NCBI RefSeq assembly: GCF_900696045.1
Contig: NZ_LR216287.1
Coordinates: 1,364,001-1,428,000, forward strand
Direction of reading: 5' to 3'
DNA from: Candidatus Nitrosocosmicus franklandus
Lineage (GTDB): Archaea; Thermoproteota; Nitrososphaeria; Nitrososphaerales; Nitrososphaeraceae
Length of the DNA: 64,000 nucleotides
A program made the translations under genes and the position numbers. Positions 1-64,000 of this stretch are shown here, in pieces. The notes beneath the pieces were generated by a model. It made no database searches. It had not been told where the DNA came from and saw only the letters and a list, made by a program, of their open reading frames with translations. How positions within the stretch are numbered: position 1 is the first letter of the stretch; every line of letters begins with the position of its first letter.

Positions 1-2
1 TG

Positions 3-266
3 AAAGATACTTGGATGAAAAAGCTTTCAGACCTCAAATCAAAATATGAAAGGGCAGGGATTTCAATAAGTACGAAAATAGTCAAAGGAACTCATTCGAG
101 TCGGTTTGTTGCTTATAGTATCGTTAAATTTGCTGAAGATGCAAAAGTGGATATGATTACTGTTGGAAGTGTGGGAACCGGAGGTACCCATGAGAAAAAG
201 TCGCTTGGAAGTGTAGTAAGAAACGTTGCAGAGATATCTACTCGACCTGTATTAATAGTACCTTAA
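3..266 (+). CDS. Universal stress protein (UspA family), C-terminal part
   Basis: The frame is open to the left edge, so the N-terminal half lies outside the window. The visible 88 codons contain the C-terminal half of a Usp fold: a VDMITVGSVGTGG strand-loop followed by a KKSLGSVVRNVAEISTRPVLIVP-like end (positions about 50-83 after the first Met). This resembles the glycine-rich nucleotide-binding loop and last beta strand of UspA proteins. An internal Met at base 15 is unlikely to be the true start. Usp proteins are cytoplasmic, small, and often bind ATP; what this one responds to cannot be read from the sequence. It converges with the CoA-transferase on the other strand, about 90 bases away. 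Confidence 0.85.
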   Translation, partial: KDTWMKKLSDLKSKYERAGISISTKIVKGTHSSRFVAYSIVKFAEDAKVDMITVGSVGTGGTHEKKSLGSVVRNVAEISTRPVLIVP

Positions 267-353
267 TAATTTGTTGTCAATAATGGCTTTCAATAGTATT
301 TTTAAATTCACAATAGATCCCGTTACCAAATATCAGCTAAAGGAAAGAGAAGA

Positions 354-2000
354 TCAAAAGAAATCCTTTAAATCATCCTTTATATTCAAAGGAGATTTTC
401 CGAAAAGACGTGCATCCATTTCCTTGATCTTTGTTGGTATTTTAGGCTTAAAATCCATATGTAATAGTATATCTTTTTCAATATCTATACCAGGAGCAAT
501 TTCTTCCAAGACTAATTCAGTATTATCAAGTCTAAATACTGCTCTCTCAGTTATATAGATAATCTCTTGTCCCCATTTTGCTGCTTGATATCCGCTAAAA
601 GAAATTTTGTAAACATTTTCAACAAATTTGTTTATTGGACCATCCTGCAAAATTTTGATTCCCTTATCGTTAACATCAATTTCTTTCTTTCCTCCCCCAG
701 TAAAAGATCCAGCAAAAAAAATTTTGGACACACCACCTGCAATAACAGGAAATCCTCCCGCTCCAAACAACCTATTAGGCAACATAGATGGATTTACGTT
801 TCCAAGCTTATCTATCTGCAAAAATCCCAACGATGCAGCATCTACTATTCCTCCTTCGAAATTGGAAAACATATCAGGAATAGTCGACAATGCAAATGAG
901 CTCATAGCTAACCCAAAATCATTTCCCGATAAAGCAACCCCTCCCCATGGTCCAGATTCAATAACCAAAACCAGAACATCTGCTATGTTTTCCTCACGAA
1001 CTATAGACGAAATTAGCGCAGGAATTCCAATTCCTAAATTTATCAAAACGGGTTCTTTTTTTTGCCTCGCCAGACCGACAAGCTCTAATGTTACTCTCCT
1101 TGCAATAACCTTTTCATACATTTTCGTTTGATTGTGCATTGAAACAATATCTGAATCATAATTTGCTGGAGAGACCACTTCGTTAGATATTCTTGGGTCA
1201 TGATAAATAGATCCAGTCTGCCAATGATATTCACCTGGAGAAATCACAATATGATCAATGAGTGGAAAAGGAATATCAACATCGCGGGGATTGATAGTTC
1301 CAGACTTTACAATCCAGCGTACCTGACATACTACCTTGCCTTGTGCTGGTCTAGCTTTAGTAGCCTGAGCAATACTGAGCACTGTTCCACGTATTCCTTC
1401 AGCTTTCATGGATACATTACCCATTTCATCTGCAAATGAAGCTCGAATTAAAGCAAAATTCGGCTTTGGTGCTTTATAGAATAGGTAATCTTCTCCATCT
1501 AATCCAATTATTTCAACTCTACAGGATAAACGAGATCTTGATAATTCATTCAAAGCTGCATCGTCTTTTCGTGGATCCAAAAATGTATCCAAGCCTATTT
1601 TTGTTAAAAGACCTGGTCTGCCGGATGCTACCTCCCTAAACCAGTAAGCGGTTATCCCAATCGGCCATCCGTAACATTCAATCCTATTATCAATTACTAG
1701 TTTTTGAAACCAAGGAGAGAACCCTAAAAAAGGCATCAAAGAGCCTTTCAGGAAATCTTGACTTTTTTCTTCGTATAATTGCTTGGCTACATGATCCAGT
1801 CCTCGCCCTGGAACAGCAGGAAGGGCATCTGATATTATGAACAGATTCTTTGGATGGCCTGATCTATGATATCTATTGTATAGCTGATTTATCAAATACT
1901 CTGGGGTGGTTGCCATATTAAAACCAGAAATTGCTACAACATCGTTGTCCTGTACAAGATCCAGAATAGAAACATCGTCATTATAGGTTTTAGAAAACAT
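354..2000 (-). CDS. Family I CoA-transferase (acetate/propionate CoA-transferase-like)
   Basis: A 548-residue protein with both halves of a family I CoA-transferase fused in one chain, as in YdiF/propionate CoA-transferase types (about 520-550 residues). The N-terminal half has the VVAISGFNMATTPEYL opening. The C-terminal half has LINLGIGIPALISS and then VIESGPWGG, where Glu348 is the expected catalytic glutamate that forms the glutamyl-CoA thioester. Such enzymes move CoA between short-chain acyl-CoA and carboxylic acids; the substrate cannot be decided here. It stands alone, with a 700-base spacer upstream, and is convergent with the Usp gene. The Met start at base 2000 fits the family's N-terminus. 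No truncation is seen. Confidence 0.88.
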   Translation of the reverse strand: MFSKTYNDDVSILDLVQDNDVVAISGFNMATTPEYLINQLYNRYHRSGHPKNLFIISDALPAVPGRGLDHVAKQLYEEKSQDFLKGSLMPFLGFSPWFQKLVIDNRIECYGWPIGITAYWFREVASGRPGLLTKIGLDTFLDPRKDDAALNELSRSRLSCRVEIIGLDGEDYLFYKAPKPNFALIRASFADEMGNVSMKAEGIRGTVLSIAQATKARPAQGKVVCQVRWIVKSGTINPRDVDIPFPLIDHIVISPGEYHWQTGSIYHDPRISNEVVSPANYDSDIVSMHNQTKMYEKVIARRVTLELVGLARQKKEPVLINLGIGIPALISSIVREENIADVLVLVIESGPWGGVALSGNDFGLAMSSFALSTIPDMFSNFEGGIVDAASLGFLQIDKLGNVNPSMLPNRLFGAGGFPVIAGGVSKIFFAGSFTGGGKKEIDVNDKGIKILQDGPINKFVENVYKISFSGYQAAKWGQEIIYITERAVFRLDNTELVLEEIAPGIDIEKDILLHMDFKPKIPTKIKEMDARLFGKSPLNIKDDLKDFF

Positions 2001-2714
2001 TCTGACATAGGATCAGTATTATTCGTATTTCATAAGTATTGTTATGAAATAACTTGTCACAAGCATAGCAACCAAATTTTCAAAATGTTACTCATCGAAT
2101 ATGACTTTGTGTATTAATTCGATGATAAAAACAGTTTATTCTCTAGCTTCCAATTCGTTTATTTTTTTCTAATAATTACTCTACTAAATTTTTTTTGCTA
2201 GCTTAGATACTACACTGCCAACCAATCATCAAAAATGATAGTTAGATAAGGGAGAACGATAATTGATTGACTATAAACATAATCAGATGTACCACCTATT
2301 ATTTATGAAACTACAAAAATTTATTTAAAGTTATACCATCCGATATGTCCACACCTTTTGAATACCTGAATGTTCGTGTGACTATAACAAATCATGATGA
2401 AAAATTATGAACGAAAATAAATACATACATGCTGTTGTTACTAAAGAAAATTTTCTGTTACTTGCATCTTTCCTGATTATATGAAACATCGAATATTTTA
2501 CAATTGTATAAGAATACTACTACCTACTCACTGACCATTGGTCTTTGATTTGACAACTCCACATCCAACTCCAAGGTAGTAAGCCGACAGGTTATTACTA
2601 AAACCATTTAGATTAGATTTTTTCAATTCTTTAATTATTGTAGTAGTTTCTGTCACGTAAATATACACGGATTGATAGGTTCCAAATTAATGACACACCT
2701 TATTAACCATTAGT
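2001..2714. other. Intergenic spacer, no gene seen
   Basis: About 710 bases of AT-rich DNA between two divergently transcribed genes. I see no tRNA, long repeat or coding-like frame. It must contain the promoters of both neighbours. Confidence 0.6.
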
Positions 2715-3275
2715 ATGGTAGACTCTATTATGTGGGGAGATATGGATGAAGATCAAATCAAAGATCTTTTAAAGTCAGAATTAATAGGAAGGATAGGTTG
2801 TTTTGATGGTAACAAAGTATATGTTGTTCCTGTCACATATGCGTATGATAATGGGTATATTTATGGGCATACAAAGGATGGATTAAAAATTCGTATGATG
2901 CGAAAAAATCCGAATGTTTGTTTTGAGGTTGATTGGATGAAAGACATGAGTAATTGGAAAAGTGTGATTCTTCATGGAACTTTTGAAGAACTAAAAGGAG
3001 CCGACGCTAATAACGGATTAGAGATTATGATGAAATCCATCATGTCAAAGTTGGATACAAAACACCCTTTGACTGAAAAAGAAGTAGAAGAAGAAAAGCA
3101 ACCCACTGGTCAAGATTATTTGGGTACAGAAAATCTTGCGTTTTTGCACTCTTTCTTATCGCCGTTTTTGCATAGCAAGAACAATGAAATTTTTGAACTC
3201 ATAGTATATAGAATTAAAATAAATGAAGCTACAGGAAAATTTGGAGACAATAAAAAATCTAATTCATACTACTAG
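2715..3275 (+). CDS. Pyridoxamine 5'-phosphate oxidase-fold flavin protein (NimA-like)
   Basis: 186 residues with the split-barrel pattern of PNPOx-like flavoproteins. After a short helix (MDEDQIKDLLKSELIGRIGC) come the strands NKVYVVPVTYAYDNGYIYGH, then a helix starting KIRMMRKNPNVCFEVDW and a strand-rich part (WKSVILHGTFEEL). This is the order seen in nitroimidazole-resistance (NimA)-like and F420/FMN-binding proteins, in which the barrel binds a flavin and dimerises. The C-terminal 40 residues are less conserved. The substrate is unknown. It is monocistronic, flanked by long spacers. Confidence 0.8.
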   Translation: MVDSIMWGDMDEDQIKDLLKSELIGRIGCFDGNKVYVVPVTYAYDNGYIYGHTKDGLKIRMMRKNPNVCFEVDWMKDMSNWKSVILHGTFEELKGADANNGLEIMMKSIMSKLDTKHPLTEKEVEEEKQPTGQDYLGTENLAFLHSFLSPFLHSKNNEIFELIVYRIKINEATGKFGDNKKSNSYY

Positions 3276-3649
3276 AATGTAATTTGTAGTTGTTTTTTCT
3301 TCTAGTTTGAGTTTCAATACATATGACTATTCTTTTGTATCGTATTTGCATTCTAACTACTAACAATATGCAAACACTATTGCATATATACACATGGTTT
3401 TGAAGTGCACGTTAATATCAGTCAGTTTCATACAATTTCTCTATTCAGTTGCAATTGATACCTGTGCTAATGCTTGTGTTTGATTGGTAGCCTGAATAAG
3501 AATTGAATTGTATCTTGAAATCATGGTTACAATCATCAATATACTGTCATAACCCAAAAAATTAAGTGTTTTTTTCCAATTGATTATTTTACCACAGTTT
3601 TTCATTTGATGTTGACAAGAGAATAATATTACTCTGTTTACCTTTTATA
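3276..3649. other. Intergenic spacer, no gene seen
   Basis: About 370 AT-rich bases between convergent genes; nothing recognisable apart from short T-runs that could act as archaeal terminators. Confidence 0.5.
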
Positions 3650-4801
3650 TCATAAATCATTGGAAACGGCAGAAGACCGACTTTTGCGAACGGCGTAGTA
3701 AATCGATCCAAATCCCATACTAACTACGATCACTTGTGCTATTTGACCAAAGTAAGGAATAGGAACGATATACAAAAGATTGATTATAACAAATCCGATT
3801 AAAAAGGAAGAAATATTATTAATATCTCTCGATGACTTTTGTCCCAGTAACTCGAGGATTTTTTTTCCTAAAGCAAAAGACACTATCAATGATGAGAAAG
3901 TCAATCCTATGAGAAGAATCAACAAACCAAAAGCTGATACTGGCATCCCAACTATGGTTATTGCCGATAATATTATTACAACCACAAACAAAATGATCAA
4001 TAAAAATCCAATTACCGTGTTTTTGATCAATGATTTTTTCATGACTAATCGAACGGATTCAAATTGATTGGGTAGTAACTTTACGAGTATAACGCCTAAA
4101 ATTGCAAAACCGATAATAAACAAGATACCAAATAAATTCAGCCATCCTTGTATGTCTGGGATTATTGTGTTTTGTCTCATTATCTCTAGATCTCCTACAA
4201 TACCTTTGTTTTGGAAATTGTCAGTCATAGCTACCAACTGTCCGGATATATTGCCCTCGTTGTCAATAGTTCCCCCTGCAACATAAGCGTCCTTAATTAT
4301 AACTGAATTTGGGTTAAAATGTACGTTGTTGGCGGCTAATATGGCATTTGTTGATTTTCCCCCCAAATCGATTGTATTTCCAGAAGATACAATTTTCCCC
4401 GAAACATCTGTATTTACTCTTACTTGTCCTCCGGCAGCAAAAAGATCACCATCGATCGGTGCATTTACATGAATAATATTAGCAAATATTATAGCTCCCT
4501 TGGTTGGGGCATCAATATAAACTGTTTCTCCGAAGATTACCACATCGTCTTCAATCAGTTCTTGTACTGAAATCCGATTCCCCGAAATAACTTGTAAGGC
4601 AAATGAGGGATTACCAGGTATAACTAATAAGGGTACTAAAGTCAGAGTCATCATACAACAAATGAGAAAGAAATACCTTATTCTTACAAATGTCCCAATT
4701 TTACGAGATAAGCAACAATATCTATACAAATCCATGCAAATAGGATAAAAAGATTCCATACAATATACCATCTGTCCAGATTTTATTATACATTGATGCA
4801 C
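3650..4801 (-). CDS. Bactofilin-like/polymer-forming domain membrane protein
   Basis: 383 residues. A hydrophobic segment near residues 45-65 (probable signal anchor) is followed by a beta-helical region of short repeated strands (DDVVIFGETVYIDAPTKGAI, IIHVNAPIDGDLFAAGG, VRVNTDVSGKIVSSG, GQLVAMTDN), the pattern of polymer-forming cytoskeletal (bactofilin-like) domains. The C-terminal 160 residues contain about four to five membrane segments, e.g. LFGILFIIGFAILGVILVKL. The first 35-45 residues look unlike a normal N-terminus (many Cys and Tyr), so the real start may be one of the later Met or Val codons before the signal anchor. Likely an envelope protein with an extracytoplasmic beta-solenoid; the role is not known. 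Confidence 0.75.
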   Translation of the reverse strand: MHQCIIKSGQMVYCMESFYPICMDLYRYCCLSRKIGTFVRIRYFFLICCMMTLTLVPLLVIPGNPSFALQVISGNRISVQELIEDDVVIFGETVYIDAPTKGAIIFANIIHVNAPIDGDLFAAGGQVRVNTDVSGKIVSSGNTIDLGGKSTNAILAANNVHFNPNSVIIKDAYVAGGTIDNEGNISGQLVAMTDNFQNKGIVGDLEIMRQNTIIPDIQGWLNLFGILFIIGFAILGVILVKLLPNQFESVRLVMKKSLIKNTVIGFLLIILFVVVIILSAITIVGMPVSAFGLLILLIGLTFSSLIVSFALGKKILELLGQKSSRDINNISSFLIGFVIINLLYIVPIPYFGQIAQVIVVSMGFGSIYYAVRKSRSSAVSNDL

Positions 4802-4947
4802 TTAAAAAGGCAAATTGAAGGTAATTTAATCTGTCTTTTGCATTGTTGTAATTAATTAATGAACAAAAATCTATTAAATTAAAAGAAAGAGTTTTAGTGT
4901 CACTTTGCTGGACAACTAATAGAATTTCGTCAGAATAATAATAATAA

Positions 4948-6066
4948 TCATGTTATTGAAAGAAAGGTCTCTATTATATCATAAACAGTCTCAGGGTATT
5001 GCTGCATCACTCCGTGACCTCCACCTTTAATTTGTATTAACCAGGAGCTAGGGATTTTTTCTGCTATTTTTAATGAATTAACGGGCGGAGACGTGATATC
5101 TTCAGTTCCGGTCATAACCAACACAGGTTTATCAATATTTGATATGCTATTACAAGACCCTGGCCATTTGCTCAGAGCTTCACCATATTTTAAGAGGTTT
5201 TCCTGAGAAACCTGAGGAAGAGCAAATGTTCTGTTTATCACATCGCTATTTTCTCGTATCCATTCATCTGGAAATAAAGCATGTAAAAAGAGTGACTCGT
5301 TGGCAGTTCCAGTTTGCATACTTTGTAGATCTTTTGGGGATAATTGTGGCGGTAAAGATTCTTCACCTCCGCAGGATGAGGCAATCAAAACAAGATGTTT
5401 TATCTTTTCGGGATTTGACAAGGCAAGCTCTTGTGCGATCATTCCACCGAGAGAAAGTCCTAGCACATCTATTGGTTTTTCAATTTTCAATGCATCTATC
5501 AATCCAACCGTATCATTGACGAATTGGTCCATTAAAAATGTCCTGTTACCAGCAGTTGTCTCCCCAATTCCTCTGTTATCAAATATAATAACAGTATGAT
5601 TCTTAGACAAGTCATTTAGTATCTCTCCCCACATCTCCATAGTCATTGAAAAACCGGGTATCAACAAGATAGGATCCCCTGTTCCAAACATCTTGTATGC
5701 GATATCTATGTCACCGACTCTTATCTTTTGAGAGGACACATTGTCATCTGTAATTGTATCATCTTTCACCTGAGAAGAAGCAGAAAGTGAAGTATTATTT
5801 TGGGTTTTGCTATCGTTTGTTTTGTCGGTAATAATATCCGGGTTGCTATTATTATTATTTATATTATTTATAGTCTCAGTAATCGTTTGCTGAACTTCCT
5901 TATTAATTGCTGATTGCAATTCATCTTGGGTTTGTTGAATAGACTTATCCAAAGATGATGTTGTTGCATAGACCACGTTAGTTTTTGATACAAATAAACT
6001 GCTTACAGTACAAGACGAAATAATACTGATAATCAATACAAAAGTTGCTACTTGAGAGATTCTCAT
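4948..6066 (-). CDS. Secreted alpha/beta hydrolase
   Basis: 372 residues. Residues 1-35 form a signal peptide (MRISQVATFVLIISIISSC), with a possible lipobox-like Cys at residue 19. A Gln/Asn/Ser/Thr-rich linker follows to about residue 112, then an alpha/beta hydrolase domain. The catalytic triad is visible: Ser205 in GLSLGG, Asp323 in GTEDITSPP, and His351 in GGGHGVMQQYP. The oxyanion region is LLIPGFSMTMEMWG. The domain resembles carboxylic-ester or peroxidase-type hydrolases of bacteria and archaea; substrate unknown. The long polar linker suggests that the domain is tethered outside the cell. It is transcribed away from the gene at 6439. Confidence 0.85.
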   Translation of the reverse strand: MRISQVATFVLIISIISSCTVSSLFVSKTNVVYATTSSLDKSIQQTQDELQSAINKEVQQTITETINNINNNNSNPDIITDKTNDSKTQNNTSLSASSQVKDDTITDDNVSSQKIRVGDIDIAYKMFGTGDPILLIPGFSMTMEMWGEILNDLSKNHTVIIFDNRGIGETTAGNRTFLMDQFVNDTVGLIDALKIEKPIDVLGLSLGGMIAQELALSNPEKIKHLVLIASSCGGEESLPPQLSPKDLQSMQTGTANESLFLHALFPDEWIRENSDVINRTFALPQVSQENLLKYGEALSKWPGSCNSISNIDKPVLVMTGTEDITSPPVNSLKIAEKIPSSWLIQIKGGGHGVMQQYPETVYDIIETFLSIT

Positions 6067-6142
6067 ACAATGTTTACTTTAGACTTGTTAATAAGATTTA
6101 GAAATCATACTATTATTAGCCTAAGCCTACCTCTATTGAACC

Positions 6143-6174
6143 CACAATATATCGACTTAGGATTAGAGGTTTGT
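6143..6174. repeat. Diverged copy of the tRNA-Pro 3'-flank repeat
   Basis: This stretch aligns to the repeat at 8096-8120 with one small gap (17 of 21 identical after the gap, including agaggtttgt) and more weakly to the 3' end of tRNA-Pro at 9806-9830. I read it as an old attachment-site scar. The match is short and could be partly chance. Confidence 0.4.
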
Positions 6175-6438
6175 TTAACAAGAATGTCATAATTACAGGT
6201 ACAATCTTGTTTATTGTTGATGATCTATTCGGAAATGGATTGGACCCAGTTAGGTAATTATGGATTTGTAATGCAAGAGAAGACACCTTTGGATGTATAT
6301 CGATAAACTTTCAGATACACCGTAACGTGTTCGTCCCCAGCATTACAGTATTATTGTATATGATCTATAGTCAGAAACGTAAATTTATTTAGTCACTGTC
6401 TTTGAAAATTTAAATATGAATCTGTCACTTTGCCCATA

Positions 6439-7046
6439 ATGAGTATATTATTTCACAAGGGCTTTGCAGATTATTCCATACCTTTATTGATTATATCCAT
6501 CATGGCCATGTCTGTCTTGATGTATGTCCTTAATCAGTCTTGATGTATGTCCTTAACCCCATCACTTCTTTAGCCACTACTCAACCTTTAAACAACAATA
6601 CTACTACTACCATTAATCCTGATCTAGAAGTAGAATCTATAACTAATGCATTTGGAGAACCATTTTACATTCTAAACGACTCCAAAAATACAGGCCATGA
6701 AGTCATTGGCCTAGATCCACAACAGACAAAGAGTTCCTATATAGCTCAAGGGAATATGCAAGGATTAGGAAACGTAACTGAATATGGTATTTTTATTACA
6801 ACATATTCATCACCAATTAGTAGTAGCGTTGGTAAAGGCTTAATAGTCAAAGGTGATCAAGTTGTAACGTTTACCGCCCAGGATATAGGAAGTTATGATA
6901 AAGATGGTAATCTATTACTTAAAGGCGCAATCAATTTCGAATCTGATGATCCGGAAATGTCTAAAATTAATGGAAAGATGGGATTCTACATCTATTGGGA
7001 ATCCACCAATGGTACTTATTGGACCAAGACATGGTTATGGGATTGA
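6439..7046 (+). pseudogene. Secreted protein whose signal peptide is split off by a 23-bp duplication
   Basis: Reading from the ATG at 6439 gives a hydrophobic leader (MSILFHKGFADYSIPLLIIS...) that ends at a TGA at 6541. A second frame starting near 6540 gives the mature part (168 residues: Asn/Thr-rich linker, then a beta-rich domain ending YWTKTWLWD). Twenty bases at 6514-6533 recur exactly at 6537-6556, a period of 23. Removing one 23-base unit joins leader and body in one frame (...MSVLMYVLNPITSLATT). The gene is therefore frameshifted in the signal peptide; the body could only be made from a TTG or ATG at 6540-6543 and would not be exported. Function of the domain unknown. The event looks recent because the body is intact. 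Confidence 0.75.
6514..6556. repeat. 23-bp-period tandem duplication
   Basis: Two direct copies of a 20-base sequence spaced with period 23. They cause the frameshift in the overlapping secreted-protein gene and could be lost or regained by slippage or recombination. Confidence 0.9.
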
Positions 7047-7239
7047 CTCCACTCCCCTAACCAGCATGTTTTTTTCTGAATTTATTCATTTTTGTTTTTG
7101 AAGGTATGCACAAATTTCTCCAATACTATAACCATATCTTTTTTCCAACGTAGATATTGAATTTGAATAAAAGAGCTAGCTAGTCGAAGATTCATGAACC
7201 AAGTAAATTTGACATGCAACAAAACAAAATGGATTCGAC

Positions 7240-7914
7240 GGCTCTGTTCAGTTAACGATAAGCCTATAGCTTGAAAGCATTCCATTTCTTTTATGCTTAC
7301 TAGAAACAGAACGCCTTCAAAGTATGTATATTATGGGTTGCATTTGTACTTTTCAGGCCTATCCTTAAGGAAAGCCTCGGAAAGATTATCTCAGATATAC
7401 AAGAGAAATCACGTTTCCATTTGGAATTGGATTCAAAAGTACAAGCCTCAAAAGCTAAGTCAACTAGAAGAAGAGTTCTAGAGTATATAATAGATGAAAC
7501 GATGTTAAAGGTGGGATCAGAATACATCTGGCTCTGGGTTGCAACTGAACCAGACAGAAAACAGGCAAATTCTCGCACTGTCTATCTCTCTAAAGAAAGA
7601 AACATGTTTGTAGCTGAAAGATTCATTTCAGGTTTAGTCAAGATTCATGGAATTCATACAGTTTCGACTGATGATGGAGGTACTTGGTATCCAATGGCCT
7701 GTAGATTCTTAAATCTCGATCATCACATTCATTCCTCTCTGGAGAAAAGTCTGATTGAAAGAAAGATGCAATACATAAAGGATAGAACCGAAAGTTTCGA
7801 TGACTACTTTCCTTGTAGAATAAAGAATTGCAAGTTAAAGCATGTACACAATTGGCTGCGGCTCTTTGTAGACTATCATAACAATGAAATAAAACATATT
7901 AAGTGAACAGAGCC
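7240..7914 (+). mobile_element. IS6-like insertion sequence with 8-bp target duplication
   Basis: The element is 675 bases long. Its ends are inverted repeats: ggctctgttca at 7240-7250 matches the complement of 7904-7914 perfectly, and the match continues to 16 bases with one mismatch. Directly outside, gattcgac occurs at 7232-7239 and again at 7915-7922: an 8-bp target duplication, the size usual for IS6 family elements. The single transposase gene inside is frameshifted. The perfect target duplication indicates a recent insertion. Confidence 0.92.
7293..7906 (+). pseudogene. IS6-like DDE transposase, frameshifted (-1)
   Basis: Frame one (7293-7481) encodes the N-terminal helix-turn-helix region, ending WNWIQKYKPQKLSQLEEEF. 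The adjoining frame (7421-7906, shifted by -1) encodes the DDE catalytic domain. The acidic residues are present: Asp in YIIDETMLKVGSEYIWLWV, Asp in STDDGGTWYP, and Glu in SLIERKMQYIKDR. Joining the frames in the overlap at about 7435-7480 gives a protein of roughly 200 residues, a little short but complete for the family. Two CAAAAG stretches in the overlap might allow ribosomal slippage, but a simple inactivating indel is equally possible. Stop at 7904-7906 overlaps the right inverted repeat. Confidence 0.85.
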
Positions 7915-7922
7915 GATTCGAC

Positions 7923-8379
7923 TATTCAACTCATTTAAATTAAAGAATGGATCTGGGAGAAAGAGATTGATTTCGTCTGTTCATTGGTCATAGGTTTACG
8001 TTGTTCTAATGCCACGATAAATGTTTTCGATCGGACATTATTTGTTTGGTCGAAATTTGACGCATTTCATAATGGAATATGGTGTTCCATAAAGCGACAA
8101 TATTGATGTGGGACTAGAGGTTTGTGAAACAAATTTGACACAAATAATGGATTTTACCTTTGTTTATCAAAAATGATTTTGGAGAAGATAGGTAGGATTT
8201 ATTTCCAATGTTAGATATTATAATATGATCGCGCTATAGCTTATTTCTATAATGATTGATAATATTATCGTGCTCTATTCAGCTCTACGCTTATGAGTAG
8301 GTGCAAAATAGAACAAGAAACTATAATTTTGGCGTTATGATTGATAAATAGACAGATGTCTCAATAAGAAGTCTAAGAT
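7923..8379. other. Spacer containing a tRNA-Pro-like scar
   Basis: No coding frame seen. The only notable element is the 25-base repeat at 8096-8120, listed separately. Confidence 0.5.
8096..8120. repeat. Copy of the tRNA-Pro 3' end and its downstream flank
   Basis: These 25 bases match 9806-9830 at 23 positions. The 9806-9830 copy is the last part of the tRNA-Pro gene plus 13 bases beyond it. A duplicated tRNA 3' end in direct orientation is the usual signature of an attachment site of an integrated element. The interval between the copies (about 1.7 kb) contains only the FAD oxidoreductase gene. Confidence 0.65.
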
Positions 8380-9789
8380 ATGTACAATAAGCTTGAGCAT
8401 AATGTCGCAATAATAATAGGTGGTGGAATTGCAGGATTATTGGCTGCAAGAGTATTATCTGGTCATTTTAAACAAGTATTAGTAATAGAGAAGGATAAAT
8501 ATCCGTCTCAAGCCGGACCTAGGAATGGAACTCCTCAAGCCAATCACGTTCACATATTGTTGATTAAAGGTAAGGAAATCCTTCTGAATTTGTTTCCAAA
8601 TATCGAACAAGAATTGGTAGCCAAAGGAGCTCAGATTGTAAACCTTACAAAAGATGTTGATTATTATGTTGGAACTGGTTACTCGATAAAATTTGATTCC
8701 AATCTAACTACAATAGCTTGTACAAGACAACTTTTAGAACACGAGATAAGAAATGAAATCTCAAAATTTCCCAATGTGAACATACATGAGAATACCAGAG
8801 CAACAGGATTGATCATTGCAAGAGACAAAGATACAGGATTGAGTACTTGCAAAGGGGTTACAGTGTACTCAGCTGACACAAATTCTGAGGAAGCCATTAC
8901 AGGAGACTTGGTTGTGGATACAAGCGGACGCGAATCTAAAATCGCAGAATGGCTTGAGCAGCTTGGTTATGACGAACCAAAGAAGACGGTCGTTAATTCG
9001 TATATTGGCTATTCTACTTGCTGGTTTAAGCCGACATTTGAGCAGACTGCTGTTGGCGACGTTGACGACGATAACAAACCTATTATCAAACCAATCATAG
9101 TATTGACAAATCCGCCTTCAAATCCTTATATGGGGATTATCTATCCTGTTGAAGGCTCATTATGGTTAGTTGGAATTCTAGGAATAGGAAAAAATTATCC
9201 CCCAACCGACAAACAAGGTTTTCTAGAATACACCAAGAAATTAGAGACTCTTGATATCTACAATACTGTAGAAGACTTTGAGTTAAGCGGTCCAATTTAT
9301 GGATATAGAACAACAGGAAGCCGACAGTATCATTATGAAAGAATGAAATCGTGGCCAGAAAACTTTATCGCATATGGCGACTCTGTTTCTTCATTCAATC
9401 CTTTTTATGGTCAAGGAATTACTGTGGCATGTATAGAAGCTGTCACTTTGGATAAAACCTTAAGAGCACATAAAAAAAGAAATAGAAATTTGCTAGGTTT
9501 CTCTACCATTTTTCAGAAAAAGATTTCAAAAATAAACACACTCCCGTGGTTATTGGGAACAAGTGAAGATTTTAGATGGCCCTCAACTGAAGGAATAAAA
9601 CCCGACATTTTTACAAGGTATATTCAAAAATATTCCCATCGAGTGTTGCTTATAACTCCAAATAGTAAAATTGCAGCCAAATCTTTTTTTGAGGTTATGC
9701 ACATGTTAAGATCCCCTTTAATTCTTTTTCATCCTTTTATTTTAATTCGTATTGTTATTGAAACCCTAAAGGGACATACTAGCAAATAG
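8380..9789 (+). CDS. FAD-dependent monooxygenase/geranylgeranyl-reductase-like oxidoreductase
   Basis: 469 residues. An N-terminal Rossmann FAD site is clear (IIIGGGIAGLLAARVL, then VIEKD as the second-strand acidic end). The motif PRNGTPQANHVHILL follows, and the second FAD motif YGDSVSSFNPFYGQGITVA lies near residues 325-345, as in the aromatic hydroxylase / halogenase / geranylgeranyl reductase superfamily. The protein looks complete. The substrate cannot be deduced; similar proteins hydroxylate or reduce lipids and quinone-like molecules. It is the only gene between two copies of the tRNA-Pro 3' end, which suggests arrival with an integrating element. Confidence 0.8.
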   Translation: MYNKLEHNVAIIIGGGIAGLLAARVLSGHFKQVLVIEKDKYPSQAGPRNGTPQANHVHILLIKGKEILLNLFPNIEQELVAKGAQIVNLTKDVDYYVGTGYSIKFDSNLTTIACTRQLLEHEIRNEISKFPNVNIHENTRATGLIIARDKDTGLSTCKGVTVYSADTNSEEAITGDLVVDTSGRESKIAEWLEQLGYDEPKKTVVNSYIGYSTCWFKPTFEQTAVGDVDDDNKPIIKPIIVLTNPPSNPYMGIIYPVEGSLWLVGILGIGKNYPPTDKQGFLEYTKKLETLDIYNTVEDFELSGPIYGYRTTGSRQYHYERMKSWPENFIAYGDSVSSFNPFYGQGITVACIEAVTLDKTLRAHKKRNRNLLGFSTIFQKKISKINTLPWLLGTSEDFRWPSTEGIKPDIFTRYIQKYSHRVLLITPNSKIAAKSFFEVMHMLRSPLILFHPFILIRIVIETLKGHTSK

Positions 9790-9818
9790 AATGTAGATAA
9801 TTAGTGACAATATTGATG

Positions 9819-9909
9819 TGGGGCCAGAGGGATTCGAACCCTCGACCGCCAGCGCCCCGGGCTTATACCCAAAATTGGATGGTATCCTGCCAAGCTAGAC
9901 GATAGCCCC
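9819..9909 (-). tRNA. tRNA-Pro (GGG), with a probable 17-base intron
   Basis: Read on the minus strand the 91 bases fold as a tRNA: acceptor ggggcta/tggcccc with discriminator A, D-stem gtct/ggat, and T-arm gaggg-ttcgaat-ccctc. The anticodon arm works only if 17 bases (tccaattttgggtataa) are removed after position 29. That restores a perfect ccagc/gctgg stem around the loop ccggggc, giving anticodon GGG (Pro). The intron is then at the non-canonical position 29/30, a type of site known in Thaumarchaeota and Crenarchaeota. Position 33 would be C instead of U, which is odd; the identity is likely but not certain. The CCA end is not encoded. Confidence 0.75.
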
Positions 9910-10009
9910 TCGATTAATAAGAATAAACCTCTCATTTTTAAACCTAAGTGATGCCAAGTAAATTCTAAACACTTTAATAATTAGATTAATACTTTATAGC
10001 ATATCACTT

Positions 10010-11002
10010 ATGCTGGTTAATGAATTAGACGTTATAGATAAGCAGATATTAAATGATATTCAGTGGTCGTTTCCCTTGGTTGAAAGGCCATTCCTTGAAA
10101 TGGCAAATAAGTACCACTTAACTGAGGAAGAAGTTCTTAGCAGAACCCTAAGACTAAAAGATATCGGAATAATTAGACAGATAAGTGCAATTTTTGACAC
10201 CAGAAAACTTGGTTACAAAAGTGCCCTAGTAGCGTTTTCAGTGGAAAAAGACAAAGTAGATTATGTCGCCAATGAAATAAATAAACATCCTGGAGTAAGT
10301 CACAATTACGAAAGAAATCACGAATATAATATTTGGTTTACATTGGCAGTGTCTCCTGATTCAGATATGAAAGCGGACCTAGATAAAATGGCCGCTCTAG
10401 ATGGAGTGATAAAATATAGAGTATTGCCCACATTAAAAATGTACAAAATTGGAGTAAAGTTAGACATGGTAAATGCTGATGCTGAAAAGCCTACTCCAAC
10501 AGATAGTGTAAAGAAAATGGAAGGGAAAGCAGAGAAAATATCAGAGGTAGATAAGGAGTATATAAGGCAATTGCAAAAGGACATTGAAATAATTAAGGAA
10601 CCATTCAAGGTTATTACAGACAGCCTTGGAATAAGCATTGAGGAATTATTCAAAAAAGTAAAAGAATACGAAGAGATAGGAATAATGAGAAGATTTGCAG
10701 CAATATTAAGACACAGACAGGCAGGGTTTACAGCTAATGGCATGATAGTTTGGAACGTTCCAGAAGAAAATATTGATCAAATAGGATTAAAGGTTGCATC
10801 GTTTCCACAAGTAAGTCACTGTTATAGACGACCAGTATATCCAGACTGGGAGTACAATTTATTTAGCATGATTCATGCCAGAACAATTGACGCTGCTGAA
10901 AAAATAGCAAAAGAAATATCTGCCATAATTAAGATTGACAAGTATAGAATATTGTTTAGTTCTAGAGAGTTTAAAAAAGAAAGGGTAAAATATTTCGAAT
11001 AA
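10010..11002 (+). CDS. ahbAB: Siroheme decarboxylase, fused AhbA-AhbB type
   Basis: 330 residues made of two homologous halves, each an Lrp/AsnC-like helix-turn-helix plus a ferredoxin-like domain. The first half has LDVIDKQILNDIQ and GIIRQISAIFDTRKLGYKS and the motif HNYERNHEYNIWFTL. The second has IGIMRRFAAILRHRQAGF and SHCYRRPVYPDWEYNLFSM. These Tyr/Arg/His-rich motifs are diagnostic of AhbA/AhbB (NirDL-type) siroheme decarboxylases, which make 12,18-didecarboxysiroheme in the siroheme-dependent heme pathway. Here one chain supplies both subunits. It converges (4-base gap) with the aldo/keto reductase of a minus-strand cluster that includes a chlorite-dismutase-family protein, consistent with a heme block. 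Not a transcription factor despite the AsnC-like fold. Confidence 0.87.
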   Translation: MLVNELDVIDKQILNDIQWSFPLVERPFLEMANKYHLTEEEVLSRTLRLKDIGIIRQISAIFDTRKLGYKSALVAFSVEKDKVDYVANEINKHPGVSHNYERNHEYNIWFTLAVSPDSDMKADLDKMAALDGVIKYRVLPTLKMYKIGVKLDMVNADAEKPTPTDSVKKMEGKAEKISEVDKEYIRQLQKDIEIIKEPFKVITDSLGISIEELFKKVKEYEEIGIMRRFAAILRHRQAGFTANGMIVWNVPEENIDQIGLKVASFPQVSHCYRRPVYPDWEYNLFSMIHARTIDAAEKIAKEISAIIKIDKYRILFSSREFKKERVKYFE

Positions 11003-11006
11003 AAAT

Positions 11007-11999
11007 TTATGCTAATAATTTAGGCATATCAAAGTTATTTTCATACATTTTTTCTATTTGGGCTTTCTCCTCTGCATTCAGATATTTTCCATCAGACATC
11101 TGAGCGAACTGATCAATTTCTTCCAAGCTGGTAACAGTTGGCAACAGAACAGATATTTCTTTTTGAGATAATATGTATTTCATCGATAGCTCTGTAATAT
11201 TCCATCCATGTGACTCAGCAATTGGTTTGAGTTTTTCTATTTTTTTCATAGCTTGAATAATCCATTCTTTCTTTCTATTGCTCCTGTGATCATTCTTATC
11301 AAACACAGTATGTTCGTTGACTTTGCCTGTTAAAACACCCGATGCATCAGGTACTCTAACCATTATGCTTACAGAATTGTCTTTTTTATTTACTGCATTA
11401 AAAAATATTCTACCAGGGTCTTGTTCTAAAATATTATACACAGTCTGCAAACAGACTATATTTCTATTTTCTATAGCATACAGCCCTTCTTTCTCCCAAC
11501 CTATCGCCGGTCCCAAAGCAATACCATGACTTTTGATCTTTCCTATTCTTACTAGTTCATCCAATTTATCAAATAATGAGTTATTTTGTATCGCATCCAT
11601 CTTTGGATTATGCAAACTATATACATCGACGAAATCGGTTTCCAATCTATTCAAACTTTCTGCTAGTGCATAATCTAAGAATTCGGGGTTGTGTTTTTGA
11701 GGAATCTCGCCATGTCCAATTTGAGTAGCACCATACATATCATAACCCCACTTTGTAGAATAGATAACGTCATTCCGCATATCTTTAAACGCTTTTGCTA
11801 ATAGTTTTTCGCTTTTACCCTTTCCATACATATCGGCAGTCTCAAAGAAATTAATTCCAAGATCATAAGCACGTTTTAGCATCCTTATGGCTTCTTCTTC
11901 CTCTGGTTTCTTTCCCCACCAATCCAGTGCTAGAGTCCATGTTCCAAATCCAATCTCACTGACCTGAAACCCAGTTTTTCCCAAATTACGATATTTCAT
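11007..11999 (-). CDS. Aldo/keto reductase
   Basis: 330 residues, TIM-barrel NADPH-dependent oxidoreductase of the AKR superfamily. It opens MKYRNLGKTGFQVSEIGFGTW, with FFETADMYGKGKSE (catalytic Asp and Tyr), YSTKWGYD (Lys) and VDVYSLHNP (His) following in the expected order. The C-terminal part (ITELSMKYILSQKEISVLLP) is that of the YdhF/MviM-neighbour type AKRs. The start codon shares one base with the stop of the upstream DUF1802 gene (TAATG), implying coupled translation. Substrate unknown. Confidence 0.9.
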   Translation of the reverse strand: MKYRNLGKTGFQVSEIGFGTWTLALDWWGKKPEEEEAIRMLKRAYDLGINFFETADMYGKGKSEKLLAKAFKDMRNDVIYSTKWGYDMYGATQIGHGEIPQKHNPEFLDYALAESLNRLETDFVDVYSLHNPKMDAIQNNSLFDKLDELVRIGKIKSHGIALGPAIGWEKEGLYAIENRNIVCLQTVYNILEQDPGRIFFNAVNKKDNSVSIMVRVPDASGVLTGKVNEHTVFDKNDHRSNRKKEWIIQAMKKIEKLKPIAESHGWNITELSMKYILSQKEISVLLPTVTSLEEIDQFAQMSDGKYLNAEEKAQIEKMYENNFDMPKLLA

Positions 12000-12943
12000 T
12001 ATATCATACTCCTCACTTTTTCAGACATTATATTGAAATTATTGTCATCTATACAAGGGTTACTGATAGATTTTAAATATTCAAAGGGATTTTCTGGTAT
12101 GCGGTGTTCAAAATACATGTCAAGGTCCTCCTGATCATGTGAATCAATTTGGATCCAAGACTTACAACCAATCCATTGAGGCTTATTCAAAATATTGATA
12201 GGTCTTTCTAACTTGTAAGCGCGTAAAAGCAATAAATACAATGGTTTTTTGGGATTGTAATTGAATCGAGTTTTTACATAATCATCTGTCCAAACGTGGA
12301 AATCTTCTAATGCTTTTAGCTGGTCCAAGCTAGATACTTCGCTGAAATGTGTTATCTCCACAAATGAAGTGACTTTTGTATACTCTTCTATAGGGGAGGA
12401 CGGTGATTTATTTCCTGTAATTTTGTTAATTTCATTACCTTCACTGTTTTTTTCTATCTGGTCAAGAACCGCATGATATTTGGGACGTATAGATTCTCTG
12501 GCCTGATGTTCAAATGTGGGATATAGAAAAAAATCCTTAAATTTAAGCTCAAATCCGTTACGAAACTCCATGATTCCTCCTTTTCTGAATAACAAGATCT
12601 GATCACCTGACTCTATAGCTTTACATACAACAGCCCATTCCTTTAGAGCACCAAGAAAATTCGATTTTGTATCAGAGTCAAAATTTGATGATTGCTGCAT
12701 GGTAACATTGTTTTGGCTATTTTTGACCGCTGTATTATCAAGTGAAATTTGAGAATTAGGTGTATAAGAAGAGGGAGAAGGAGAATTAGGAGGAATGGAA
12801 GAGGCGGTACCAATTTTTACATAATTTGCTGAAGGAGGTATTATTGTATTGTTATCAGAATTAACTACCATAGTTTCATTTATTTGAATATTCTCGCGAT
12901 TATTGACAAATGTTTCATTATCTAGATAAAAATAAGAAGCCAT
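11999..12943 (-). CDS. DUF1802 domain protein
   Basis: 314 residues. The first 100 are Asn/Ser/Pro-rich and look disordered. From about residue 100 there is a DUF1802 domain: LKEWAVVCKAIESGDQILLFRKGGI, then FFLYPTFEHQ, then FHVWTDDYVKTRFNYNPKKP and a C-terminal LYLLLLRAYKL part. The biochemical role of DUF1802 is unknown; it occurs in cyanobacteria, bacteria and archaea. It lies second in a minus-strand group: chlorite-dismutase-like protein, this gene (76-base gap), aldo/keto reductase (one-base overlap). Confidence 0.8.
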   Translation of the reverse strand: MASYFYLDNETFVNNRENIQINETMVVNSDNNTIIPPSANYVKIGTASSIPPNSPSPSSYTPNSQISLDNTAVKNSQNNVTMQQSSNFDSDTKSNFLGALKEWAVVCKAIESGDQILLFRKGGIMEFRNGFELKFKDFFLYPTFEHQARESIRPKYHAVLDQIEKNSEGNEINKITGNKSPSSPIEEYTKVTSFVEITHFSEVSSLDQLKALEDFHVWTDDYVKTRFNYNPKKPLYLLLLRAYKLERPINILNKPQWIGCKSWIQIDSHDQEDLDMYFEHRIPENPFEYLKSISNPCIDDNNFNIMSEKVRSMI

Positions 12944-13019
12944 TTAAGCACCTGTAATTATAAATTTACGCTGAATCTAAATAAAAACTGTTAACTTGTT
13001 ACCAAAAAAACTGTATATT

Positions 13020-13850
13020 TTAACCCAGACTCTTTATGATATCAGCCATATCCTTTCGAACACACGGAATCATGGGCGTGTCTTTGATTATATATCTGCT
13101 TACTTTGGTTTCACGCAATTCCATAATCAGATCTTGAAATCTAGAGAGACTATTTGTTTCAAAAGCTAGCATGAAATCTTGATCGTCAATTCCAAATGAA
13201 TAGGTTGTATTGAGTACAATTTCAGGGTATTTTCTACCTACTTTGATGTGTTCTTCCATCATTTCTTTTCGTTCTTCAAAGGGTAAGAGGTACCATTCTC
13301 GAGATTTTATAAAAGGATATACCACTACATATTGCAATGGGTCTTGATCCATCTCAAAACCACGTTTAACTTGGTTTGAATAAATTGATTTTCGAGTCAA
13401 AGAAAGAAATGTGGATACTGGTTCGATGTATTTTCCCAAAATCGTAGTATAAATTTTTGAAGAGAGGACTTGAATATTTTCCAGGGATTGAGAAATTGTC
13501 CATATCATAAACTCACTTTCGTGTCTTAACCCTAGCGTAGAATAAGTTCTAATTTTCATCCTTTTGCTTGCAGCTTGAAGTAATTCTAGAAATTCACGTG
13601 AGGCCTCATCCTTACCCATTTCATTTAGCCAACGCCACTTGGGATCTACTTTATAAAATGTAAAAGTCAAGAATTTTTGTGAGGTAATTTCGCTATCGTA
13701 TTCGTTATCCTTAGTTCCAATATCTTGAGATTTAGAAGATGCTACCGTGTCATTATTAATACCATCATTTAAGGCACCTGAATTCTTAGCATTGATATTA
13801 TTATTTATGTTATTATCATTAGTTGAAAGATTCTTACTTTTATTTTTCAT
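13020..13850 (-). CDS. Chlorite dismutase/HemQ-family heme-binding protein
   Basis: 276 residues. Residues 1-55 are Asn-rich and probably disordered; the rest is a Cld-type domain. Visible hallmarks are Tyr178 in VVVYPFIKSREWYLLP (the position used by coproheme decarboxylases), His201 in ERKEMMEEHIKVGRKY (the likely proximal heme ligand), and NTTYSFGIDDQDFMLAFE. Bacterial HemQ decarboxylates coproheme, while Cld proper splits chlorite. In archaea using the siroheme route, as the adjacent AhbAB suggests here, HemQ chemistry is not expected, so a heme-sensing, heme-handling or peroxidase role is possible. First gene of the minus-strand cluster. Confidence 0.82.
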   Translation of the reverse strand: MKNKSKNLSTNDNNINNNINAKNSGALNDGINNDTVASSKSQDIGTKDNEYDSEITSQKFLTFTFYKVDPKWRWLNEMGKDEASREFLELLQAASKRMKIRTYSTLGLRHESEFMIWTISQSLENIQVLSSKIYTTILGKYIEPVSTFLSLTRKSIYSNQVKRGFEMDQDPLQYVVVYPFIKSREWYLLPFEERKEMMEEHIKVGRKYPEIVLNTTYSFGIDDQDFMLAFETNSLSRFQDLIMELRETKVSRYIIKDTPMIPCVRKDMADIIKSLG

Positions 13851-13994
13851 ATGCCTATTGAGAATTTTTAATTAATAAATAGTTTAATCTCAATCATAAT
13901 AGAACCTGCCTGCAGTGTATACTGAACATAAAGTATTATCGATTATATCAATACACATTATTTCTAAGAACCGTCATGATGACTGCTTGTATAC

Positions 13995-14252
13995 CTATTC
14001 ATAAACTGATGAATGGTTTCTTTGAGATGGCGCTGAGTATTTTAGCCCACGGTTAAATCCATCTTTCTTGTTCATGACTTTTTTCTTTTTATATTTAACT
14101 TCCAGTTTGTCCTCTTTTGTCAGGTCTAGCATATTGTTATTATCATCTAAATTGATATTTGGTGTTTGGATACCAAGGCCTCTATCTACTTCTGTTACAA
14201 ATGTGCCGTTGTTGTAAGAGTCATTATTTTTTAATATTTTTACTTTCTTCAT
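13995..14252 (-). CDS. Small basic/polar hypothetical protein
   Basis: 85 residues, no recognised family. It begins MKKVKILKNNDSYNNG, has an Asn-rich middle and a Lys-rich stretch (VKYKKKKVMNKKDG), and no membrane segment. A purine-rich aggttgataa lies just before the ATG. Codon use resembles the neighbouring genes, so it is probably real. It lies upstream of the chlorite-dismutase-like gene on the same strand, with a gap of about 145 bases. Confidence 0.5.
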   Translation of the reverse strand: MKKVKILKNNDSYNNGTFVTEVDRGLGIQTPNINLDDNNNMLDLTKEDKLEVKYKKKKVMNKKDGFNRGLKYSAPSQRNHSSVYE

Positions 14253-15074
14253 AATAAATTATCAACCTCTTACCACTTGTATTATACTTGAAATTTGCAA
14301 GACAACATGGTGCTGCATCTACTGTCACTAAAAATCTGGTAGTAAAAAAATTATAAAAATCTTGAGATAAAATCAACTAGGATCTAAAGTCTGTCGAAAT
14401 CGTAAAGGCGGATAAATTCTCGTAAATTTTGTATAGCATATAAAAAAAGACTTTTCAGGTCTTTTATAATGGATAGCATGCTAGAGATAGGCTATTATCA
14501 TATACATGTCTACAGGCTTAACTGACAATATTGGAACTTGCTTTTGATAATTTAAAGATCGACCCTACCTGCCTTTTATATATGATTTTCACTATATCTA
14601 CTTGTGATATTTTTCTTAAATAGCAGGTTATTTATATAGTTGACACTTGGGCTACAAATTTCGAATGAATTACCCATATAATATATGAATAAGTAAATTC
14701 GCTTATAAAGGATTAATGCTGGAAGCAGGTTATATCCGCCAAAAGAGTCTATATACTGGCTTTGTAGCATCAGAATAGATCTTCTTTAACCTAGTTAAAA
14801 TCGATGTTTTGTATCCAGTAGTTTTGTGTTTATCTGGCTTGTTTATATGGGTTTTTTAACAAACAAACAACTAACAAATTTCTTCCTCTCCCCTCTTCTT
14901 TCTTTTTAATAGACAAAATCCATATGACGAAGGATAGATGTTGCCTCCTGTTTATGCTGCTTCTTCTCTTAGTGCTGTAGTTGTTATTGTTATTGCTGTT
15001 TTAATGGGTCTTATTTTTATCCTTTGTATTGTGTAATGGAAATAAAAATAGATAAACCAGTAGCAGTAGTAGCA
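14253..15074. other. Intergenic spacer, no convincing gene
   Basis: About 820 AT-rich bases. A 64-codon minus-strand frame near 14576-14770 lacks any recognisable feature and I do not call it. No tRNA or long repeat seen. Confidence 0.5.
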
Positions 15075-15860
15075 CTACTGGTGAGAGTCATCAGACAAGC
15101 CTAGCCATGCATATCCTTTGGCTTCAAGTTCTTCTGAAAGCTCTTTTCCTGCTGATTTTATTATCTTTCCTTTTGACATGACATGTACCTTGTCAAGTTT
15201 CTTTAGATATCGTAAAATCCTGGCATAGTGGGTAATCACTATAACTCCTGCACCTGTTTCAATTAACTTGTTTATTGCTTCAGCCACAGCTTTAACAGCG
15301 TCTATATCAAGTCCAGAGTCTGGTTCATCTAGGATTGCCAGATTAGGCTTTAACACAAGCATCTGCATTACTTCTGACCTCTTTTTTTCTCCACCAGAAA
15401 AGCCTTCATTTAGGTATCTGCTAAGAAAGCTTGGGTCCAATCCAACATTGTCCAGGTTTCGCTTTAAGTATTCATGAAATTCCTTTACGGTTATGAAAAC
15501 TTCACGATCCTTTTGCTCCGCGCCCAATGACTTGCTTAGTATATTATACGCATTGCGCAAAAAGTGACTATATCCAACACCAGATATCTCGGTTGGATAT
15601 TGAAAACCTAAAAAGAGCCCCTTTTTTGCCCTTTCATCTGTTTTTAGATCAAGAATGCTTTCATTGTTAACTAAAATATCTCCAGAAGTTACAGAATAAC
15701 GAGGATGTCCCAATAAAACATTAGCCAATGTACTTTTGCCAGAGCCATTCAATCCCATGATGGCATGAACTTCACCTTTATTTACCTCTAGATTAACGCC
15801 ATTGAGAATTTTTTTATCTTCAATATTGACATTTAAATCTTTTATCGTTAGAAAAGACAT
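15075..15860 (-). CDS. sufC: SufC, Fe-S cluster assembly ATPase
   Basis: 261 residues, the normal SufC length. Walker A is GLNGSGKST at residues 36-44, the Q-loop region is FLGFQYPTEISGV (characteristic of SufC rather than transport ABC proteins), the signature is GFSGGEKKRSEV, and Walker B is LAILDEPDSGLD. SufC drives the SufBCD scaffold that builds and transfers Fe-S clusters in the cytoplasm. sufB and sufD are not next to it in this window, which is unusual for bacteria but common in archaea with scattered suf genes. Preceded by a long A/T-rich promoter region. Confidence 0.95.
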   Translation of the reverse strand: MSFLTIKDLNVNIEDKKILNGVNLEVNKGEVHAIMGLNGSGKSTLANVLLGHPRYSVTSGDILVNNESILDLKTDERAKKGLFLGFQYPTEISGVGYSHFLRNAYNILSKSLGAEQKDREVFITVKEFHEYLKRNLDNVGLDPSFLSRYLNEGFSGGEKKRSEVMQMLVLKPNLAILDEPDSGLDIDAVKAVAEAINKLIETGAGVIVITHYARILRYLKKLDKVHVMSKGKIIKSAGKELSEELEAKGYAWLGLSDDSHQ

Positions 15861-16024
15861 AGAATTTTATGATTGAATACATAATATAAATATTCGTGAG
15901 AATAACGCTGTTATAATTGAAATTATTATATATTTATTATTTAATGCCTAAATAATTTATAATAAGAAAAGATTTTTATAAAAAAATTTTAAAAAAAAAC
16001 CGAGAAATTGAATTTTATAAAAAT

Positions 16025-16534
16025 TTATGTAACTGTTATTGTCCCTTGCATGAAAGGATGAACAGTACAATGATACGGATGCTCACCTGGACCCATTTTT
16101 TCTGCTGGGACGCTAGCTGATTCACCTGCCATTATGATACCGGTATCAAATAGCTGTGCACTTTCAGGATCCTGAGGACCAGTTCCACTTGTAGCTGTGT
16201 GTGGAACAGTATCTTCATTGACCCAGGTTACTAAAGCATCACTAGTAGCAGTGGCAGCGTCTGGGTCATAATCTGGATTACCCTGTGTAGAAGAACCTGC
16301 CAAAATTTTCACTTCGACTTTATTAGCATACGCAGATTCATCTATTGTTTCTTCTGCTGCTTCACCTCCAGTAGCTGTTGCCTCTGTTGCAGGTGGTAGA
16401 TCCTGTCTATAAATAGAATCAACTATGTCTGGTACGGGGGCAACTGCTCCAAATGCATAGTATGTAATAATTCCAGTTAAAGCGGCTAATCCCATAAGCG
16501 AATAAAATGCTATCTTGTCAGTTTTATCAGCCAT
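16025..16534 (-). CDS. Membrane-anchored cupredoxin (plastocyanin-like blue copper protein)
   Basis: 169 residues. One membrane segment at residues 9-30 (FYSLMGLAALTGIITYYAFG) acts as an uncleaved anchor, then an Ala/Thr/Glu-rich linker and a cupredoxin domain from about residue 72. The type 1 copper ligands are all visible: His112 in VPHTAT, and Cys156, His159 and Met162 in YHCTVHPFMQG. Thaumarchaeota use many such proteins as electron carriers in place of cytochrome c. It lies 164 bases upstream of sufC on the same strand; no functional link is evident. Confidence 0.92.
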   Translation of the reverse strand: MADKTDKIAFYSLMGLAALTGIITYYAFGAVAPVPDIVDSIYRQDLPPATEATATGGEAAEETIDESAYANKVEVKILAGSSTQGNPDYDPDAATATSDALVTWVNEDTVPHTATSGTGPQDPESAQLFDTGIIMAGESASVPAEKMGPGEHPYHCTVHPFMQGTITVT

Positions 16535-16627
16535 ATGATAACAAAAGGTATTAAACTGCCCCTATTAATGTCTTTTATGCTTTGATTTGGAGATATCGGG
16601 AATAATCTGTTAACTTACCTAAATGAT

Positions 16628-16864
16628 ATGACTTTTATTTCTGATATTTTTATTGCTACCGAGAGGATGTTTAAAGGGAGAGAACGAATAGCATGTAGCA
16701 TATGTAAAGAGAAGATCGGCGAATTCAGGTACGAATCAATGCAACAATGGAACATATCGGGATCATTATGTAGTAAGTGTTATTCAAAGAAAATATCAGA
16801 ATATTATATTAAACAACAACAACAGCAGCAGCATGATACAGATGAAAAAGTAACTAAAAATTGA
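16628..16864 (+). CDS. Small zinc-ribbon protein
   Basis: 78 residues with two Cys pairs: ACSICKEKIGEF and SLCSKCYSKK, spaced like a treble-clef/zinc-ribbon knuckle. The C-terminus is a Gln-rich tail (YYIKQQQQQQHD) and looks disordered. No enzyme motif. Probably a small nucleic-acid- or protein-binding adaptor. It is convergent with the GINS gene. Confidence 0.65.
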   Translation: MTFISDIFIATERMFKGRERIACSICKEKIGEFRYESMQQWNISGSLCSKCYSKKISEYYIKQQQQQQHDTDEKVTKN

Positions 16865-16899
16865 TTACTCCCAAGCTAGAACAATATCAACAACAACTA

Positions 16900-17601
16900 T
16901 TAAACAAGTTTGCGAATCTCAACAGCCTTATTTGCCTCTAATATAGGCCTTGCATTCTCAAAAGGCAAAATTGCAACATCGTCCTTTTTGAAAGGACCAT
17001 ATTTGTTCATGTTTATCCCAACAAATTGATCCATAGAATCTAGAAACCTAACCATTACAAAGTTCTCATTTATTGAGGAAACGATTTTTTCTAAAGTTTT
17101 TGGTTTACCATCTAACAGCATCTTTAGAATAACATCTATTCGTTTTTCTCTTTCCCTATTGCCATAGAAAATATATTTTTCCTCATCGGTAAGATTAGAA
17201 TATTCGAAACTTTCTGGCGAAGATTTTGACCTATTGAAAATTTTTTTGCATCTTAATATAAAAAGTAATGAAGTTAACTTGGTAATCATAGTTATCAATT
17301 CAGAATTGATTTGCTTAGAAACTGCAGCTATCAGAGCATCATCGGAGGTATAATTGTCATTGTCATTGTCATTGTCATTGTCACTATCTCCATCGTCATA
17401 GTCATCAACAACATCATCTTTAACAGAAAACTCTGATTCGTCTCTTTCATTTTGTTCTTTTAACAAATAAATCAGATTTGCAATATTTTGGTAAAGATTC
17501 TGTGGTATAGGTTGAGGACCATCGGTGAGTTGTATTTCTTTCTTTAAGACATTGTGAATTTCATCGATATTAATCAGGTTTTGTATCTTATTCTGATCCA
17601 T
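16900..17601 (-). CDS. GINS complex subunit (Gins51-like)
   Basis: 233 residues. The C-terminal B-domain is the clearest part: FVMVRFLDSMDQFVGIN, then KYGPFKKDDVAILPFENARP, the typical end of archaeal Gins51 (Sld5/Psf1-type). The N-terminal 140 residues are helical (A-domain) and are interrupted at about residues 68-85 by an acidic Asp-Asn tract (DGDSDNDNDNDNDN). GINS bridges MCM helicase and polymerase/GAN in the archaeal replisome. The acidic tract is coded by a short tandem DNA repeat and is likely a flexible loop. Divergently placed from glnA. Confidence 0.85.
   Translation of the reverse strand: MDQNKIQNLINIDEIHNVLKKEIQLTDGPQPIPQNLYQNIANLIYLLKEQNERDESEFSVKDDVVDDYDDGDSDNDNDNDNDNYTSDDALIAAVSKQINSELITMITKLTSLLFILRCKKIFNRSKSSPESFEYSNLTDEEKYIFYGNREREKRIDVILKMLLDGKPKTLEKIVSSINENFVMVRFLDSMDQFVGINMNKYGPFKKDDVAILPFENARPILEANKAVEIRKLV
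17353..17382. repeat. attgtc hexamer repeat (5 units) in the GINS gene
   Basis: Five exact attgtc units; on the coding strand they give alternating Asp-Asn. Length changes here keep the frame. Confidence 0.95.
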
Positions 17602-17672
17602 CGGCCTTTACAATAATGTATACATGATAAGCTTAATTAGAGGTTTTTATTTTACTATATCGATTATTTCAT

Positions 17673-19139
17673 TTGCCTTATAAAGTCATAGATGGAAAAA
17701 TAGAGTCTTTAAATTTTACTGCAGAACAAATCATGATGAAACTAAAAGAAGAGGAAATTAAATTCATAGATTTGCAATTTACGGGTTTGACGGGTAGATT
17801 CCATCACACGACAATGGCTGCGAATATGTTCAATAAAGACGATTTTGAATATGGATTGCCAAAGTTGGACGGTTCTTCAATAAGAGGTTTTACTGAGATT
17901 CATGAATCTGATTTGATTATAAGGCCTGATCCTTCTACATATGCCATTATTCCATGGATTGAGGAATACAAAACAGCTAGATTGATTTGTGATATTATAG
18001 CTGGTGGTGAAAAAAGACTGCAATTCAAAAAAGATCCTCGCGGAATTGCAAGAAAAGCTGAAAATTATGTAAAGGATCAAGGATTTCATAACTCATTTTG
18101 GGGGCCTGAGATAGAATTCTTTGTTTTTGATAAATTGGAAGTAAATACCATGACACCTTACAGATCACAAAGTTATAACATAAGCTCCAGAGAGGCTCCT
18201 TGGTCTACTGAAGGAGTAGGCTACGCTCTAAGATTAAAGGAGGGATATCTTCCCAGTGCTCCGGGCGACACTTTAATGCAATATCGAAATCAGTGTGTAG
18301 ATGTTTTGAGTAACAATTTTGGAATAATTTGTGACGCGCATCATCACGAAGTAGCAACAGCCGGACAATGTGAAATTGATATAAGATTTGATACCCTAGT
18401 AAATGCGGCCGATTCTGTTCAGAGTTACAAGTACATAGTAAAAAATATTGCAAAAAAACAGGGAAAAATTGCAACTATGATGCCAAAGCCGATAGCCCTT
18501 GATAATGGTTCAGGTATGCATGTAAATGTTAGTCTGTGGGATAAGGAAAAAAACCTATTCTATGATGCCAATGATAACTATGCTGAAATGTCACAATTGG
18601 CAAGATATTTTGCCGCAGGAATTTTAAACCATGCTCCAGCTTTGGCAGCAATTGTCGCTCCTACAACCAACTCATACAGGAGATTGGTACCGGGATACGA
18701 AGCTCCTGTTTATATTGCATGGAGCACAGGAAATAGATCGGCAATAATAAGAATTCCCGCACACTACAAAGGTGAAAGATTTGCACATATGAAGAGGATA
18801 GAATTCAGGGCACCTGACCCATCATGTAATCCGTACTTGGCATTTTCAGCTATAATCGCTGCAGGATTAGACGGGATAAAGAAAAAGACCACCATTCCTG
18901 ATCCAATAGATGAAGATATCTTTAAAATGACACCCCAACGCAGACGTGAATTGGGAATTAGGCAGTTGCCACCATCTCTTAGAGAAGCATATGAGGAGCT
19001 AAATATCGATAGAGAATTTCTAAAGCCTATATTCGATGACGAAGTCATTGATGCCATAATTTTGCAAGAAGCCAAAGATCATCAAGAAGTAACAATAAGA
19101 CCTCATCCTCACGAGTTCTCACTTTATGCAGACGTTTGA
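17673..19139 (+). CDS. glnA: Type I glutamine synthetase
   Basis: 488 residues, full length. It has the N-terminal beta-grasp part (IKFIDLQFTGLTGRFHHTTM), WGPEIEFFVFD (metal ligand Glu), HHHEVATAGQCEIDI, the MPKPIALDNGSGMHVNVSL active-site region, and APTTNSYRRLVPGYEAPVY and NRSAIIRIP near the C-terminus. The enzyme makes glutamine from glutamate, ammonia and ATP, the main ammonia assimilation step in these organisms. The start is TTG at 17673 (MPYKVIDG). A T-rich TATA-like stretch at 17643-17650 sits about 26 bases upstream, which fits a leaderless transcript. It lies 86 bases upstream of tRNA-Val. Confidence 0.95.
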   Translation: MPYKVIDGKIESLNFTAEQIMMKLKEEEIKFIDLQFTGLTGRFHHTTMAANMFNKDDFEYGLPKLDGSSIRGFTEIHESDLIIRPDPSTYAIIPWIEEYKTARLICDIIAGGEKRLQFKKDPRGIARKAENYVKDQGFHNSFWGPEIEFFVFDKLEVNTMTPYRSQSYNISSREAPWSTEGVGYALRLKEGYLPSAPGDTLMQYRNQCVDVLSNNFGIICDAHHHEVATAGQCEIDIRFDTLVNAADSVQSYKYIVKNIAKKQGKIATMMPKPIALDNGSGMHVNVSLWDKEKNLFYDANDNYAEMSQLARYFAAGILNHAPALAAIVAPTTNSYRRLVPGYEAPVYIAWSTGNRSAIIRIPAHYKGERFAHMKRIEFRAPDPSCNPYLAFSAIIAAGLDGIKKKTTIPDPIDEDIFKMTPQRRRELGIRQLPPSLREAYEELNIDREFLKPIFDDEVIDAIILQEAKDHQEVTIRPHPHEFSLYADV

Positions 19140-19224
19140 TTCAAATCAAGTTCAGAAAGCAGGATTACAGAATGCAAAACAAAGGTTAATAACACTGGAT
19201 CAACACAGTTGTAAATAATTTTTT

Positions 19225-19299
19225 GGAGGGGTTGTCTAGACTGGTTAGGATACCTGCCTTACACGCAGGTGGTCATGGGTTCAAATCCCATCCCCTCCA
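19225..19299 (+). tRNA. tRNA-Val (TAC)
   Basis: 75 bases folding as a standard cloverleaf: acceptor ggagggg/cccctcc plus A, D-stem gtct/ggat, anticodon stem cctgc/gcagg around cttacac (anticodon TAC), T-arm atggg-ttcaaat-cccat. No intron and no encoded CCA. Its last 25 bases have a near-copy at 29315-29339. Confidence 0.97.
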
Positions 19300-19645
19300 T
19301 TAAATCACGAAATTAATTGCTAATGATGAGAAAACCCACATCTGAAGGACGTAGATTTATCCCAAACCTCATCTGATTCGATTTTTCAATTCATGATTTC
19401 TAGTTACTTATTGAATAAGACAAAAAACAACGATCCTCTAATAACAATATTCCCCAGCAAATTCAGATCTTAATTTACTTATTTCCTTTATATTATTTAT
19501 AGAAATTTGATTATCCCCGACCGGATTTAATAGCCATCTATATTTTTATCCTAGTTGTTTAAAAGTTCAGTTTGTCAGCCATAGAGAATATCTTTATCAT
19601 TAATCCAAATTTACCTTATTAACACCTTGACTAAAACTTGAAGAA
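19300..19645. other. Spacer between tRNA-Val and the Ehr-like operon
   Basis: About 345 AT-rich bases. No gene or clear repeat. It contains the end of the tRNA transcript and the 3' end of the convergent operon. Confidence 0.5.
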
Positions 19646-20593
19646 TCAAACCTGAATTTTATTCATTGCCGTTAGAATTCCGTAAATGAGAGCTTCTGGT
19701 CTTGGTGGACATCCTGGAATATATACTTCAACAGGTAGTAGGGTATCAACGCCACCGGTTGTGGCGTACGTATTTCCAAATATTCCTCCACTGCATGCAC
19801 ATGCTCCGACTGCAATTACAATTTTAGGTTCAGGAGTAGCCTGATAGGTCTTTTCAAGTGCAATAGCCATATTCTGAGATACTGGACCTGTAACTAACAA
19901 CACATCAGCATGTCGAGGAGACGAAACAAATTGAACACCAAATCGTTCTATATCATAGATGGGATTATTCAAAGCAGTTATCTCTATCTCGCATCCATTA
20001 CACGACCCACCATCAACTTGTCGAATCGCCAAAGATCTACCAAATAAACTATTGATCTTTTCTTTCAATTCCTTACCAATTTGTTCGTAGGATAAACCAT
20101 TGGAGCTTTTCTCATTTATAGTTTCATTCAAATGTTTTTTGTCTGTTTGTAGTAGTTGCAATTCAACCAAATCTATCAATTGCTCTTTATTTCTTGCTGC
20201 AGTGTTTTGGTTATTTCCCATCTTAAATAAATTGGGATATACTTCTTCACACCTACCGCAAAGAAAACATTTTCCGTTATCTAATGTTACTACAGCTGTG
20301 TTATTCTCTTTATTTCTTATTTTGATTGCATTTGATAGACAAATATTTTCTATTTCACCTGCCTTTCCATTCAATTCAAAATCACAGATACCTCCATACG
20401 TAACTAAGTTGATTTTGCCCTTAAAATTTTCAGAAATTTGATTATTTTCTTTGATTGGGTTAGATATCGTTATACATTTATTCTTTAAAATATCACTTTT
20501 AGTTTTGTCCTTAGAGTTAGGCCACAATATATCTTTATAATCAAATTTGCTCTTACTTGGAACGGTATCGATGATATCCTTTTCATTCATCAC
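19646..20593 (-). CDS. Ehr-like complex: ferredoxin-domain/NuoB (HycG/HyfI)-like fusion subunit
   Basis: 315 residues. The C-terminal half (about 175-315) is a NuoB/HycG-type subunit with the proximal [4Fe-4S] ligands: Cys198 and Cys201 in GGSCNGCEIE, a Cys in GACACSGG (265/267) and Cys295 in YIPGCPPRPE. The middle (about 62-125) is a relic HyfH-like two-cluster ferredoxin domain. It keeps Cys85 (ICLSNAIKI) and Cys109/112/115 (CFLCGRCEEVYP), but the other cluster's ligands are gone (positions 75, 78, 81 and Tyr119). Electrons would thus pass through one ferredoxin cluster to the NuoB cluster. The first 60 residues are polar and unassigned. Last gene of the operon; the start overlaps the preceding stop by 4 bases. 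Confidence 0.88.
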   Translation of the reverse strand: MMNEKDIIDTVPSKSKFDYKDILWPNSKDKTKSDILKNKCITISNPIKENNQISENFKGKINLVTYGGICDFELNGKAGEIENICLSNAIKIRNKENNTAVVTLDNGKCFLCGRCEEVYPNLFKMGNNQNTAARNKEQLIDLVELQLLQTDKKHLNETINEKSSNGLSYEQIGKELKEKINSLFGRSLAIRQVDGGSCNGCEIEITALNNPIYDIERFGVQFVSSPRHADVLLVTGPVSQNMAIALEKTYQATPEPKIVIAVGACACSGGIFGNTYATTGGVDTLLPVEVYIPGCPPRPEALIYGILTAMNKIQV

Positions 20594-22368
20594 AAATCGT
20601 TCCCTGAATAAGAGAGATCAAAACTCTTGTTGATCAATGGAAAGTCCGGAACAATATTATTCTGTACAGCTAATTCTATCAACGGCCAATTACAGAATGA
20701 AGCCGTTCTTATTTTGAATCTAAAAATCCTATTGATGTCTTTTTCAAGCATGACCCAATGAATAGTTTGACCCCTGTGGGATTCAGTATATCCTAACGCA
20801 CTGTCGTAGGGTTGAAGATAATTTTTCACATCGTTAACAGCCAAACTATCATCGTTACAGGTTCGATGAGCATAGCAGGATTCATAATTGGTGCTTTTAT
20901 CTAAAATATCTGTCGCAGTTTTTTTTATAATATCTATCGAGTGTCTTGTTTCCACAACTCGTACTTGAAATCTTGAAAGAGCATCGCCTTTTCGTTTGTT
21001 TAGTTCAACTTCGTATGCAATCTTATCAACAATACCTTGAATATTATCCATATTAAGATAAGGGTAATATGCATATGGATGATTCTTTCTCGTATCAATA
21101 TCTACCCCAGTACACCTTGCAATTACACCATTTGCTCCTAATCCAAGTACGTCATGACTCGATATACTACCTGTCCCTTTAAGACGGTCAATAAAGGAGG
21201 ATGTATTATGTAATAGCTTTACCAAACTTTCAAAGTCATATTGTATATCAGATAGTTCTTTAGAGATCAAGATCAGAGTTGGAGGCTTAAAATCGACTTT
21301 TACTCCACCAATCCTGTTTACTCCAAAAAGGAGTCTACTGCCACTTAGTTTTTCATTTATGCGCATTACTTTCTCTTTGAGTATATTAATTCTTGAGCTT
21401 CCATATGCAAATCCAACATCAGTACACATCCCTGCGAGAGTCCCAAAGTGATTCCAAATTCGTTCTAACTCTGCACAAATAGTTCTAATTTGCATTGCTT
21501 TCATAGGAATTCGTATTGAAGCCATCCTCTCTATCGCCTGGCAATATGCTGTAGAATTTGCCACAGATTCATCACCAGATATACGCTCAGATAAAAACAA
21601 TGCTTCATCCAAAGTCATTGTTTCCGCTAGTTTTTCAATACCTTTATGGGTATAGTATAAACGCGTTTCTAAGTTAAGTATATTCTCTCCGTAAATACTA
21701 AATCTAAAATGTCCAGGTTCGATGATTCCAGCATGAACTGGACCTACAGGTATTTCACAGATACCCTCACCTTCTACTTTTAGAAATTTGTAATGATTAT
21801 CCATACTACCTGTATTTTTTGTCTTTATATCAAAATCCTTTCGAAGCGGAAAATGATTCTCTAGCAATTGTTGGTGTAAAACAAGTTTTCTATCATCAGG
21901 GTTCCCTTGGGCAACGACACCAAACATATCAGAAATTTCTCTTTCATAGAGAGCAGCAGATGGTATATGCGAAACGATGCTCGGATAAGTGGGCTTATCC
22001 ACATTTGGAAGTGATGATGTAACTATGAAAAAAATATCTTCAATCTTGCTAGAAAAAACATGCTTAATACTCAATCCATCATATCTTTTATTCATCAAGT
22101 CAATTGCATGTTTAGAATTACTCGATTCAACTTTTTTCTCACGTCTATTTTCAATATATCGTTCATCGGTACATATCATGGTAACAAGTCTGCATCCTAA
22201 ATAATCATATATGAAATAAATAATCTCTGTACTGGCTTCTGGACTGCTCGTCAAAATGTGAATTTCATTGTAGTTTTTGTAATGGATTCTCTGTATGATT
22301 TCGTTAAATTTTTCAAGGAAAAGTGACTCGTATTCAAAGATTTTCTTGTTAAAAGCATAGTGGCTCAT
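20590..22368 (-). CDS. Ehr-like complex: NuoC-NuoD (HycE/HyfG)-like large subunit lacking NiFe ligands
   Basis: 592 residues. An N-terminal NuoC-like domain (YEREISDMFGVVAQGNPDDR, about 140-160) is fused to a NuoD/HycE-like domain (IPVGPVHAGIIEPGHFRFSI at about 206-225). In hydrogenases the first ligand motif is RxCxxC; here it is ERISGDES (Ser264, Glu267). The second, near the C-terminus, normally ends CxxC; here it is DLSYSGND (Ser586, Gly589). All four cysteines are missing, so no [NiFe] centre can form. This matches the 'energy-converting hydrogenase-related' subunits, which like NuoD may interact with a quinone or another acceptor. The sequence is closer to HycE/HyfG than to the NuoD of respiratory complex I. 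Confidence 0.9.
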   Translation of the reverse strand: MSHYAFNKKIFEYESLFLEKFNEIIQRIHYKNYNEIHILTSSPEASTEIIYFIYDYLGCRLVTMICTDERYIENRREKKVESSNSKHAIDLMNKRYDGLSIKHVFSSKIEDIFFIVTSSLPNVDKPTYPSIVSHIPSAALYEREISDMFGVVAQGNPDDRKLVLHQQLLENHFPLRKDFDIKTKNTGSMDNHYKFLKVEGEGICEIPVGPVHAGIIEPGHFRFSIYGENILNLETRLYYTHKGIEKLAETMTLDEALFLSERISGDESVANSTAYCQAIERMASIRIPMKAMQIRTICAELERIWNHFGTLAGMCTDVGFAYGSSRINILKEKVMRINEKLSGSRLLFGVNRIGGVKVDFKPPTLILISKELSDIQYDFESLVKLLHNTSSFIDRLKGTGSISSHDVLGLGANGVIARCTGVDIDTRKNHPYAYYPYLNMDNIQGIVDKIAYEVELNKRKGDALSRFQVRVVETRHSIDIIKKTATDILDKSTNYESCYAHRTCNDDSLAVNDVKNYLQPYDSALGYTESHRGQTIHWVMLEKDINRIFRFKIRTASFCNWPLIELAVQNNIVPDFPLINKSFDLSYSGNDL

Positions 22369-22483
22369 TTTATCTCAAACCCCTCACTTCTTAGATTATT
22401 CAAATGACTAACGTCGCTTTTCTTCACAACCACTGTTATCATTTCCTGCTCCAATCTGTCTTCTCCCTCTCCTCTTCTTTACT

Positions 22484-24010
22484 TTATACCACTTTGAATA
22501 TCTTCACGGCATCATTGATTAAAGTGTCCAAGGGTTCGGGTATGTACATTCCTAATATTATTATAAAAACAACTAGTAATCCCATTGCAATTATTGAAAG
22601 GGTACCTAGTTCTCCATTATCAATTTGTGTTTTAGGTTTACCAAAAGACATCATAACTAGATTTCTTATAAAACCGATAAAAATTATTGTTAAAAGGATT
22701 ATCAAAACGGTGCTGGCCAGAATATTATTATTGCTACTAAATCCGGAATACAATATCATAAATTTACTCAAAAAGATATTAAACGGAGGTAAGCCTATTA
22801 TTGCTAATCCTCCTATAAGAAACATAACTCCTGTAACAGGCATGATTGTAAATATTCCTTTTATTTTAGACATTGCTCTAGTTTCGTATTTCTGACTAAT
22901 CTTTCCATTTGCAAAAAACATTAATGGTTTCACAATGGCATGATTTATCATATGTAAAATCGCGCCGTATATACCAACGAGACCTCCAAATCCAAATGCT
23001 AAAGTGATTATACCCATATGTTCTACACTAGAATATGCTAACATTCTCTTCATATCCTTTTGAAAGAGAATTGAAAAAGAAGCAATCGCAACTGATAATA
23101 ATCCAAAAATGACTAATAAATTAGCAGAATATTCTTCGCCTATTGAGCCGCTGCTTATTAGATGAAAACGAAGTATCCCATATAAAGCACAGTTTAAGAG
23201 TACTCCTGACAACATAGCACTTATTGGTGTGGGAGACTCACTATGCGCATCAGGTAACCAGGTATGCATTGGAGCTATACCCGCTTTTGTACCATAACCA
23301 ATTATTATGAAAATAAATGCTATTTTTATAATCATCGGATCAAGAAGCTTGGAGTTTTGTAGCATGTTTGTCCAGTTTATCTTATCCTCTTCTGGTTGAA
23401 CAGTCGATAAAGGGTCATGAATGTTCGCATAATAAAAGAAAATAGTCCCAATTAGTGCAAATGATAATCCAACGGTAGCGATTATGAGATATTTCCAGGC
23501 CGATCTTATTGCATCCTCTTTTACGTAGATCATGATTAATAAAACAGATATCAGAGTAGTTGCTTCTATTGCAACCCACAATAATCCTGTATTATTTATA
23601 ATGGGGACTAAAATCATTGTAAAAATGAAAATATTGAATCCTTGATAGTATCGGACCAGATGTTTGTCATCAACTAGTCCATCTTGGTACTGTTTTCCCA
23701 TATAGTTAACAGAATAAATTGAGGAAACGAAACTGACAAAAGAAATCAACAAAAGTACAACCATACTTAGTGAATCCACATAAAAAAATTCGTTGAACAG
23801 AGTAATTTTCTTAAAATCAACTATATATAGGAACAGAAAAAAAGTCAGAAAAAGAATAAAGGCAGTTGACAAAACACTGAAAATTTCTAAGAATCTTTTC
23901 TTTTTGAATATTGTTACTAGAATACCACTCAAAATTGGTGTCAAGATAATAGACATAATTAAGAATGATTCAGGCAATATTTTGATTATTGAATTGGTCA
24001 TGGTTATCAT
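22484..24010 (-). CDS. Ehr-like complex: antiporter-like subunit (HyfF/NuoN-M type)
   Basis: 508 residues, about 13-14 membrane segments. It has the features of Mrp/NuoL-M-N proton-pumping subunits: a Glu in GLLWVAIEATTLISVLL and the Lys/His motif KAGIAPMHTWLPDAHS, followed by SPTPISAMLSGVLLN. This is the order expected for HyfF. It follows the E-type subunit gene after a 4-base gap and is separated by 115 bases from the large subunit gene. With the 694-residue subunit it gives the complex two putative ion-translocating modules. Confidence 0.9.
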   Translation of the reverse strand: MITMTNSIIKILPESFLIMSIILTPILSGILVTIFKKKRFLEIFSVLSTAFILFLTFFLFLYIVDFKKITLFNEFFYVDSLSMVVLLLISFVSFVSSIYSVNYMGKQYQDGLVDDKHLVRYYQGFNIFIFTMILVPIINNTGLLWVAIEATTLISVLLIMIYVKEDAIRSAWKYLIIATVGLSFALIGTIFFYYANIHDPLSTVQPEEDKINWTNMLQNSKLLDPMIIKIAFIFIIIGYGTKAGIAPMHTWLPDAHSESPTPISAMLSGVLLNCALYGILRFHLISSGSIGEEYSANLLVIFGLLSVAIASFSILFQKDMKRMLAYSSVEHMGIITLAFGFGGLVGIYGAILHMINHAIVKPLMFFANGKISQKYETRAMSKIKGIFTIMPVTGVMFLIGGLAIIGLPPFNIFLSKFMILYSGFSSNNNILASTVLIILLTIIFIGFIRNLVMMSFGKPKTQIDNGELGTLSIIAMGLLVVFIIILGMYIPEPLDTLINDAVKIFKVV

Positions 24011-24014
24011 CTTT

Positions 24015-24713
24015 CTAGTCGTCCTCCTCCTCTGCGTACTTTAAGTTTTCACGTTTCTGATCAATATCATTCATGTTATCAAATGTGTATCCAATTCTAT
24101 GTATCAGAATTGACGATATTACAATTCCGACTAAAATGTCTATGAATATGCCTATTTCTATTATTAAAGAAATACCGTGGGTGAGTGAGAGAACAAATAA
24201 GAATAATCCATTTTCCAATATCAAAAGACCAACTATCTGATTAAGGGCAATTTTTCGTCCAATCATTACTAAGAGGCCAATTAGTAACAGCGAAATGGAG
24301 ATAGGAACAAAACTATTGGCAATAACATCTTCACTCAGTTGAATTTGTTGGGTTAAAAAATACGAAAGCGCTACAAAGATGGTCGAAGCAACAAGTGACA
24401 TACGTATGCTAATGTATGGCTTGGTTTCATTTTTGAAGTCGTAACTTATTTTTTCTGTTACCTTTGTTAAAAGCCTGGGTACAATTACTGCCTTTAATGA
24501 AAAGGTGATAATTGCTGCAAGATATATCTCCCAGTTATTAGTGATATAACCAATTACCCCAGTTATTAAAGAGAGGATAATTGTTTGATATTTATAAGCT
24601 TGAATCCAGCACGAAAATTCTCTTTTTATAACTAAAATAAAAGTTGCAATCAGTAATGTACCAGACAAAAATATCAAAATATTATTATAAGCCATTTCTA
24701 ATCCTATCCTCAA
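24015..24713 (-). CDS. Ehr-like complex: HyfE/NuoK-like membrane subunit
   Basis: 232 residues, six or seven membrane helices (e.g. LALSYFLTQ region, ISLLLIGLLVMIGRKIALNQ). The stretch VGLLILENGLFLFVLSLTHG carries the membrane Glu typical of NuoK/HyfE. The protein length matches HyfE (about 215). ATG overlaps the upstream stop by 4 bases (ATGA). In the family this subunit connects the two antiporter-like subunits to the H-type subunit. The C-terminal tail is acidic and cytoplasmic. Confidence 0.85.
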   Translation of the reverse strand: MRIGLEMAYNNILIFLSGTLLIATFILVIKREFSCWIQAYKYQTIILSLITGVIGYITNNWEIYLAAIITFSLKAVIVPRLLTKVTEKISYDFKNETKPYISIRMSLVASTIFVALSYFLTQQIQLSEDVIANSFVPISISLLLIGLLVMIGRKIALNQIVGLLILENGLFLFVLSLTHGISLIIEIGIFIDILVGIVISSILIHRIGYTFDNMNDIDQKRENLKYAEEEDD

Positions 24714-25666
24714 ATATAAAGAAAGACTATACCCATTAGTCCACTGGCCAAAGACAAAAATACTAAATCAGGAATTCTAAATAGTCTCCATTTAGCAACC
24801 TTAGATTCAATGTATGCGATCATCATACCTAAAGACATCATTTTTAAAAGAAAAACTAATAACCCTACAATAATTGCAGAAATTGAAAAAGTCGTGGATA
24901 GTCCCCAGGGGATAAAAATGTTGATTAAAAGTGATAACAAGAGTATTTGCTTTATAGATTGGGATAATTCAATAAGAGCAAGGCTTTTTCCTGAAAACTC
25001 CAAGATCATTGCTTCATGAACCATTGTAAGTTCTAAATGAGTAGCCGGATTATCAAAAGGCAATTTTCCGGTTTCGGCCATGACAATAATAAAAAAACCA
25101 AATAGCGAAAACAACAAGCTTGCAGATAGCATAATGGATGATTCTGTTGCATGAGATACAATAGTTACAATGTTTGTTGAACCAAACGTTACTGCTATAG
25201 TAAATAAGACCAAAAACAATGCAGGTTCTGTTAAAGATGAAATCATCATCTCCCTGCTGACACCGATACCTCCAAAAGCGCTAGAAACATCAAGTCCAGC
25301 CAGCATTAGAAAAAACCTAGAGAGGCCAAAAAGACCAATTACCAATATTATATCAGCTCCCATACCAAATGGAGAATAGACCGAGAAGATTGGTACGAAG
25401 AACGCAACAAGCAAAGTAGAAGAAAATATAATCCAAGGAGAGAATCTAAATATCCAAGAAGATTCTTCTGATATTACTTCATCTTTTTTTATCAATTTCA
25501 GCAAATCAAAATACGTCTGAAAAATGCTAGAACCTGTCCTTTTTTGAGTGATTGCCTTTATCTTTCGAATTATTCCGGTTAATAATGGAGTAAGTACTAT
25601 AATGGTCAGAAATTGAATAATACCTATAAGAATCCCAAACATGGATTGAGTTATATCAAAAGGCAT
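24710..25666 (-). CDS. Ehr-like complex: HyfC/NuoH-like membrane subunit
   Basis: 318 residues, eight membrane helices. Characteristic motifs are KRTGSSIFQTYFDLLKLIKK after the first helix (the NuoH/HycD amphipathic segment), FGGIGVSREMMISSLTEPAL and PFDNPATHLELTMVHEAMIL, which hold the conserved Glu/Asp residues of the quinone-cavity/ion channel ('E-channel') in complex I. It overlaps the upstream gene by one base (TAATG) and the next by 4, so the membrane genes form one transcript. This subunit would anchor the hydrophilic arm to the membrane. Confidence 0.9.
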   Translation of the reverse strand: MPFDITQSMFGILIGIIQFLTIIVLTPLLTGIIRKIKAITQKRTGSSIFQTYFDLLKLIKKDEVISEESSWIFRFSPWIIFSSTLLVAFFVPIFSVYSPFGMGADIILVIGLFGLSRFFLMLAGLDVSSAFGGIGVSREMMISSLTEPALFLVLFTIAVTFGSTNIVTIVSHATESSIMLSASLLFSLFGFFIIVMAETGKLPFDNPATHLELTMVHEAMILEFSGKSLALIELSQSIKQILLLSLLINIFIPWGLSTTFSISAIIVGLLVFLLKMMSLGMMIAYIESKVAKWRLFRIPDLVFLSLASGLMGIVFLYI

Positions 25667-27750
25667 TATGGAAACAACCTCACATATACCAAAAGCAAGA
25701 TGATGGCCACCAAGACATTGAGTAAATACAAATTAACTTTTCCTGTCTGAATTTTTTTCATTTTCTTATTTGCTTTAAATACGCTTCTGATAATTGGTCC
25801 ATATATAAAATCCTCAATAACATTCTTGTTAGAAACGTGAATTTTAACTGATTTTTTAATATAGGGATTAGAGGAGTGGTATGGGATATTTTCAATAACC
25901 AAAGACGGCTTGTAGAAATTTCTAAATACGTGAAGTATAGGCTGAGACAGAGAAGTAGCCGTATATTGCATTCTTTCGTTTAGATTGACAAATCCACAGC
26001 TCCAAGTTTCAGTAATTCTATGTTTTGTTCTACCGCCGACTCCATATAGAAACCCTATTGTCGCGGCCAGAATTGATACAAATATCACAGAAACCACTGG
26101 TAATGAAAGTCCGGGAACTGTATTATTTGTTCCAGTTTCAGACCAAATCGAACCAAACGAAAATAATGGTTGATTCAAAGGTAACTGAAAATCGAATGCA
26201 AGAGTTATCATATCTATACCAATTGCAGGAATCAATCCTAGAATAATACACATGATAGCAACAATCCCCATTCCTGCAAGCATTGTGCGAGGAACTTCCT
26301 TTATCTTGTAAATTATATCGCTTCGAGCCTTTGAGAGAAAAGAAATCCCAAAAATTTTTACAAAGGTGGCCAAGACGATCCCCAAAGTCAGTGCAAAAGC
26401 CGCACTTGCAAACCCTACAGAAATTGCAATAACGACATCAGGAATATGGTATGAAGATATAAAAGAGAGCATCATGAGATATTCGCTTATAAACCCACTG
26501 AAAAAAGGTAAACCAGAAATTGAAAGCACCCCTACTAAAAAGAAAAGCGAAGTCCATGGCATCCTTTTGACTAAACCTCCCAATTTTTCCATATTTGCAG
26601 TTTGAGTTCTAAAAATTATAGCGCCAGCACCCATGAATAAAAGGCTTTTAAAAATAGAATGATTTAACAAATGATACATTGCAGCTAACATTGCAATTGC
26701 AGATAGATAGATTAAATTAAATGATAGAAATACAATAGACAATCCCATTCCAATGAAAATTATCCCTATGTTTTCTATACTACTATATGCTAAAGCACGT
26801 TTGATATCTTTTTCAATTACACTGTATAACACACCTACCACTGAGGATATCGCACCCATGGTAACAAACAACAATCCCCACCAGGCAAATTCAGAATTAT
26901 CCGTTGCACTTGAACCCACTCCACCAAAATCATAAATGATTCTTATCAATCCATAAACGGCGGTTTTGATCATAATAGCTGACATTAATGCAGACACGTT
27001 ACTAGGAGCAGATGGATGTGCGTAGGGAAGCCACACGTGTAATGGGACGATACCTGCCTTTGTGCCAAAACCAATAAATGCTAGTATAAAAACGATATTT
27101 TTCATGGTTACAGAAAAAGTATCTGAAGACAGTCTAAAGGATTCAAAACTAGTACTTCCAGTTTGAGATGAAAGTAACAGAAGTGAAGCCAATATCAGCG
27201 CAGTACCAAGATTGGTCATAATTAAATAGATTATTCCAGATTTCAAGCTGGAATCATTTTTATGATTATATATTACAAGAAAGAAAGATGTCACAGACAT
27301 TAATTCCCAAAATACAATAAATGAGAAAATATCATTTGAGGAGACTAAAAGGAACATGGAAAGTATGAAAATATTGAAAAAAAATCCAAATACAGGTACA
27401 TGCCTATTTTCAATATACTCTTTAATGTAACTCAAAGAATATATCGACACTGACAAAGAAACTAACCCTATAAGAAGAATAAAAAATGCAGCTATCCCAT
27501 CTATAAGGAATTCATTGAACGAAAAGACATTGTTAGATGCTATTTCAAAATGAATTGAACTGCCGTTCATTAACACATTCAACGAGAGTATTATCAAAAA
27601 GATGGATCCAATGATAGTAGGAACGAAAAAAGGCTTTCCACCACCGTGTTTTCTAAGCAATAAAGACAACAAAGCACCAGAGACGAAAGATATTATGACC
27701 ATCCAAAACAATGGTATCGAATGTTCAAACATTGAAATCATAAATACCAT
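25666..27750 (-). CDS. Ehr-like complex: HyfB/NuoL-like antiporter subunit
   Basis: 694 residues, about 16 membrane segments, first gene of the operon. Key residues of the antiporter family are present: Glu in FIVFWELMSVTSFFLV and the motif KAGIVPLHVWLPYAHP with SAPSNVSALMSAIMIKTAVYG, then YSSIENIGIIFIGMGL. The C-terminal extension (TWSCGFVNLNERMQYTATS) is typical of HyfB/HycC rather than NuoL. This subunit is expected to move protons or Na+ across the membrane. The true start is probably the Met at 27750 or the Met five codons later (MISMF). A 280-base AT-rich region separates it from a divergent regulator-like gene. Confidence 0.9.
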   Translation of the reverse strand: MVFMISMFEHSIPLFWMVIISFVSGALLSLLLRKHGGGKPFFVPTIIGSIFLIILSLNVLMNGSSIHFEIASNNVFSFNEFLIDGIAAFFILLIGLVSLSVSIYSLSYIKEYIENRHVPVFGFFFNIFILSMFLLVSSNDIFSFIVFWELMSVTSFFLVIYNHKNDSSLKSGIIYLIMTNLGTALILASLLLLSSQTGSTSFESFRLSSDTFSVTMKNIVFILAFIGFGTKAGIVPLHVWLPYAHPSAPSNVSALMSAIMIKTAVYGLIRIIYDFGGVGSSATDNSEFAWWGLLFVTMGAISSVVGVLYSVIEKDIKRALAYSSIENIGIIFIGMGLSIVFLSFNLIYLSAIAMLAAMYHLLNHSIFKSLLFMGAGAIIFRTQTANMEKLGGLVKRMPWTSLFFLVGVLSISGLPFFSGFISEYLMMLSFISSYHIPDVVIAISVGFASAAFALTLGIVLATFVKIFGISFLSKARSDIIYKIKEVPRTMLAGMGIVAIMCIILGLIPAIGIDMITLAFDFQLPLNQPLFSFGSIWSETGTNNTVPGLSLPVVSVIFVSILAATIGFLYGVGGRTKHRITETWSCGFVNLNERMQYTATSLSQPILHVFRNFYKPSLVIENIPYHSSNPYIKKSVKIHVSNKNVIEDFIYGPIIRSVFKANKKMKKIQTGKVNLYLLNVLVAIILLLVYVRLFP

Positions 27751-28033
27751 TTAAACCCTCTGGAAATTTTATCATTATAGGAAACTCGAGATTTGTACAA
27801 GAACATCAATATTTAATTGTTATGTATTTCTGAAATTTTGAATTTTTGAGTTTTTTATAAAATGAAAAATTAGATTAACCGATTTACCACACTATTAATT
27901 CAGATTATCCTCCAAGACAAAATGATTGAATCAAAATATTACTAATGAAAAATATGTAAATTACAATATATTCAAATTATTGAAATTATGAATTTCACAA
28001 AATTTAAGAATTAATCCGATATAATATAAGTAG

Positions 28034-28648
28034 TTGAAGCAAAAAAGTAAAAAATTAAGGACATATTTGACACACTTTCCTGTCAAATCATATATTGAAG
28101 CTGACATTTTATCTAAAGAATCCACTTGGCGAATAATGGATCGAATAAGACAAGCAGGTGCGAAGGGAATAACTGCCGAAGAGATAACACAGCAGGAACA
28201 GATCCCTGTAAGTATAGTATACACAACTTTGAAAGAATTATACAGATTGGAATATGTGTTCCTTTATCCTAGACAAAAAAAGGAAAAGGGTGAAAGGAAG
28301 AAGAGATTTGTTTGTGAGAGAGGATCTTGGGGTAAATATGGTATAGACAAGGAATTTGACGCAATAATAAAGGTTAATGGAATAACAGAAGGAATAATAG
28401 ATGATCTGCGCCAGCCTATAATGAAAATATTTGATGAAATTTACGAAAAATTTTCATCAAAAAGAGAGCTTCATCAATTCTTGCCAATAAAAGATACAAA
28501 TATTTGTCCAAATTGTCAGAGGAGTCATGAATCAATGGAATTTTTTTATGCAATATTATTGAGAAGTATAGATCTTATGATAACAGAGTCCAAAGAGATT
28601 AAGGATTTCCTAATTGAGAAAGGATATGCTCACGAGGAACAACTATAG
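28034..28648 (+). CDS. Winged-helix protein with a Cys-pair, divergent to the Ehr-like operon
   Basis: 204 residues. The N-terminal 100 contain a winged helix (IMDRIRQAGAKGITAEEITQ, then QIPVSIVYTTLKELYRLEYV as helix-turn-helix, followed by a basic wing KKEKGERKKRFVCERGSWGKYG). A Cys pair, ICPNCQRSHESMEFFYAILL, lies near residue 157, and a helical C-terminus follows. I do not recognise a named family. Lying head-to-head with the six-gene membrane complex, across about 280 bases, it is a good candidate for its regulator, with the Cys pair as a possible metal or redox site. That role is inference. Confidence 0.65.
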   Translation: MKQKSKKLRTYLTHFPVKSYIEADILSKESTWRIMDRIRQAGAKGITAEEITQQEQIPVSIVYTTLKELYRLEYVFLYPRQKKEKGERKKRFVCERGSWGKYGIDKEFDAIIKVNGITEGIIDDLRQPIMKIFDEIYEKFSSKRELHQFLPIKDTNICPNCQRSHESMEFFYAILLRSIDLMITESKEIKDFLIEKGYAHEEQL

Positions 28649-28920
28649 TTCTAAAAGAGGTTCCCATTCCTTTAATTAAAATATCTCTAACAAAGCAGTT
28701 GTAATTTTTTATGCAATGTTACAATTTCTTTACTGACTACTTAAACCCATAATATTTTGAAACTGGGTTCTAATGCGATTGACTACCAACTAGTTGGTTG
28801 TGGTTAATTACTATATACATATGGATAAGTATTATTAAAATTAAGTTGATAATAAATGAAAAAGAAAATTTGTATCAAAGATCAGTTGTTATATAAATTA
28901 GATTGTCATAAGAAACGATC

Positions 28921-29199
28921 ATGAATTTTGAGTTTTCACCTAAATGGTTAGCATTACTATTTGTCATTGCAGGTGTAGTAATTGTTTTTATGTTAATGGG
29001 AGGTTCATTGACCCAACTTTTTAGTTCTGGTGTACAAGAAAGCGTCTTCGTCCAACTAAAAGAAGGAAATACCTGTGTTGTAGAAGCATCTGATGGAATA
29101 CCACGTACTATAAACAATTGTCCCTATCAAAAGGGAGACAATATAACCATAAACTATAAGCAAGGACTCCCTACACTAGAAGGTCACAAAGCACAATAA
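28921..29199 (+). CDS. Small single-span membrane protein
   Basis: 92 residues. One membrane helix at about residues 8-28 (KWLALLFVIAGVVIVFMLMG), then a soluble domain with two cysteines (NTCVVEASDGIPRTINNCPY) and an OB-like/beta-rich pattern (KGDNITINYKQGLP). No family recognised, but hydrophobic start, domain and codon use look genuine. Short spacer to the tRNA-like fragment downstream. Confidence 0.65.
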   Translation: MNFEFSPKWLALLFVIAGVVIVFMLMGGSLTQLFSSGVQESVFVQLKEGNTCVVEASDGIPRTINNCPYQKGDNITINYKQGLPTLEGHKAQ

Positions 29200-29314
29200 A
29201 TGTGATATAATATAGAGACTAGCTCGAGATATTGGATCCGATATAAAACAATCACCAAAAATTGAAGCAATTCGTGTTTAACTTTCAAAAAACTAACTCG
29301 TGAATGCAAGAAAC

Positions 29315-29339
29315 GGGTTCAAATCCGATCTCCTCCATT
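29315..29339 (+). repeat. tRNA-Val 3'-end-like fragment
   Basis: Twenty-five bases match the T-arm and acceptor 3' end of tRNA-Val (19277-19301) at 23 positions. No tRNA body precedes it: the upstream bases do not fold as D or anticodon arms. The Ehr-like operon lies between the two copies, as would an element integrated in the tRNA gene. The 29200-29590 spacer otherwise holds nothing I recognise. Confidence 0.6.
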
Positions 29340-29590
29340 CTATTCATAGAATTATACGTAATGTTCTTATCCCTAAAACCCAAAGTTTTTGCTAGTCCTT
29401 CTTCGAAGAAAGACAACAAAAGAAAAGTATAATTTTCGTTACAGGTATAATTCCGATAATAAAGATAATTTCAATCCTCATTCCACAGAATTAAATCAAA
29501 CTCAAATAACTTTATCCTACCAAAACCGTTCTTAGTTGAACACAGCACTACAAAATAAACTCCCACAAGACATAGCTAGCGAAACTGTTG

Positions 29591-30421
29591 CTAATCCAAG
29601 AAAACTGTGCGCAAGTTCTCATTCAACGAATCTAAAGTTTCCATATCTTTTTCACTGATATAAAAATCAAATACCCTACTATTTTCTAAAATTCTTTCTT
29701 TGTGACTGGATTTTGGAATGACAACTAGATTGTGTTGCAAGCTCCAGCGTACAAGTATTTGAGCTGGACTTTTGTTATACTTTTCACCTATTCTAATCAA
29801 TAGAGGATGATTTAATCTCTTACCTCTGGTTAATGGACTATATGCTTCAGGTTGAATCGCATTACTTTTGCAGAATTGTAGTAAATTCTTTTGAAATAGA
29901 AATGGATGAAACTCCACTTGATTAATAGCAGGTATAGTGTCAGAGTTTTGAATTGTTTCCTTGATTTCATTAATGTCATAGTTGCTCACTCCAATTGAAC
30001 GTACTTTACCGCTTTTTAGTAAAGTCATCATGGCCTTCCATGTTTCAACAATCTTTTTCTGTACCGGCTAATGTATGAGATAAAGGTCAACGTATGACAA
30101 ACCCAACCGTTTTAAGCTTGCGTCAAATGCTTTGAGGGTTGAATCGTACCCTTGGTCGCTATTCCATACTTTAGTGGTGACAAAAATTTCATCTCTTTTT
30201 ACATCACTATCTTGTATTGCTTCACCTACGTCAGATTCATTACCATAAATCTTGGCAGTATCAATGTGCCTATAGCCAACTTTTAATGCGAACTTCACTG
30301 CATTGAATGTTGATTTTCCAGGAGGTATCTGATATACTCCAAGTCCAATTCGTGGAATTAGAATTCCGTTATTTAATTTAGCCGTGGAGTTTATGGTAAA
30401 TGACATACTAAAAGTGATCAT
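29591..30421 (-). pseudogene. Aldo/keto reductase interrupted by one amber codon
   Basis: Two in-frame pieces, 30421-30071 (117 residues) and 30067-29591, are separated only by TAG at 30068-30070. The first piece carries LIPRIGLGVYQIPPG, YRHIDTAKIYGNE (Asp, Tyr), FVTTKVWN (Lys) and ends DLYLIH; the second resumes with PVQKKIVETWKAM and continues VRSIGVSNY. AKR enzymes have HWP here, so the amber replaced Trp (TGG to TAG, one base). The rest of the gene is undamaged, so the mutation is recent or a sequencing error. The repaired protein would have about 276 residues and the catalytic tetrad. Confidence 0.85.
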
Positions 30422-30591
30422 CTATAAGACTTAACTTTGTCTATAGAATAGATTGTAATGATAATGGTAGACTATCATCCTCCTAAAGACCTTCCACAAC
30501 AACGTCTCAATGCGATTAGGCTAAATAATCCTTAGAGGGATGGCGAGGCGATCGACTTCTTTTCAAACAAAATGAATATAGCATACTAGAA

Positions 30592-32133
30592 TCAAAATAT
30601 CCATGGTACAAGAATAACAGTCATTATTGTAACACCTGCAATTCCAATCAAATCTAATGGTAATCCTATCTTGGCCATTTTCCGAGTTGTAACATATTCG
30701 CTTGAAAACACTATGGCGTTTGGTGGCGTAGCTACGGGCATTATGAATCCGATACTTGTAGCTATGGTTACAGGAACCATTAACAAGAGAGGATCGATTG
30801 AAAGGGTTGTCGCCAGTGAGGCTGATATAGGTAACAACAGTGCAGCCGTAGCTGTATTACTTATAACTTCTCCAGCAAAAACTGTGACTACAAGCATTAT
30901 CAGTATTATTATGATAAAAGGCATTCCCTCCAAAAATGACAAGTTTTCTGCAATGTACTTGTCTAGTCCCGTTTCAGTAAATCCACTAGCAAGAGCTAGT
31001 CCTCCGCCTATTAAGACTAGAATACCCCATGGTATGGTAACAGCGGTCTTCCAGTCTAATAATCTTGAATTAATCCTTTTGGTTTTTCTAGATTTGTGCA
31101 ATTCGGGATTTACTATGTCTTTTTTATCTTCATTTTCTTTATCAATATAAGAAGTATCAGTAAACAATCTTTTTTTAGAGAATGAAGGAATAATGAAAAA
31201 TAACAAAGCGCTTATCAGTGCTATTGTTGCATCGTCAACCATTGGAAATAGATCTTTCCAAAATAAACTTCTAGTTATCCAAGCTATTGCTGTTCCAATA
31301 AAAATACACGTAACAGTTTTTTCGTCAGTGTTCATCCTTCCAAGCTCTGACAAGTTTTTTAAAATGGTATTTTTTCCCTCAACAATTGGAGAGTTGCCGA
31401 TTTTTCCTACCTTTACAATATACAACCACAATAGACCTAGTATGGCCAAACTTGTTGGAACCCCTATTAACATCCATTTTCCAAAACTTACCTCAATATT
31501 TAGTAGTGATTCAGATAAGGAAGCAAATATCGCATTAGGAGGAGTGCCAATCAGTGTGGCCATACCGCCTATACTTGCAGAATAAGCCATTGAAAGCAAC
31601 AGGTAGGTACCGAATCGGTCATTTCTGTTGTTTTCGTTTCCTAGTTGGGTTATTATTGCTAAAGCGATGGGCAACATTAACATGGTAGTAGCAGTATTGC
31701 TTATCCAACCACTAAGAACTGCAGCTATAATCATAAATGCCCCTATGATATACCGGGGATTTGTACCAAAAATTTTTAATATATTCATGGCAAAACGCTT
31801 GTGAAGGTTTACATTTTCAATGGCTTTTGCTAAAATAAACCCCCCTAAAAATAAAAATATAATACTATCTGCATATGCATTTGACAATTTCTGCAAGGTC
31901 ATGATATTTAAAATAGGAAACACTATAAGAGGTAAAAAGGCCGTAACATAAATTGGAATAGCCTCGGTTATCCACCAGGTACTCATCCAAAAAGTTAATG
32001 CTAGGACTACTTTTGCCTCAAAAGTAAGCCCTTCTATGGGAATAAATATGAGGATACAGAAAATAACTGGACCTAAACCTAATCCAATTTTAGAAATTCT
32101 TATGTCTTTTTTACCATCTGTAGAATTTTGCAA
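30592..32133 (-). CDS. DASS/SLC13-family anion:sodium symporter
   Basis: 513 residues with about 11-12 membrane helices. The two hallmark SNT motifs are present, one in each repeat: WISNTATTMLMLPIALAI and VISNTATAALLLPISASL. The conserved STWWITEAIPIYVTAFLPL and the C-terminal GFIMPVATPPNAIVFSSEYV also match. These transporters import dicarboxylates, sulfate or similar divalent anions with Na+. Substrate is not decidable from sequence. A charged loop at about residues 320-350 (KENEDKKDIVNPELHKSRKT) is cytoplasmic. Monocistronic. Confidence 0.92.
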   Translation of the reverse strand: MQNSTDGKKDIRISKIGLGLGPVIFCILIFIPIEGLTFEAKVVLALTFWMSTWWITEAIPIYVTAFLPLIVFPILNIMTLQKLSNAYADSIIFLFLGGFILAKAIENVNLHKRFAMNILKIFGTNPRYIIGAFMIIAAVLSGWISNTATTMLMLPIALAIITQLGNENNRNDRFGTYLLLSMAYSASIGGMATLIGTPPNAIFASLSESLLNIEVSFGKWMLIGVPTSLAILGLLWLYIVKVGKIGNSPIVEGKNTILKNLSELGRMNTDEKTVTCIFIGTAIAWITRSLFWKDLFPMVDDATIALISALLFFIIPSFSKKRLFTDTSYIDKENEDKKDIVNPELHKSRKTKRINSRLLDWKTAVTIPWGILVLIGGGLALASGFTETGLDKYIAENLSFLEGMPFIIIILIMLVVTVFAGEVISNTATAALLLPISASLATTLSIDPLLLMVPVTIATSIGFIMPVATPPNAIVFSSEYVTTRKMAKIGLPLDLIGIAGVTIMTVILVPWIF

Positions 32134-33211
32134 TTTTTCTCCTATAGGTACTAGAGACCATGGTAAAAAAACCGCATATTTTTTGTATTATAACGAATAC
32201 TGTTCTTTAGAAATCTGGATTAAAGCTTGTTACCATTACCTTTACAATAGGTTATTAAATTACTACGTTAGGACGACATTCTGTTCATTGATCAAGTTAC
32301 AACTACAACACAATAATCGAATTATTTCTAGAATTAAGTGGAAAATATTGCATCTCACAAAAAGATGGTTTTTTCATCTGGTCTGAATGACAAAAACAAT
32401 GAAATACAAAAAGAAGAATAATTTTACAAACCTTTTTGTTATTTTTGTTTGATAGCTACCTCTGTTTTTGGAAGCCCATTCAAATATACTAATACAGTAA
32501 ATATTATTAACAATGTATTTGTATAGCAGGTGCAAAAACATTAAATAATTTTAATGGTAAGAATGAATCTCCGTCTCAGATGCATGAAGTCTACTGAAAA
32601 TATTGGTTAGCTAAATTCTTAACTTTCATCCCTACGACCATTATTTCTTTATGTATTTTTTATAAAATAAACTAATTTTGGAAATAATCGTCTGTGGATA
32701 CTCAACAAAGCTCAACTTTAATCAATATCTCAATATACATACCTTTTCAAAACGATTGGGGTATAAATAGAATGTTCTACCTGATCATTTACCGCAAACT
32801 GCTCCATTCAGATACAAGGCAATATCAAGATTCAACTCATCTTGATTACCGATGATCGAGGAGTAGTATGTTACTGTAAATACATCCTACTCCCTTTCAT
32901 TCTGTCTTTTTTTACCAAGTTATTGTTGCAATGATTATTCACAGTAAATCACGATATTTCTAATTTCACCAAACAAAAGATTAACACAAACAAGTCGATT
33001 TTCATGCATTATGTACAAGATATGAAAAATTGGAGATTAGCACAGATAATCGTTCAGTTACATTGTTGTCTATTAATAAACTCCCTAAAAGAGAATGCGA
33101 CATTAAAAGAAAGGAGCTATATTTTTCATAATACCGGTCAGAAAGATAATAGATATAACTATATCCGATCTAGAATCGGTAAAAATTAGGTTATTGGTAA
33201 ATATATACTAT
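32134..33211. other. Long AT-rich spacer, no gene seen
   Basis: About 1.08 kb. Frames longer than 50 codons occur (for example near 33004-33189) but show no coding-like composition. May include decayed DNA, as the next interval does. Confidence 0.5.
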
Positions 33212-34006
33212 TTAGAGTTTGAAGTGATATTCTGTTAACCCCTTTTCTACTTTCTTTTGTTCATCTTCTAGGATCGGTTCTTCTCGATGTTCCAACAATA
33301 ATTTGTCAAAATTTAAGATGCATATTCTACGTGAGGATATCATTGTAGTATACTTATATAATGTAAAAGATGGTGGTGGTATTACTACTAGTCTATCTTC
33401 AAAAGCAAAATTTCAAAATAAATCAGCACCAAATAAGGTTTTTTCTTCTTCCAAATAAAGAGAGATTTATGACCTGGTGTATATCCCGGCGTATCATTAT
33501 TTTGAAACCTTTTTTTGAACCGTCGTCTTTCCCTTTTTGATCTACATCGATAACATTCATATCCAATCTCTTATCTCTTTAACACTTCTTTTTCAATAAT
33601 CCCGAATTTCCTGAAAAGTTATCTGTAGACGTTAATGACAAGTGGTTCGCAATAAGGCTGACTCTATAATAATTAATGGGCATTCATCCCATGTGAATAA
33701 ATTTTTGCTCCGTTATTCTCACCGTTTTTTAATTCAGTTAGTTTCTTTACTTCATGGACACCTTGGACATGATCACCATACGCTGAGTTAATATGATGTG
33801 CTTTATATCCTCATGCTAAAGCCGTTACTCCAAATAAGATTTTAGTTTGGGTAGCTCCTCTATATAACATGTATCTATAAGAGCCTAGTCGTTGATATTA
33901 TTCTGTTTTAAATACTGTGTAATATAGCGACCTAGAAACAGGATATTATCCCATCAATAGAATGTACCTTGTTAGAAATCTTTACTATCCTAACTTCCTT
34001 TCCAAT
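33212..34006 (-). pseudogene. Decayed metallo-beta-lactamase-fold hydrolase
   Basis: Minus-strand fragments in different frames line up in the order of an MBL-fold protein. At about 33950-33994 is VKISNKVHSIDGIISC (N-terminal strand). At 33673-33880 is GATQTKILFGV..., with one TGA, then INSAYGDHVQGVHEVKKL, a relic of the metal site in which HxHxDH has become SAYGDH, then GAKIYSHGMNAH. At 33451-33499 is DTPGYTPGHKSLFIW (the HTPGHTPGH strand). At 33212-33330 is LNFDKLLLEHREEPILEDEQ, the usual 'fgHGepi' C-terminal region. Stops and shifts separate the pieces. The limits are approximate. Clearly an old pseudogene. Confidence 0.75.
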
Positions 34007-34460
34007 AAAATGTAAAGGGTTTACCAATTTTGATTAAATTAACCTGAAAATTACTTTTTATACCAAACGATAGGGAATATATTTTCGCCTTCTTAGAATA
34101 CTCACAATTTTGTATATTTGAAGACACGTTATTTGTACTGAATATCTATAAAACTAAACGCAGTAAAGATCAAATTCCCCATCAGACGTACTTGTTATTC
34201 GTTTTTAGTTTGAATCAAACTCTATCACAATTCATTTTACAGACTTGACTACTCATTGCTCCAAGAAAATAGTAATTTTTTGTGATAAACGTAAAGTATT
34301 ATACACGAAATTAATTTAATAATTACTTCAGATTTGTTTCGACAATATATTGCATTCCAATACGTAAACTAACTATTAAATAAAGAAAACAAGTCTGATC
34401 TCCTGACTGAATATAAAATAACAATTAATTGAAAAAATGGTGAAGATAAGAGGAGCTTAT
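34007..34460. other. Spacer, no gene seen
   Basis: About 450 AT-rich bases between the pseudogene and the secreted-protein gene; nothing recognised. It may contain the former promoter of the metallo-beta-lactamase ghost. Confidence 0.45.
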
Positions 34461-35171
34461 TTACTTCTTTACCAATTCCCTGCCATTTTCATCTGTTATG
34501 GATAGAACAGTGCCAAATACTGGTAGCCCTTTAAAGTGGTCCTCTGTTTTGGACGGATCTATGTTGATGTTAAGTATATTGCCATTTTGCAATGTTGCAT
34601 GTATTGGAACATCGGTCCATTCAACAGATTCATTTGTTGTAAGGTTGGCAGTACCTCTAAACATTGTGGAATTTCCGTTCACTAAAGCAATTTTCGAAGC
34701 AGGCTCTCCTGTCATGAAATCCAGCTCTAGTGGTTCAATAGACCCCATTGGCATTCCCGTAGCGTTATCTAATCTTTCAATAGTATGTTTATGAGCTGCA
34801 GTTCCATCAACCTGAGTCATCTGAATGTCAACAACAAAGTTTGTCAAATTACCACCAGCTACATTGAATTCCCAATCACCTCCTAGTACCCAGATTGCGT
34901 TTTCAGAATCATTATTAGCTCTACCGGCCAGAGTATCTGAAGCTAAACTTGATATTTGACCTTGAGCACGGAATGTATCAATAGTACTTCCTGTAGCGTT
35001 GGTTCCGTTACTTTGGGTGCCTATTGTAGTATTAGTATTGCTTGAATTTTGTTGAGCATATACTTCATGTCCTTGAAGACTAGAAGATACTGCCATTGTT
35101 GTTATTATCGCAAATGTAGCAATGACAGCAAGGATAGAGATATTGACTTTAGAAAATCGAAGTATATTCAT
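34461..35171 (-). CDS. Secreted hypothetical protein
   Basis: 236 residues. Signal peptide at residues 1-40 (VNISILAVIATFAIITTMAV, ending VYAQQ), a Ser/Thr/Asn-rich linker to about residue 65, then a beta-rich domain (AIWVLGGDWEFNVAGGNLT, TAAHKHTIERL, EWTDVPIHATLQNGNILNI). The HKH motif could bind metal. I do not recognise a named family; extracellular beta-sandwich proteins of this make-up are common in Nitrososphaerales. Function unknown. Confidence 0.75.
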   Translation of the reverse strand: MNILRFSKVNISILAVIATFAIITTMAVSSSLQGHEVYAQQNSSNTNTTIGTQSNGTNATGSTIDTFRAQGQISSLASDTLAGRANNDSENAIWVLGGDWEFNVAGGNLTNFVVDIQMTQVDGTAAHKHTIERLDNATGMPMGSIEPLELDFMTGEPASKIALVNGNSTMFRGTANLTTNESVEWTDVPIHATLQNGNILNINIDPSKTEDHFKGLPVFGTVLSITDENGRELVKK

Positions 35172-36143
35172 CTAAATTTCATGTATAAAATAATATTTAT
35201 AGCATCCACATTATTCTAGTGTAGAATCTTGTCTAAAAGCAGTAGTCTTTGCTATTAGGTGATTTAGAGAACAAGACTAATGATAACAAGGCAGTGAACA
35301 AGTAATTATTGTTATTATGTACTTATATCATGTTAAAATAGTATTATTACCCGCACCATTGTTGACCGATAATTTACTTACCTTCTGTAAGATGAATTGT
35401 TGGTGGAACAAAACCATCATCGGCCCCGATAAAATTCAGGCATGTACTCCTCAGTTCGGGGCCGATTAATCTTATAAAGCCTTTTCGAATTAATGGAAAG
35501 ATAGTAGATAAATCAAATAATAACGCATCAAAAGTTGTAAGTTCAACTGGGCTAGTCGAAAGAAAGTATGGTAGTACAATATTATTTCTCACCATTTTAT
35601 TATTATGGATTAGTCTCAAGTTCAGTAGCCAAAGTTATTGAATTCTCTAATAGAACCATTAATTTCAATGGAAATAAAGTATCGTCTCAAATTATTATCT
35701 TAATATACAACTGATTATCATTTTTAGAATAAGATAATTATTATTTAATCGTATCTTTAATAGTTTATCGTGCACTAAACAACAGGTCTCAAAGTTTTAC
35801 TCCCCAAAAACTTGTTTGAGATTTGCATTTTTCTGGAATAGAAGAATGACATCTATCTCTACTCGTATTTATGAGCATTCCAATAATAACATGACTAAAT
35901 CAAGAAATAGACTTATCATATCATAATAAACATCAAATGAAATAAGATAGTAAAGCAAATTATTTTGTAAGCTAACTTTTACTACAGACGATAATGTCTT
36001 GCTTTCCTATACCTGTTTACTATCATTAGCTCACCCATAATGGTAGGAATGTTTCACACGGTCTTAATAGAGAATTTAGATTATAGCCTTTGATTCCAAA
36101 ATAACGATATTAACATTAAATACTTTATTCTGCAATTTAATAT
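35172..36143. other. Spacer with a GC-rich inverted repeat
   Basis: About 970 bases. The notable feature is the inverted repeat at 35419-35466 (separate entry). A minus-strand 81-codon frame at 35374-35619 spans it; it has no signal peptide or known motif and I do not call it. Confidence 0.5.
35419..35466. repeat. 11-bp perfect inverted repeat (atcggccccga / tcggggccgat)
   Basis: The arms are at 35419-35429 and 35456-35466, with 26 bases between them. The arms are about 70% G+C in very AT-rich surroundings, so an RNA copy would form a stable stem-loop. It could be a structured RNA, a terminator or the end of a lost element. There is no T-run directly after either arm. Confidence 0.6.
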
Positions 36144-36311
36144 ATGAGTATTGAAGGTGAAAATGCAAGTGAAGAGAATGTACAAGACAAGATAGTAGAA
36201 AAAATCCACAAAGAAGAAGGTTTAGACGAAGAGGACAACAACTATAACGTAAGTGATACTCAGAGTGATAGCAATCAACATGATGCTGAAAAAGACAATA
36301 CTGGAACTTAA
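36144..36311 (+). CDS. 55-residue acidic protein
   Basis: An ATG frame of 56 codons, MSIEGENASEENVQDKIVEK at its start, then KIHKEEGLDEED and a Ser/Asp/Gln-rich tail. It is strongly acidic, with no hydrophobic segment; probably soluble and disordered. The amino-acid make-up (Glu, Asp, Asn, Lys) fits real coding in this genome, and a TATA-like tttaatata precedes it. No family recognised. Confidence 0.55.
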   Translation: MSIEGENASEENVQDKIVEKIHKEEGLDEEDNNYNVSDTQSDSNQHDAEKDNTGT

Positions 36312-36731
36312 CTTTGGTATCAAGTAGTGTTAATTTATCTACCGTAAATGATCTGTTCAAAAAGTCAAAATCTTTTGTTGTTTCAATCATCTAACCAGAA
36401 AGTAGAAAGAAAAATGACAAAGTGAGCGACCTCATTGATTTATGAAATTGATATAGACCTGTATATGATTAAATTTCAAAATTTTCTCTGATTCCTTCAA
36501 ATTTTGTTTGGATATGCTGTAAATAATTTATTTTACTATATATTCTTTGAATTTATCGGTTTATGTGTAAAAATCATATCTTTCTGGACAAATCTACCAA
36601 CTATAGAACGAAATTAATGATGCTGCTGTTTTTCAAACCACTAGTAATCATATTCAGGTGTTTCCAATAATAACAAAATTTTCTGTTATTACTCCAAACA
36701 GGATAATTTAAACTAAAATAACTAGGGATAA
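36312..36731. other. Spacer, no gene seen
   Basis: About 420 AT-rich bases between convergent small genes; nothing recognised. Confidence 0.5.
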
Positions 36732-36977
36732 TTACTGGCCACTAAGCTTTTCGTCTTTTGCTTCTTGTTCGAGGCATTCTCTCAGCTTGGACAAATGCCT
36801 TTGTTTATCTTGCTTAATTTCTTTCCATAAATCTACTAAATTTTGTCTTCCATCACTTTGAGCGTCCTGTATATATTTATCAACTGTAGAGTACAAAAAA
36901 TCAGCTTCGCGGCCCAGTGCAGATAAGACATTATATGTAGAGTTTGGTATTTGTGTTATTTCACTATTATTCATCAT
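36732..36977 (-). CDS. Small helical hypothetical protein
   Basis: 81 residues, almost entirely alpha-helical and charged: STYNVLSALGREADFLYSTV, then YIQDAQSDGRQNLVDLWKEI and QDKQRHLSKLRECLEQEA. The pattern of two antiparallel amphipathic helices with a late QxxHxxxLxE motif recalls half of a ferritin-like or DUF2383-like bundle, but that is a weak resemblance. No signal peptide. Probably real given the regular heptads. It is grouped with other small stress-type genes at 36-38 kb. Confidence 0.6.
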   Translation of the reverse strand: MMNNSEITQIPNSTYNVLSALGREADFLYSTVDKYIQDAQSDGRQNLVDLWKEIKQDKQRHLSKLRECLEQEAKDEKLSGQ

Positions 36978-37173
36978 ACCTTGAGCAGTGCAAAATAGTA
37001 TTTAACAAGTAGTATCTTGAACGAAATTTACTATAAGAAATCACCTATTTTAGTAACTATTGCTATTTTATCCATAGTCTTGAGCACTAATATCATGAAG
37101 AGTCCTAAAATTAGTAATTCACGTCAAATTTAGATATCTTCGTTGTATAACATGTTATAACAAGATTCATACG

Positions 37174-37290
37174 ATGGCACCAAATAACAAAAACAATAAC
37201 AGTAACAAAGGTTTAGCGTCAGCAGACGAAGAGACCAGAGAAAGAGTAGTAAGAGAAGGCGGAAAGGTAGACCAAGAGCCTTTCCGTTAA
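37174..37290 (+). CDS. 38-residue KGG-like stress peptide
   Basis: A short ATG frame: Asn-rich N-terminus, then KGLASADEETRERVVREGG and a KVDQEPFR end. The ASxDEETRExVxxxGGK pattern resembles the KGG motif of small stress-induced proteins (YciG-like), which often lie near ferritin-like proteins. Here one motif is present. Function unknown beyond this resemblance. Confidence 0.55.
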   Translation: MAPNNKNNNSNKGLASADEETRERVVREGGKVDQEPFR

Positions 37291-37483
37291 TCTAATTATC
37301 TTCATCTTGAAAATATTTGATTTAATTTTTATAATATCTCTGAAAATTCATTAAGATATTACTTTCATCTAATGACAATTTATCGAACCAAAAATTCTTT
37401 TGGTTAATAGAAGAATCCGTTTTCGTTGGAATTCTAAGCTCAATAATTCATAATCTTAAATACTTTCTATTACCATTGTATGT

Positions 37484-37864
37484 ATGTGCACTCCTCTATC
37501 AGTTATGGTAGGGGATGATGAAAAGGAACTAGCTGAACTATTCAGTGTGTCCATAGAGCTCAGTGGGTTTAATTGAGATTACTTCACAGACTCGCAGTTA
37601 GCTCTTGATAACTTTACTAAGAATCCTAATAGTTATTGTCTAATTATTGCAGATTTGAGAACGCCAGGTCTTGATGGATTGGAACTTATTAAAAGGATCC
37701 GACAATATAATAAGAGGGTAAAGATCATATTAGTCAGTGGATTTTTGGCAGAGGAAAACACAAACAATAATGAGATAAAGGATGTAGGAATCTCTGTTGT
37801 TATTGAAAAACCTTTTCACTTTAAAGAATTAAGACCAATAATTAAGAGGGTTTTGGTAGAATAA
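37484..37864 (+). pseudogene. Response regulator receiver domain with an in-frame TGA
   Basis: Reading from ATG 37484 gives a receiver domain: VMVGDDEKELAELFSVSIEL (acidic pair DD), SGFN, then TGA at 37574-37576, then DYFTDSQLALDNF, LIIADLRTPGLDGLELI (phospho-Asp), IILVSGF and EKPF (conserved Lys). Both halves are in one frame, so the only lesion is the stop. In the homologue at 49029-49904 the same place reads SGFNCVSFTDP, so TGA probably replaced a Cys codon (TGT or TGC). About 126 codons; a stand-alone receiver with no output domain. Translation could restart only at the Met at 37655, giving a half domain. Confidence 0.85.
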
Positions 37865-38148
37865 GTATTTTACCGAGTTAATAATATTAAACCTACTAGG
37901 CATTGTTATCCCAAGTATAAATCAACTTTCTGTTGTGATAACCAACAAATAGAATCACCCAGTCCGCACATGTGTATCTTGCAGTTATTTATTCGACATG
38001 GAAGGTAATAATCATCAAAACATTCTGCTCTATTCTTTGTGTACTACATTAGCATCATCTTTAACTTTCTTAAGACGCTTAATTACTCTTACTATAATTG
38101 GGAAAACCTAATAATTAGTATGCATATGGTAATATGGTAAGATAAATA

Positions 38149-38418
38149 GTGGAAATTATTTCCATAAATGAAAACTGGATACTCCCATTCGAATCAAGTA
38201 ATCACAAGGATGAAGAAGATAACTATTACTTATTTAGATTTACAAAGATTATTACCTTGCCAATATTATTGAGACAAATCTATGACTTTATCATAAATGG
38301 AAAGATTACACCAATAAGAACTAAGATACTTCGCAAGAAAATAAGTGACAGATATTGGTCCTTTGTAAGTTATTCAGATAAAGACTATATCGGATCGTGG
38401 AAAAACTGGAATATATGA
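38149..38418 (+). CDS. Possible small hypothetical protein
   Basis: 89 residues starting at GTG: polar N-terminus (NENWILPFESSNHKDEEDN), a hydrophobic stretch LFRFTKIITLPILLRQIYDF, and a basic part KITPIRTKILRKKISDRYW. No recognised family. Composition is coding-like but there is no independent support; it may be spurious. Confidence 0.35.
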   Translation: MEIISINENWILPFESSNHKDEEDNYYLFRFTKIITLPILLRQIYDFIINGKITPIRTKILRKKISDRYWSFVSYSDKDYIGSWKNWNI

Positions 38419-38718
38419 GCTATTCTACATTTAGTTATTTGGATCACAAATTGTAACTAATGGTACTTTCCATTTGCCTTAACTTAGTTGAATTATCTCG
38501 TTTTTGAAAAAGAGTTAATGAAGGGTATTTGAAGTCAAATATGTTGCACACACTGCTGAATCCACTTTTGCTGTAGAACTTTCTGTGCACGTGTCAATCT
38601 ACAGGTATGTTATTTGGTAGCAATGTTAGAATTGACAAATTATTAAGGATTGTGTGTATAGATTATAATAAAATATAAGTATTGGCGAGATACCGATAGC
38701 TATTCATAGGATGTAGTA
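38419..38718. other. Spacer upstream of the patatin gene
   Basis: 300 AT-rich bases, no gene seen; presumably carries the promoter of the patatin-like gene. Confidence 0.45.
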
Positions 38719-40461
38719 ATGATGCTTACAACATTAATTCCCCCTAGACAGAGAGCCCTTGTATTTCAAGGGGGCGGAGCATTAGGAGCGTATGAAGCAG
38801 GAGCTTACAAAGAAATTTTGGCAAAAATCCAGGAAGAATGTTCACCCCATTCTCAAAATTCCACTACCGTCACCACAAATGAATTTGATATAGTGATAGG
38901 AACTTCGATTGGGGCAATCAATGCATCAGTGTTAGTAGGTCATTATCTTAAAAATAACAACAGCTGGGAAGGTTCTGCGGACAAGCTATTGGAATTTTGG
39001 AAGGGCTTATCCGATCCAACAATTGCAGAGTTTTTTGCCAAGCACAATCCATTTTTTGATAGATTCTGGACTTTTTGGAATACTGTTAATCCTAACATAG
39101 CAAATGCAGATCTTGCAAGAAAATTTTGGTCTGTTTTTGAATTTGCGTTCACTCCTATGGGTGTATCAAACCTTTATACTCCCATACCGCATTGGGGTTC
39201 AAAGTTTCTTAATCCCTTTTCAGATCTTTTGCCCTGGTGGAGGTATGATTTTACTAGGCTAAGAAACTATCTTACAAAGTTTATAGACTTTCCAATAAAA
39301 ACAAGTTTTGAAGAAAATCAACCCCGTTTGATGCTTGTATCGGTAGATGTACAGGATTTTTCTACCCCGGTGATCTTTGACAGCTATGCAAAACTACATA
39401 AACCTCAGGATCCACTAGACACCAAAGCAAATTCTCATGATCTTCATTATGATTTACAAGAGGGAAAAGAGAATTTGTGGTTTTCAGAGTACGGCGCAAT
39501 AACAAATAGACATTTAGTATTCTACGACGGAATAGGCGTAGATCAGGTTCTGGCCAGCGCTTTGGGAAAGTACTCTTTGAATCACCCAACTTTGGAGGAT
39601 AAGAACACTGGAACAATTAGGGAATTTTGGGATGGTGGTTATCATAGTAACACCCCTTTAAGACAACTTGTAATGGAGCACCGAAAATACTGGAACGAAC
39701 GACTTAAAAAATTAGAGTTGAAGGAAAAGTCAGAAATCAAAAATGCTCCAGACTTGGAAGTTTATATTGTTAACCTGCATGCATCGATAATGAAATTCAT
39801 CCCAACTGACAAGGATCTAATTGACGAAAGAGAATCCGATATGATCTTTCATGATAGAACTAAACATGATGAACAAATGGTGTATCTGGTAACAGACTAT
39901 GTAAATCTTTGTAAAAAATTCATCAATCTTGCTAAAACCAAAGGATTTGTTCAAGATGCTGAGGCCCTGTTAGAGGAGATGGCTCCGTCATCTACTCGGT
40001 TTGGAGGTCTTACTAGATATAAAGACATTGTAAATGGACTTGTCATGTTAAGCAAAGTGTGGAGGATAGATAGAATGGGCGAAAAAGTAGATAATTCCAC
40101 GATATTTGGAAAAACAACTGATTTTACTCAAAGCAGTATCAAAGATTTAATTAATAAAGGAATGGTCGATGCAAAGTTTTCACTTTTGAAACATGAATTG
40201 GTTTTTGGCATCGAAGATATGGTACATGAGCAATCTCTCTCTTGGGAAAATGGCCTAAAATTGGCAAAATACATAGCTGAAATAGTTTCACTAGTTCAAA
40301 ATTATAAGCCAGCAAATGAAATAATTAAAAAGATTCATGAATTAATTTCATTAGTCAACAAATTTGATGATGATGAATTGACGCCATCAAATAAGAAGAT
40401 CTTGACAAAATATATCGAAGAAATCCTAGAATTGATTCGAATTAATAGCCCAAGTAGGTGA
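38719..40461 (+). CDS. Patatin-like phospholipase
   Basis: 580 residues. The N-terminal patatin domain shows the oxyanion motif FQGGGALGAYEAGAY (residues 17-30), nucleophile Ser63 in GTSIGA, and catalytic Asp305 in FWDGGYHSNTP: a Ser-Asp dyad. Patatins hydrolyse acyl esters of phospholipids or related lipids. There is a long C-terminal helical part (about 340-580) that is not part of the core domain and may bind membranes or partners. No signal peptide. An enzyme for ester lipids is notable in an organism with ether-lipid membranes; it could act on foreign, storage or host lipids. Confidence 0.88.
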   Translation: MMLTTLIPPRQRALVFQGGGALGAYEAGAYKEILAKIQEECSPHSQNSTTVTTNEFDIVIGTSIGAINASVLVGHYLKNNNSWEGSADKLLEFWKGLSDPTIAEFFAKHNPFFDRFWTFWNTVNPNIANADLARKFWSVFEFAFTPMGVSNLYTPIPHWGSKFLNPFSDLLPWWRYDFTRLRNYLTKFIDFPIKTSFEENQPRLMLVSVDVQDFSTPVIFDSYAKLHKPQDPLDTKANSHDLHYDLQEGKENLWFSEYGAITNRHLVFYDGIGVDQVLASALGKYSLNHPTLEDKNTGTIREFWDGGYHSNTPLRQLVMEHRKYWNERLKKLELKEKSEIKNAPDLEVYIVNLHASIMKFIPTDKDLIDERESDMIFHDRTKHDEQMVYLVTDYVNLCKKFINLAKTKGFVQDAEALLEEMAPSSTRFGGLTRYKDIVNGLVMLSKVWRIDRMGEKVDNSTIFGKTTDFTQSSIKDLINKGMVDAKFSLLKHELVFGIEDMVHEQSLSWENGLKLAKYIAEIVSLVQNYKPANEIIKKIHELISLVNKFDDDELTPSNKKILTKYIEEILELIRINSPSR

Positions 40462-40948
40462 GATTGGTTTAAATGATCAGTTATGACGATAATAATGAAT
40501 TATGGTATGGTGAAGGGATCCATATTTCCCACATCCTAAATGTTGGATTTTAAATTATCAATCAATAATGATTAGATTAAATTGCCTATCAATATCAATT
40601 TCATATAGTCTTCTGTATTTGCGAGGCACTTTCAAGAAGTAGTACTTTACATCCATCTTCTTTTTATCATCGACACTCAAAAGTTTATTGGAATATAATG
40701 TTACTATTATATACAAAGCATTTGTTACTTCCTAACATATTTTCAGATAGATAAACAAGAAAGTAGTAACAATATGAAAATAAGGGTTGATAAGGTGATA
40801 ATAACTGATCTTATAGAAAGAAAATCGTTTGTTGTACAGGTTGCCAATTGTAAATAACTAAGTTTCATAATCAGTTATGATGATATTCTTATGTATATCA
40901 AGAATCGTGTAGATAAATAGTTAATAATTAGTAACTGCAGGATATCCT
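40462..40948. other. Spacer, no gene seen
   Basis: About 490 AT-rich bases; no coding-like frame. Confidence 0.5.
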
Positions 40949-43405
40949 ATGACAGAACATCAGGAAGAAAAAACACAGACATCATCGGAGTTATCTACTC
41001 CTATGCAACGTGCTGATGAGCTCTTGCGCAAGATGACTGTGGAAGAAAAAGTGATGCAACTATCCTGTGTGTACCCGATGGGTCTTCTTGGTACAGAAGG
41101 ACCAATACAAAGCCAGCTTGATGCTCAGCTCGGACAAGGTATAGGACATATAGCAGGGTTAGGAACTTTTGGTCACAAATCTCCCCAGAAGATAGCTAAA
41201 ACGATTAATGCGATACAACGCTATCTTGTTACGCAAACAAGACTAAAGATTCCAGCAATATTTCACAACGAAGCGTTAAATGGTGTAATTTCGCCTTATT
41301 TTATGCACTTTCCTACCCCTATCGGGTTGGCGGCTACCTGGGACCCTCAAGCAGTTGAAGAAATGGCAAGAATTATGCGGCACCAAATGCGGTCAGTAGG
41401 TATGCTTCAATCCCTGTCGCCAGTTATGGACCTAGCACGAGACGCCCGCTGGGGAAGAGTGCATGAAACTTATGGAGAAGATCCATATTTGGTAAGTGCC
41501 ATGAGCACAGCCTTTACGCGTGGTATGCAGGGAGACGACCTTCGTGAAGGTGTCTTAGCAACCGCAAAGCACTTTCTTGGATATGCGGTTACAGAAGCAG
41601 GTCAGAACATGGCAGCTACGGCGATAAGTGCACGAGAACTTCATGACGTTTACGCTCGCCCATTTGAAAGCGCAATCCGCCTGTGTGGATTAGGTTCGGT
41701 TATGGCGTCTTATGCTGAATTCAACGGAATACCGATTCATATTTCACATGACATTTTGACCAAATTGCTACGCGGTCAACTTGGTTTTGCAGGTACTGTT
41801 GTATCTGATTATATTGGTGTGGGTTGGGCACAAACCCGACAGCAGGCAGCTGCAAGTGCTGAAGAGGTGGGATCGCTCGCTCTATCTGCTGGCATGGACG
41901 TAGAACTTCCAACCGTACATGGTTACGGACAAGTGTTAGCCAAGGCGGTGCGAAATGGGAAGGTCCCTGAATCCCTACTTGATGAATCGGTCCGTCGTGT
42001 ACTGCGTGACAAATTTGCTTTGGGTCTCTTTGACAACCCATATGTCTCTGAAGATGAGGCTAAGATTGTTAGCATAGCAAAAGAAGGCGCTGAATTATCA
42101 CTCCGTCTGGCCCAAGAGTCAGTAACTCTATTAAAAAACGAGAATGGGCTTTTACCACTTAGCCGTGACATTGCAAGAATTGCGGTGATTGGACCACATG
42201 CAGATAACACACTGGTTGGTTTTCCTGCATATACCTATCCTGCAGCACTACAAATGTTGCGAAGCATGTTTACTGGGGGTGAAACTTCGATGGCTGGAAC
42301 CGACTCAAGTAATACATGGCTTCCAACCGAAGCCAAAGCCGCAATGAAAACAGAGTTTCAGGACATCATAGATATAGAGATAGAGGAGTATATCAAATCA
42401 AATTATCAGGCATTATCTCTCTCTAAAGCGATCAAAAAGCTTTTACCGAAAACCAAGATAACGTCTGTCGTCGGAGCTGGAGTAACGTCATCAGAACCAA
42501 CAGATATTCAAGCAGCAGTTAAAGCAGCTGAGGATGCCGATGTTGTTATACTCTATGTTGGCGGACAATCCGCATGGTCAGGTAAGAATCGTACCGAGGG
42601 AGAAGGCCAAGATTCGGCCAATATCGATCTTCCGTCACAACAAGTAGAATTGATAAAGGCTGTAATTGCCGTAGGTAAACCTACCGTAGCAGTTGTAGCA
42701 ATGGGCCGTCCACAGGGTCTATCTTCTGTAATCGATTATCTTCCAGCCGTCCTTACTGCCTATTATGGAGGACCGTTTCAGGGGATTGCTATAGCTGATG
42801 CACTTTTTGGTGTCATAAATCCTGGAGGAAAGTTGCCTTATACTCTTCCACGTCATGTAGGTCAAGTGCCTATTTATCATAGCCAGAGGGTGGGTAGTGG
42901 ATACCGACGAACAACCTATGATGTTCATAAGGGCTATGTGGATATGCCTTCTACTCCTTTGTTTGTTTTTGGCCATGGACTTAGCTATACAACTTTTGAA
43001 TACAGTCCTCTAGAAGTAGAGAACAGTGAAATAGATACGAGAGGTGAGATAAAGTTTTCTGTTACTATTACCAACACTGGTAACCAAATCGGTTCGGAGG
43101 TTGTGCAAATTTACATATCTGACACGGCCACTGGCGTAACCCTTCCAGCACAGCAACTTGTCGGCTTTTGTAGGATAACTCTAGAGCCGAGTAGCTCAAA
43201 GAAAATCAAATTTAGAATACCGATAGCCCTGCTTGGATATACAGGGCTTTCAGGAAACTTCGTCATTGAGCCAGGTCCAGTAGAGGTAAGTGCAGGTAGT
43301 AGCTCCGACGATATACGATCCAGAGCGAAATTCACTATCACAGGAGAATCGCGTACTATTACAGAAACTGATCGTGTATTCTTCTCCGTTACTGAGATGG
43401 ATTAA
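40949..43405 (+). CDS. GH3 family beta-glucosidase/xylosidase-like glycosidase
   Basis: 818 residues, full GH3 layout: N-terminal TIM barrel, alpha/beta sandwich and C-terminal fibronectin-III-like domain. Motifs include IPAIFHNEALNG, KHFLGY (Lys207-His208), nucleophile Asp287 in GTVVSDYIGVGW, and in the last domain GHGLSYTTFEYSPLEV. No signal peptide, so cytoplasmic. It would release sugars from the ends of beta-glycans or glycosides. Its base composition differs from the neighbours (hand counts of single 60-base lines: 57% G+C at 41401 and 43% at 42601, against 32% at 39841 in the patatin gene). This suggests transfer from bacteria. Confidence 0.92.
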   Translation: MTEHQEEKTQTSSELSTPMQRADELLRKMTVEEKVMQLSCVYPMGLLGTEGPIQSQLDAQLGQGIGHIAGLGTFGHKSPQKIAKTINAIQRYLVTQTRLKIPAIFHNEALNGVISPYFMHFPTPIGLAATWDPQAVEEMARIMRHQMRSVGMLQSLSPVMDLARDARWGRVHETYGEDPYLVSAMSTAFTRGMQGDDLREGVLATAKHFLGYAVTEAGQNMAATAISARELHDVYARPFESAIRLCGLGSVMASYAEFNGIPIHISHDILTKLLRGQLGFAGTVVSDYIGVGWAQTRQQAAASAEEVGSLALSAGMDVELPTVHGYGQVLAKAVRNGKVPESLLDESVRRVLRDKFALGLFDNPYVSEDEAKIVSIAKEGAELSLRLAQESVTLLKNENGLLPLSRDIARIAVIGPHADNTLVGFPAYTYPAALQMLRSMFTGGETSMAGTDSSNTWLPTEAKAAMKTEFQDIIDIEIEEYIKSNYQALSLSKAIKKLLPKTKITSVVGAGVTSSEPTDIQAAVKAAEDADVVILYVGGQSAWSGKNRTEGEGQDSANIDLPSQQVELIKAVIAVGKPTVAVVAMGRPQGLSSVIDYLPAVLTAYYGGPFQGIAIADALFGVINPGGKLPYTLPRHVGQVPIYHSQRVGSGYRRTTYDVHKGYVDMPSTPLFVFGHGLSYTTFEYSPLEVENSEIDTRGEIKFSVTITNTGNQIGSEVVQIYISDTATGVTLPAQQLVGFCRITLEPSSSKKIKFRIPIALLGYTGLSGNFVIEPGPVEVSAGSSSDDIRSRAKFTITGESRTITETDRVFFSVTEMD

Positions 43406-44202
43406 TAGATCAGAGAAGTCCTTTCTAATCAACTAATTGCTCAAATACCCTTTTTAATCTTCTCAAGTATGTAAACCGCCACCACCTTTTACTATATTTG
43501 CAAATAATCCTTACAGATGACCGTAATAATTTTTAATCAGGACATAAAGTACAAATCAGACAATAAAAGGGATAAAACAGAATCCTATTTAAAATAGTTA
43601 TATCATCACGGATCTTCCACTGCCCAGATCTCAATATCATGAAAACACGATTAGGATTTAGATATAACTGATTTCTTGTATTTTAACAAATTCATGAAAT
43701 AATCATCGAGTTAATTTAAAATTTAGTAGATGACTTCACGATTATTTAGCATGTGTTTGACCTATTCCCAGTATCTTAGGTTATTTTATTTTAACCAATG
43801 GTGTTTGAAATCATTATCATACTAAACCCATAACTACCTGACATGTGAACAAATCCCAAAATATCTCCTCCATTGTAAACATGGGTTATGACGTAGTCTT
43901 TTTAAATCTGTAGCGGATAACAAATTTAGCTTATACCCTCTAAACAAACAACAACTAATACTATTATCTAGACATGAGCTTATGTGGAATATTCAAATGG
44001 GTTTTACCAATCAAAAAACGGATTCAGTTACCAACCAACTAGAAGATGCAGACAAAATTTAAAGACCACGTATTACTATTTTGTGTCCAATCTAGGTAGG
44101 AACGTGGTCAACAGTCACTATCCAGCATACACTACATAATTTTTCTATTCAAATTTAAACCACCTGAGATTTGATCAGCGTTCTTGGGATTGAGTGTTTA
44201 AA
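43406..44202. other. Spacer carrying one copy of the tRNA-end-like repeat
   Basis: About 800 AT-rich bases without a coding frame. One copy of the dispersed repeat is at 43824-43872. Confidence 0.5.
43824..43872 (+). repeat. Dispersed tRNA-end-like repeat, copy B
   Basis: Shares about 33 of 36 bases with copy C (45065-45107), including tacctgacatgtgaacaaa. The second half (aaatccc...ctcctcca) resembles a tRNA T-loop and acceptor 3' end. Confidence 0.65.
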
Positions 44203-44661
44203 TTATTGTCTTTGCTGTTGTTGTTTGAGATAATCTTGTGCACGTCTTTCAAGTTCATCCTTAGCTAAATCTTCTTTATGGGTTGCAATAAACCAATGAT
44301 TTCCAACTGGATCCTTTACACCACAATTACGATCTCCATAGAATTGGTCTTTTGGTTCCATCAAAGATGTAGCTTCAGCCTCTAGAGCCCTCTTGTATAT
44401 CGTATCGCAGTCCTCCACGTATAGGTAGATAGTAGAAGGCATCGCTTTCCACACATATTGACTGGCATCACCAATCATGATTACAGAGTCACCAATTCTT
44501 ACTTTAGCATGTCCAATACTTCCATCAGACATTGAAAACCGTTCAGTTTCTTTTGCGCCAAAGGCCTGTTTCATGAAATCAATTAATTTTTCAGCACCGT
44601 CGACAACAAAGTATGCTGTCACTGCATGGTAGCCTTCGGGTATTGGTTTGACATAACTCAT
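44203..44661 (-). CDS. VOC-family (glyoxalase/PhnB-like) protein
   Basis: 152 residues, a single vicinal-oxygen-chelate domain of PhnB type. It opens VKPIPEGYHAVTAYFVVDGA, followed by FGAKETERFSMSDGSIGHAK, DSVIMIGDA, STIYLYVEDCDTIYKRALEA and ends GDRNCGVKDPVGNHWFIATH. Such proteins form dimers and bind a metal or small molecule; many are of unknown substrate. The C-terminus is a Gln-rich tail (DYLKQQQQRQ). Confidence 0.88.
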   Translation of the reverse strand: MSYVKPIPEGYHAVTAYFVVDGAEKLIDFMKQAFGAKETERFSMSDGSIGHAKVRIGDSVIMIGDASQYVWKAMPSTIYLYVEDCDTIYKRALEAEATSLMEPKDQFYGDRNCGVKDPVGNHWFIATHKEDLAKDELERRAQDYLKQQQQRQ

Positions 44662-44744
44662 TAGTTGAAATCAGTTAACTGGGTTCTTAAACCTATACCC
44701 AAATGACTAGAAGCTGTAATAACATTTAGAGACTAGGAAATAAA

Positions 44745-44930
44745 TCATGATATTCTAATTTTGTAGACTACCTCACTTGAAAAGTCATTTTCGAAGGTAT
44801 GACTTGATCCTATGAAATGAATTGTATGATCTCTTGGTGATAGCGGCTTTAAGAATACCCAACTGCCATCTGATACTCTTGAGTTGTTTAATCTCCTAAT
44901 GTCAATCAAGTAGCTGACATGACTTCCCAT
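44745..44930 (-). pseudogene. C-terminal remnant of a secreted protein
   Basis: 61 codons: SRVSDGSWVFLKPLSPRDHT then IHFIGSS and FSSEVVYKIRIS. This matches the C-terminal pattern of a widespread secreted family (DGYWVFLKPLxPGxHxIxFxG...) normally about 200 residues with a signal peptide. Here the N-terminal two thirds are absent and the frame starts with an unrelated Met segment. I therefore read it as a leftover 3' end. The family's function is not known. Confidence 0.6.
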
Positions 44931-45338
44931 ACTTCCCTAGTTATCTAAATTCAACAGTATAGAACTAATTTATTAATAGATTTATTTCACTACACTTGGT
45001 CTCATATTATAACTAAGCCATGAAGTTTTTCTGCGAGTCGCACTCCTGTCACTCAATAAAGTTTAAACCCATGATTACCTGACATGTGAACAAAGCCCAT
45101 CCCATCCCTTTCTAATGACCTTGACAAGAATAAGATTCCCTGTTTTTATGACAAGGGTTAGAGTCTCAAACTTCGTCTGGTTTGAAAGATATAACAACAT
45201 AGCAGCAGGATATATGTATTATAAGTAACACCTCTTGCTAATGTAATAATATTCAGACTTTGAATGAAGTTTTAGTTAAAATATATGCTATATTAAAAAT
45301 ACATCTACAAATCAGGTTCATACAAAAAAATAGGATTA
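44931..45338. other. Spacer carrying a copy of the tRNA-end-like repeat
   Basis: About 410 bases; repeat copy C lies at 45065-45107, otherwise nothing recognised. Confidence 0.5.
45065..45107 (+). repeat. Dispersed tRNA-end-like repeat, copy C
   Basis: Near-identical to copy B over its first 36 bases. The segment catgtgaacaaagcccatcc also aligns with the 3' end of tRNA-Val (about 20 of 25 positions). Confidence 0.65.
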
Positions 45339-45941
45339 TTATTGTTCTTCTGTATCCTCCTGTAATTCCTCGCTAATTATCTGTCCGCGTATCTCTCCAT
45401 TAGGATTTTGCTCTGTGTGTATATTAGCATAGGTATTTCCATCATTAAAAGCGTCTATTAGGTCAGAAATTTGCATTCCTTCAAGAGGACCGGAAAGATC
45501 ATCTGAAGTAATTGTTCCACTTTCTGAAACTTCATCTTGGGGAGAATCAAATTCAAACAAAGTGGCCACTACCGGTCCATTCTGGCCTTCAATTCCAAAA
45601 TGAATGTGTCCTGCTGTTGCTGCTTCTATGTCATCAGCAGCAATAGTATAATCAACGCTGTCTCCATCGTCGGACAGACTAAAATCTGCAATTCCAGCTG
45701 CTGATGTATTTACAGGTGGAACCTCTTGATCACCTGAAAGTACAGTACTATATTCTACATTACTGAGACTATCGTTATTGTTGTCATTACCATTATTATT
45801 GTCGTTGTCATTTGAATCGGTGTCGTTTCCCTGAGCAAAAGATTGGGATATTGCAACGGAGGATCCTATTCCAAACACTGACAATACCAATATGGCTATT
45901 ATTGATGATACAAGGAATGGTTTTGTATTTCTTTTTTTCAT
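45339..45941 (-). CDS. Secreted CHRD-domain protein
   Basis: 200 residues. Signal peptide at 1-36 (PFLVSSIIAILVLSVFGIGS, ending SFAQG), Asp/Asn-rich linker (NDTDSNDNDNNNGNDNNN), then a CHRD domain: YSTVLSGDQEVPPVNTSAAG, AATAGHIHFGIEGQNGPVVA, and the closing YANIHTEQNPNGEIRGQI. CHRD domains occur in chordin and in many microbial surface proteins; in microbes the role is not established. The linker suggests surface display or secretion. Confidence 0.92.
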   Translation of the reverse strand: MKKRNTKPFLVSSIIAILVLSVFGIGSSVAISQSFAQGNDTDSNDNDNNNGNDNNNDSLSNVEYSTVLSGDQEVPPVNTSAAGIADFSLSDDGDSVDYTIAADDIEAATAGHIHFGIEGQNGPVVATLFEFDSPQDEVSESGTITSDDLSGPLEGMQISDLIDAFNDGNTYANIHTEQNPNGEIRGQIISEELQEDTEEQ

Positions 45942-46365
45942 TAGAATATACTGAAAGAATGTAATATATAACTACATATCAAAATATAGAAAATGTTAAG
46001 ATCATCACCGTTCTTGCAATCTAGTTCACGGACGGATTTCTAAAAGCGTCTTGTTATTAGAAGATGTCTTTTATTGTCATAATTAATATAGTCGATAACG
46101 ATGCAAGTCCACTCCTGACGACAATCTAACACATAAACAAATCCCGTTTTCATTAAATTTGTGACCTGATTTGTAATTTTACAATAAATAGACGCAACTA
46201 ATCAATAGGAATTATGTCTTTGGGTCAAGACATACCCGTGTTTAAGACATTAATTGAGATGAATACCTCACTTACCGATATTTAGTATGCATTTTGGATA
46301 CTAGAAATACTTCTAGCCACACTATTATACACAATGCTTTTCTAATTGTAATTTATTTGAATACT
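45942..46365. other. Spacer, no gene seen
   Basis: About 420 AT-rich bases between divergent genes. A stretch at 46100-46145 weakly resembles the dispersed repeat (gcaagtccactcctgac... aacaaatccc) but is too diverged to call. Confidence 0.45.
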
Positions 46366-47453
46366 ATGCCGCTATCGACTAGAGAGGGCACAGAATATGA
46401 CGGCCTTGTACCCTGGAGGATATCTGAAAGTTGGTATCCTAATAATGGAAAGGCATTTGATAAACTAAAATTTTTTATCAATATGCTATTTTGGCTCCAT
46501 CAAGTCATAATTCTCAACCATGGAAATTTAAAATATCTACTGATGATAACGCTATCCATTTGTATGCAGACCGAACAAGAGCTTTGTCCGTGGTCGATCC
46601 CGATGATAGGGAACTGACTATCAGTTGTGGATGTGCCTTGTTTAATTTGCAATTGGCAATATCATACTTTGGTTATAAATTTAAAACTTCCTTGTTACCA
46701 GACGAAGAACATGACCGTAATTTGTTAGCTACAGTTAAGGTAATAGATATCGATGAAAAGCCAAATAAGAAAAAAGATGATAAAATTAGGAGACTGTTTA
46801 ACTCCATTACCAAGAGAAGAACCAACAGATTTGGGTTTGATAATGAGAACTGGATCTCAGAAAGAATTATCTATAGCCTTCAAGCCATCATTCAAGAATA
46901 TGAAGGTGTCTGGATTCATATTGAGAAGAAAAAGGAAAGAAAAGAACAATTTGCTAAACTAATTGCTGAGGGAGATCGTATTCAAATGTCTGACAAAAAG
47001 TTTAGAATGGAATTAGCTTCTTGGATTCACCCAAATAGAAGTCATCTCGGTGATGGAATGCCCGGTTATGCATTGGGATTTGGTGATATAGCGTCTTTAG
47101 TAGGACCATTTGTACTGCGAGCATTTGATTTTGGCAAAGGACAAGCAGATAGGGACAAAGAACTAGCTACTGGTTCTCCTATTCTGTTGGTATTTGGCAC
47201 GAACTCAGACGATGTTCTTTCATGGTTGAATACTGGTCTAGCATTATCAAACATACTTTTATATTTAAGAACTGAAAATATATGGTCTTCTTACCTAAAT
47301 CAACCTATTGAAGTTCCACATTTAAGAAAAAGACTTGGTGGTTTAATATCTGACAAAAGTGATACAAATCCACAGCTGCTACTCCGAATAGGCTATTCCA
47401 AAGGGAGGTCCTTCCAACTGCAAGAAGGTCAATCGAGCAAGTCTTCTTGCTAG
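46366..47453 (+). pseudogene. Nitroreductase-like protein, frameshifted in a T-run
   Basis: The frame from ATG 46366 encodes a normal N-terminus (VPWRISESWYPNNGKAFDKL then KFF). After the six T's at 46471-46476 the family sequence continues in another frame: YAILAPSSHNSQPWKFKIST, the FMN-binding motif of nitroreductases, through to residue end at 47453. Adding one T joins them (...LKFFYQYAILAPSSHN). The rest (320 codons) is undamaged, with GSPILLVFGTNSDD and a normal C-terminus. It is either a recent indel in a homopolymer or a sequencing error. The repaired enzyme would be about 360 residues and FMN-dependent; substrate unknown. Confidence 0.8.
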
Positions 47454-47511
47454 GTGAAGAAGGAGACATATATACACTCGGTAGGTAGTAGACAAAAGGC
47501 GATGTCGACTC

Positions 47512-48384
47512 GTGAGATTCTACAACAAAAAGAAGGTCTTGTTATTAGCAACAACAACGATAGCTTCTGTTGTAATTGTTGTATACCTTATTATGATTGG
47601 TTTAAGTGAAATGAATACAAGCCAACAAATAGAAAGACTTTATTCTACATCAAGAAATATTTCGGCCAACACTTTTTCACCTGAACAGATAAAAGATCTA
47701 CCAGAGCCCGTTCAGACATACTTTACATATTCCTTAGAGGAGGGTCAACGCTATGTCAGTTATGTCAAACTAAAACATGCAGGAGAATTTCGTCAGAACG
47801 AAAACCAAAAATGGATGCCAATAGAAGGAGAAGAGTACTTTACCACCGAGACGCCAGGATTTATTTGGATTGGAAAAATACCTTTGTTACCTTTAGTATG
47901 GATTATAGGTATTGACATGTACCTAGAAGGAAAGGGCGAATTTCAAATAAAGCTACTATCTATCATTACAATAGCGGATGCTCCAAAAGGTAAGGAGTTG
48001 GATGAGAGTGAGCTAATGAGATGGCTGGCGGAAGCACCATTGTTTCCAACTGCGTTATTACCCAGTAGTTTTTTACGCTGGGAGCCAGTAGATTCGGATT
48101 CTGCAAAGGCCATAATCGATTGCGCAGGAACTAGAGTTGAAACATTATTTCATTTTGACAAAGAAGGTAAAATCGTACAAATGACTGCTGACAGATATCG
48201 TGCAGTTGATAATACTACTTTTGTCAAACAAAAATGGATTGGCCATTATTCTAATTATGCCATTGCTAAAAAAATGATGGTTCCCTGGAACATCGAGGTA
48301 TCGTGGAATAGTGAGATAGGTAACTTTACATATGCCAAATTCAACATAAAAGACATTCAATACGACACACCCGTCAAATACTGA
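47512..48384 (+). CDS. Membrane-anchored DUF6544/DUF6920-like protein
   Basis: 290 residues from GTG 47512. One membrane helix at about residues 8-28 (VLLLATTTIASVVIVVYLIM), then a domain with PEPVQTYFTYSLEEGQRYVS, KLKHAGEFRQNENQKWMPIE, GFIWIGKI, EAPLFPTALLP and FHFDKEGKIVQMTADRYR. This arrangement is that of an uncharacterised bacterial and archaeal family (I recall it as DUF6544/6920; the number is from memory). Function unknown. It follows the nitroreductase gene by 58 bases and may be cotranscribed. Confidence 0.7.
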   Translation: MRFYNKKKVLLLATTTIASVVIVVYLIMIGLSEMNTSQQIERLYSTSRNISANTFSPEQIKDLPEPVQTYFTYSLEEGQRYVSYVKLKHAGEFRQNENQKWMPIEGEEYFTTETPGFIWIGKIPLLPLVWIIGIDMYLEGKGEFQIKLLSIITIADAPKGKELDESELMRWLAEAPLFPTALLPSSFLRWEPVDSDSAKAIIDCAGTRVETLFHFDKEGKIVQMTADRYRAVDNTTFVKQKWIGHYSNYAIAKKMMVPWNIEVSWNSEIGNFTYAKFNIKDIQYDTPVKY

Positions 48385-49028
48385 TCTGAATTTTTCCAAC
48401 GAACGGAGCAATATAGATCCAAAAACCTTTCTCCTATTAATGAAAAACATGTCCATTATATTTTTAAAATATTTTCTGAATTTTATTTCCTTATATGTAG
48501 TCACGAAGCTGAACTCAATTAAAGTTCTTTTAATCAATGATCGCTTCTTAGAGTAATCAATTCATTCATACTTTTGGATCCGAAATAAGGTTTCAGCTTG
48601 ATACGAAAGGCTATTTCATTGGTTATGCTCTAAAGGTACAGGCAACCGATTCAATAAAAAATGTACTTGTATTGCGTACAAGACTGACGACAGAAGTTGA
48701 AAATGGATAAATCTAGTTCAGGCTAATAAAAAAGTCTATATCATTGACAACCCAAAATGTGAACGAATCCCTTCCTCTCAGCAGTGTCTCAGTACACAGT
48801 ATGATCTACATAGGTAGAAATTTTGGGGACCATTAATTGATTGTTGTAGACCAATTAAGAATAATAATAAATCTAAAATTACAAACAACAAAAGTAACAA
48901 TTCCTATGTATCTCACAGATTGTAAGCCAAGTGAGTATTATCAGTGTGTACTTTGTTACTCAGTTCTATGAGTATATTTTTGTAGTTGAATCTTTTTTGA
49001 CAGGGATTGATTAAATGATGTGGTTCTC
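48385..49028. other. Spacer carrying a copy of the tRNA-end-like repeat
   Basis: About 640 bases; repeat copy D at 48719-48779, otherwise nothing recognised. Confidence 0.5.
48719..48779 (+). repeat. Dispersed tRNA-end-like repeat, copy D
   Basis: Begins caggctaataaaa...agtcta like copy E (51394) and continues atgtgaacgaatccc like copies B and C, so it links the two halves of the family. Confidence 0.6.
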
Positions 49029-49904
49029 TTAAGATTGACTCAAAGGATCTAGTTCCAAAAGTGAAATAAGGTTGTTCATTCTGAGAGGATACTCAAATAT
49101 CCGTTCTGACCAAACAACTCTTTCTACACCATCCATTTTCTTAATGTTACTAATCAAATCAAAGAGATCTCGACCCTCTCTATATACTACTTCACAAATA
49201 ATATCAGAATTTCCAATATGCATTTCAAGTGAAGTGACTCCCTTGAGTTTAGAGACTTTCTCTAATATAGTATCGATATCACCATCATGTAAATATATGT
49301 GAACACAGCCTGATTTAAATCCGAATTTTGTAAAATTAATTTGATACTTTGACATAATAAACTCTTTTTCAAACAGCTTTCTAACTCTACGTTGTATGGT
49401 TGAAATCGGAATTCCAAGAGAAGACGATATTTGCTTGCTATTTTTTCCTTGAATTAATAGCTCAAGAATACGGATATCAATGTCATCAAATTCGCTAGAT
49501 AATGGTTCTTCTCTCATTCTGAATGTATTTGAAGAAAAGTATTGTGTAACTGATTTTCTTAAATCTTTTAACTTGACAGGTTTTGACAATATTTCGGAGA
49601 TTCTTGCTTCTCTTACTTCATCACGAAGATCATCGTCGATATCAAATGCAGTTATTAGAATAATTTTTGTAGTAGAACCATACTGTCTTATTCTTTTGGC
49701 AAGCTCTGTTCCACTAATACCTGGCATTCTTAAATCAGTGAGAACCAGAGGATACTTTTGAGGATTTTTACCATAGTGTTTAAGAGCTAATAGCGGATCG
49801 GTGAATGAAACACAATTAAAACCAGATCCTTTTAGCAATTCCGTAAAAAGATGAGTTAGTTCCTCTTCATCATCCACTACCATAATGTATGGTTGTGTGG
49901 ACAT
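49029..49904 (-). CDS. Response regulator with Lrp/AsnC-type DNA-binding and RAM-like output
   Basis: 291 residues. Receiver domain 1-120: VVDDEEEL (acidic residues), phospho-Asp57 in LVLTDLRMPGISGTEL, and Lys108 in ILSKPVKLKDL. From about residue 140 comes an Lrp/AsnC helix-turn-helix (DIDIRILELLIQGKNSKQIS, LGIPISTIQRRVRKLFEK), followed by a RAM-like ligand/oligomerisation domain (VSKLKGVTSLEMHIGNSDII). Classical response regulators use OmpR- or NarL-type output domains; an Lrp output is unusual and looks like an archaeal invention. It probably controls transcription after phosphorylation by a histidine kinase. The partner kinase is not adjacent. Confidence 0.88.
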   Translation of the reverse strand: MSTQPYIMVVDDEEELTHLFTELLKGSGFNCVSFTDPLLALKHYGKNPQKYPLVLTDLRMPGISGTELAKRIRQYGSTTKIILITAFDIDDDLRDEVREARISEILSKPVKLKDLRKSVTQYFSSNTFRMREEPLSSEFDDIDIRILELLIQGKNSKQISSSLGIPISTIQRRVRKLFEKEFIMSKYQINFTKFGFKSGCVHIYLHDGDIDTILEKVSKLKGVTSLEMHIGNSDIICEVVYREGRDLFDLISNIKKMDGVERVVWSERIFEYPLRMNNLISLLELDPLSQS

Positions 49905-50646
49905 ACTCTCTATCAGGAGTTAAACTATATAACTATGGTGCATGAAATAATAAAATTCAAAATAAAAGATTTCAAACCTAAACTTTTTGAAAAATACTGA
50001 TGTAAATCAACCGATAATTGTTTTAATTTTAAACTCCATTGCTCAACGAATTAGAGTTTAATCGATATTTTAGTTGCTATACATCTTCTTCATCAGATAG
50101 GCAGTAAAACAGACTAAGATCTGGAACAGAATAACCGATATCAAGTAAAGTCCATAGTTTTCTCATACTCTCTTTGTTATTAAAGCATCTATATGAAGGG
50201 TTATAACATAATGAGTTTTGGGCTAGAATTAGAAAACGTTATCTATTAAAACTAATCAAATACCCCATAATAATATTTTAACATAAATATATGTAACCAA
50301 TGACTTGAACAATGCCATTTGAAGACATTAGTAGAGAATCAAGCAGATCTAGATAACAAAATAGATAGGTGGGTAGGTGGGTAGGTAGATCGTCTTTTGC
50401 ATTACACATCTTTCTGCTATTGTATTTATTCCTAATTGTGTAACAATTACCTTAGCAGGATATCATTATCTATAACAATAGCGCTACAACAAGGAATTAA
50501 TGTACAAATTATTAGTTTTATGCTCTTGATTATCATCAGACTTTATGCATAGACCATCACACGTTATTAAATGATGTTAACTTTATTGTCAATAGGAGGA
50601 GCTTGCAGTAGTTAATAAATCCAAAGGCACTATTTACGAGGTCAAG
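49905..50646. other. Spacer with a short ggta-type repeat
   Basis: About 740 AT-rich bases between divergent genes. A small tandem repeat (gataggtgggtaggtgggta) lies at about 50364-50390. No gene seen. Confidence 0.5.
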
Positions 50647-51210
50647 ATGGAAGATGCTGTAACCACCATTTCAAATGCAGACTACGGAGTCCATTGTTTA
50701 GTTGTTTATCCCGACTTAGTAACTTTAAGAGAATTTTATTCGTTTTACATCCAAAGACAGATTGAGGAGAAAGATGAGGTCGTTCAGTTAGCTCTTTTTT
50801 ATGAACATGAAGATTCGGTTCGACATATTCTTTCAATAGGACATACAGCAATCGAAGTAGAAAAATATGAAAAGAATGGATGGTTAGCAATTAATGACTC
50901 GTTAAGAAAATATTTTACTGAGTGGCATAATGCAAAAGCCGCCGATTTTGAAATAAATAAAAGGATGACTAAAAATGTAAAAATCATGGGGAAAGAGGGA
51001 TATTCGATCTTAGACGACATGGGAGCCTTTATTTTTAAAAAACGTATAGATGATCTACTCGATTATGAATTATCTTTAGCAAAGAGGTTTTCGATGAACA
51101 TAAAGAGAGTATGCCTATATAACCAAAAGGACTTTAATCAACTAACTGACACACAGAGAAAAATGATGGCTGAGCATCATGAAATGGCTATAATTTTAAA
51201 ACCACACTAA
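50647..51210 (+). CDS. MEDS (DcmR-like sensory) domain protein
   Basis: 187 residues consisting of one MEDS domain: HCLVVYPDLVTLREFYSFYI, VVQLALFYEHEDSVRHILSI, VEKYEKNGWLAINDSLRKYF and, near the C-terminus, FSMNIKRVCLYNQKDFNQLT. This is a degenerate RecA-like fold named after methanogen and methylotroph sensors, thought to bind a small ligand (hydrocarbon derivative or nucleotide-like). Here it has no attached kinase or HTH, so it would act as a separate sensing module or anti-regulator. Common and multi-copy in Nitrososphaerales. A start upstream of the Met at 50647 is possible. Confidence 0.82.
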   Translation: MEDAVTTISNADYGVHCLVVYPDLVTLREFYSFYIQRQIEEKDEVVQLALFYEHEDSVRHILSIGHTAIEVEKYEKNGWLAINDSLRKYFTEWHNAKAADFEINKRMTKNVKIMGKEGYSILDDMGAFIFKKRIDDLLDYELSLAKRFSMNIKRVCLYNQKDFNQLTDTQRKMMAEHHEMAIILKPH

Positions 51211-51914
51211 CACAAGATTAGTAGCAGTACATTAACTGAAATGAAATTTGCTTTTTAATTAATTACAAGAATGCAATTCCCTTGACTCAAGGAACCGACC
51301 CAAATACATCTGCCCCTTTTGTATATGCAACTTTGACAATAAATAACTATATCTATAGAACCTATTTCTGATGGATGTATATTTGTCCTATTCCAGGCTA
51401 ATAAAAAGTCTAAATCCGTGACTAATTGACATGTATTCAAATCCTATCCGTTCTCTCCGTTCAATTCACGGGGTTATAGATATTGTATTTGTCCGCATGA
51501 CCCAAAGCTTTTGTTAGTTCATAAGAAAAAATATATTATAAAATATTGCAGAATTATGTTAACAAACCCTGATATTTAATAGTCATCTTATTGTATGTAC
51601 TTCAAATATTGTCTATGTGAAGGAACAAATTGAATCTGATGAGAACAGATTCTACATGTTGCCAATAGTAGAACAATGTTTGTTATTCATTCAAATCTTT
51701 TTTCTGTACACTAATGTAATCATTGAGGTTCCATCAGTGTTCCATCCAAGAACAATCACAGATGTCCACATTACGAATAAAAAGGAGTCAATAAATGAGA
51801 GAGGGCCATTGTAGCCTAAATATTAAAGCCAAAAAACTAATCATCTATTCCTCCAAATTCCTTCAAATCGGTAGAGCAGACTACAGTCAACATTACTCAA
51901 GCATTTTCGACTTT
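51211..51914. other. Spacer with a repeat copy and a doubtful short frame
   Basis: About 700 bases. Repeat copy E is at 51394-51458. A GTG frame of 65 codons at 51617-51814 (hydrophobic middle LLFIQIFFLYTNVIIEVPSV) is too weak to call a gene. Confidence 0.45.
51394..51458 (+). repeat. Dispersed tRNA-end-like repeat, copy E
   Basis: Shares its 5' part with copy D. Its 3' part catgtattcaaatcctatcc keeps the tRNA T-loop ttcaaat that copies B-D have changed to aacaaa/g or aacgaat. Confidence 0.6.
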
Positions 51915-52469
51915 TCAGTGACCTCTATGCTCTGTTGATTGGAAGGTCATAAATTGATTTATGGAATTTGCCAGATTTGAATTATTGGTGATCAAAAACA
52001 TTATTGAACCAGTTTCCAAGTCCTGGATCTGGTATCGTATTTGATCCTTATTTAGGGACATAGCATCAGTACCAGGAACCGATTGCGCATGAATATAGAA
52101 TGGTTTTGTAAAGTTTCCTTTAGCAAAGTCATTTTGTATATCTAATATATGGCTTTTAATTTGGCTGATTGTTTGATTATCATTTTTATCTAGGGCTGTT
52201 ATTTTTATTTGCCCGCCATATTCAGTTGAAATAAATTCGTGAGAGATTTTATTTTGATCAAATCCCATGGCAACATTCCCTCTTTGCATCATTTGAGTCA
52301 TATTGTGAGTGTCCAAAGGTTGCAACGAGCTATTATTTTGAGAAACTGACATGGATTCTTCAGCAAATATTTTAATTAAATCATCATTTATGATAGTGGT
52401 AGCAGTAATGATATATAAGTAAATAATAAAAGTTATTCCTATAAATTGTAATTTAAATAATCTTTTCAT
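51915..52469 (-). CDS. Secreted hypothetical protein
   Basis: 184 residues. Signal peptide or anchor at about 8-28 (LQFIGITFIIYLYIITATTI). The mature part has QRGNVAMGFDQNKISHEFIS, then QIKSHILDIQNDFAKGNFTK, FYIHAQSVPGTDAM, RYQIQDLETGSIMFLI and ends INQFMTFQSTEHRGH. This matches an uncharacterised secreted family also found in bacteria (RGDxxMGFD...TTHHF...FQxxDH pattern). Several His residues could bind metal. Function unknown. Confidence 0.75.
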   Translation of the reverse strand: MKRLFKLQFIGITFIIYLYIITATTIINDDLIKIFAEESMSVSQNNSSLQPLDTHNMTQMMQRGNVAMGFDQNKISHEFISTEYGGQIKITALDKNDNQTISQIKSHILDIQNDFAKGNFTKPFYIHAQSVPGTDAMSLNKDQIRYQIQDLETGSIMFLITNNSNLANSINQFMTFQSTEHRGH

Positions 52470-53312
52470 AATTATTGTTATTGATATTACTGCTTAATAT
52501 TAAGAATTATTGTACAATACTAGAAATCATGTTATTAGGGACGATATAGGTCATTTTAGTCACTAGGATCATAAAATGAAAATCAATCTTCCTTAGATAT
52601 TTATCATTATTCTTGTTATTTTTGTAATTTCTCGGCATATGCATTTGAAAGTATTCTAAAACGGGTATATTCATTGAAACATATAATGACAAGATATTTT
52701 AATGTATAAAAATGGATTCAAAAGTACAGACCTCTAAAGCATTCCTGTAACCACATTAACCTACCCACTCCTCATTGAAGATCCAAAGAGATAAAGTATT
52801 TACTTATAGAATAGTACAGAAAGTCTCGATAATTATTTTTCAAGTAGAATGATGGATCTTTAAGTGAAGTACACAAGCAAGTAGTTTAGTAACTGGGTGA
52901 ATGTGATTTCAGAAGATTATCGTAACAGTGAGACATCAAGTAATAGGTTGACAATTACACCACTTAGTAAATAGCAGTATCCATAATTTATGAATTCTTA
53001 GACCTGACCTAACCTAATCCAATATGACTTCCTAGAAAGTATACCAACAAGACCTACCACCTAGGTTAAATCAATTGTATTTGTGGCGGTTTGGCAAAAC
53101 AAAAACCAAGATAAATTAAAATGTTTGATTGAATATTACTCGATTTATTGTATATATAATAATGTAAATTATCATCAATAGATATCATCTCTTAAAGTAA
53201 TTGCATCGTTAGATTAATTGTCTATTTGTAATGTAACCATTTGTAACCGAATATGCAAAGGTGTCAATTTGTAAACAACCTCTAGTTATATGCTGGCATA
53301 TGCTAATAGTTA
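52470..53312. other. Spacer upstream of the TFB gene, no gene seen
   Basis: About 840 AT-rich bases between divergent genes. A minus-strand frame of 61 codons (52507-52692) lacks supporting features. Confidence 0.5.
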
Positions 53313-54254
53313 ATGTCTAATATTGTAGTTGTTAATAATAGGAAAAATCTTCATTCTCAGATAGAAACACATCAGGATCAGCATCAAAATCAGCACCAGC
53401 ATTCTATTATCTATGACTATGATAGAGGGGAAAAGCTATGTAGCATTTGTGGAATCGTTTTACAAGATAAGGTTTATGACGCAGAATTAAACACTGATTT
53501 TTATACATACAAAAGTGATACAAATACGGTATTACCACATTCAGTTATTTTGAATGATAAAGGAATGTCAACTTCTATAGCCGATTATGATGCAACAAGT
53601 TCAAAAAGATTTTCCAATAGGAAGGAACATAATAAGATTGAATTTCTTAATAAGATTGTGAGCTGTTCAAACAAGAAGAGAAATTTCAAAATTGTTATTG
53701 ATCTCCTAAACAGAATTAAAGATAAGTTATCATTGACCTCTGTGTGTATAGAGGATGCACTCTTATATTATAAAAAGGCCTTGGAAAAAGGATTAATCAA
53801 GGGCAGGTCAATTAAAGAAATCATAGTCTCGTGTGTCTATATAGTATGCAAGAATTCCAATATTCCAAGGACTCTAACAGAAATTTCACAAATAGTAGAA
53901 GCAGACGAGATTTTTGCTGCAAGATGTTACAGACTTTTGATGAGGGAATTAAAGATCAGCCACGTTCAGGTCAAGCCCAATATTTTCATTAGAAAGATCG
54001 CAGATGAAGCAAATATTAGCGAAATAACAGCCAGAGAATCGATAGATTTGTTGCTAGCAATACAAGATGAAAGTATATTCTTAGGCAAGAATTCGTTATC
54101 AATCGCTGCAGCCATTCTTTACATAACATGCAGAAAACATAGACAAAAAATATCTCAGGCCAAAATTGCTTCAGCAGCAAACATTAACATCATGACACTT
54201 AGAAAAAGACTTTCAGAAGTTAGACATGTAATAATAAATGCACCATTGAATTAG
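53313..54254 (+). CDS. tfb: Transcription initiation factor B (TFB) with an altered zinc ribbon
   Basis: 313 residues. Two cyclin-like repeats (about 105-200 and 205-310) with LNRIKDKLSLTSVCIEDALL, KGRSIKEIIVSCVYIVCKNS, TLTEISQIV and SLSIAAAILYITCRKHRQKI are clear TFB/TFIIB signatures, the last near the BRE-recognising helix. TFB recruits RNA polymerase to TBP-bound promoters. The N-terminal ribbon keeps SIIYDYDRGEKLCSICG (Cys43, Cys46), but the first Cys pair is missing. A Gln/His tract (THQDQHQNQHQHS, residues 19-31) sits there, with His24 at the place of the first Cys. Likely one of several specialised TFB copies in the genome. Confidence 0.9.
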   Translation: MSNIVVVNNRKNLHSQIETHQDQHQNQHQHSIIYDYDRGEKLCSICGIVLQDKVYDAELNTDFYTYKSDTNTVLPHSVILNDKGMSTSIADYDATSSKRFSNRKEHNKIEFLNKIVSCSNKKRNFKIVIDLLNRIKDKLSLTSVCIEDALLYYKKALEKGLIKGRSIKEIIVSCVYIVCKNSNIPRTLTEISQIVEADEIFAARCYRLLMRELKISHVQVKPNIFIRKIADEANISEITARESIDLLLAIQDESIFLGKNSLSIAAAILYITCRKHRQKISQAKIASAANINIMTLRKRLSEVRHVIINAPLN

Positions 54255-54697
54255 TAATCAATCAATATTTTATACGAATAGATCATCATTACTTATTGTA
54301 TACATGTCAATTATATGTAGACTGCAAGGTAACATTTTAATCCACATATCAACCAACTAGCTAACCAGCCAGCCAGCCATGCATATATGCACATATCAAA
54401 GCATGAATGCATTAATAGATTGCTTTTCTCCTCACGCCTTCTTATAACAAGTTAGTAGTCCTCCATCTATATACGGGATCGAAATTCTATTCAGAACCTA
54501 CAGAATAAATCTCCAATATTTATTAGTACACCGATTCATGTTAATGAATGGATCCCAAATCACAAAAACGTTCTTGCTGAATCTACGCTTGATATGGAAC
54601 ATAAATACTTTAATCCATGATTTTTTATTTTACTTGCGTATGGTGTAATGTAAATATAAAAAGCTCTGACGCATCACACATATAAAAGGAGAACAAG
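54255..54697. other. Spacer, no gene seen
   Basis: About 440 bases between convergent genes, with short simple repeats (ccagccagccagcc, and the palindrome tgcatatatgca) near 54370-54392. Confidence 0.5.
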
Positions 54698-55108
54698 TTA
54701 ATTTCTTAGTGCGGCAATTAACTCTGACATTTTAAACGGCATAGTAAGAATATCTTTTTCATTTATTCCTGCACTTTTCAAACATTCTTTAGGTAAATAC
54801 TCTTTTGGTGTCGTTGTAACTATTACTAGTTTTTGGTCAGTCTTTTCTTGCTTAATTATTTTCGCAATAGTAAGACCAGAGGGATTAGAAAGACGGGTGT
54901 CCAGCAATATAGCATCATATGATTTACCCTCCTTCTTGTTAACAAAAAAGCAGTTCAGGGCCTTTTCACCACTATTTGCTATCTCAGTACTCATACCTGA
55001 AGAAGATAAACAAGTTTTGAACAGCAAAACCAATTCCATTTCAGACTCTGCAATCAAAATTTGTATTTGCTTTAACCTTTTATTTAATGACTGATGATAT
55101 TCTCCCAT
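54698..55108 (-). CDS. Stand-alone receiver domain protein (divergent)
   Basis: 136 residues, a CheY-like receiver: IQILIAESEMELVLLFKTCL at the start, phospho-acceptor Asp70 in AILLDTRLSNPSGLTI, LVIVTTT as the switch Thr strand, and a C-terminal ILTMPFKMSELIAAL. Two key features are changed: the acidic pair is Glu21/Glu23 spaced by a Ser, and the invariant Lys before Pro-Phe is Met123. It may be phosphorylated weakly or act without phosphorylation. No output domain. Flanked by long spacers. Confidence 0.82.
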   Translation of the reverse strand: MGEYHQSLNKRLKQIQILIAESEMELVLLFKTCLSSSGMSTEIANSGEKALNCFFVNKKEGKSYDAILLDTRLSNPSGLTIAKIIKQEKTDQKLVIVTTTPKEYLPKECLKSAGINEKDILTMPFKMSELIAALRN

Positions 55109-55921
55109 CTGATCGTTTTTATTGATTTTTGCATTCAGTATATTTCACTATATAATAGGAGATTAGGGTTAACAAGATTTATATACTCATGTTATTTTAC
55201 CATTAAAACCACACACCTAATCAAGAAAATGATACTAAATTTAGAAAAATAGTTTAGATCAATGGCATAACGATTTTTGCTTGATGGCTAGCGTAGAATA
55301 CGTGGTATCATACTTTCATATTTGTAGCCTTATAGTATAAAAATTAGTGTTCACTCTATTTATGACAGGAATTGCTACATTTAGATCAATGAGGGTAACT
55401 TTAACTCGATTAATGCCAAATCTTTGGTCGGTAATAGATTTCAATAAAGCTTAGATCCCAGTCTTATCTGTAACAGAAAAAACACCGATATGCAAAATAC
55501 GGTTTTTTTCTAAATATAGCTAGGTGTTATGGGCAAACCATATATGGTATTTGTAGTACAGTTGATTGATAGTAGACCTCTAATTACAAGTTGAGGCTGG
55601 ACACAATTGAAGATGGAAGTATCAAGACTGCAGGATCCATTTAACTCTTCTACATGTTCATATATGTGCAGAATTTATTCTTACAAAGTAGTTCAAATAA
55701 TAAGTTATGGATCCGATACAGAGGAACATTTGATGAAGATAAATCTCCATCTAAAGTGGCAGACCATAAAATTGACGCAGTACAGTATAATACCATCTAT
55801 TTGGCAGTAACACATTGAAAGCATTCTATTTTGCAAGTTAAATGCTGTATCTGACTACAAGAGAAACTTTTGCGCCAAGTTCTACTAACTGTAAAGATAC
55901 ATACACCTTTGCTGAAGGAAT
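55109..55921. other. Spacer, no convincing gene
   Basis: About 810 AT-rich bases. A 67-codon plus-strand frame at 55607-55810 has some coding-like stretches (ISYGSDTEEHLMKINLHLKW) but no family or clear start signal. I leave it uncalled. Confidence 0.45.
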
Positions 55922-56575
55922 CTACTGTGTAATTTCTCTTGTTTCAGTTACAGGTTTCTTTTTTACAATTACTTCCTCTTTAATATATGGTCTTTTGTTA
56001 ACGTCGATCTCTTCTCTCTTGACTGGTATTTCTATCTCCTCTGTCCTTGTAACAGGTTTTTGATCTGTAAAAGCTTGTTCTCCGGAAGTTTTCCTTCTTT
56101 CGATCGATATTTCTTCATGGGTAACCGGTACTTCTATTATCTTGGTTTCTGTCATTGGGTTTTTAACTATAGTGGCAGTAACTTCCTCTATGTGTTTTGA
56201 AACCTCTATTTTTTCCTCCATCAGAGGTACGGTGGTTGAATCTATAGTTTCATCATCCTGAGTGGATTGTAACGGGGTTTTTACCCTATCAATAGTTGAA
56301 TCATCTTCTTTCTGTGAAATCATTTCGATATAGTCTTCTTCTCCATCTCCTCGATATTTACTTAAAGCTTCATCTTCAGAAACACCAAACCTCAGTACGC
56401 TTCCATCATAACTTTCTGCCTTTTCTTTGGGTATACCGAATGTTTCTATATCAATTAATCCTTTTTGACTTATAACAAAATTAGTAGTCACTTCTTGAAC
56501 CTCACCAAAATCAGCATCGTTCAATCCTCTAGCCTCTTTCTTTATTACATCGCTCCAGTCAATATGAGAACTCAT
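55922..56575 (-). CDS. DUF2382 (YsnF/AvaK) stress protein
   Basis: 217 residues. The N-terminal 80 residues resemble a PRC-barrel-like part (WSDVIKKEARGLNDADFGEV, FVISQKGLIDIETFGIPKEK). From about 115 there is a DUF2382 domain with the repeating pattern VPLMEEKIEVSKHIEEV, IEVPVTHEEISIERRKTSG, PVTRTEEIEIPVKREEIDV and KRPYIKEEVIVKKKPVTET. Such proteins are stress-induced and hydrophilic in bacteria; the exact role is unknown. It is near a ferritin-like gene on the same strand, a common pairing of stress genes. Confidence 0.88.
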   Translation of the reverse strand: MSSHIDWSDVIKKEARGLNDADFGEVQEVTTNFVISQKGLIDIETFGIPKEKAESYDGSVLRFGVSEDEALSKYRGDGEEDYIEMISQKEDDSTIDRVKTPLQSTQDDETIDSTTVPLMEEKIEVSKHIEEVTATIVKNPMTETKIIEVPVTHEEISIERRKTSGEQAFTDQKPVTRTEEIEIPVKREEIDVNKRPYIKEEVIVKKKPVTETREITQ

Positions 56576-56995
56576 AAAATATATAGAATAACATGTCTTA
56601 AATAGATAGATATCAGTATACTATGAATGGTAATATTGCAAATAAATTACGACGAATATGAATGCTTTTTTCAAATAAATCTAATACCGTTAGTTGGTTG
56701 CATAAATTTAATCTAGAGGCAAAACAAATCATTAGACTATGGCATAAAAGAGAACTTTTGTAAATCAAAATCTGAATCCATAAAATTCATTATGCATATT
56801 GACTGTGATGTGTCGTGTACCTGGTAGTGATAAAGTAGTATTATTACTACCAGAACAAAACACAAATCTAGAAGACAAGAGAAAGAGAAAATGAAAATTG
56901 GTAAACTATATTATTGATAAACAAAAATGTGTGTAGAAATTAACCTATTAAAGCAATTTTAGTTTATTTATTTTACTTGTATCGGAATTAGGATC
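56576..56995. other. Spacer, no gene seen
   Basis: About 420 AT-rich bases between the DUF2382 and ferritin-like genes; nothing recognised. Confidence 0.5.
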
Positions 56996-57493
56996 TTACT
57001 GTACTGCCGATTTTGCCATATCAATACATTGTGAAAGATGTTTCTGTTCTTCTTTTAGGATAGATCTTACAGTTGTCAGAGCTTTCTTATTATCAAAATT
57101 TTCGCAGATAGTCTTCAATACTTCATAATGAGAAACTTCGCCACCCTCTGCTAAACACAAGAACTCTAATGCTTCTGCTGTGTCTGGATTTTCACCAAGG
57201 TATGTCTTCATAATTTTGGTAGCTTTTTCCTCTGTTTCAGATGCTGATTCTTCAACCTTATTTACATCTAATTTTACATTCTCATCTTTAGAAAATGCGT
57301 CTACGACTTGTTGAATTTTTTCTTCATGAGTACTAGCTTCTTTTTGGATTTCTTTAGCTTCACTTTTAGAACCAGATTTTAGTAATTTCATTGCGATTAG
57401 TTCATCAACTGCTTTTTGAGCTGCTCGTTCCAAACCAATAACTTCACCGAGTTTCTTTTGTAGATTATCAATATTTTCTTTTTTACTAGACAT
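56996..57493 (-). CDS. Ferritin-like domain protein (YciE/DUF892-like)
   Basis: 165 residues, all helical. Four-helix-bundle pattern: NLQKKLGEVIGLERAAQKAV, EIQKEASTHEEKIQQVVDAF, LGENPDTAEALEFLCLAEGG and SILKEEQKHLSQCIDMAKSA. Glu in the first helix, THEE in the second, and EEQKH in the last resemble the Glu/His di-iron ligands of ferritin-like proteins. Members are linked to oxidative and osmotic stress. An acidic/Ser-rich loop separates the pairs. No signal peptide. Family assignment is by pattern. Confidence 0.65.
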   Translation of the reverse strand: MSSKKENIDNLQKKLGEVIGLERAAQKAVDELIAMKLLKSGSKSEAKEIQKEASTHEEKIQQVVDAFSKDENVKLDVNKVEESASETEEKATKIMKTYLGENPDTAEALEFLCLAEGGEVSHYEVLKTICENFDNKKALTTVRSILKEEQKHLSQCIDMAKSAVQ

Positions 57494-57673
57494 CGAGATC
57501 CTGTATACATGAAAATTTAAATATCTATATAAAAAATTAGTTGCTATAATATCCCTATCAAATTTTAGATTCTTTCCTTATGAAACAATTTCAGATTCAT
57601 TCTTGGTGGGCTAAAGCAACGGCCTAGTATTAACGCTAAAATATATTATACAGTACGTTATTAATGACATTAA

Positions 57674-57898
57674 ATGACAAAAATGATCAAACTTAAAGTC
57701 ATTCCGCTTCCTGCTGAAGGATCTCGTACTTTATTTTCTACACATGATAAGGATGCATTAGTAAAAGGCATAGAAAACGAAACCTATCTTTGTGGAAATT
57801 GCGAATTCGTTTTAGCAGAGAATGTCATTCCAAATACTTACACCAGTATAGTCTTTGAGTGTCCTGAGTGTAAATCTTACAACGAGATAACTAGTTAA
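57674..57898 (+). CDS. Small zinc-ribbon protein
   Basis: 74 residues with two CxxC knuckles: TYLCGNCEFVLAENV and IVFECPECKSYNEI, 20-odd residues apart, forming a rubredoxin-like zinc ribbon. The N-terminus is a strand-rich lead (IKLKVIPLPAEGSRTLFST). Found as a conserved small protein in archaea and soil bacteria; function unknown. Confidence 0.75.
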   Translation: MTKMIKLKVIPLPAEGSRTLFSTHDKDALVKGIENETYLCGNCEFVLAENVIPNTYTSIVFECPECKSYNEITS

Positions 57899-58267
57899 TG
57901 GTGACGGGCTAACTGACTGGCCGACTGATTCAGTTCAAAAATTTTTATGATTATGCCAATGTGTGAATATCTATTATATCTAGCGAAAAGCTAAAATATT
58001 TACCCACCTTCTCGCATATGCAATGCGATTAGCATGAAACGAGGTACATTAAGCTATATGAGGTCTAGTAACTATAGGAACTAATGTGGCATATGCCCAT
58101 GCATCGTTATTACCGAAAGTAAATTAAACAATAGATACAGGAAACTATACGCTAAAAAAAATCAAATAATCAGTCGTAATACGATAGGTATGAAATGATA
58201 AATGTACTTTGCCATTTTCATTCTATGGTCTAGGGTTGTTAATGAATCTACTTATCATTAGATTTTT
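57899..58267. other. Spacer, no gene seen
   Basis: About 370 bases between convergent genes; nothing recognised. Confidence 0.5.
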
Positions 58268-59164
58268 TTAGTATAGAATGGAGGGCATATATGACCCAGC
58301 GGGTTCGTTATACACCCCAACAGTCATGAGAGTGAGTTGATGAACTAATCTTAGATCGTTTTCAAGACACCATCGGAATAACTCTGCATTTCTTGTTGGA
58401 ATAAGGATGCCTGGTCCCCCATAAGAATCAGTTGTGGTTTCTGAAGCAATAAGAGCTTTGATATCATCATTAGTAAAACCTACAGTGTGGTTAAAATATG
58501 TCAATCCACTTGTATAACCAGTAATTTTATCGTCATGTATAACCACTTTGGCAATACCTTGTTTTATACTATCTTTTAATTCACCATTTCTATCATGACC
58601 ATGTACTGCTCTGCATACTGCATTACATGATTCTAAATCCGACTCATTTGCTACCCTAACTGTTCTTCCAGGAATAACTGCTTGAATTGGTTTCCCCTGC
58701 ATAGTAGAGATGGGTTCTCTAACTTCAAACCCCAAACTAGCATACAATGCTAGTGATCTGTTATGATAAGATGCTTGAAGCAAACGTATTGCAGGATAGT
58801 TTTTACTTCTAGCTCTTTCCATAACATTAACCATTAACTGGCGACCTTCACCTTTGTTCTGAGAGTGTGGATCAATTGTTATTGGTCCAACCCCTGCTAC
58901 CAAAGCTGACCGTTCATCCAAAAAATTGCTTCCTACAATCTTGTTACCTGATCTACCTGTATCTTCGGCAACAATTGAGTAGAATCCAGAATTGGAGAGA
59001 AATAAGGTAGCTACATTTATCCCAATATCGATAGAGGGAAACTCGCGAGGGAAGCCATGTTTATCTGCAATTCCTGAAAAAGCTTCATAAATTATTTTTC
59101 CAACCTGATTAGCATCATCTATGGTACCCGGTCTTAATCTTAAGTTATGTTCTACATTAGTCAA
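58268..59164 (-). CDS. GNAT-family N-acetyltransferase
   Basis: 298 residues. The first 145 form a GNAT domain: LRPGTIDDANQVGKIIYEAF (beta1-alpha1), VGPITIDPHSQNKGEGRQLM (acetyl-CoA pyrophosphate-binding loop, QNKGEGR in place of the usual Q/RxxGxG/A), and ASYHNRSLALYASLGFEVRE. The second half (VRVANESDLESCNAVCRAVH, then YTSGLTYFNHTVGFT) looks like a second, divergent GNAT-like domain. Transfers an acetyl group from acetyl-CoA; acceptor unknown. Monocistronic. Confidence 0.88.
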   Translation of the reverse strand: MTNVEHNLRLRPGTIDDANQVGKIIYEAFSGIADKHGFPREFPSIDIGINVATLFLSNSGFYSIVAEDTGRSGNKIVGSNFLDERSALVAGVGPITIDPHSQNKGEGRQLMVNVMERARSKNYPAIRLLQASYHNRSLALYASLGFEVREPISTMQGKPIQAVIPGRTVRVANESDLESCNAVCRAVHGHDRNGELKDSIKQGIAKVVIHDDKITGYTSGLTYFNHTVGFTNDDIKALIASETTTDSYGGPGILIPTRNAELFRWCLENDLRLVHQLTLMTVGVYNEPAGSYMPSILY

Positions 59165-60053
59165 TTAGACTTAAAATTGCTTATCCAAATTTTATTCTTT
59201 TATTTATATTTCTGAATTCGTCCTTTCAATGTAGTTCAGTCATACAATTTTGAAAAAAAGCATGGATTTGCATGCTGAGAGATGAGGCAAAATGTTTAAC
59301 ATTCACCATCAAGAAAGGAGTAAATTCAAAAAATGTCAATCTCGGATTATTTGGCTAATATGAATCGTATTGGTCAGTAATTACGATCATCACTTTGTGT
59401 AGTGATAGTACAATTATCTACTTACTTTTAATCCCTTCATATTTCTAGATATTCAAGAGTACGAATTATCATGAATGATACAAATACCGCTCTTTAGACC
59501 AGAAGGTTTCATATAATAATATCGAGATTTTTCTTTACTTTGCCCCAACGAAAAACAATGACGAAATTAAAGAAGTTAACAAGTAATCTTGATTTCTTTA
59601 TGAAACACGTAGCTTTTAACTTTGAGGTATTTTCTTACCAACATAGAGAGGACATCATGGAATTGTAAATTTGTCAAAAACCATTTTTGCTTCAGAAGAG
59701 GAGGAGGGAAGAGGAAGAAAAATCATGTATGGCTTGAAATTCAATCCCACTTAGACAAATATGTAAAACAATTTTCTAAAAGCTGTAAAAGGAGACAAAA
59801 GTATGGAACCACTTTATAAAGAATTTATGAGATTAATTACTCCCAGTTAACTAGTGTCATTTGGTAGATTTACCAGGTTCGTGTAAGTATCATCTTGATT
59901 TTCATATTGATAAACAACATACTATCCATCAAAATTAGACTTTTTATAAGAAATGTCGAATCGGTTGTTGTTATCTTTAGAATTTAATATTATGTATTTT
60001 CGGACAGACAATGATCCCGACTGCTTCATATCATAATTTAATAGATCAAATTA
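59165..60053. other. Spacer, no convincing gene
   Basis: About 890 AT-rich bases. Short frames around 59560-59820 are Lys/Arg-rich in more than one frame and I cannot support any as a gene. Confidence 0.45.
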
Positions 60054-60272
60054 TCACATAGGAGAAGGCAGATTATTACCTGACTGACTGAAATTGTATC
60101 CTTCAGTATTAGTTCCGTTGATCATTTCACCAGTAGTCATGCTTGGATTATTAGGATAAGTAAGGTTTGAAGAGTTTTCTATAGTTGGTTGTGCTGATGC
60201 TATTTCAAAGGTCTCGATATCAAAAAATGCAAAGATAGCAGCTAGTATTAAAAGAAGAAAAGTTTTGTTCAT
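60054..60272 (-). CDS. Small secreted protein
   Basis: 72 residues: signal peptide MNKTFLLLILAAIFAFFDIE... with a cleavage-like ASAQP at about 26-30, then an Asn/Ser/Thr/Pro-rich mature part (ENSSNLTYPNNPSM, NGTNTEGYNFSQSGNN). It has several N-glycosylation-type NxS/T sites. No folded domain is apparent. Typical of the small exported proteins of this group. Confidence 0.6.
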   Translation of the reverse strand: MNKTFLLLILAAIFAFFDIETFEIASAQPTIENSSNLTYPNNPSMTTGEMINGTNTEGYNFSQSGNNLPSPM

Positions 60273-60613
60273 GCAAATACAATGTCATTATGATTTAAAT
60301 AAATCAAAAATAATATCCTAATACTGCAAACCATGGTTGACCTTTCATTTGCCTGACCTTTTGTCTTGCCTTGCCTTGGCAAGAAAGATTAAAGAAAAAT
60401 GCAAATAACAGATAAACCTAGCGACTTACTGATTCGCAAATTTAGATTTTCTTAAAACCTCAAAAAAATCAGGTGATTTTGTTTATTTTAACTGAACGAA
60501 CATCTAGTGTAACAGATTTTCATAATTTTTCAAATCCAAGTCGTCATTTAAAACCAATCAGACTACAACCAACATTCATAATACAAGAAAATCAACAGGC
60601 AAATAAGAAAACA

Positions 60614-60994
60614 ATGAGGATTCAGGTGGATTTTTCTTTTTTCCCCAATAACTTGATACCAATAATTACAGATTCGGTAGAGCTAAAACAATTTTTGATA
60701 GAAGGTAATTTCATTACAGACGACAGCGTTAGCGATACCAACAATTCAAAAACAGCTATTTTTGAATTCCATGGTTCTTTAAAGGATTTTGAAAGTCTGC
60801 TGAGATCGATCCTTGCTAAAAATTCTATAGAGGAATACACCATAACTCAAGACATGGAAAGAGAAAATACTATAGCAATATTAAGATCCGGTGATTTAGA
60901 ACAATTGAAAATATTTGTTTGTGATTTTTGCAGTGCAGTATTTCATAGTGAAGACGAGAAATACATTCATCAACGGGCGCATTATTTTTACTAA
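60614..60994 (+). CDS. Protein with a C-terminal C2H2 zinc finger
   Basis: From ATG 60614 the protein has 126 residues (MRIQVDFSFFPNNLIPII); the frame extends upstream to a GTG at 60473, but those 47 extra residues look non-coding in character. The C-terminus is a classical C2H2 finger: FVCDFCSAVFHSEDEKYIHQ then RAHYFY, with C-x2-C-x12-H-x3-H spacing. The N-terminal part is an alpha/beta domain of unknown type (IFEFHGSLKDFESLLRSILA). Single C2H2 fingers occur in archaeal DNA-binding and accessory proteins. Role unknown. Confidence 0.7.
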   Translation: MRIQVDFSFFPNNLIPIITDSVELKQFLIEGNFITDDSVSDTNNSKTAIFEFHGSLKDFESLLRSILAKNSIEEYTITQDMERENTIAILRSGDLEQLKIFVCDFCSAVFHSEDEKYIHQRAHYFY

Positions 60995-61361
60995 AAATCA
61001 ATAATGATTGTTTGTCTGTCATGTTATAAGCACGTTATTTTGCATTGTATTTGCATGGATGTTATTGCTACTTCTGCTGCTAATCTACTTCAAGTTTAGA
61101 TCAATGATACTTCCTAAAAAACAAAAAGATATTCAATACAGTTTATCAAATGAATACATTGTGTGATATTGCTATTATCTGAATTAATCAATTGAGAGAA
61201 ACACCAAAAGACAAAAAGACTTTGGAATCAATTATATACTTGCTCAACAATTGATGGCGAATATACTTCAATTTTATTACTAATTTAGATTGTTTGTATT
61301 ATAATATTACTTACATTCGAGATGTGAAAAAATACGATACATCTTTTATAAATCAAAAAAT
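60995..61361. other. Spacer, no gene seen
   Basis: About 370 AT-rich bases between convergent genes. Confidence 0.5.
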
Positions 61362-61568
61362 CTATTCATAAATTTGAGGATCCTCTTTTCCAGAAGTCAT
61401 ATCCTCTTCAAAGATAATTAACGCTGCATATTTGTCAACGTCGTTTCTACTGAAACTCGTAAACTTGATATCTATTAGCTTTTTTACTTCTTCTTTCTTA
61501 AGAAATTCATTAATACTTTTTTCAAGGCCAGATAATTGTTGATTATCATATGTCTTAACTCTGGTCAT
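61362..61568 (-). CDS. Cse60-like small protein
   Basis: 68 residues: VKTYDNQQLSGLEKSINEFL then IDIKFTSFSRNDVDKYAALI and IFEED. The pattern (VKxYD...LExxIN.FL...VIDIKFs...YxAxIIYE) resembles the Cse60 family of sporulation-associated small proteins of Bacillus, found widely in non-sporulating organisms too. Function unknown. The resemblance is by eye. Confidence 0.55.
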   Translation of the reverse strand: MTRVKTYDNQQLSGLEKSINEFLKKEEVKKLIDIKFTSFSRNDVDKYAALIIFEEDMTSGKEDPQIYE

Positions 61569-62140
61569 ATTCTTTATTCTACACGATTGATTATAACCTC
61601 TACATCAACCTATTATTTGAATAATAACATGCTTCTTAATGGGTGAATTGATTACCAGAACGTTTAAGGAAACTGTTTACATTCCTACTTGCTTGGAAAG
61701 TCGACCGCAGCCTATGCTATACAATTGCTGAGTGAATAACTTAAATACTGATTTTGTAATTTACCAGCAGGAATCTTTCATTTCATACCAGACCAGACCA
61801 GAAGAATATGTACACTTCAATCTAGTAGTTCTTAATAGCAAGAATACGAACAGATAATCATCTTATCTATGAATTCTACAATTCTTAAACTATTAGAATC
61901 TCATATCCAGTTAGATAGACCCAAGTATTTTTGAGAGGTATTATTCATTATGAACAAATCAAAAAGTGTAAATGAAATCAGTCAATACATAATGATTGTA
62001 ACAAAGTTGGAAATAGGCAATGGAATTGGCAGAACTCTTCAATTAAGGCTTGCATAATTACAACAAATACTACTACACTGCTATCTGATTACGATTTATT
62101 TCATCGGTTTGGTAACTGTATGAGGATTGTAAAGTCATTT
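61569..62140. other. Spacer, no gene seen
   Basis: About 570 AT-rich bases; a short ccaga-type repeat near 61788-61800. No coding frame recognised. Confidence 0.5.
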
Positions 62141-62383
62141 CTAGGCTTGTTTATTATCGTCATTTTTTCCCGGATATTCATTTGAATTGCTAATTTTTTT
62201 TAACCTATTGTTCCACCACCTGCTCACTATAAACAAGGAAATTATGATCAGAATAACACATATTTCTAGTTGAAAAAATTTCATTAAATCCATAGTTCCA
62301 AAGATCTCAATTATTACAACCCCCATTATACTTCCAGTAATTAGGGCTAGGAAAAATATCTTGATAACCTCCTTCTTTGTCAT
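62141..62383 (-). CDS. Small two-helix membrane protein
   Basis: 80 residues with two membrane segments (IFFLALITGSIMGVVIIEIF and LEICVILIIISLFIVSRWW) and a charged C-terminal tail (NEYPGKNDDNKQA). No recognised family. The clean hairpin topology and positive inside tail support a real gene. It lies about 270 bases downstream (transcription sense) of the histidine kinase gene. Confidence 0.55.
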   Translation of the reverse strand: MTKKEVIKIFFLALITGSIMGVVIIEIFGTMDLMKFFQLEICVILIIISLFIVSRWWNNRLKKISNSNEYPGKNDDNKQA

Positions 62384-62654
62384 GTTATTGATTATTGTTG
62401 TTAGTTAGCATCCTTCTATAGGTATTACCATATTTCTTTCTAGGAAATTGTTTAATATGTCTCATAGTATATTTGGCATTTGGTCATCAAATTCTGAAAG
62501 TAGGATATCTAAATAAGCGTGGAAAAAGAGATTAAATCTCATCATTATAATGTCAAGTGTAAGAAAAGAAAATAGCAGAGATTGTGAAAGTAATAAAATT
62601 AATTATGGCAGTGCTTGGCAGTGGGTAATAAGTAAAGGCCGCCCCTTTATTCCA

Positions 62655-64000
62655 TCAACCCATAGGTAAGCTGAAAGAAAATGTAGCGCCCTTGTTTTCA
62701 TCATAGTTATTTTGAGCCCAAATTTGTCCACCATGTGCTTCGATGATACTCTTTGAAATAAACAATCCCAATCCAGTCCCCTGCTCCGATTTAGTTGCAA
62801 ATTTTGTAAATAATCGTGACATAATATCCGGATCTATGCCTTTACCATTGTCTCTTATGGATACTACTGCCATTAACGCTTCATCTTCTGGATTTTCTGT
62901 GGTTTCTATAGAACCTTCTTTCTTATGATGATGATGATGAAGATGATGAAGATGAAGATGATTATAAGTAGACAAATACGTCATGATTTCTTTTTTTAAT
63001 ACTTTTTTAGATGAAATGGTAATTGTTTGACCATTGGAAAACTTTATTGCATTGTTCAACAAATTTGAAATTACTTCAAAAATCCTTACTTTATCAGCAA
63101 ATACAGCAATTGGATCTTCTTCGGGCTCAAATAATATGTTGGGTTGTCCAGACGAGTTATTATAAGCTATATTTAGATCAGCCTTCCCATGGATATCTTT
63201 TATTACATTCCGTATTTTTTCATTCAAATTAAAATGCTCTTTTTGTAATTTCAGACGGTTGCTTTCAATTCTAGATGTATCTAGGATATCATCTACCAAT
63301 TTCTCAAGTCTTTGAGTATTTCTATATATTGAGACAAGGCCGTTGATAAAACTTCTTATATTATTATCATCTTTGACTATTCTTTGTAATTCTAATTTGA
63401 TACTGCTTAAGTTTTTTGATTGATCGCCAAGAAGAGAAGGAAGGTGAATCATTTCGATGAGTTCTAAATTTCCTGTTATCCCCTGTGTAGGTGTTCTTAG
63501 TTCATGAGCAGCCACATTTATGAATTCTTTTTGCATTATATCATGGGATTTTAACTCTTCGTTAGCTTTTCTTAATTTTTCTATCGTTTCTCTTAATTCT
63601 CTTGTCTTTTGCTTTATAGCATCATTTAGGAATCTATTCCATCTTAGTAGAAGAATAGCCGTTATCAGCGAAATAGCAATAATTACACCAATAATAGTAA
63701 AACTGGCAATGGTTTGATTTTCAACCAGAGACGCTACATCTTCGGCAAGAGTGTTTGGTACTGTTATAAATAATGTCCCAACTCTATAATTAAAATCATT
63801 ATTGCTTATTTGAGGACCCCAAACAGATTCGTATGCTATGGTGGTACTAGTATTTTCAAAATCAAATTGCTCGACACCACTTTGCGATGAAAACGCCACG
63901 TTAATTATTTCGTTAAATTCTTTTTCCTTGTCTTTTAAGACTGATTCTAAATATTCTTGAAAATCAGTTCCGAAATAGTTCTTGCCTAAATAGGTTTGAT
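62655..64000 (-). CDS. Sensor histidine kinase, N-terminus cut by the window edge
   Basis: At least 448 codons; the frame stays open to base 64000. Order: an extracytoplasmic sensor part, a membrane helix (TIASFTIIGVIIAISLITAI), a coiled-coil linker (KQKTRELRETIEKLRKANEE), a HisKA domain with FINVAAHELRTPTQGI (phospho-His), and a HATPase domain with NLLNNAIKFS (N box), DNGKGIDPDIM (G1) and GTGLGLFISKSIIEAHGG (G2). It autophosphorylates and passes the phosphate to a response regulator, not adjacent here. Between the N and G1 boxes lies a His-rich insert (HLHLHHLHHHHHKKEG), coded by a run of ATG/ATC-type triplets at about 62920-62965. The start near 63899 is internal. Confidence 0.92.
   Translation of the reverse strand, partial: QTYLGKNYFGTDFQEYLESVLKDKEKEFNEIINVAFSSQSGVEQFDFENTSTTIAYESVWGPQISNNDFNYRVGTLFITVPNTLAEDVASLVENQTIASFTIIGVIIAISLITAILLLRWNRFLNDAIKQKTRELRETIEKLRKANEELKSHDIMQKEFINVAAHELRTPTQGITGNLELIEMIHLPSLLGDQSKNLSSIKLELQRIVKDDNNIRSFINGLVSIYRNTQRLEKLVDDILDTSRIESNRLKLQKEHFNLNEKIRNVIKDIHGKADLNIAYNNSSGQPNILFEPEEDPIAVFADKVRIFEVISNLLNNAIKFSNGQTITISSKKVLKKEIMTYLSTYNHLHLHHLHHHHHKKEGSIETTENPEDEALMAVVSIRDNGKGIDPDIMSRLFTKFATKSEQGTGLGLFISKSIIEAHGGQIWAQNNYDENKGATFSFSLPMG

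Follow-up and report, generated by a model that had tools for sequence, protein, structure and literature searches.

Why does a small gene of an ammonia-oxidizing soil archaeon begin with an export-type leader that is out of register with the protein following it? The question arose in the genome of "Ca. Nitrosocosmicus franklandus" C13 (here G000; one contig, 2,836,447 bases), of which a stretch of 64,000 nucleotides (G000:C1:1364001-1428000) was analyzed. This whole stretch is called the window, and positions refer to it. An earlier note on this DNA had attributed the break to a 23-bp duplication that switches off export of a secreted protein and might revert by slippage.

Results

Two tandem units set the reading frame

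The two 23-nt units (Table 1) follow each other directly (spacing 23) and are identical at 22 of 23 positions (96%), with one T/A difference; 20 consecutive bases (6514-6533 and 6537-6556) are exactly the same in both, as had been claimed. A whole-genome search that allowed up to two mismatches found the exact 20-mer at no other site. An autocorrelation scan of the window and 20 loci (369,289 bases in all; unit length 14-120 nt, similarity of 90% or more, low-complexity rows left out) gave this repeat as the sole row for the window. Tandem Repeats Finder parsed the array as a 12-nt period of 68% (6508-6551), which is poorer than the 23-nt parse.

With the leader ATG at 6439 taken as frame 0, the mature domain is read in frame +2, that is, out of register. 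As 23 equals 2 modulo 3, loss of one unit would place leader and mature domain in one frame, and the claim that removing a unit restores a continuous frame thus holds by arithmetic. A repeat whose number of units sets the reading frame, the mark of a phase-variable (contingency) locus, is therefore present; the mark of a protein exported by a signal peptide, a hydrophobic leader read in the same frame as the mature domain, is not found in the window gene.

Table 1. Features of the locus (window positions)
Feature	Position	Strand	Basis and remarks
TATA-like promoter element TTTAAATA	6409-6416	+	ends 22 nt before the leader ATG; match to motif of relatives
Leader ORF, 34 aa, signal-peptide-like hydrophobic core	6439-6543	+	ORF list and hydropathy; TGA 6541-6543 inside second unit
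First 23-nt unit	6511-6533	+	direct-repeat search of the window
Second 23-nt unit	6534-6556	+	direct-repeat search of the window
Mature-domain ORF, 167 aa from ATG 6543 or 168 aa from TTG 6540	6543-7046	+	ORF list; ATG overlaps leader stop (TGATG)
Insertion sequence, 675 bp	7240-7914	+	8-bp target duplication GATTCGAC at 7232-7239 and 7915-7922
25-nt direct repeat of tRNA-like gene 3′ end and flank, att-like	8096-8120	+	2 mismatches
Other copy of the 25-nt repeat, 3′ end of tRNA-like gene	9806-9830	+	tRNA-like gene on minus strand

The hydropathy of the leader reaches a maximum of 2.69, and similarly hydrophobic ORFs arose by chance in 18 of 3000 random window segments and in 19 of 1000 shuffles. 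The leader is probably a genuine gene start, a chance ORF being unlikely. In all eight homologues from the genus, a TATA-like element ends 23-26 nt ahead of the ATG; the best match of the window element to their motif is 11 of 14 positions, which shuffled sequence equalled in 20 of 2000 cases at that spacing and in 94 of 2000 at any spacing. The position of the element would fit a (nearly) leaderless transcript. The leader peptides of the relatives align only weakly with that of the window (33 to 788 of 1000 shuffles, according to the relative, reach the same score); the case for homology of the leaders is therefore one of position and promoter, not of similarity between the proteins.

Two further perfect repeats were recorded: an (ATTGTC)5 hexanucleotide array at 17353-17383, within an ORF (16900-17601, minus strand; Tandem Repeats Finder), and an array of nine 27-nt repeats in another genome (G013, L070:3667-3909).

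Homologues mostly carry leader and mature domain in one frame

Close homologues are present in 8 of the 14 other same-genus genomes searched, at 59-63% identity, and in two genomes of another genus of the family, at 44%. Among 70 family genomes (its own included, which gave the only exact match), no homologue exceeds 63% identity, and a search of genome contigs returned nothing nearer to the window type. Seven of the eight close homologues of the genus, and both of those from the other genus, have a continuous frame from leader to mature domain. A tandem duplication at the leader (12-60 nt, at least 85% alike, between 60 nt upstream and 640 nt downstream of the ATG) was seen in none of the eight genus homologues. 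Since the homologues are mostly in one frame and the duplication is absent from these eight, the two-copy state is derived. The postulated frame break between an export-type leader and its mature domain is thereby borne out; relatives sharing the two-copy arrangement, named in the earlier note as the case against it, were looked for among the homologues and did not appear. A derived frame break against intact homologues is characteristic of a pseudogene. Conservation of the repeat, which would support (without strictly defining) a contingency locus, was observed in none of the eight.

Across the family, 39 of 43 scanned loci could be located; the scan left aside L003, the third and weak match of G000, as well as matches that have no locus. 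With the leader called by a simple hydropathy cut-off, 29 of the 39 have an in-frame leader, seven are leaderless short forms (L017, L024, L025, and L027-L030), and three have the leader out of frame, namely the window gene, that of G009, and L018, which is more distant. The short forms for the most part have their own common N-terminus (MLGE/MLGD) and look like a subfamily apart. In L018 (around 1365-1530; G028), a lipoprotein-like leader lies in another frame than the barrel; this genome is a draft, and the break could be an error.

In G009 (L007, G009:C2:109705-109738, minus strand), the frame is broken by +2 inside the leader, where six C stand against four in G005 and G011; the tract was confirmed at that place in the G009 genome. 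This break is independent of the duplication in the window. Five ORFs near the tract are of similar length to those of G013 (152/152, 490/493, 112/112, 226/223, and 655/655 aa), which speaks against a generally error-rich assembly there. The tract reflects either real slippage or a homopolymer error.

The window protein itself is divergent. Its end branch measures 0.47 (median of the end branches, 0.096; one outgroup row is longer, at 0.69), and 8 of the 54 columns invariant in 10 relatives are changed. Leaving out any other genus sequence gave 0 to 2 changes in 46-48 invariant columns, a lenient comparison in that most of the sequences left out have closer sisters. The long branch and the changed columns would fit weakened constraint or a deeper lineage; because of this branch and an unsettled position in the tree, the gene may be acquired, a deep copy, or fast-evolving.

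The gene lies away from the site used by its relatives

None of 12 other window genes tested has a match in the stretches around 10 homologues, three of which lie on short contigs. In G000, the equivalent region (around 850 kb) is without the gene and contains a copy of the insertion sequence family of the window; a search for a relic of the gene at this site (844-860 kb) gave none (best E values of 0.056 with the G006 homologue and 1.6 with the window protein as query). The gene thus stands away from the usual site of its relatives, in a block absent from G006. In G006, the outer window genes lie near each other, with no match between them to the membrane protein (3650-4801), the hydrolase, or the FAD enzyme. 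Short DNA remnants there match both ends of the hydrolase, which was therefore probably lost from G006, and window 6120-9805 may be an insertion in G000. The 25-nt att-like repeat, of which the genome has just two copies, was not matched in 100 shuffles. A weaker 47-nt repeat (72%) pairs 6149-6195 with 8100-8146 and lies near window 6119, where homology to G006 resumes. At the matching place, ARAGORN reported a tRNA-Lys in G013 and unnamed tRNAs in G006, G003, and G002, and no tRNA either in G008 (L075) or in the window itself. The block 6149-9830, with a weaker third copy of the att-like repeat near 6149, is missing next to the tRNA of G006 and suggests a possible insertion beside a tRNA.

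The insertion sequence (Table 1) begins 193 bp past the stop codon of the gene, downstream and outside of it. Its family numbers 41 near full-length matches in the genome, the window copy included (40 of 81 first-look candidates were scored). The element carries a DDE domain (DDE_Tnp_IS240, just under the Pfam cut-off); its first motif and the DDE part are in different frames in 10 of 12 copies read and in the same frame in two, which represents either programmed frameshifting or decay. The earlier note had taken this insertion as a sign of local instability, a view not supported for a downstream element with its own 8-bp target duplications and so large a family. Since it has its own target duplication and lies outside the gene, a duplication driven by the insertion sequence was rejected.

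Modeling predicts a barrel fold for the mature domain

After a disordered N-terminus, an eight-stranded beta-barrel is predicted for the mature domain (mean pLDDT 87.8), and the predicted fold is calycin-like. The best matching solved folds are barrels of unknown function (3g7g, Z 13.8; 4pux, Z 13.2; 3c5o, Z 12.7) and a fungal enzyme (6jjs, Z 13.5), followed by DUF3237, Diels-Alderase, DUF3224, and allene oxide cyclase (AOC) barrels. Among these, DUF3237 (9m2y; Z 10.8, rmsd 2.6, 115 aligned residues), DUF3224 (2ooj; Z 9.7), and AOC (4h6c; Z 8.7) have a like fold; in these rows, and in those of 3g7g and 4pux, sequence identity with the window protein is at most 16%. The modeled protein thus has the fold of a DUF3237/DUF3224-type calycin barrel, and no Pfam family, these two included, matched its sequence at E values up to 0.1. 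NCBIfam likewise gave no match up to 0.1, Foldseek with the window barrel none at E ≤ 0.001, and nothing convincing as to function emerged from Pfam, NCBIfam, or the sequences of solved structures. The predicted fold as such does not show a function.

Discussion

The explanation considered reasonably probable is that a gene for a small exported beta-barrel protein gained a 23-bp duplication in its leader, which ends native translation after 34 residues, and that the sequenced genotype carries a recent frameshift abolishing export. Replication slippage would probably have made the second unit inside the leader-coding region; since 23 is not divisible by 3, translation initiated at the native start would end after 34 residues, the exported form would not be made in this genotype, and export would be lost, pointing to a recent loss of function in this strain. 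For slippage, removing one unit again would be mechanistically easy, and some leaderless protein may arise through re-initiation at the overlapping ATG. From the sequence, export is likely off. The duplication is an ordinary kind of mutation, and G009 is a modestly interesting hint.

The mature ORF contains no stop and no further frame break. When the age of the duplication is taken from the one difference in 2 × 23 sites (∼0.02 changes per site and copy), about 0.5 stops are expected in the mature frame and the probability of finding none is 0.59 (2.4 and 0.09, respectively, at 0.1 changes per site); at the implied age, the open frame is therefore uninformative as to whether it is used. Through the TGATG overlap, the protein could remain in use, and this leads to an alternative in which the gene is split: the leader ends at its TGA, and translationally coupled restart at ATG 6543 yields a cytoplasmic barrel of 167 aa. 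Leaderless short forms do exist in the family (7 of 39 located loci), but most of these have their own N-terminus and look like a subfamily apart. As TTGATG is part of the repeated unit, the overlap arises automatically, as a by-product of the repeated letters, and no Shine-Dalgarno-like motif was seen by eye before 6543. We regard such coupling as unlikely. Ribosome bypassing between the two units was also considered; nothing speaks for it beyond the repeat itself.

Reversal by slippage is plausible for adjacent repeats, and one and two units may interchange so that part of the population exports the barrel. Such reversible on/off (phase) variation would be in line with the near-perfect adjacent repeat of 20-23 nt, with the open mature frame, and with the independent frame break in the homologous leader of a second species, G009, where the ORF lengths around the tract argue against many errors. 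Against it stand the mere two units, the absence of the duplication from all eight genus homologues, the single genome of the species among those searched, and the fact that no archaeal slippage switch was found in the literature searched (title and opening of the abstract). On balance, interchange of this kind appears unlikely. The bolder proposal that the leader of the barrel protein is a frame-switching hot spot in Nitrosocosmicus, an archaeal contingency locus in an ammonia oxidizer without an S-layer at which the C13 duplication and the G009 C tract are independently "off," is decidedly improbable. IonTorrent sequencing errs at homopolymers. If G009 is "Ca. N. arcticus" Kfb, a name that is inferred, the C tract may be such an error, that genome having been assembled from Illumina and IonTorrent reads (PMC6657660).

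As to the window, an error of assembly or sequencing would leave the gene with one unit in reality. Errors do not typically take the form of a 23-nt duplication whose units show an internal T/A difference. The C13 genome is a hybrid assembly, built from MinION reads and 11.9 million Illumina reads with an average length of 147 bp (PMC6776761), and the reads are public (PRJNA530370); hybrid assembly leaves some room for error, but at that average length the 46-bp array fits inside, and can be spanned by, one short read. An artifact is thus very improbable.

Known switches illustrate what the locus shares with them and where it differs. In Streptococcus pneumoniae, capsule genes phase-vary by spontaneous tandem duplications, the precise loss of which restores the frame; as in the window gene, a short tandem duplication in the coding region breaks the frame, but reversion is known there, whereas none has been observed for the window gene, and gene and domain of life are different. 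In opa of Neisseria, many pentamer repeats in the leader undergo proven switching; the frame likewise changes in the leader-coding sequence of an exported protein, but the window has only two 23-nt units. Measured against the classes set out in the GeneTack survey (77 archaeal genomes, one of them thaumarchaeal; PMC3711429), the window gene resembles a pseudogene; it bears the marks of a nearby tandem repeat (phase variation) and of stop/start proximity (coupling), but is without a cluster of homologues frameshifted at a conserved site. In a 2025 review of phase variation (PMC11868660), archaea come up in the one passage found, as a direction for future extension. The relevant parts of a paper on promoter repeats in Mycobacterium tuberculosis (PMC12817950) and of one on Nitrosocosmicus (PMC11559005) left the reading of the window unchanged. 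At present, the case is that of a single soil-archaeal gene with a broken frame; evidence of switching, if obtained, would extend slippage-based on/off variation to an ammonia-oxidizing archaeon.
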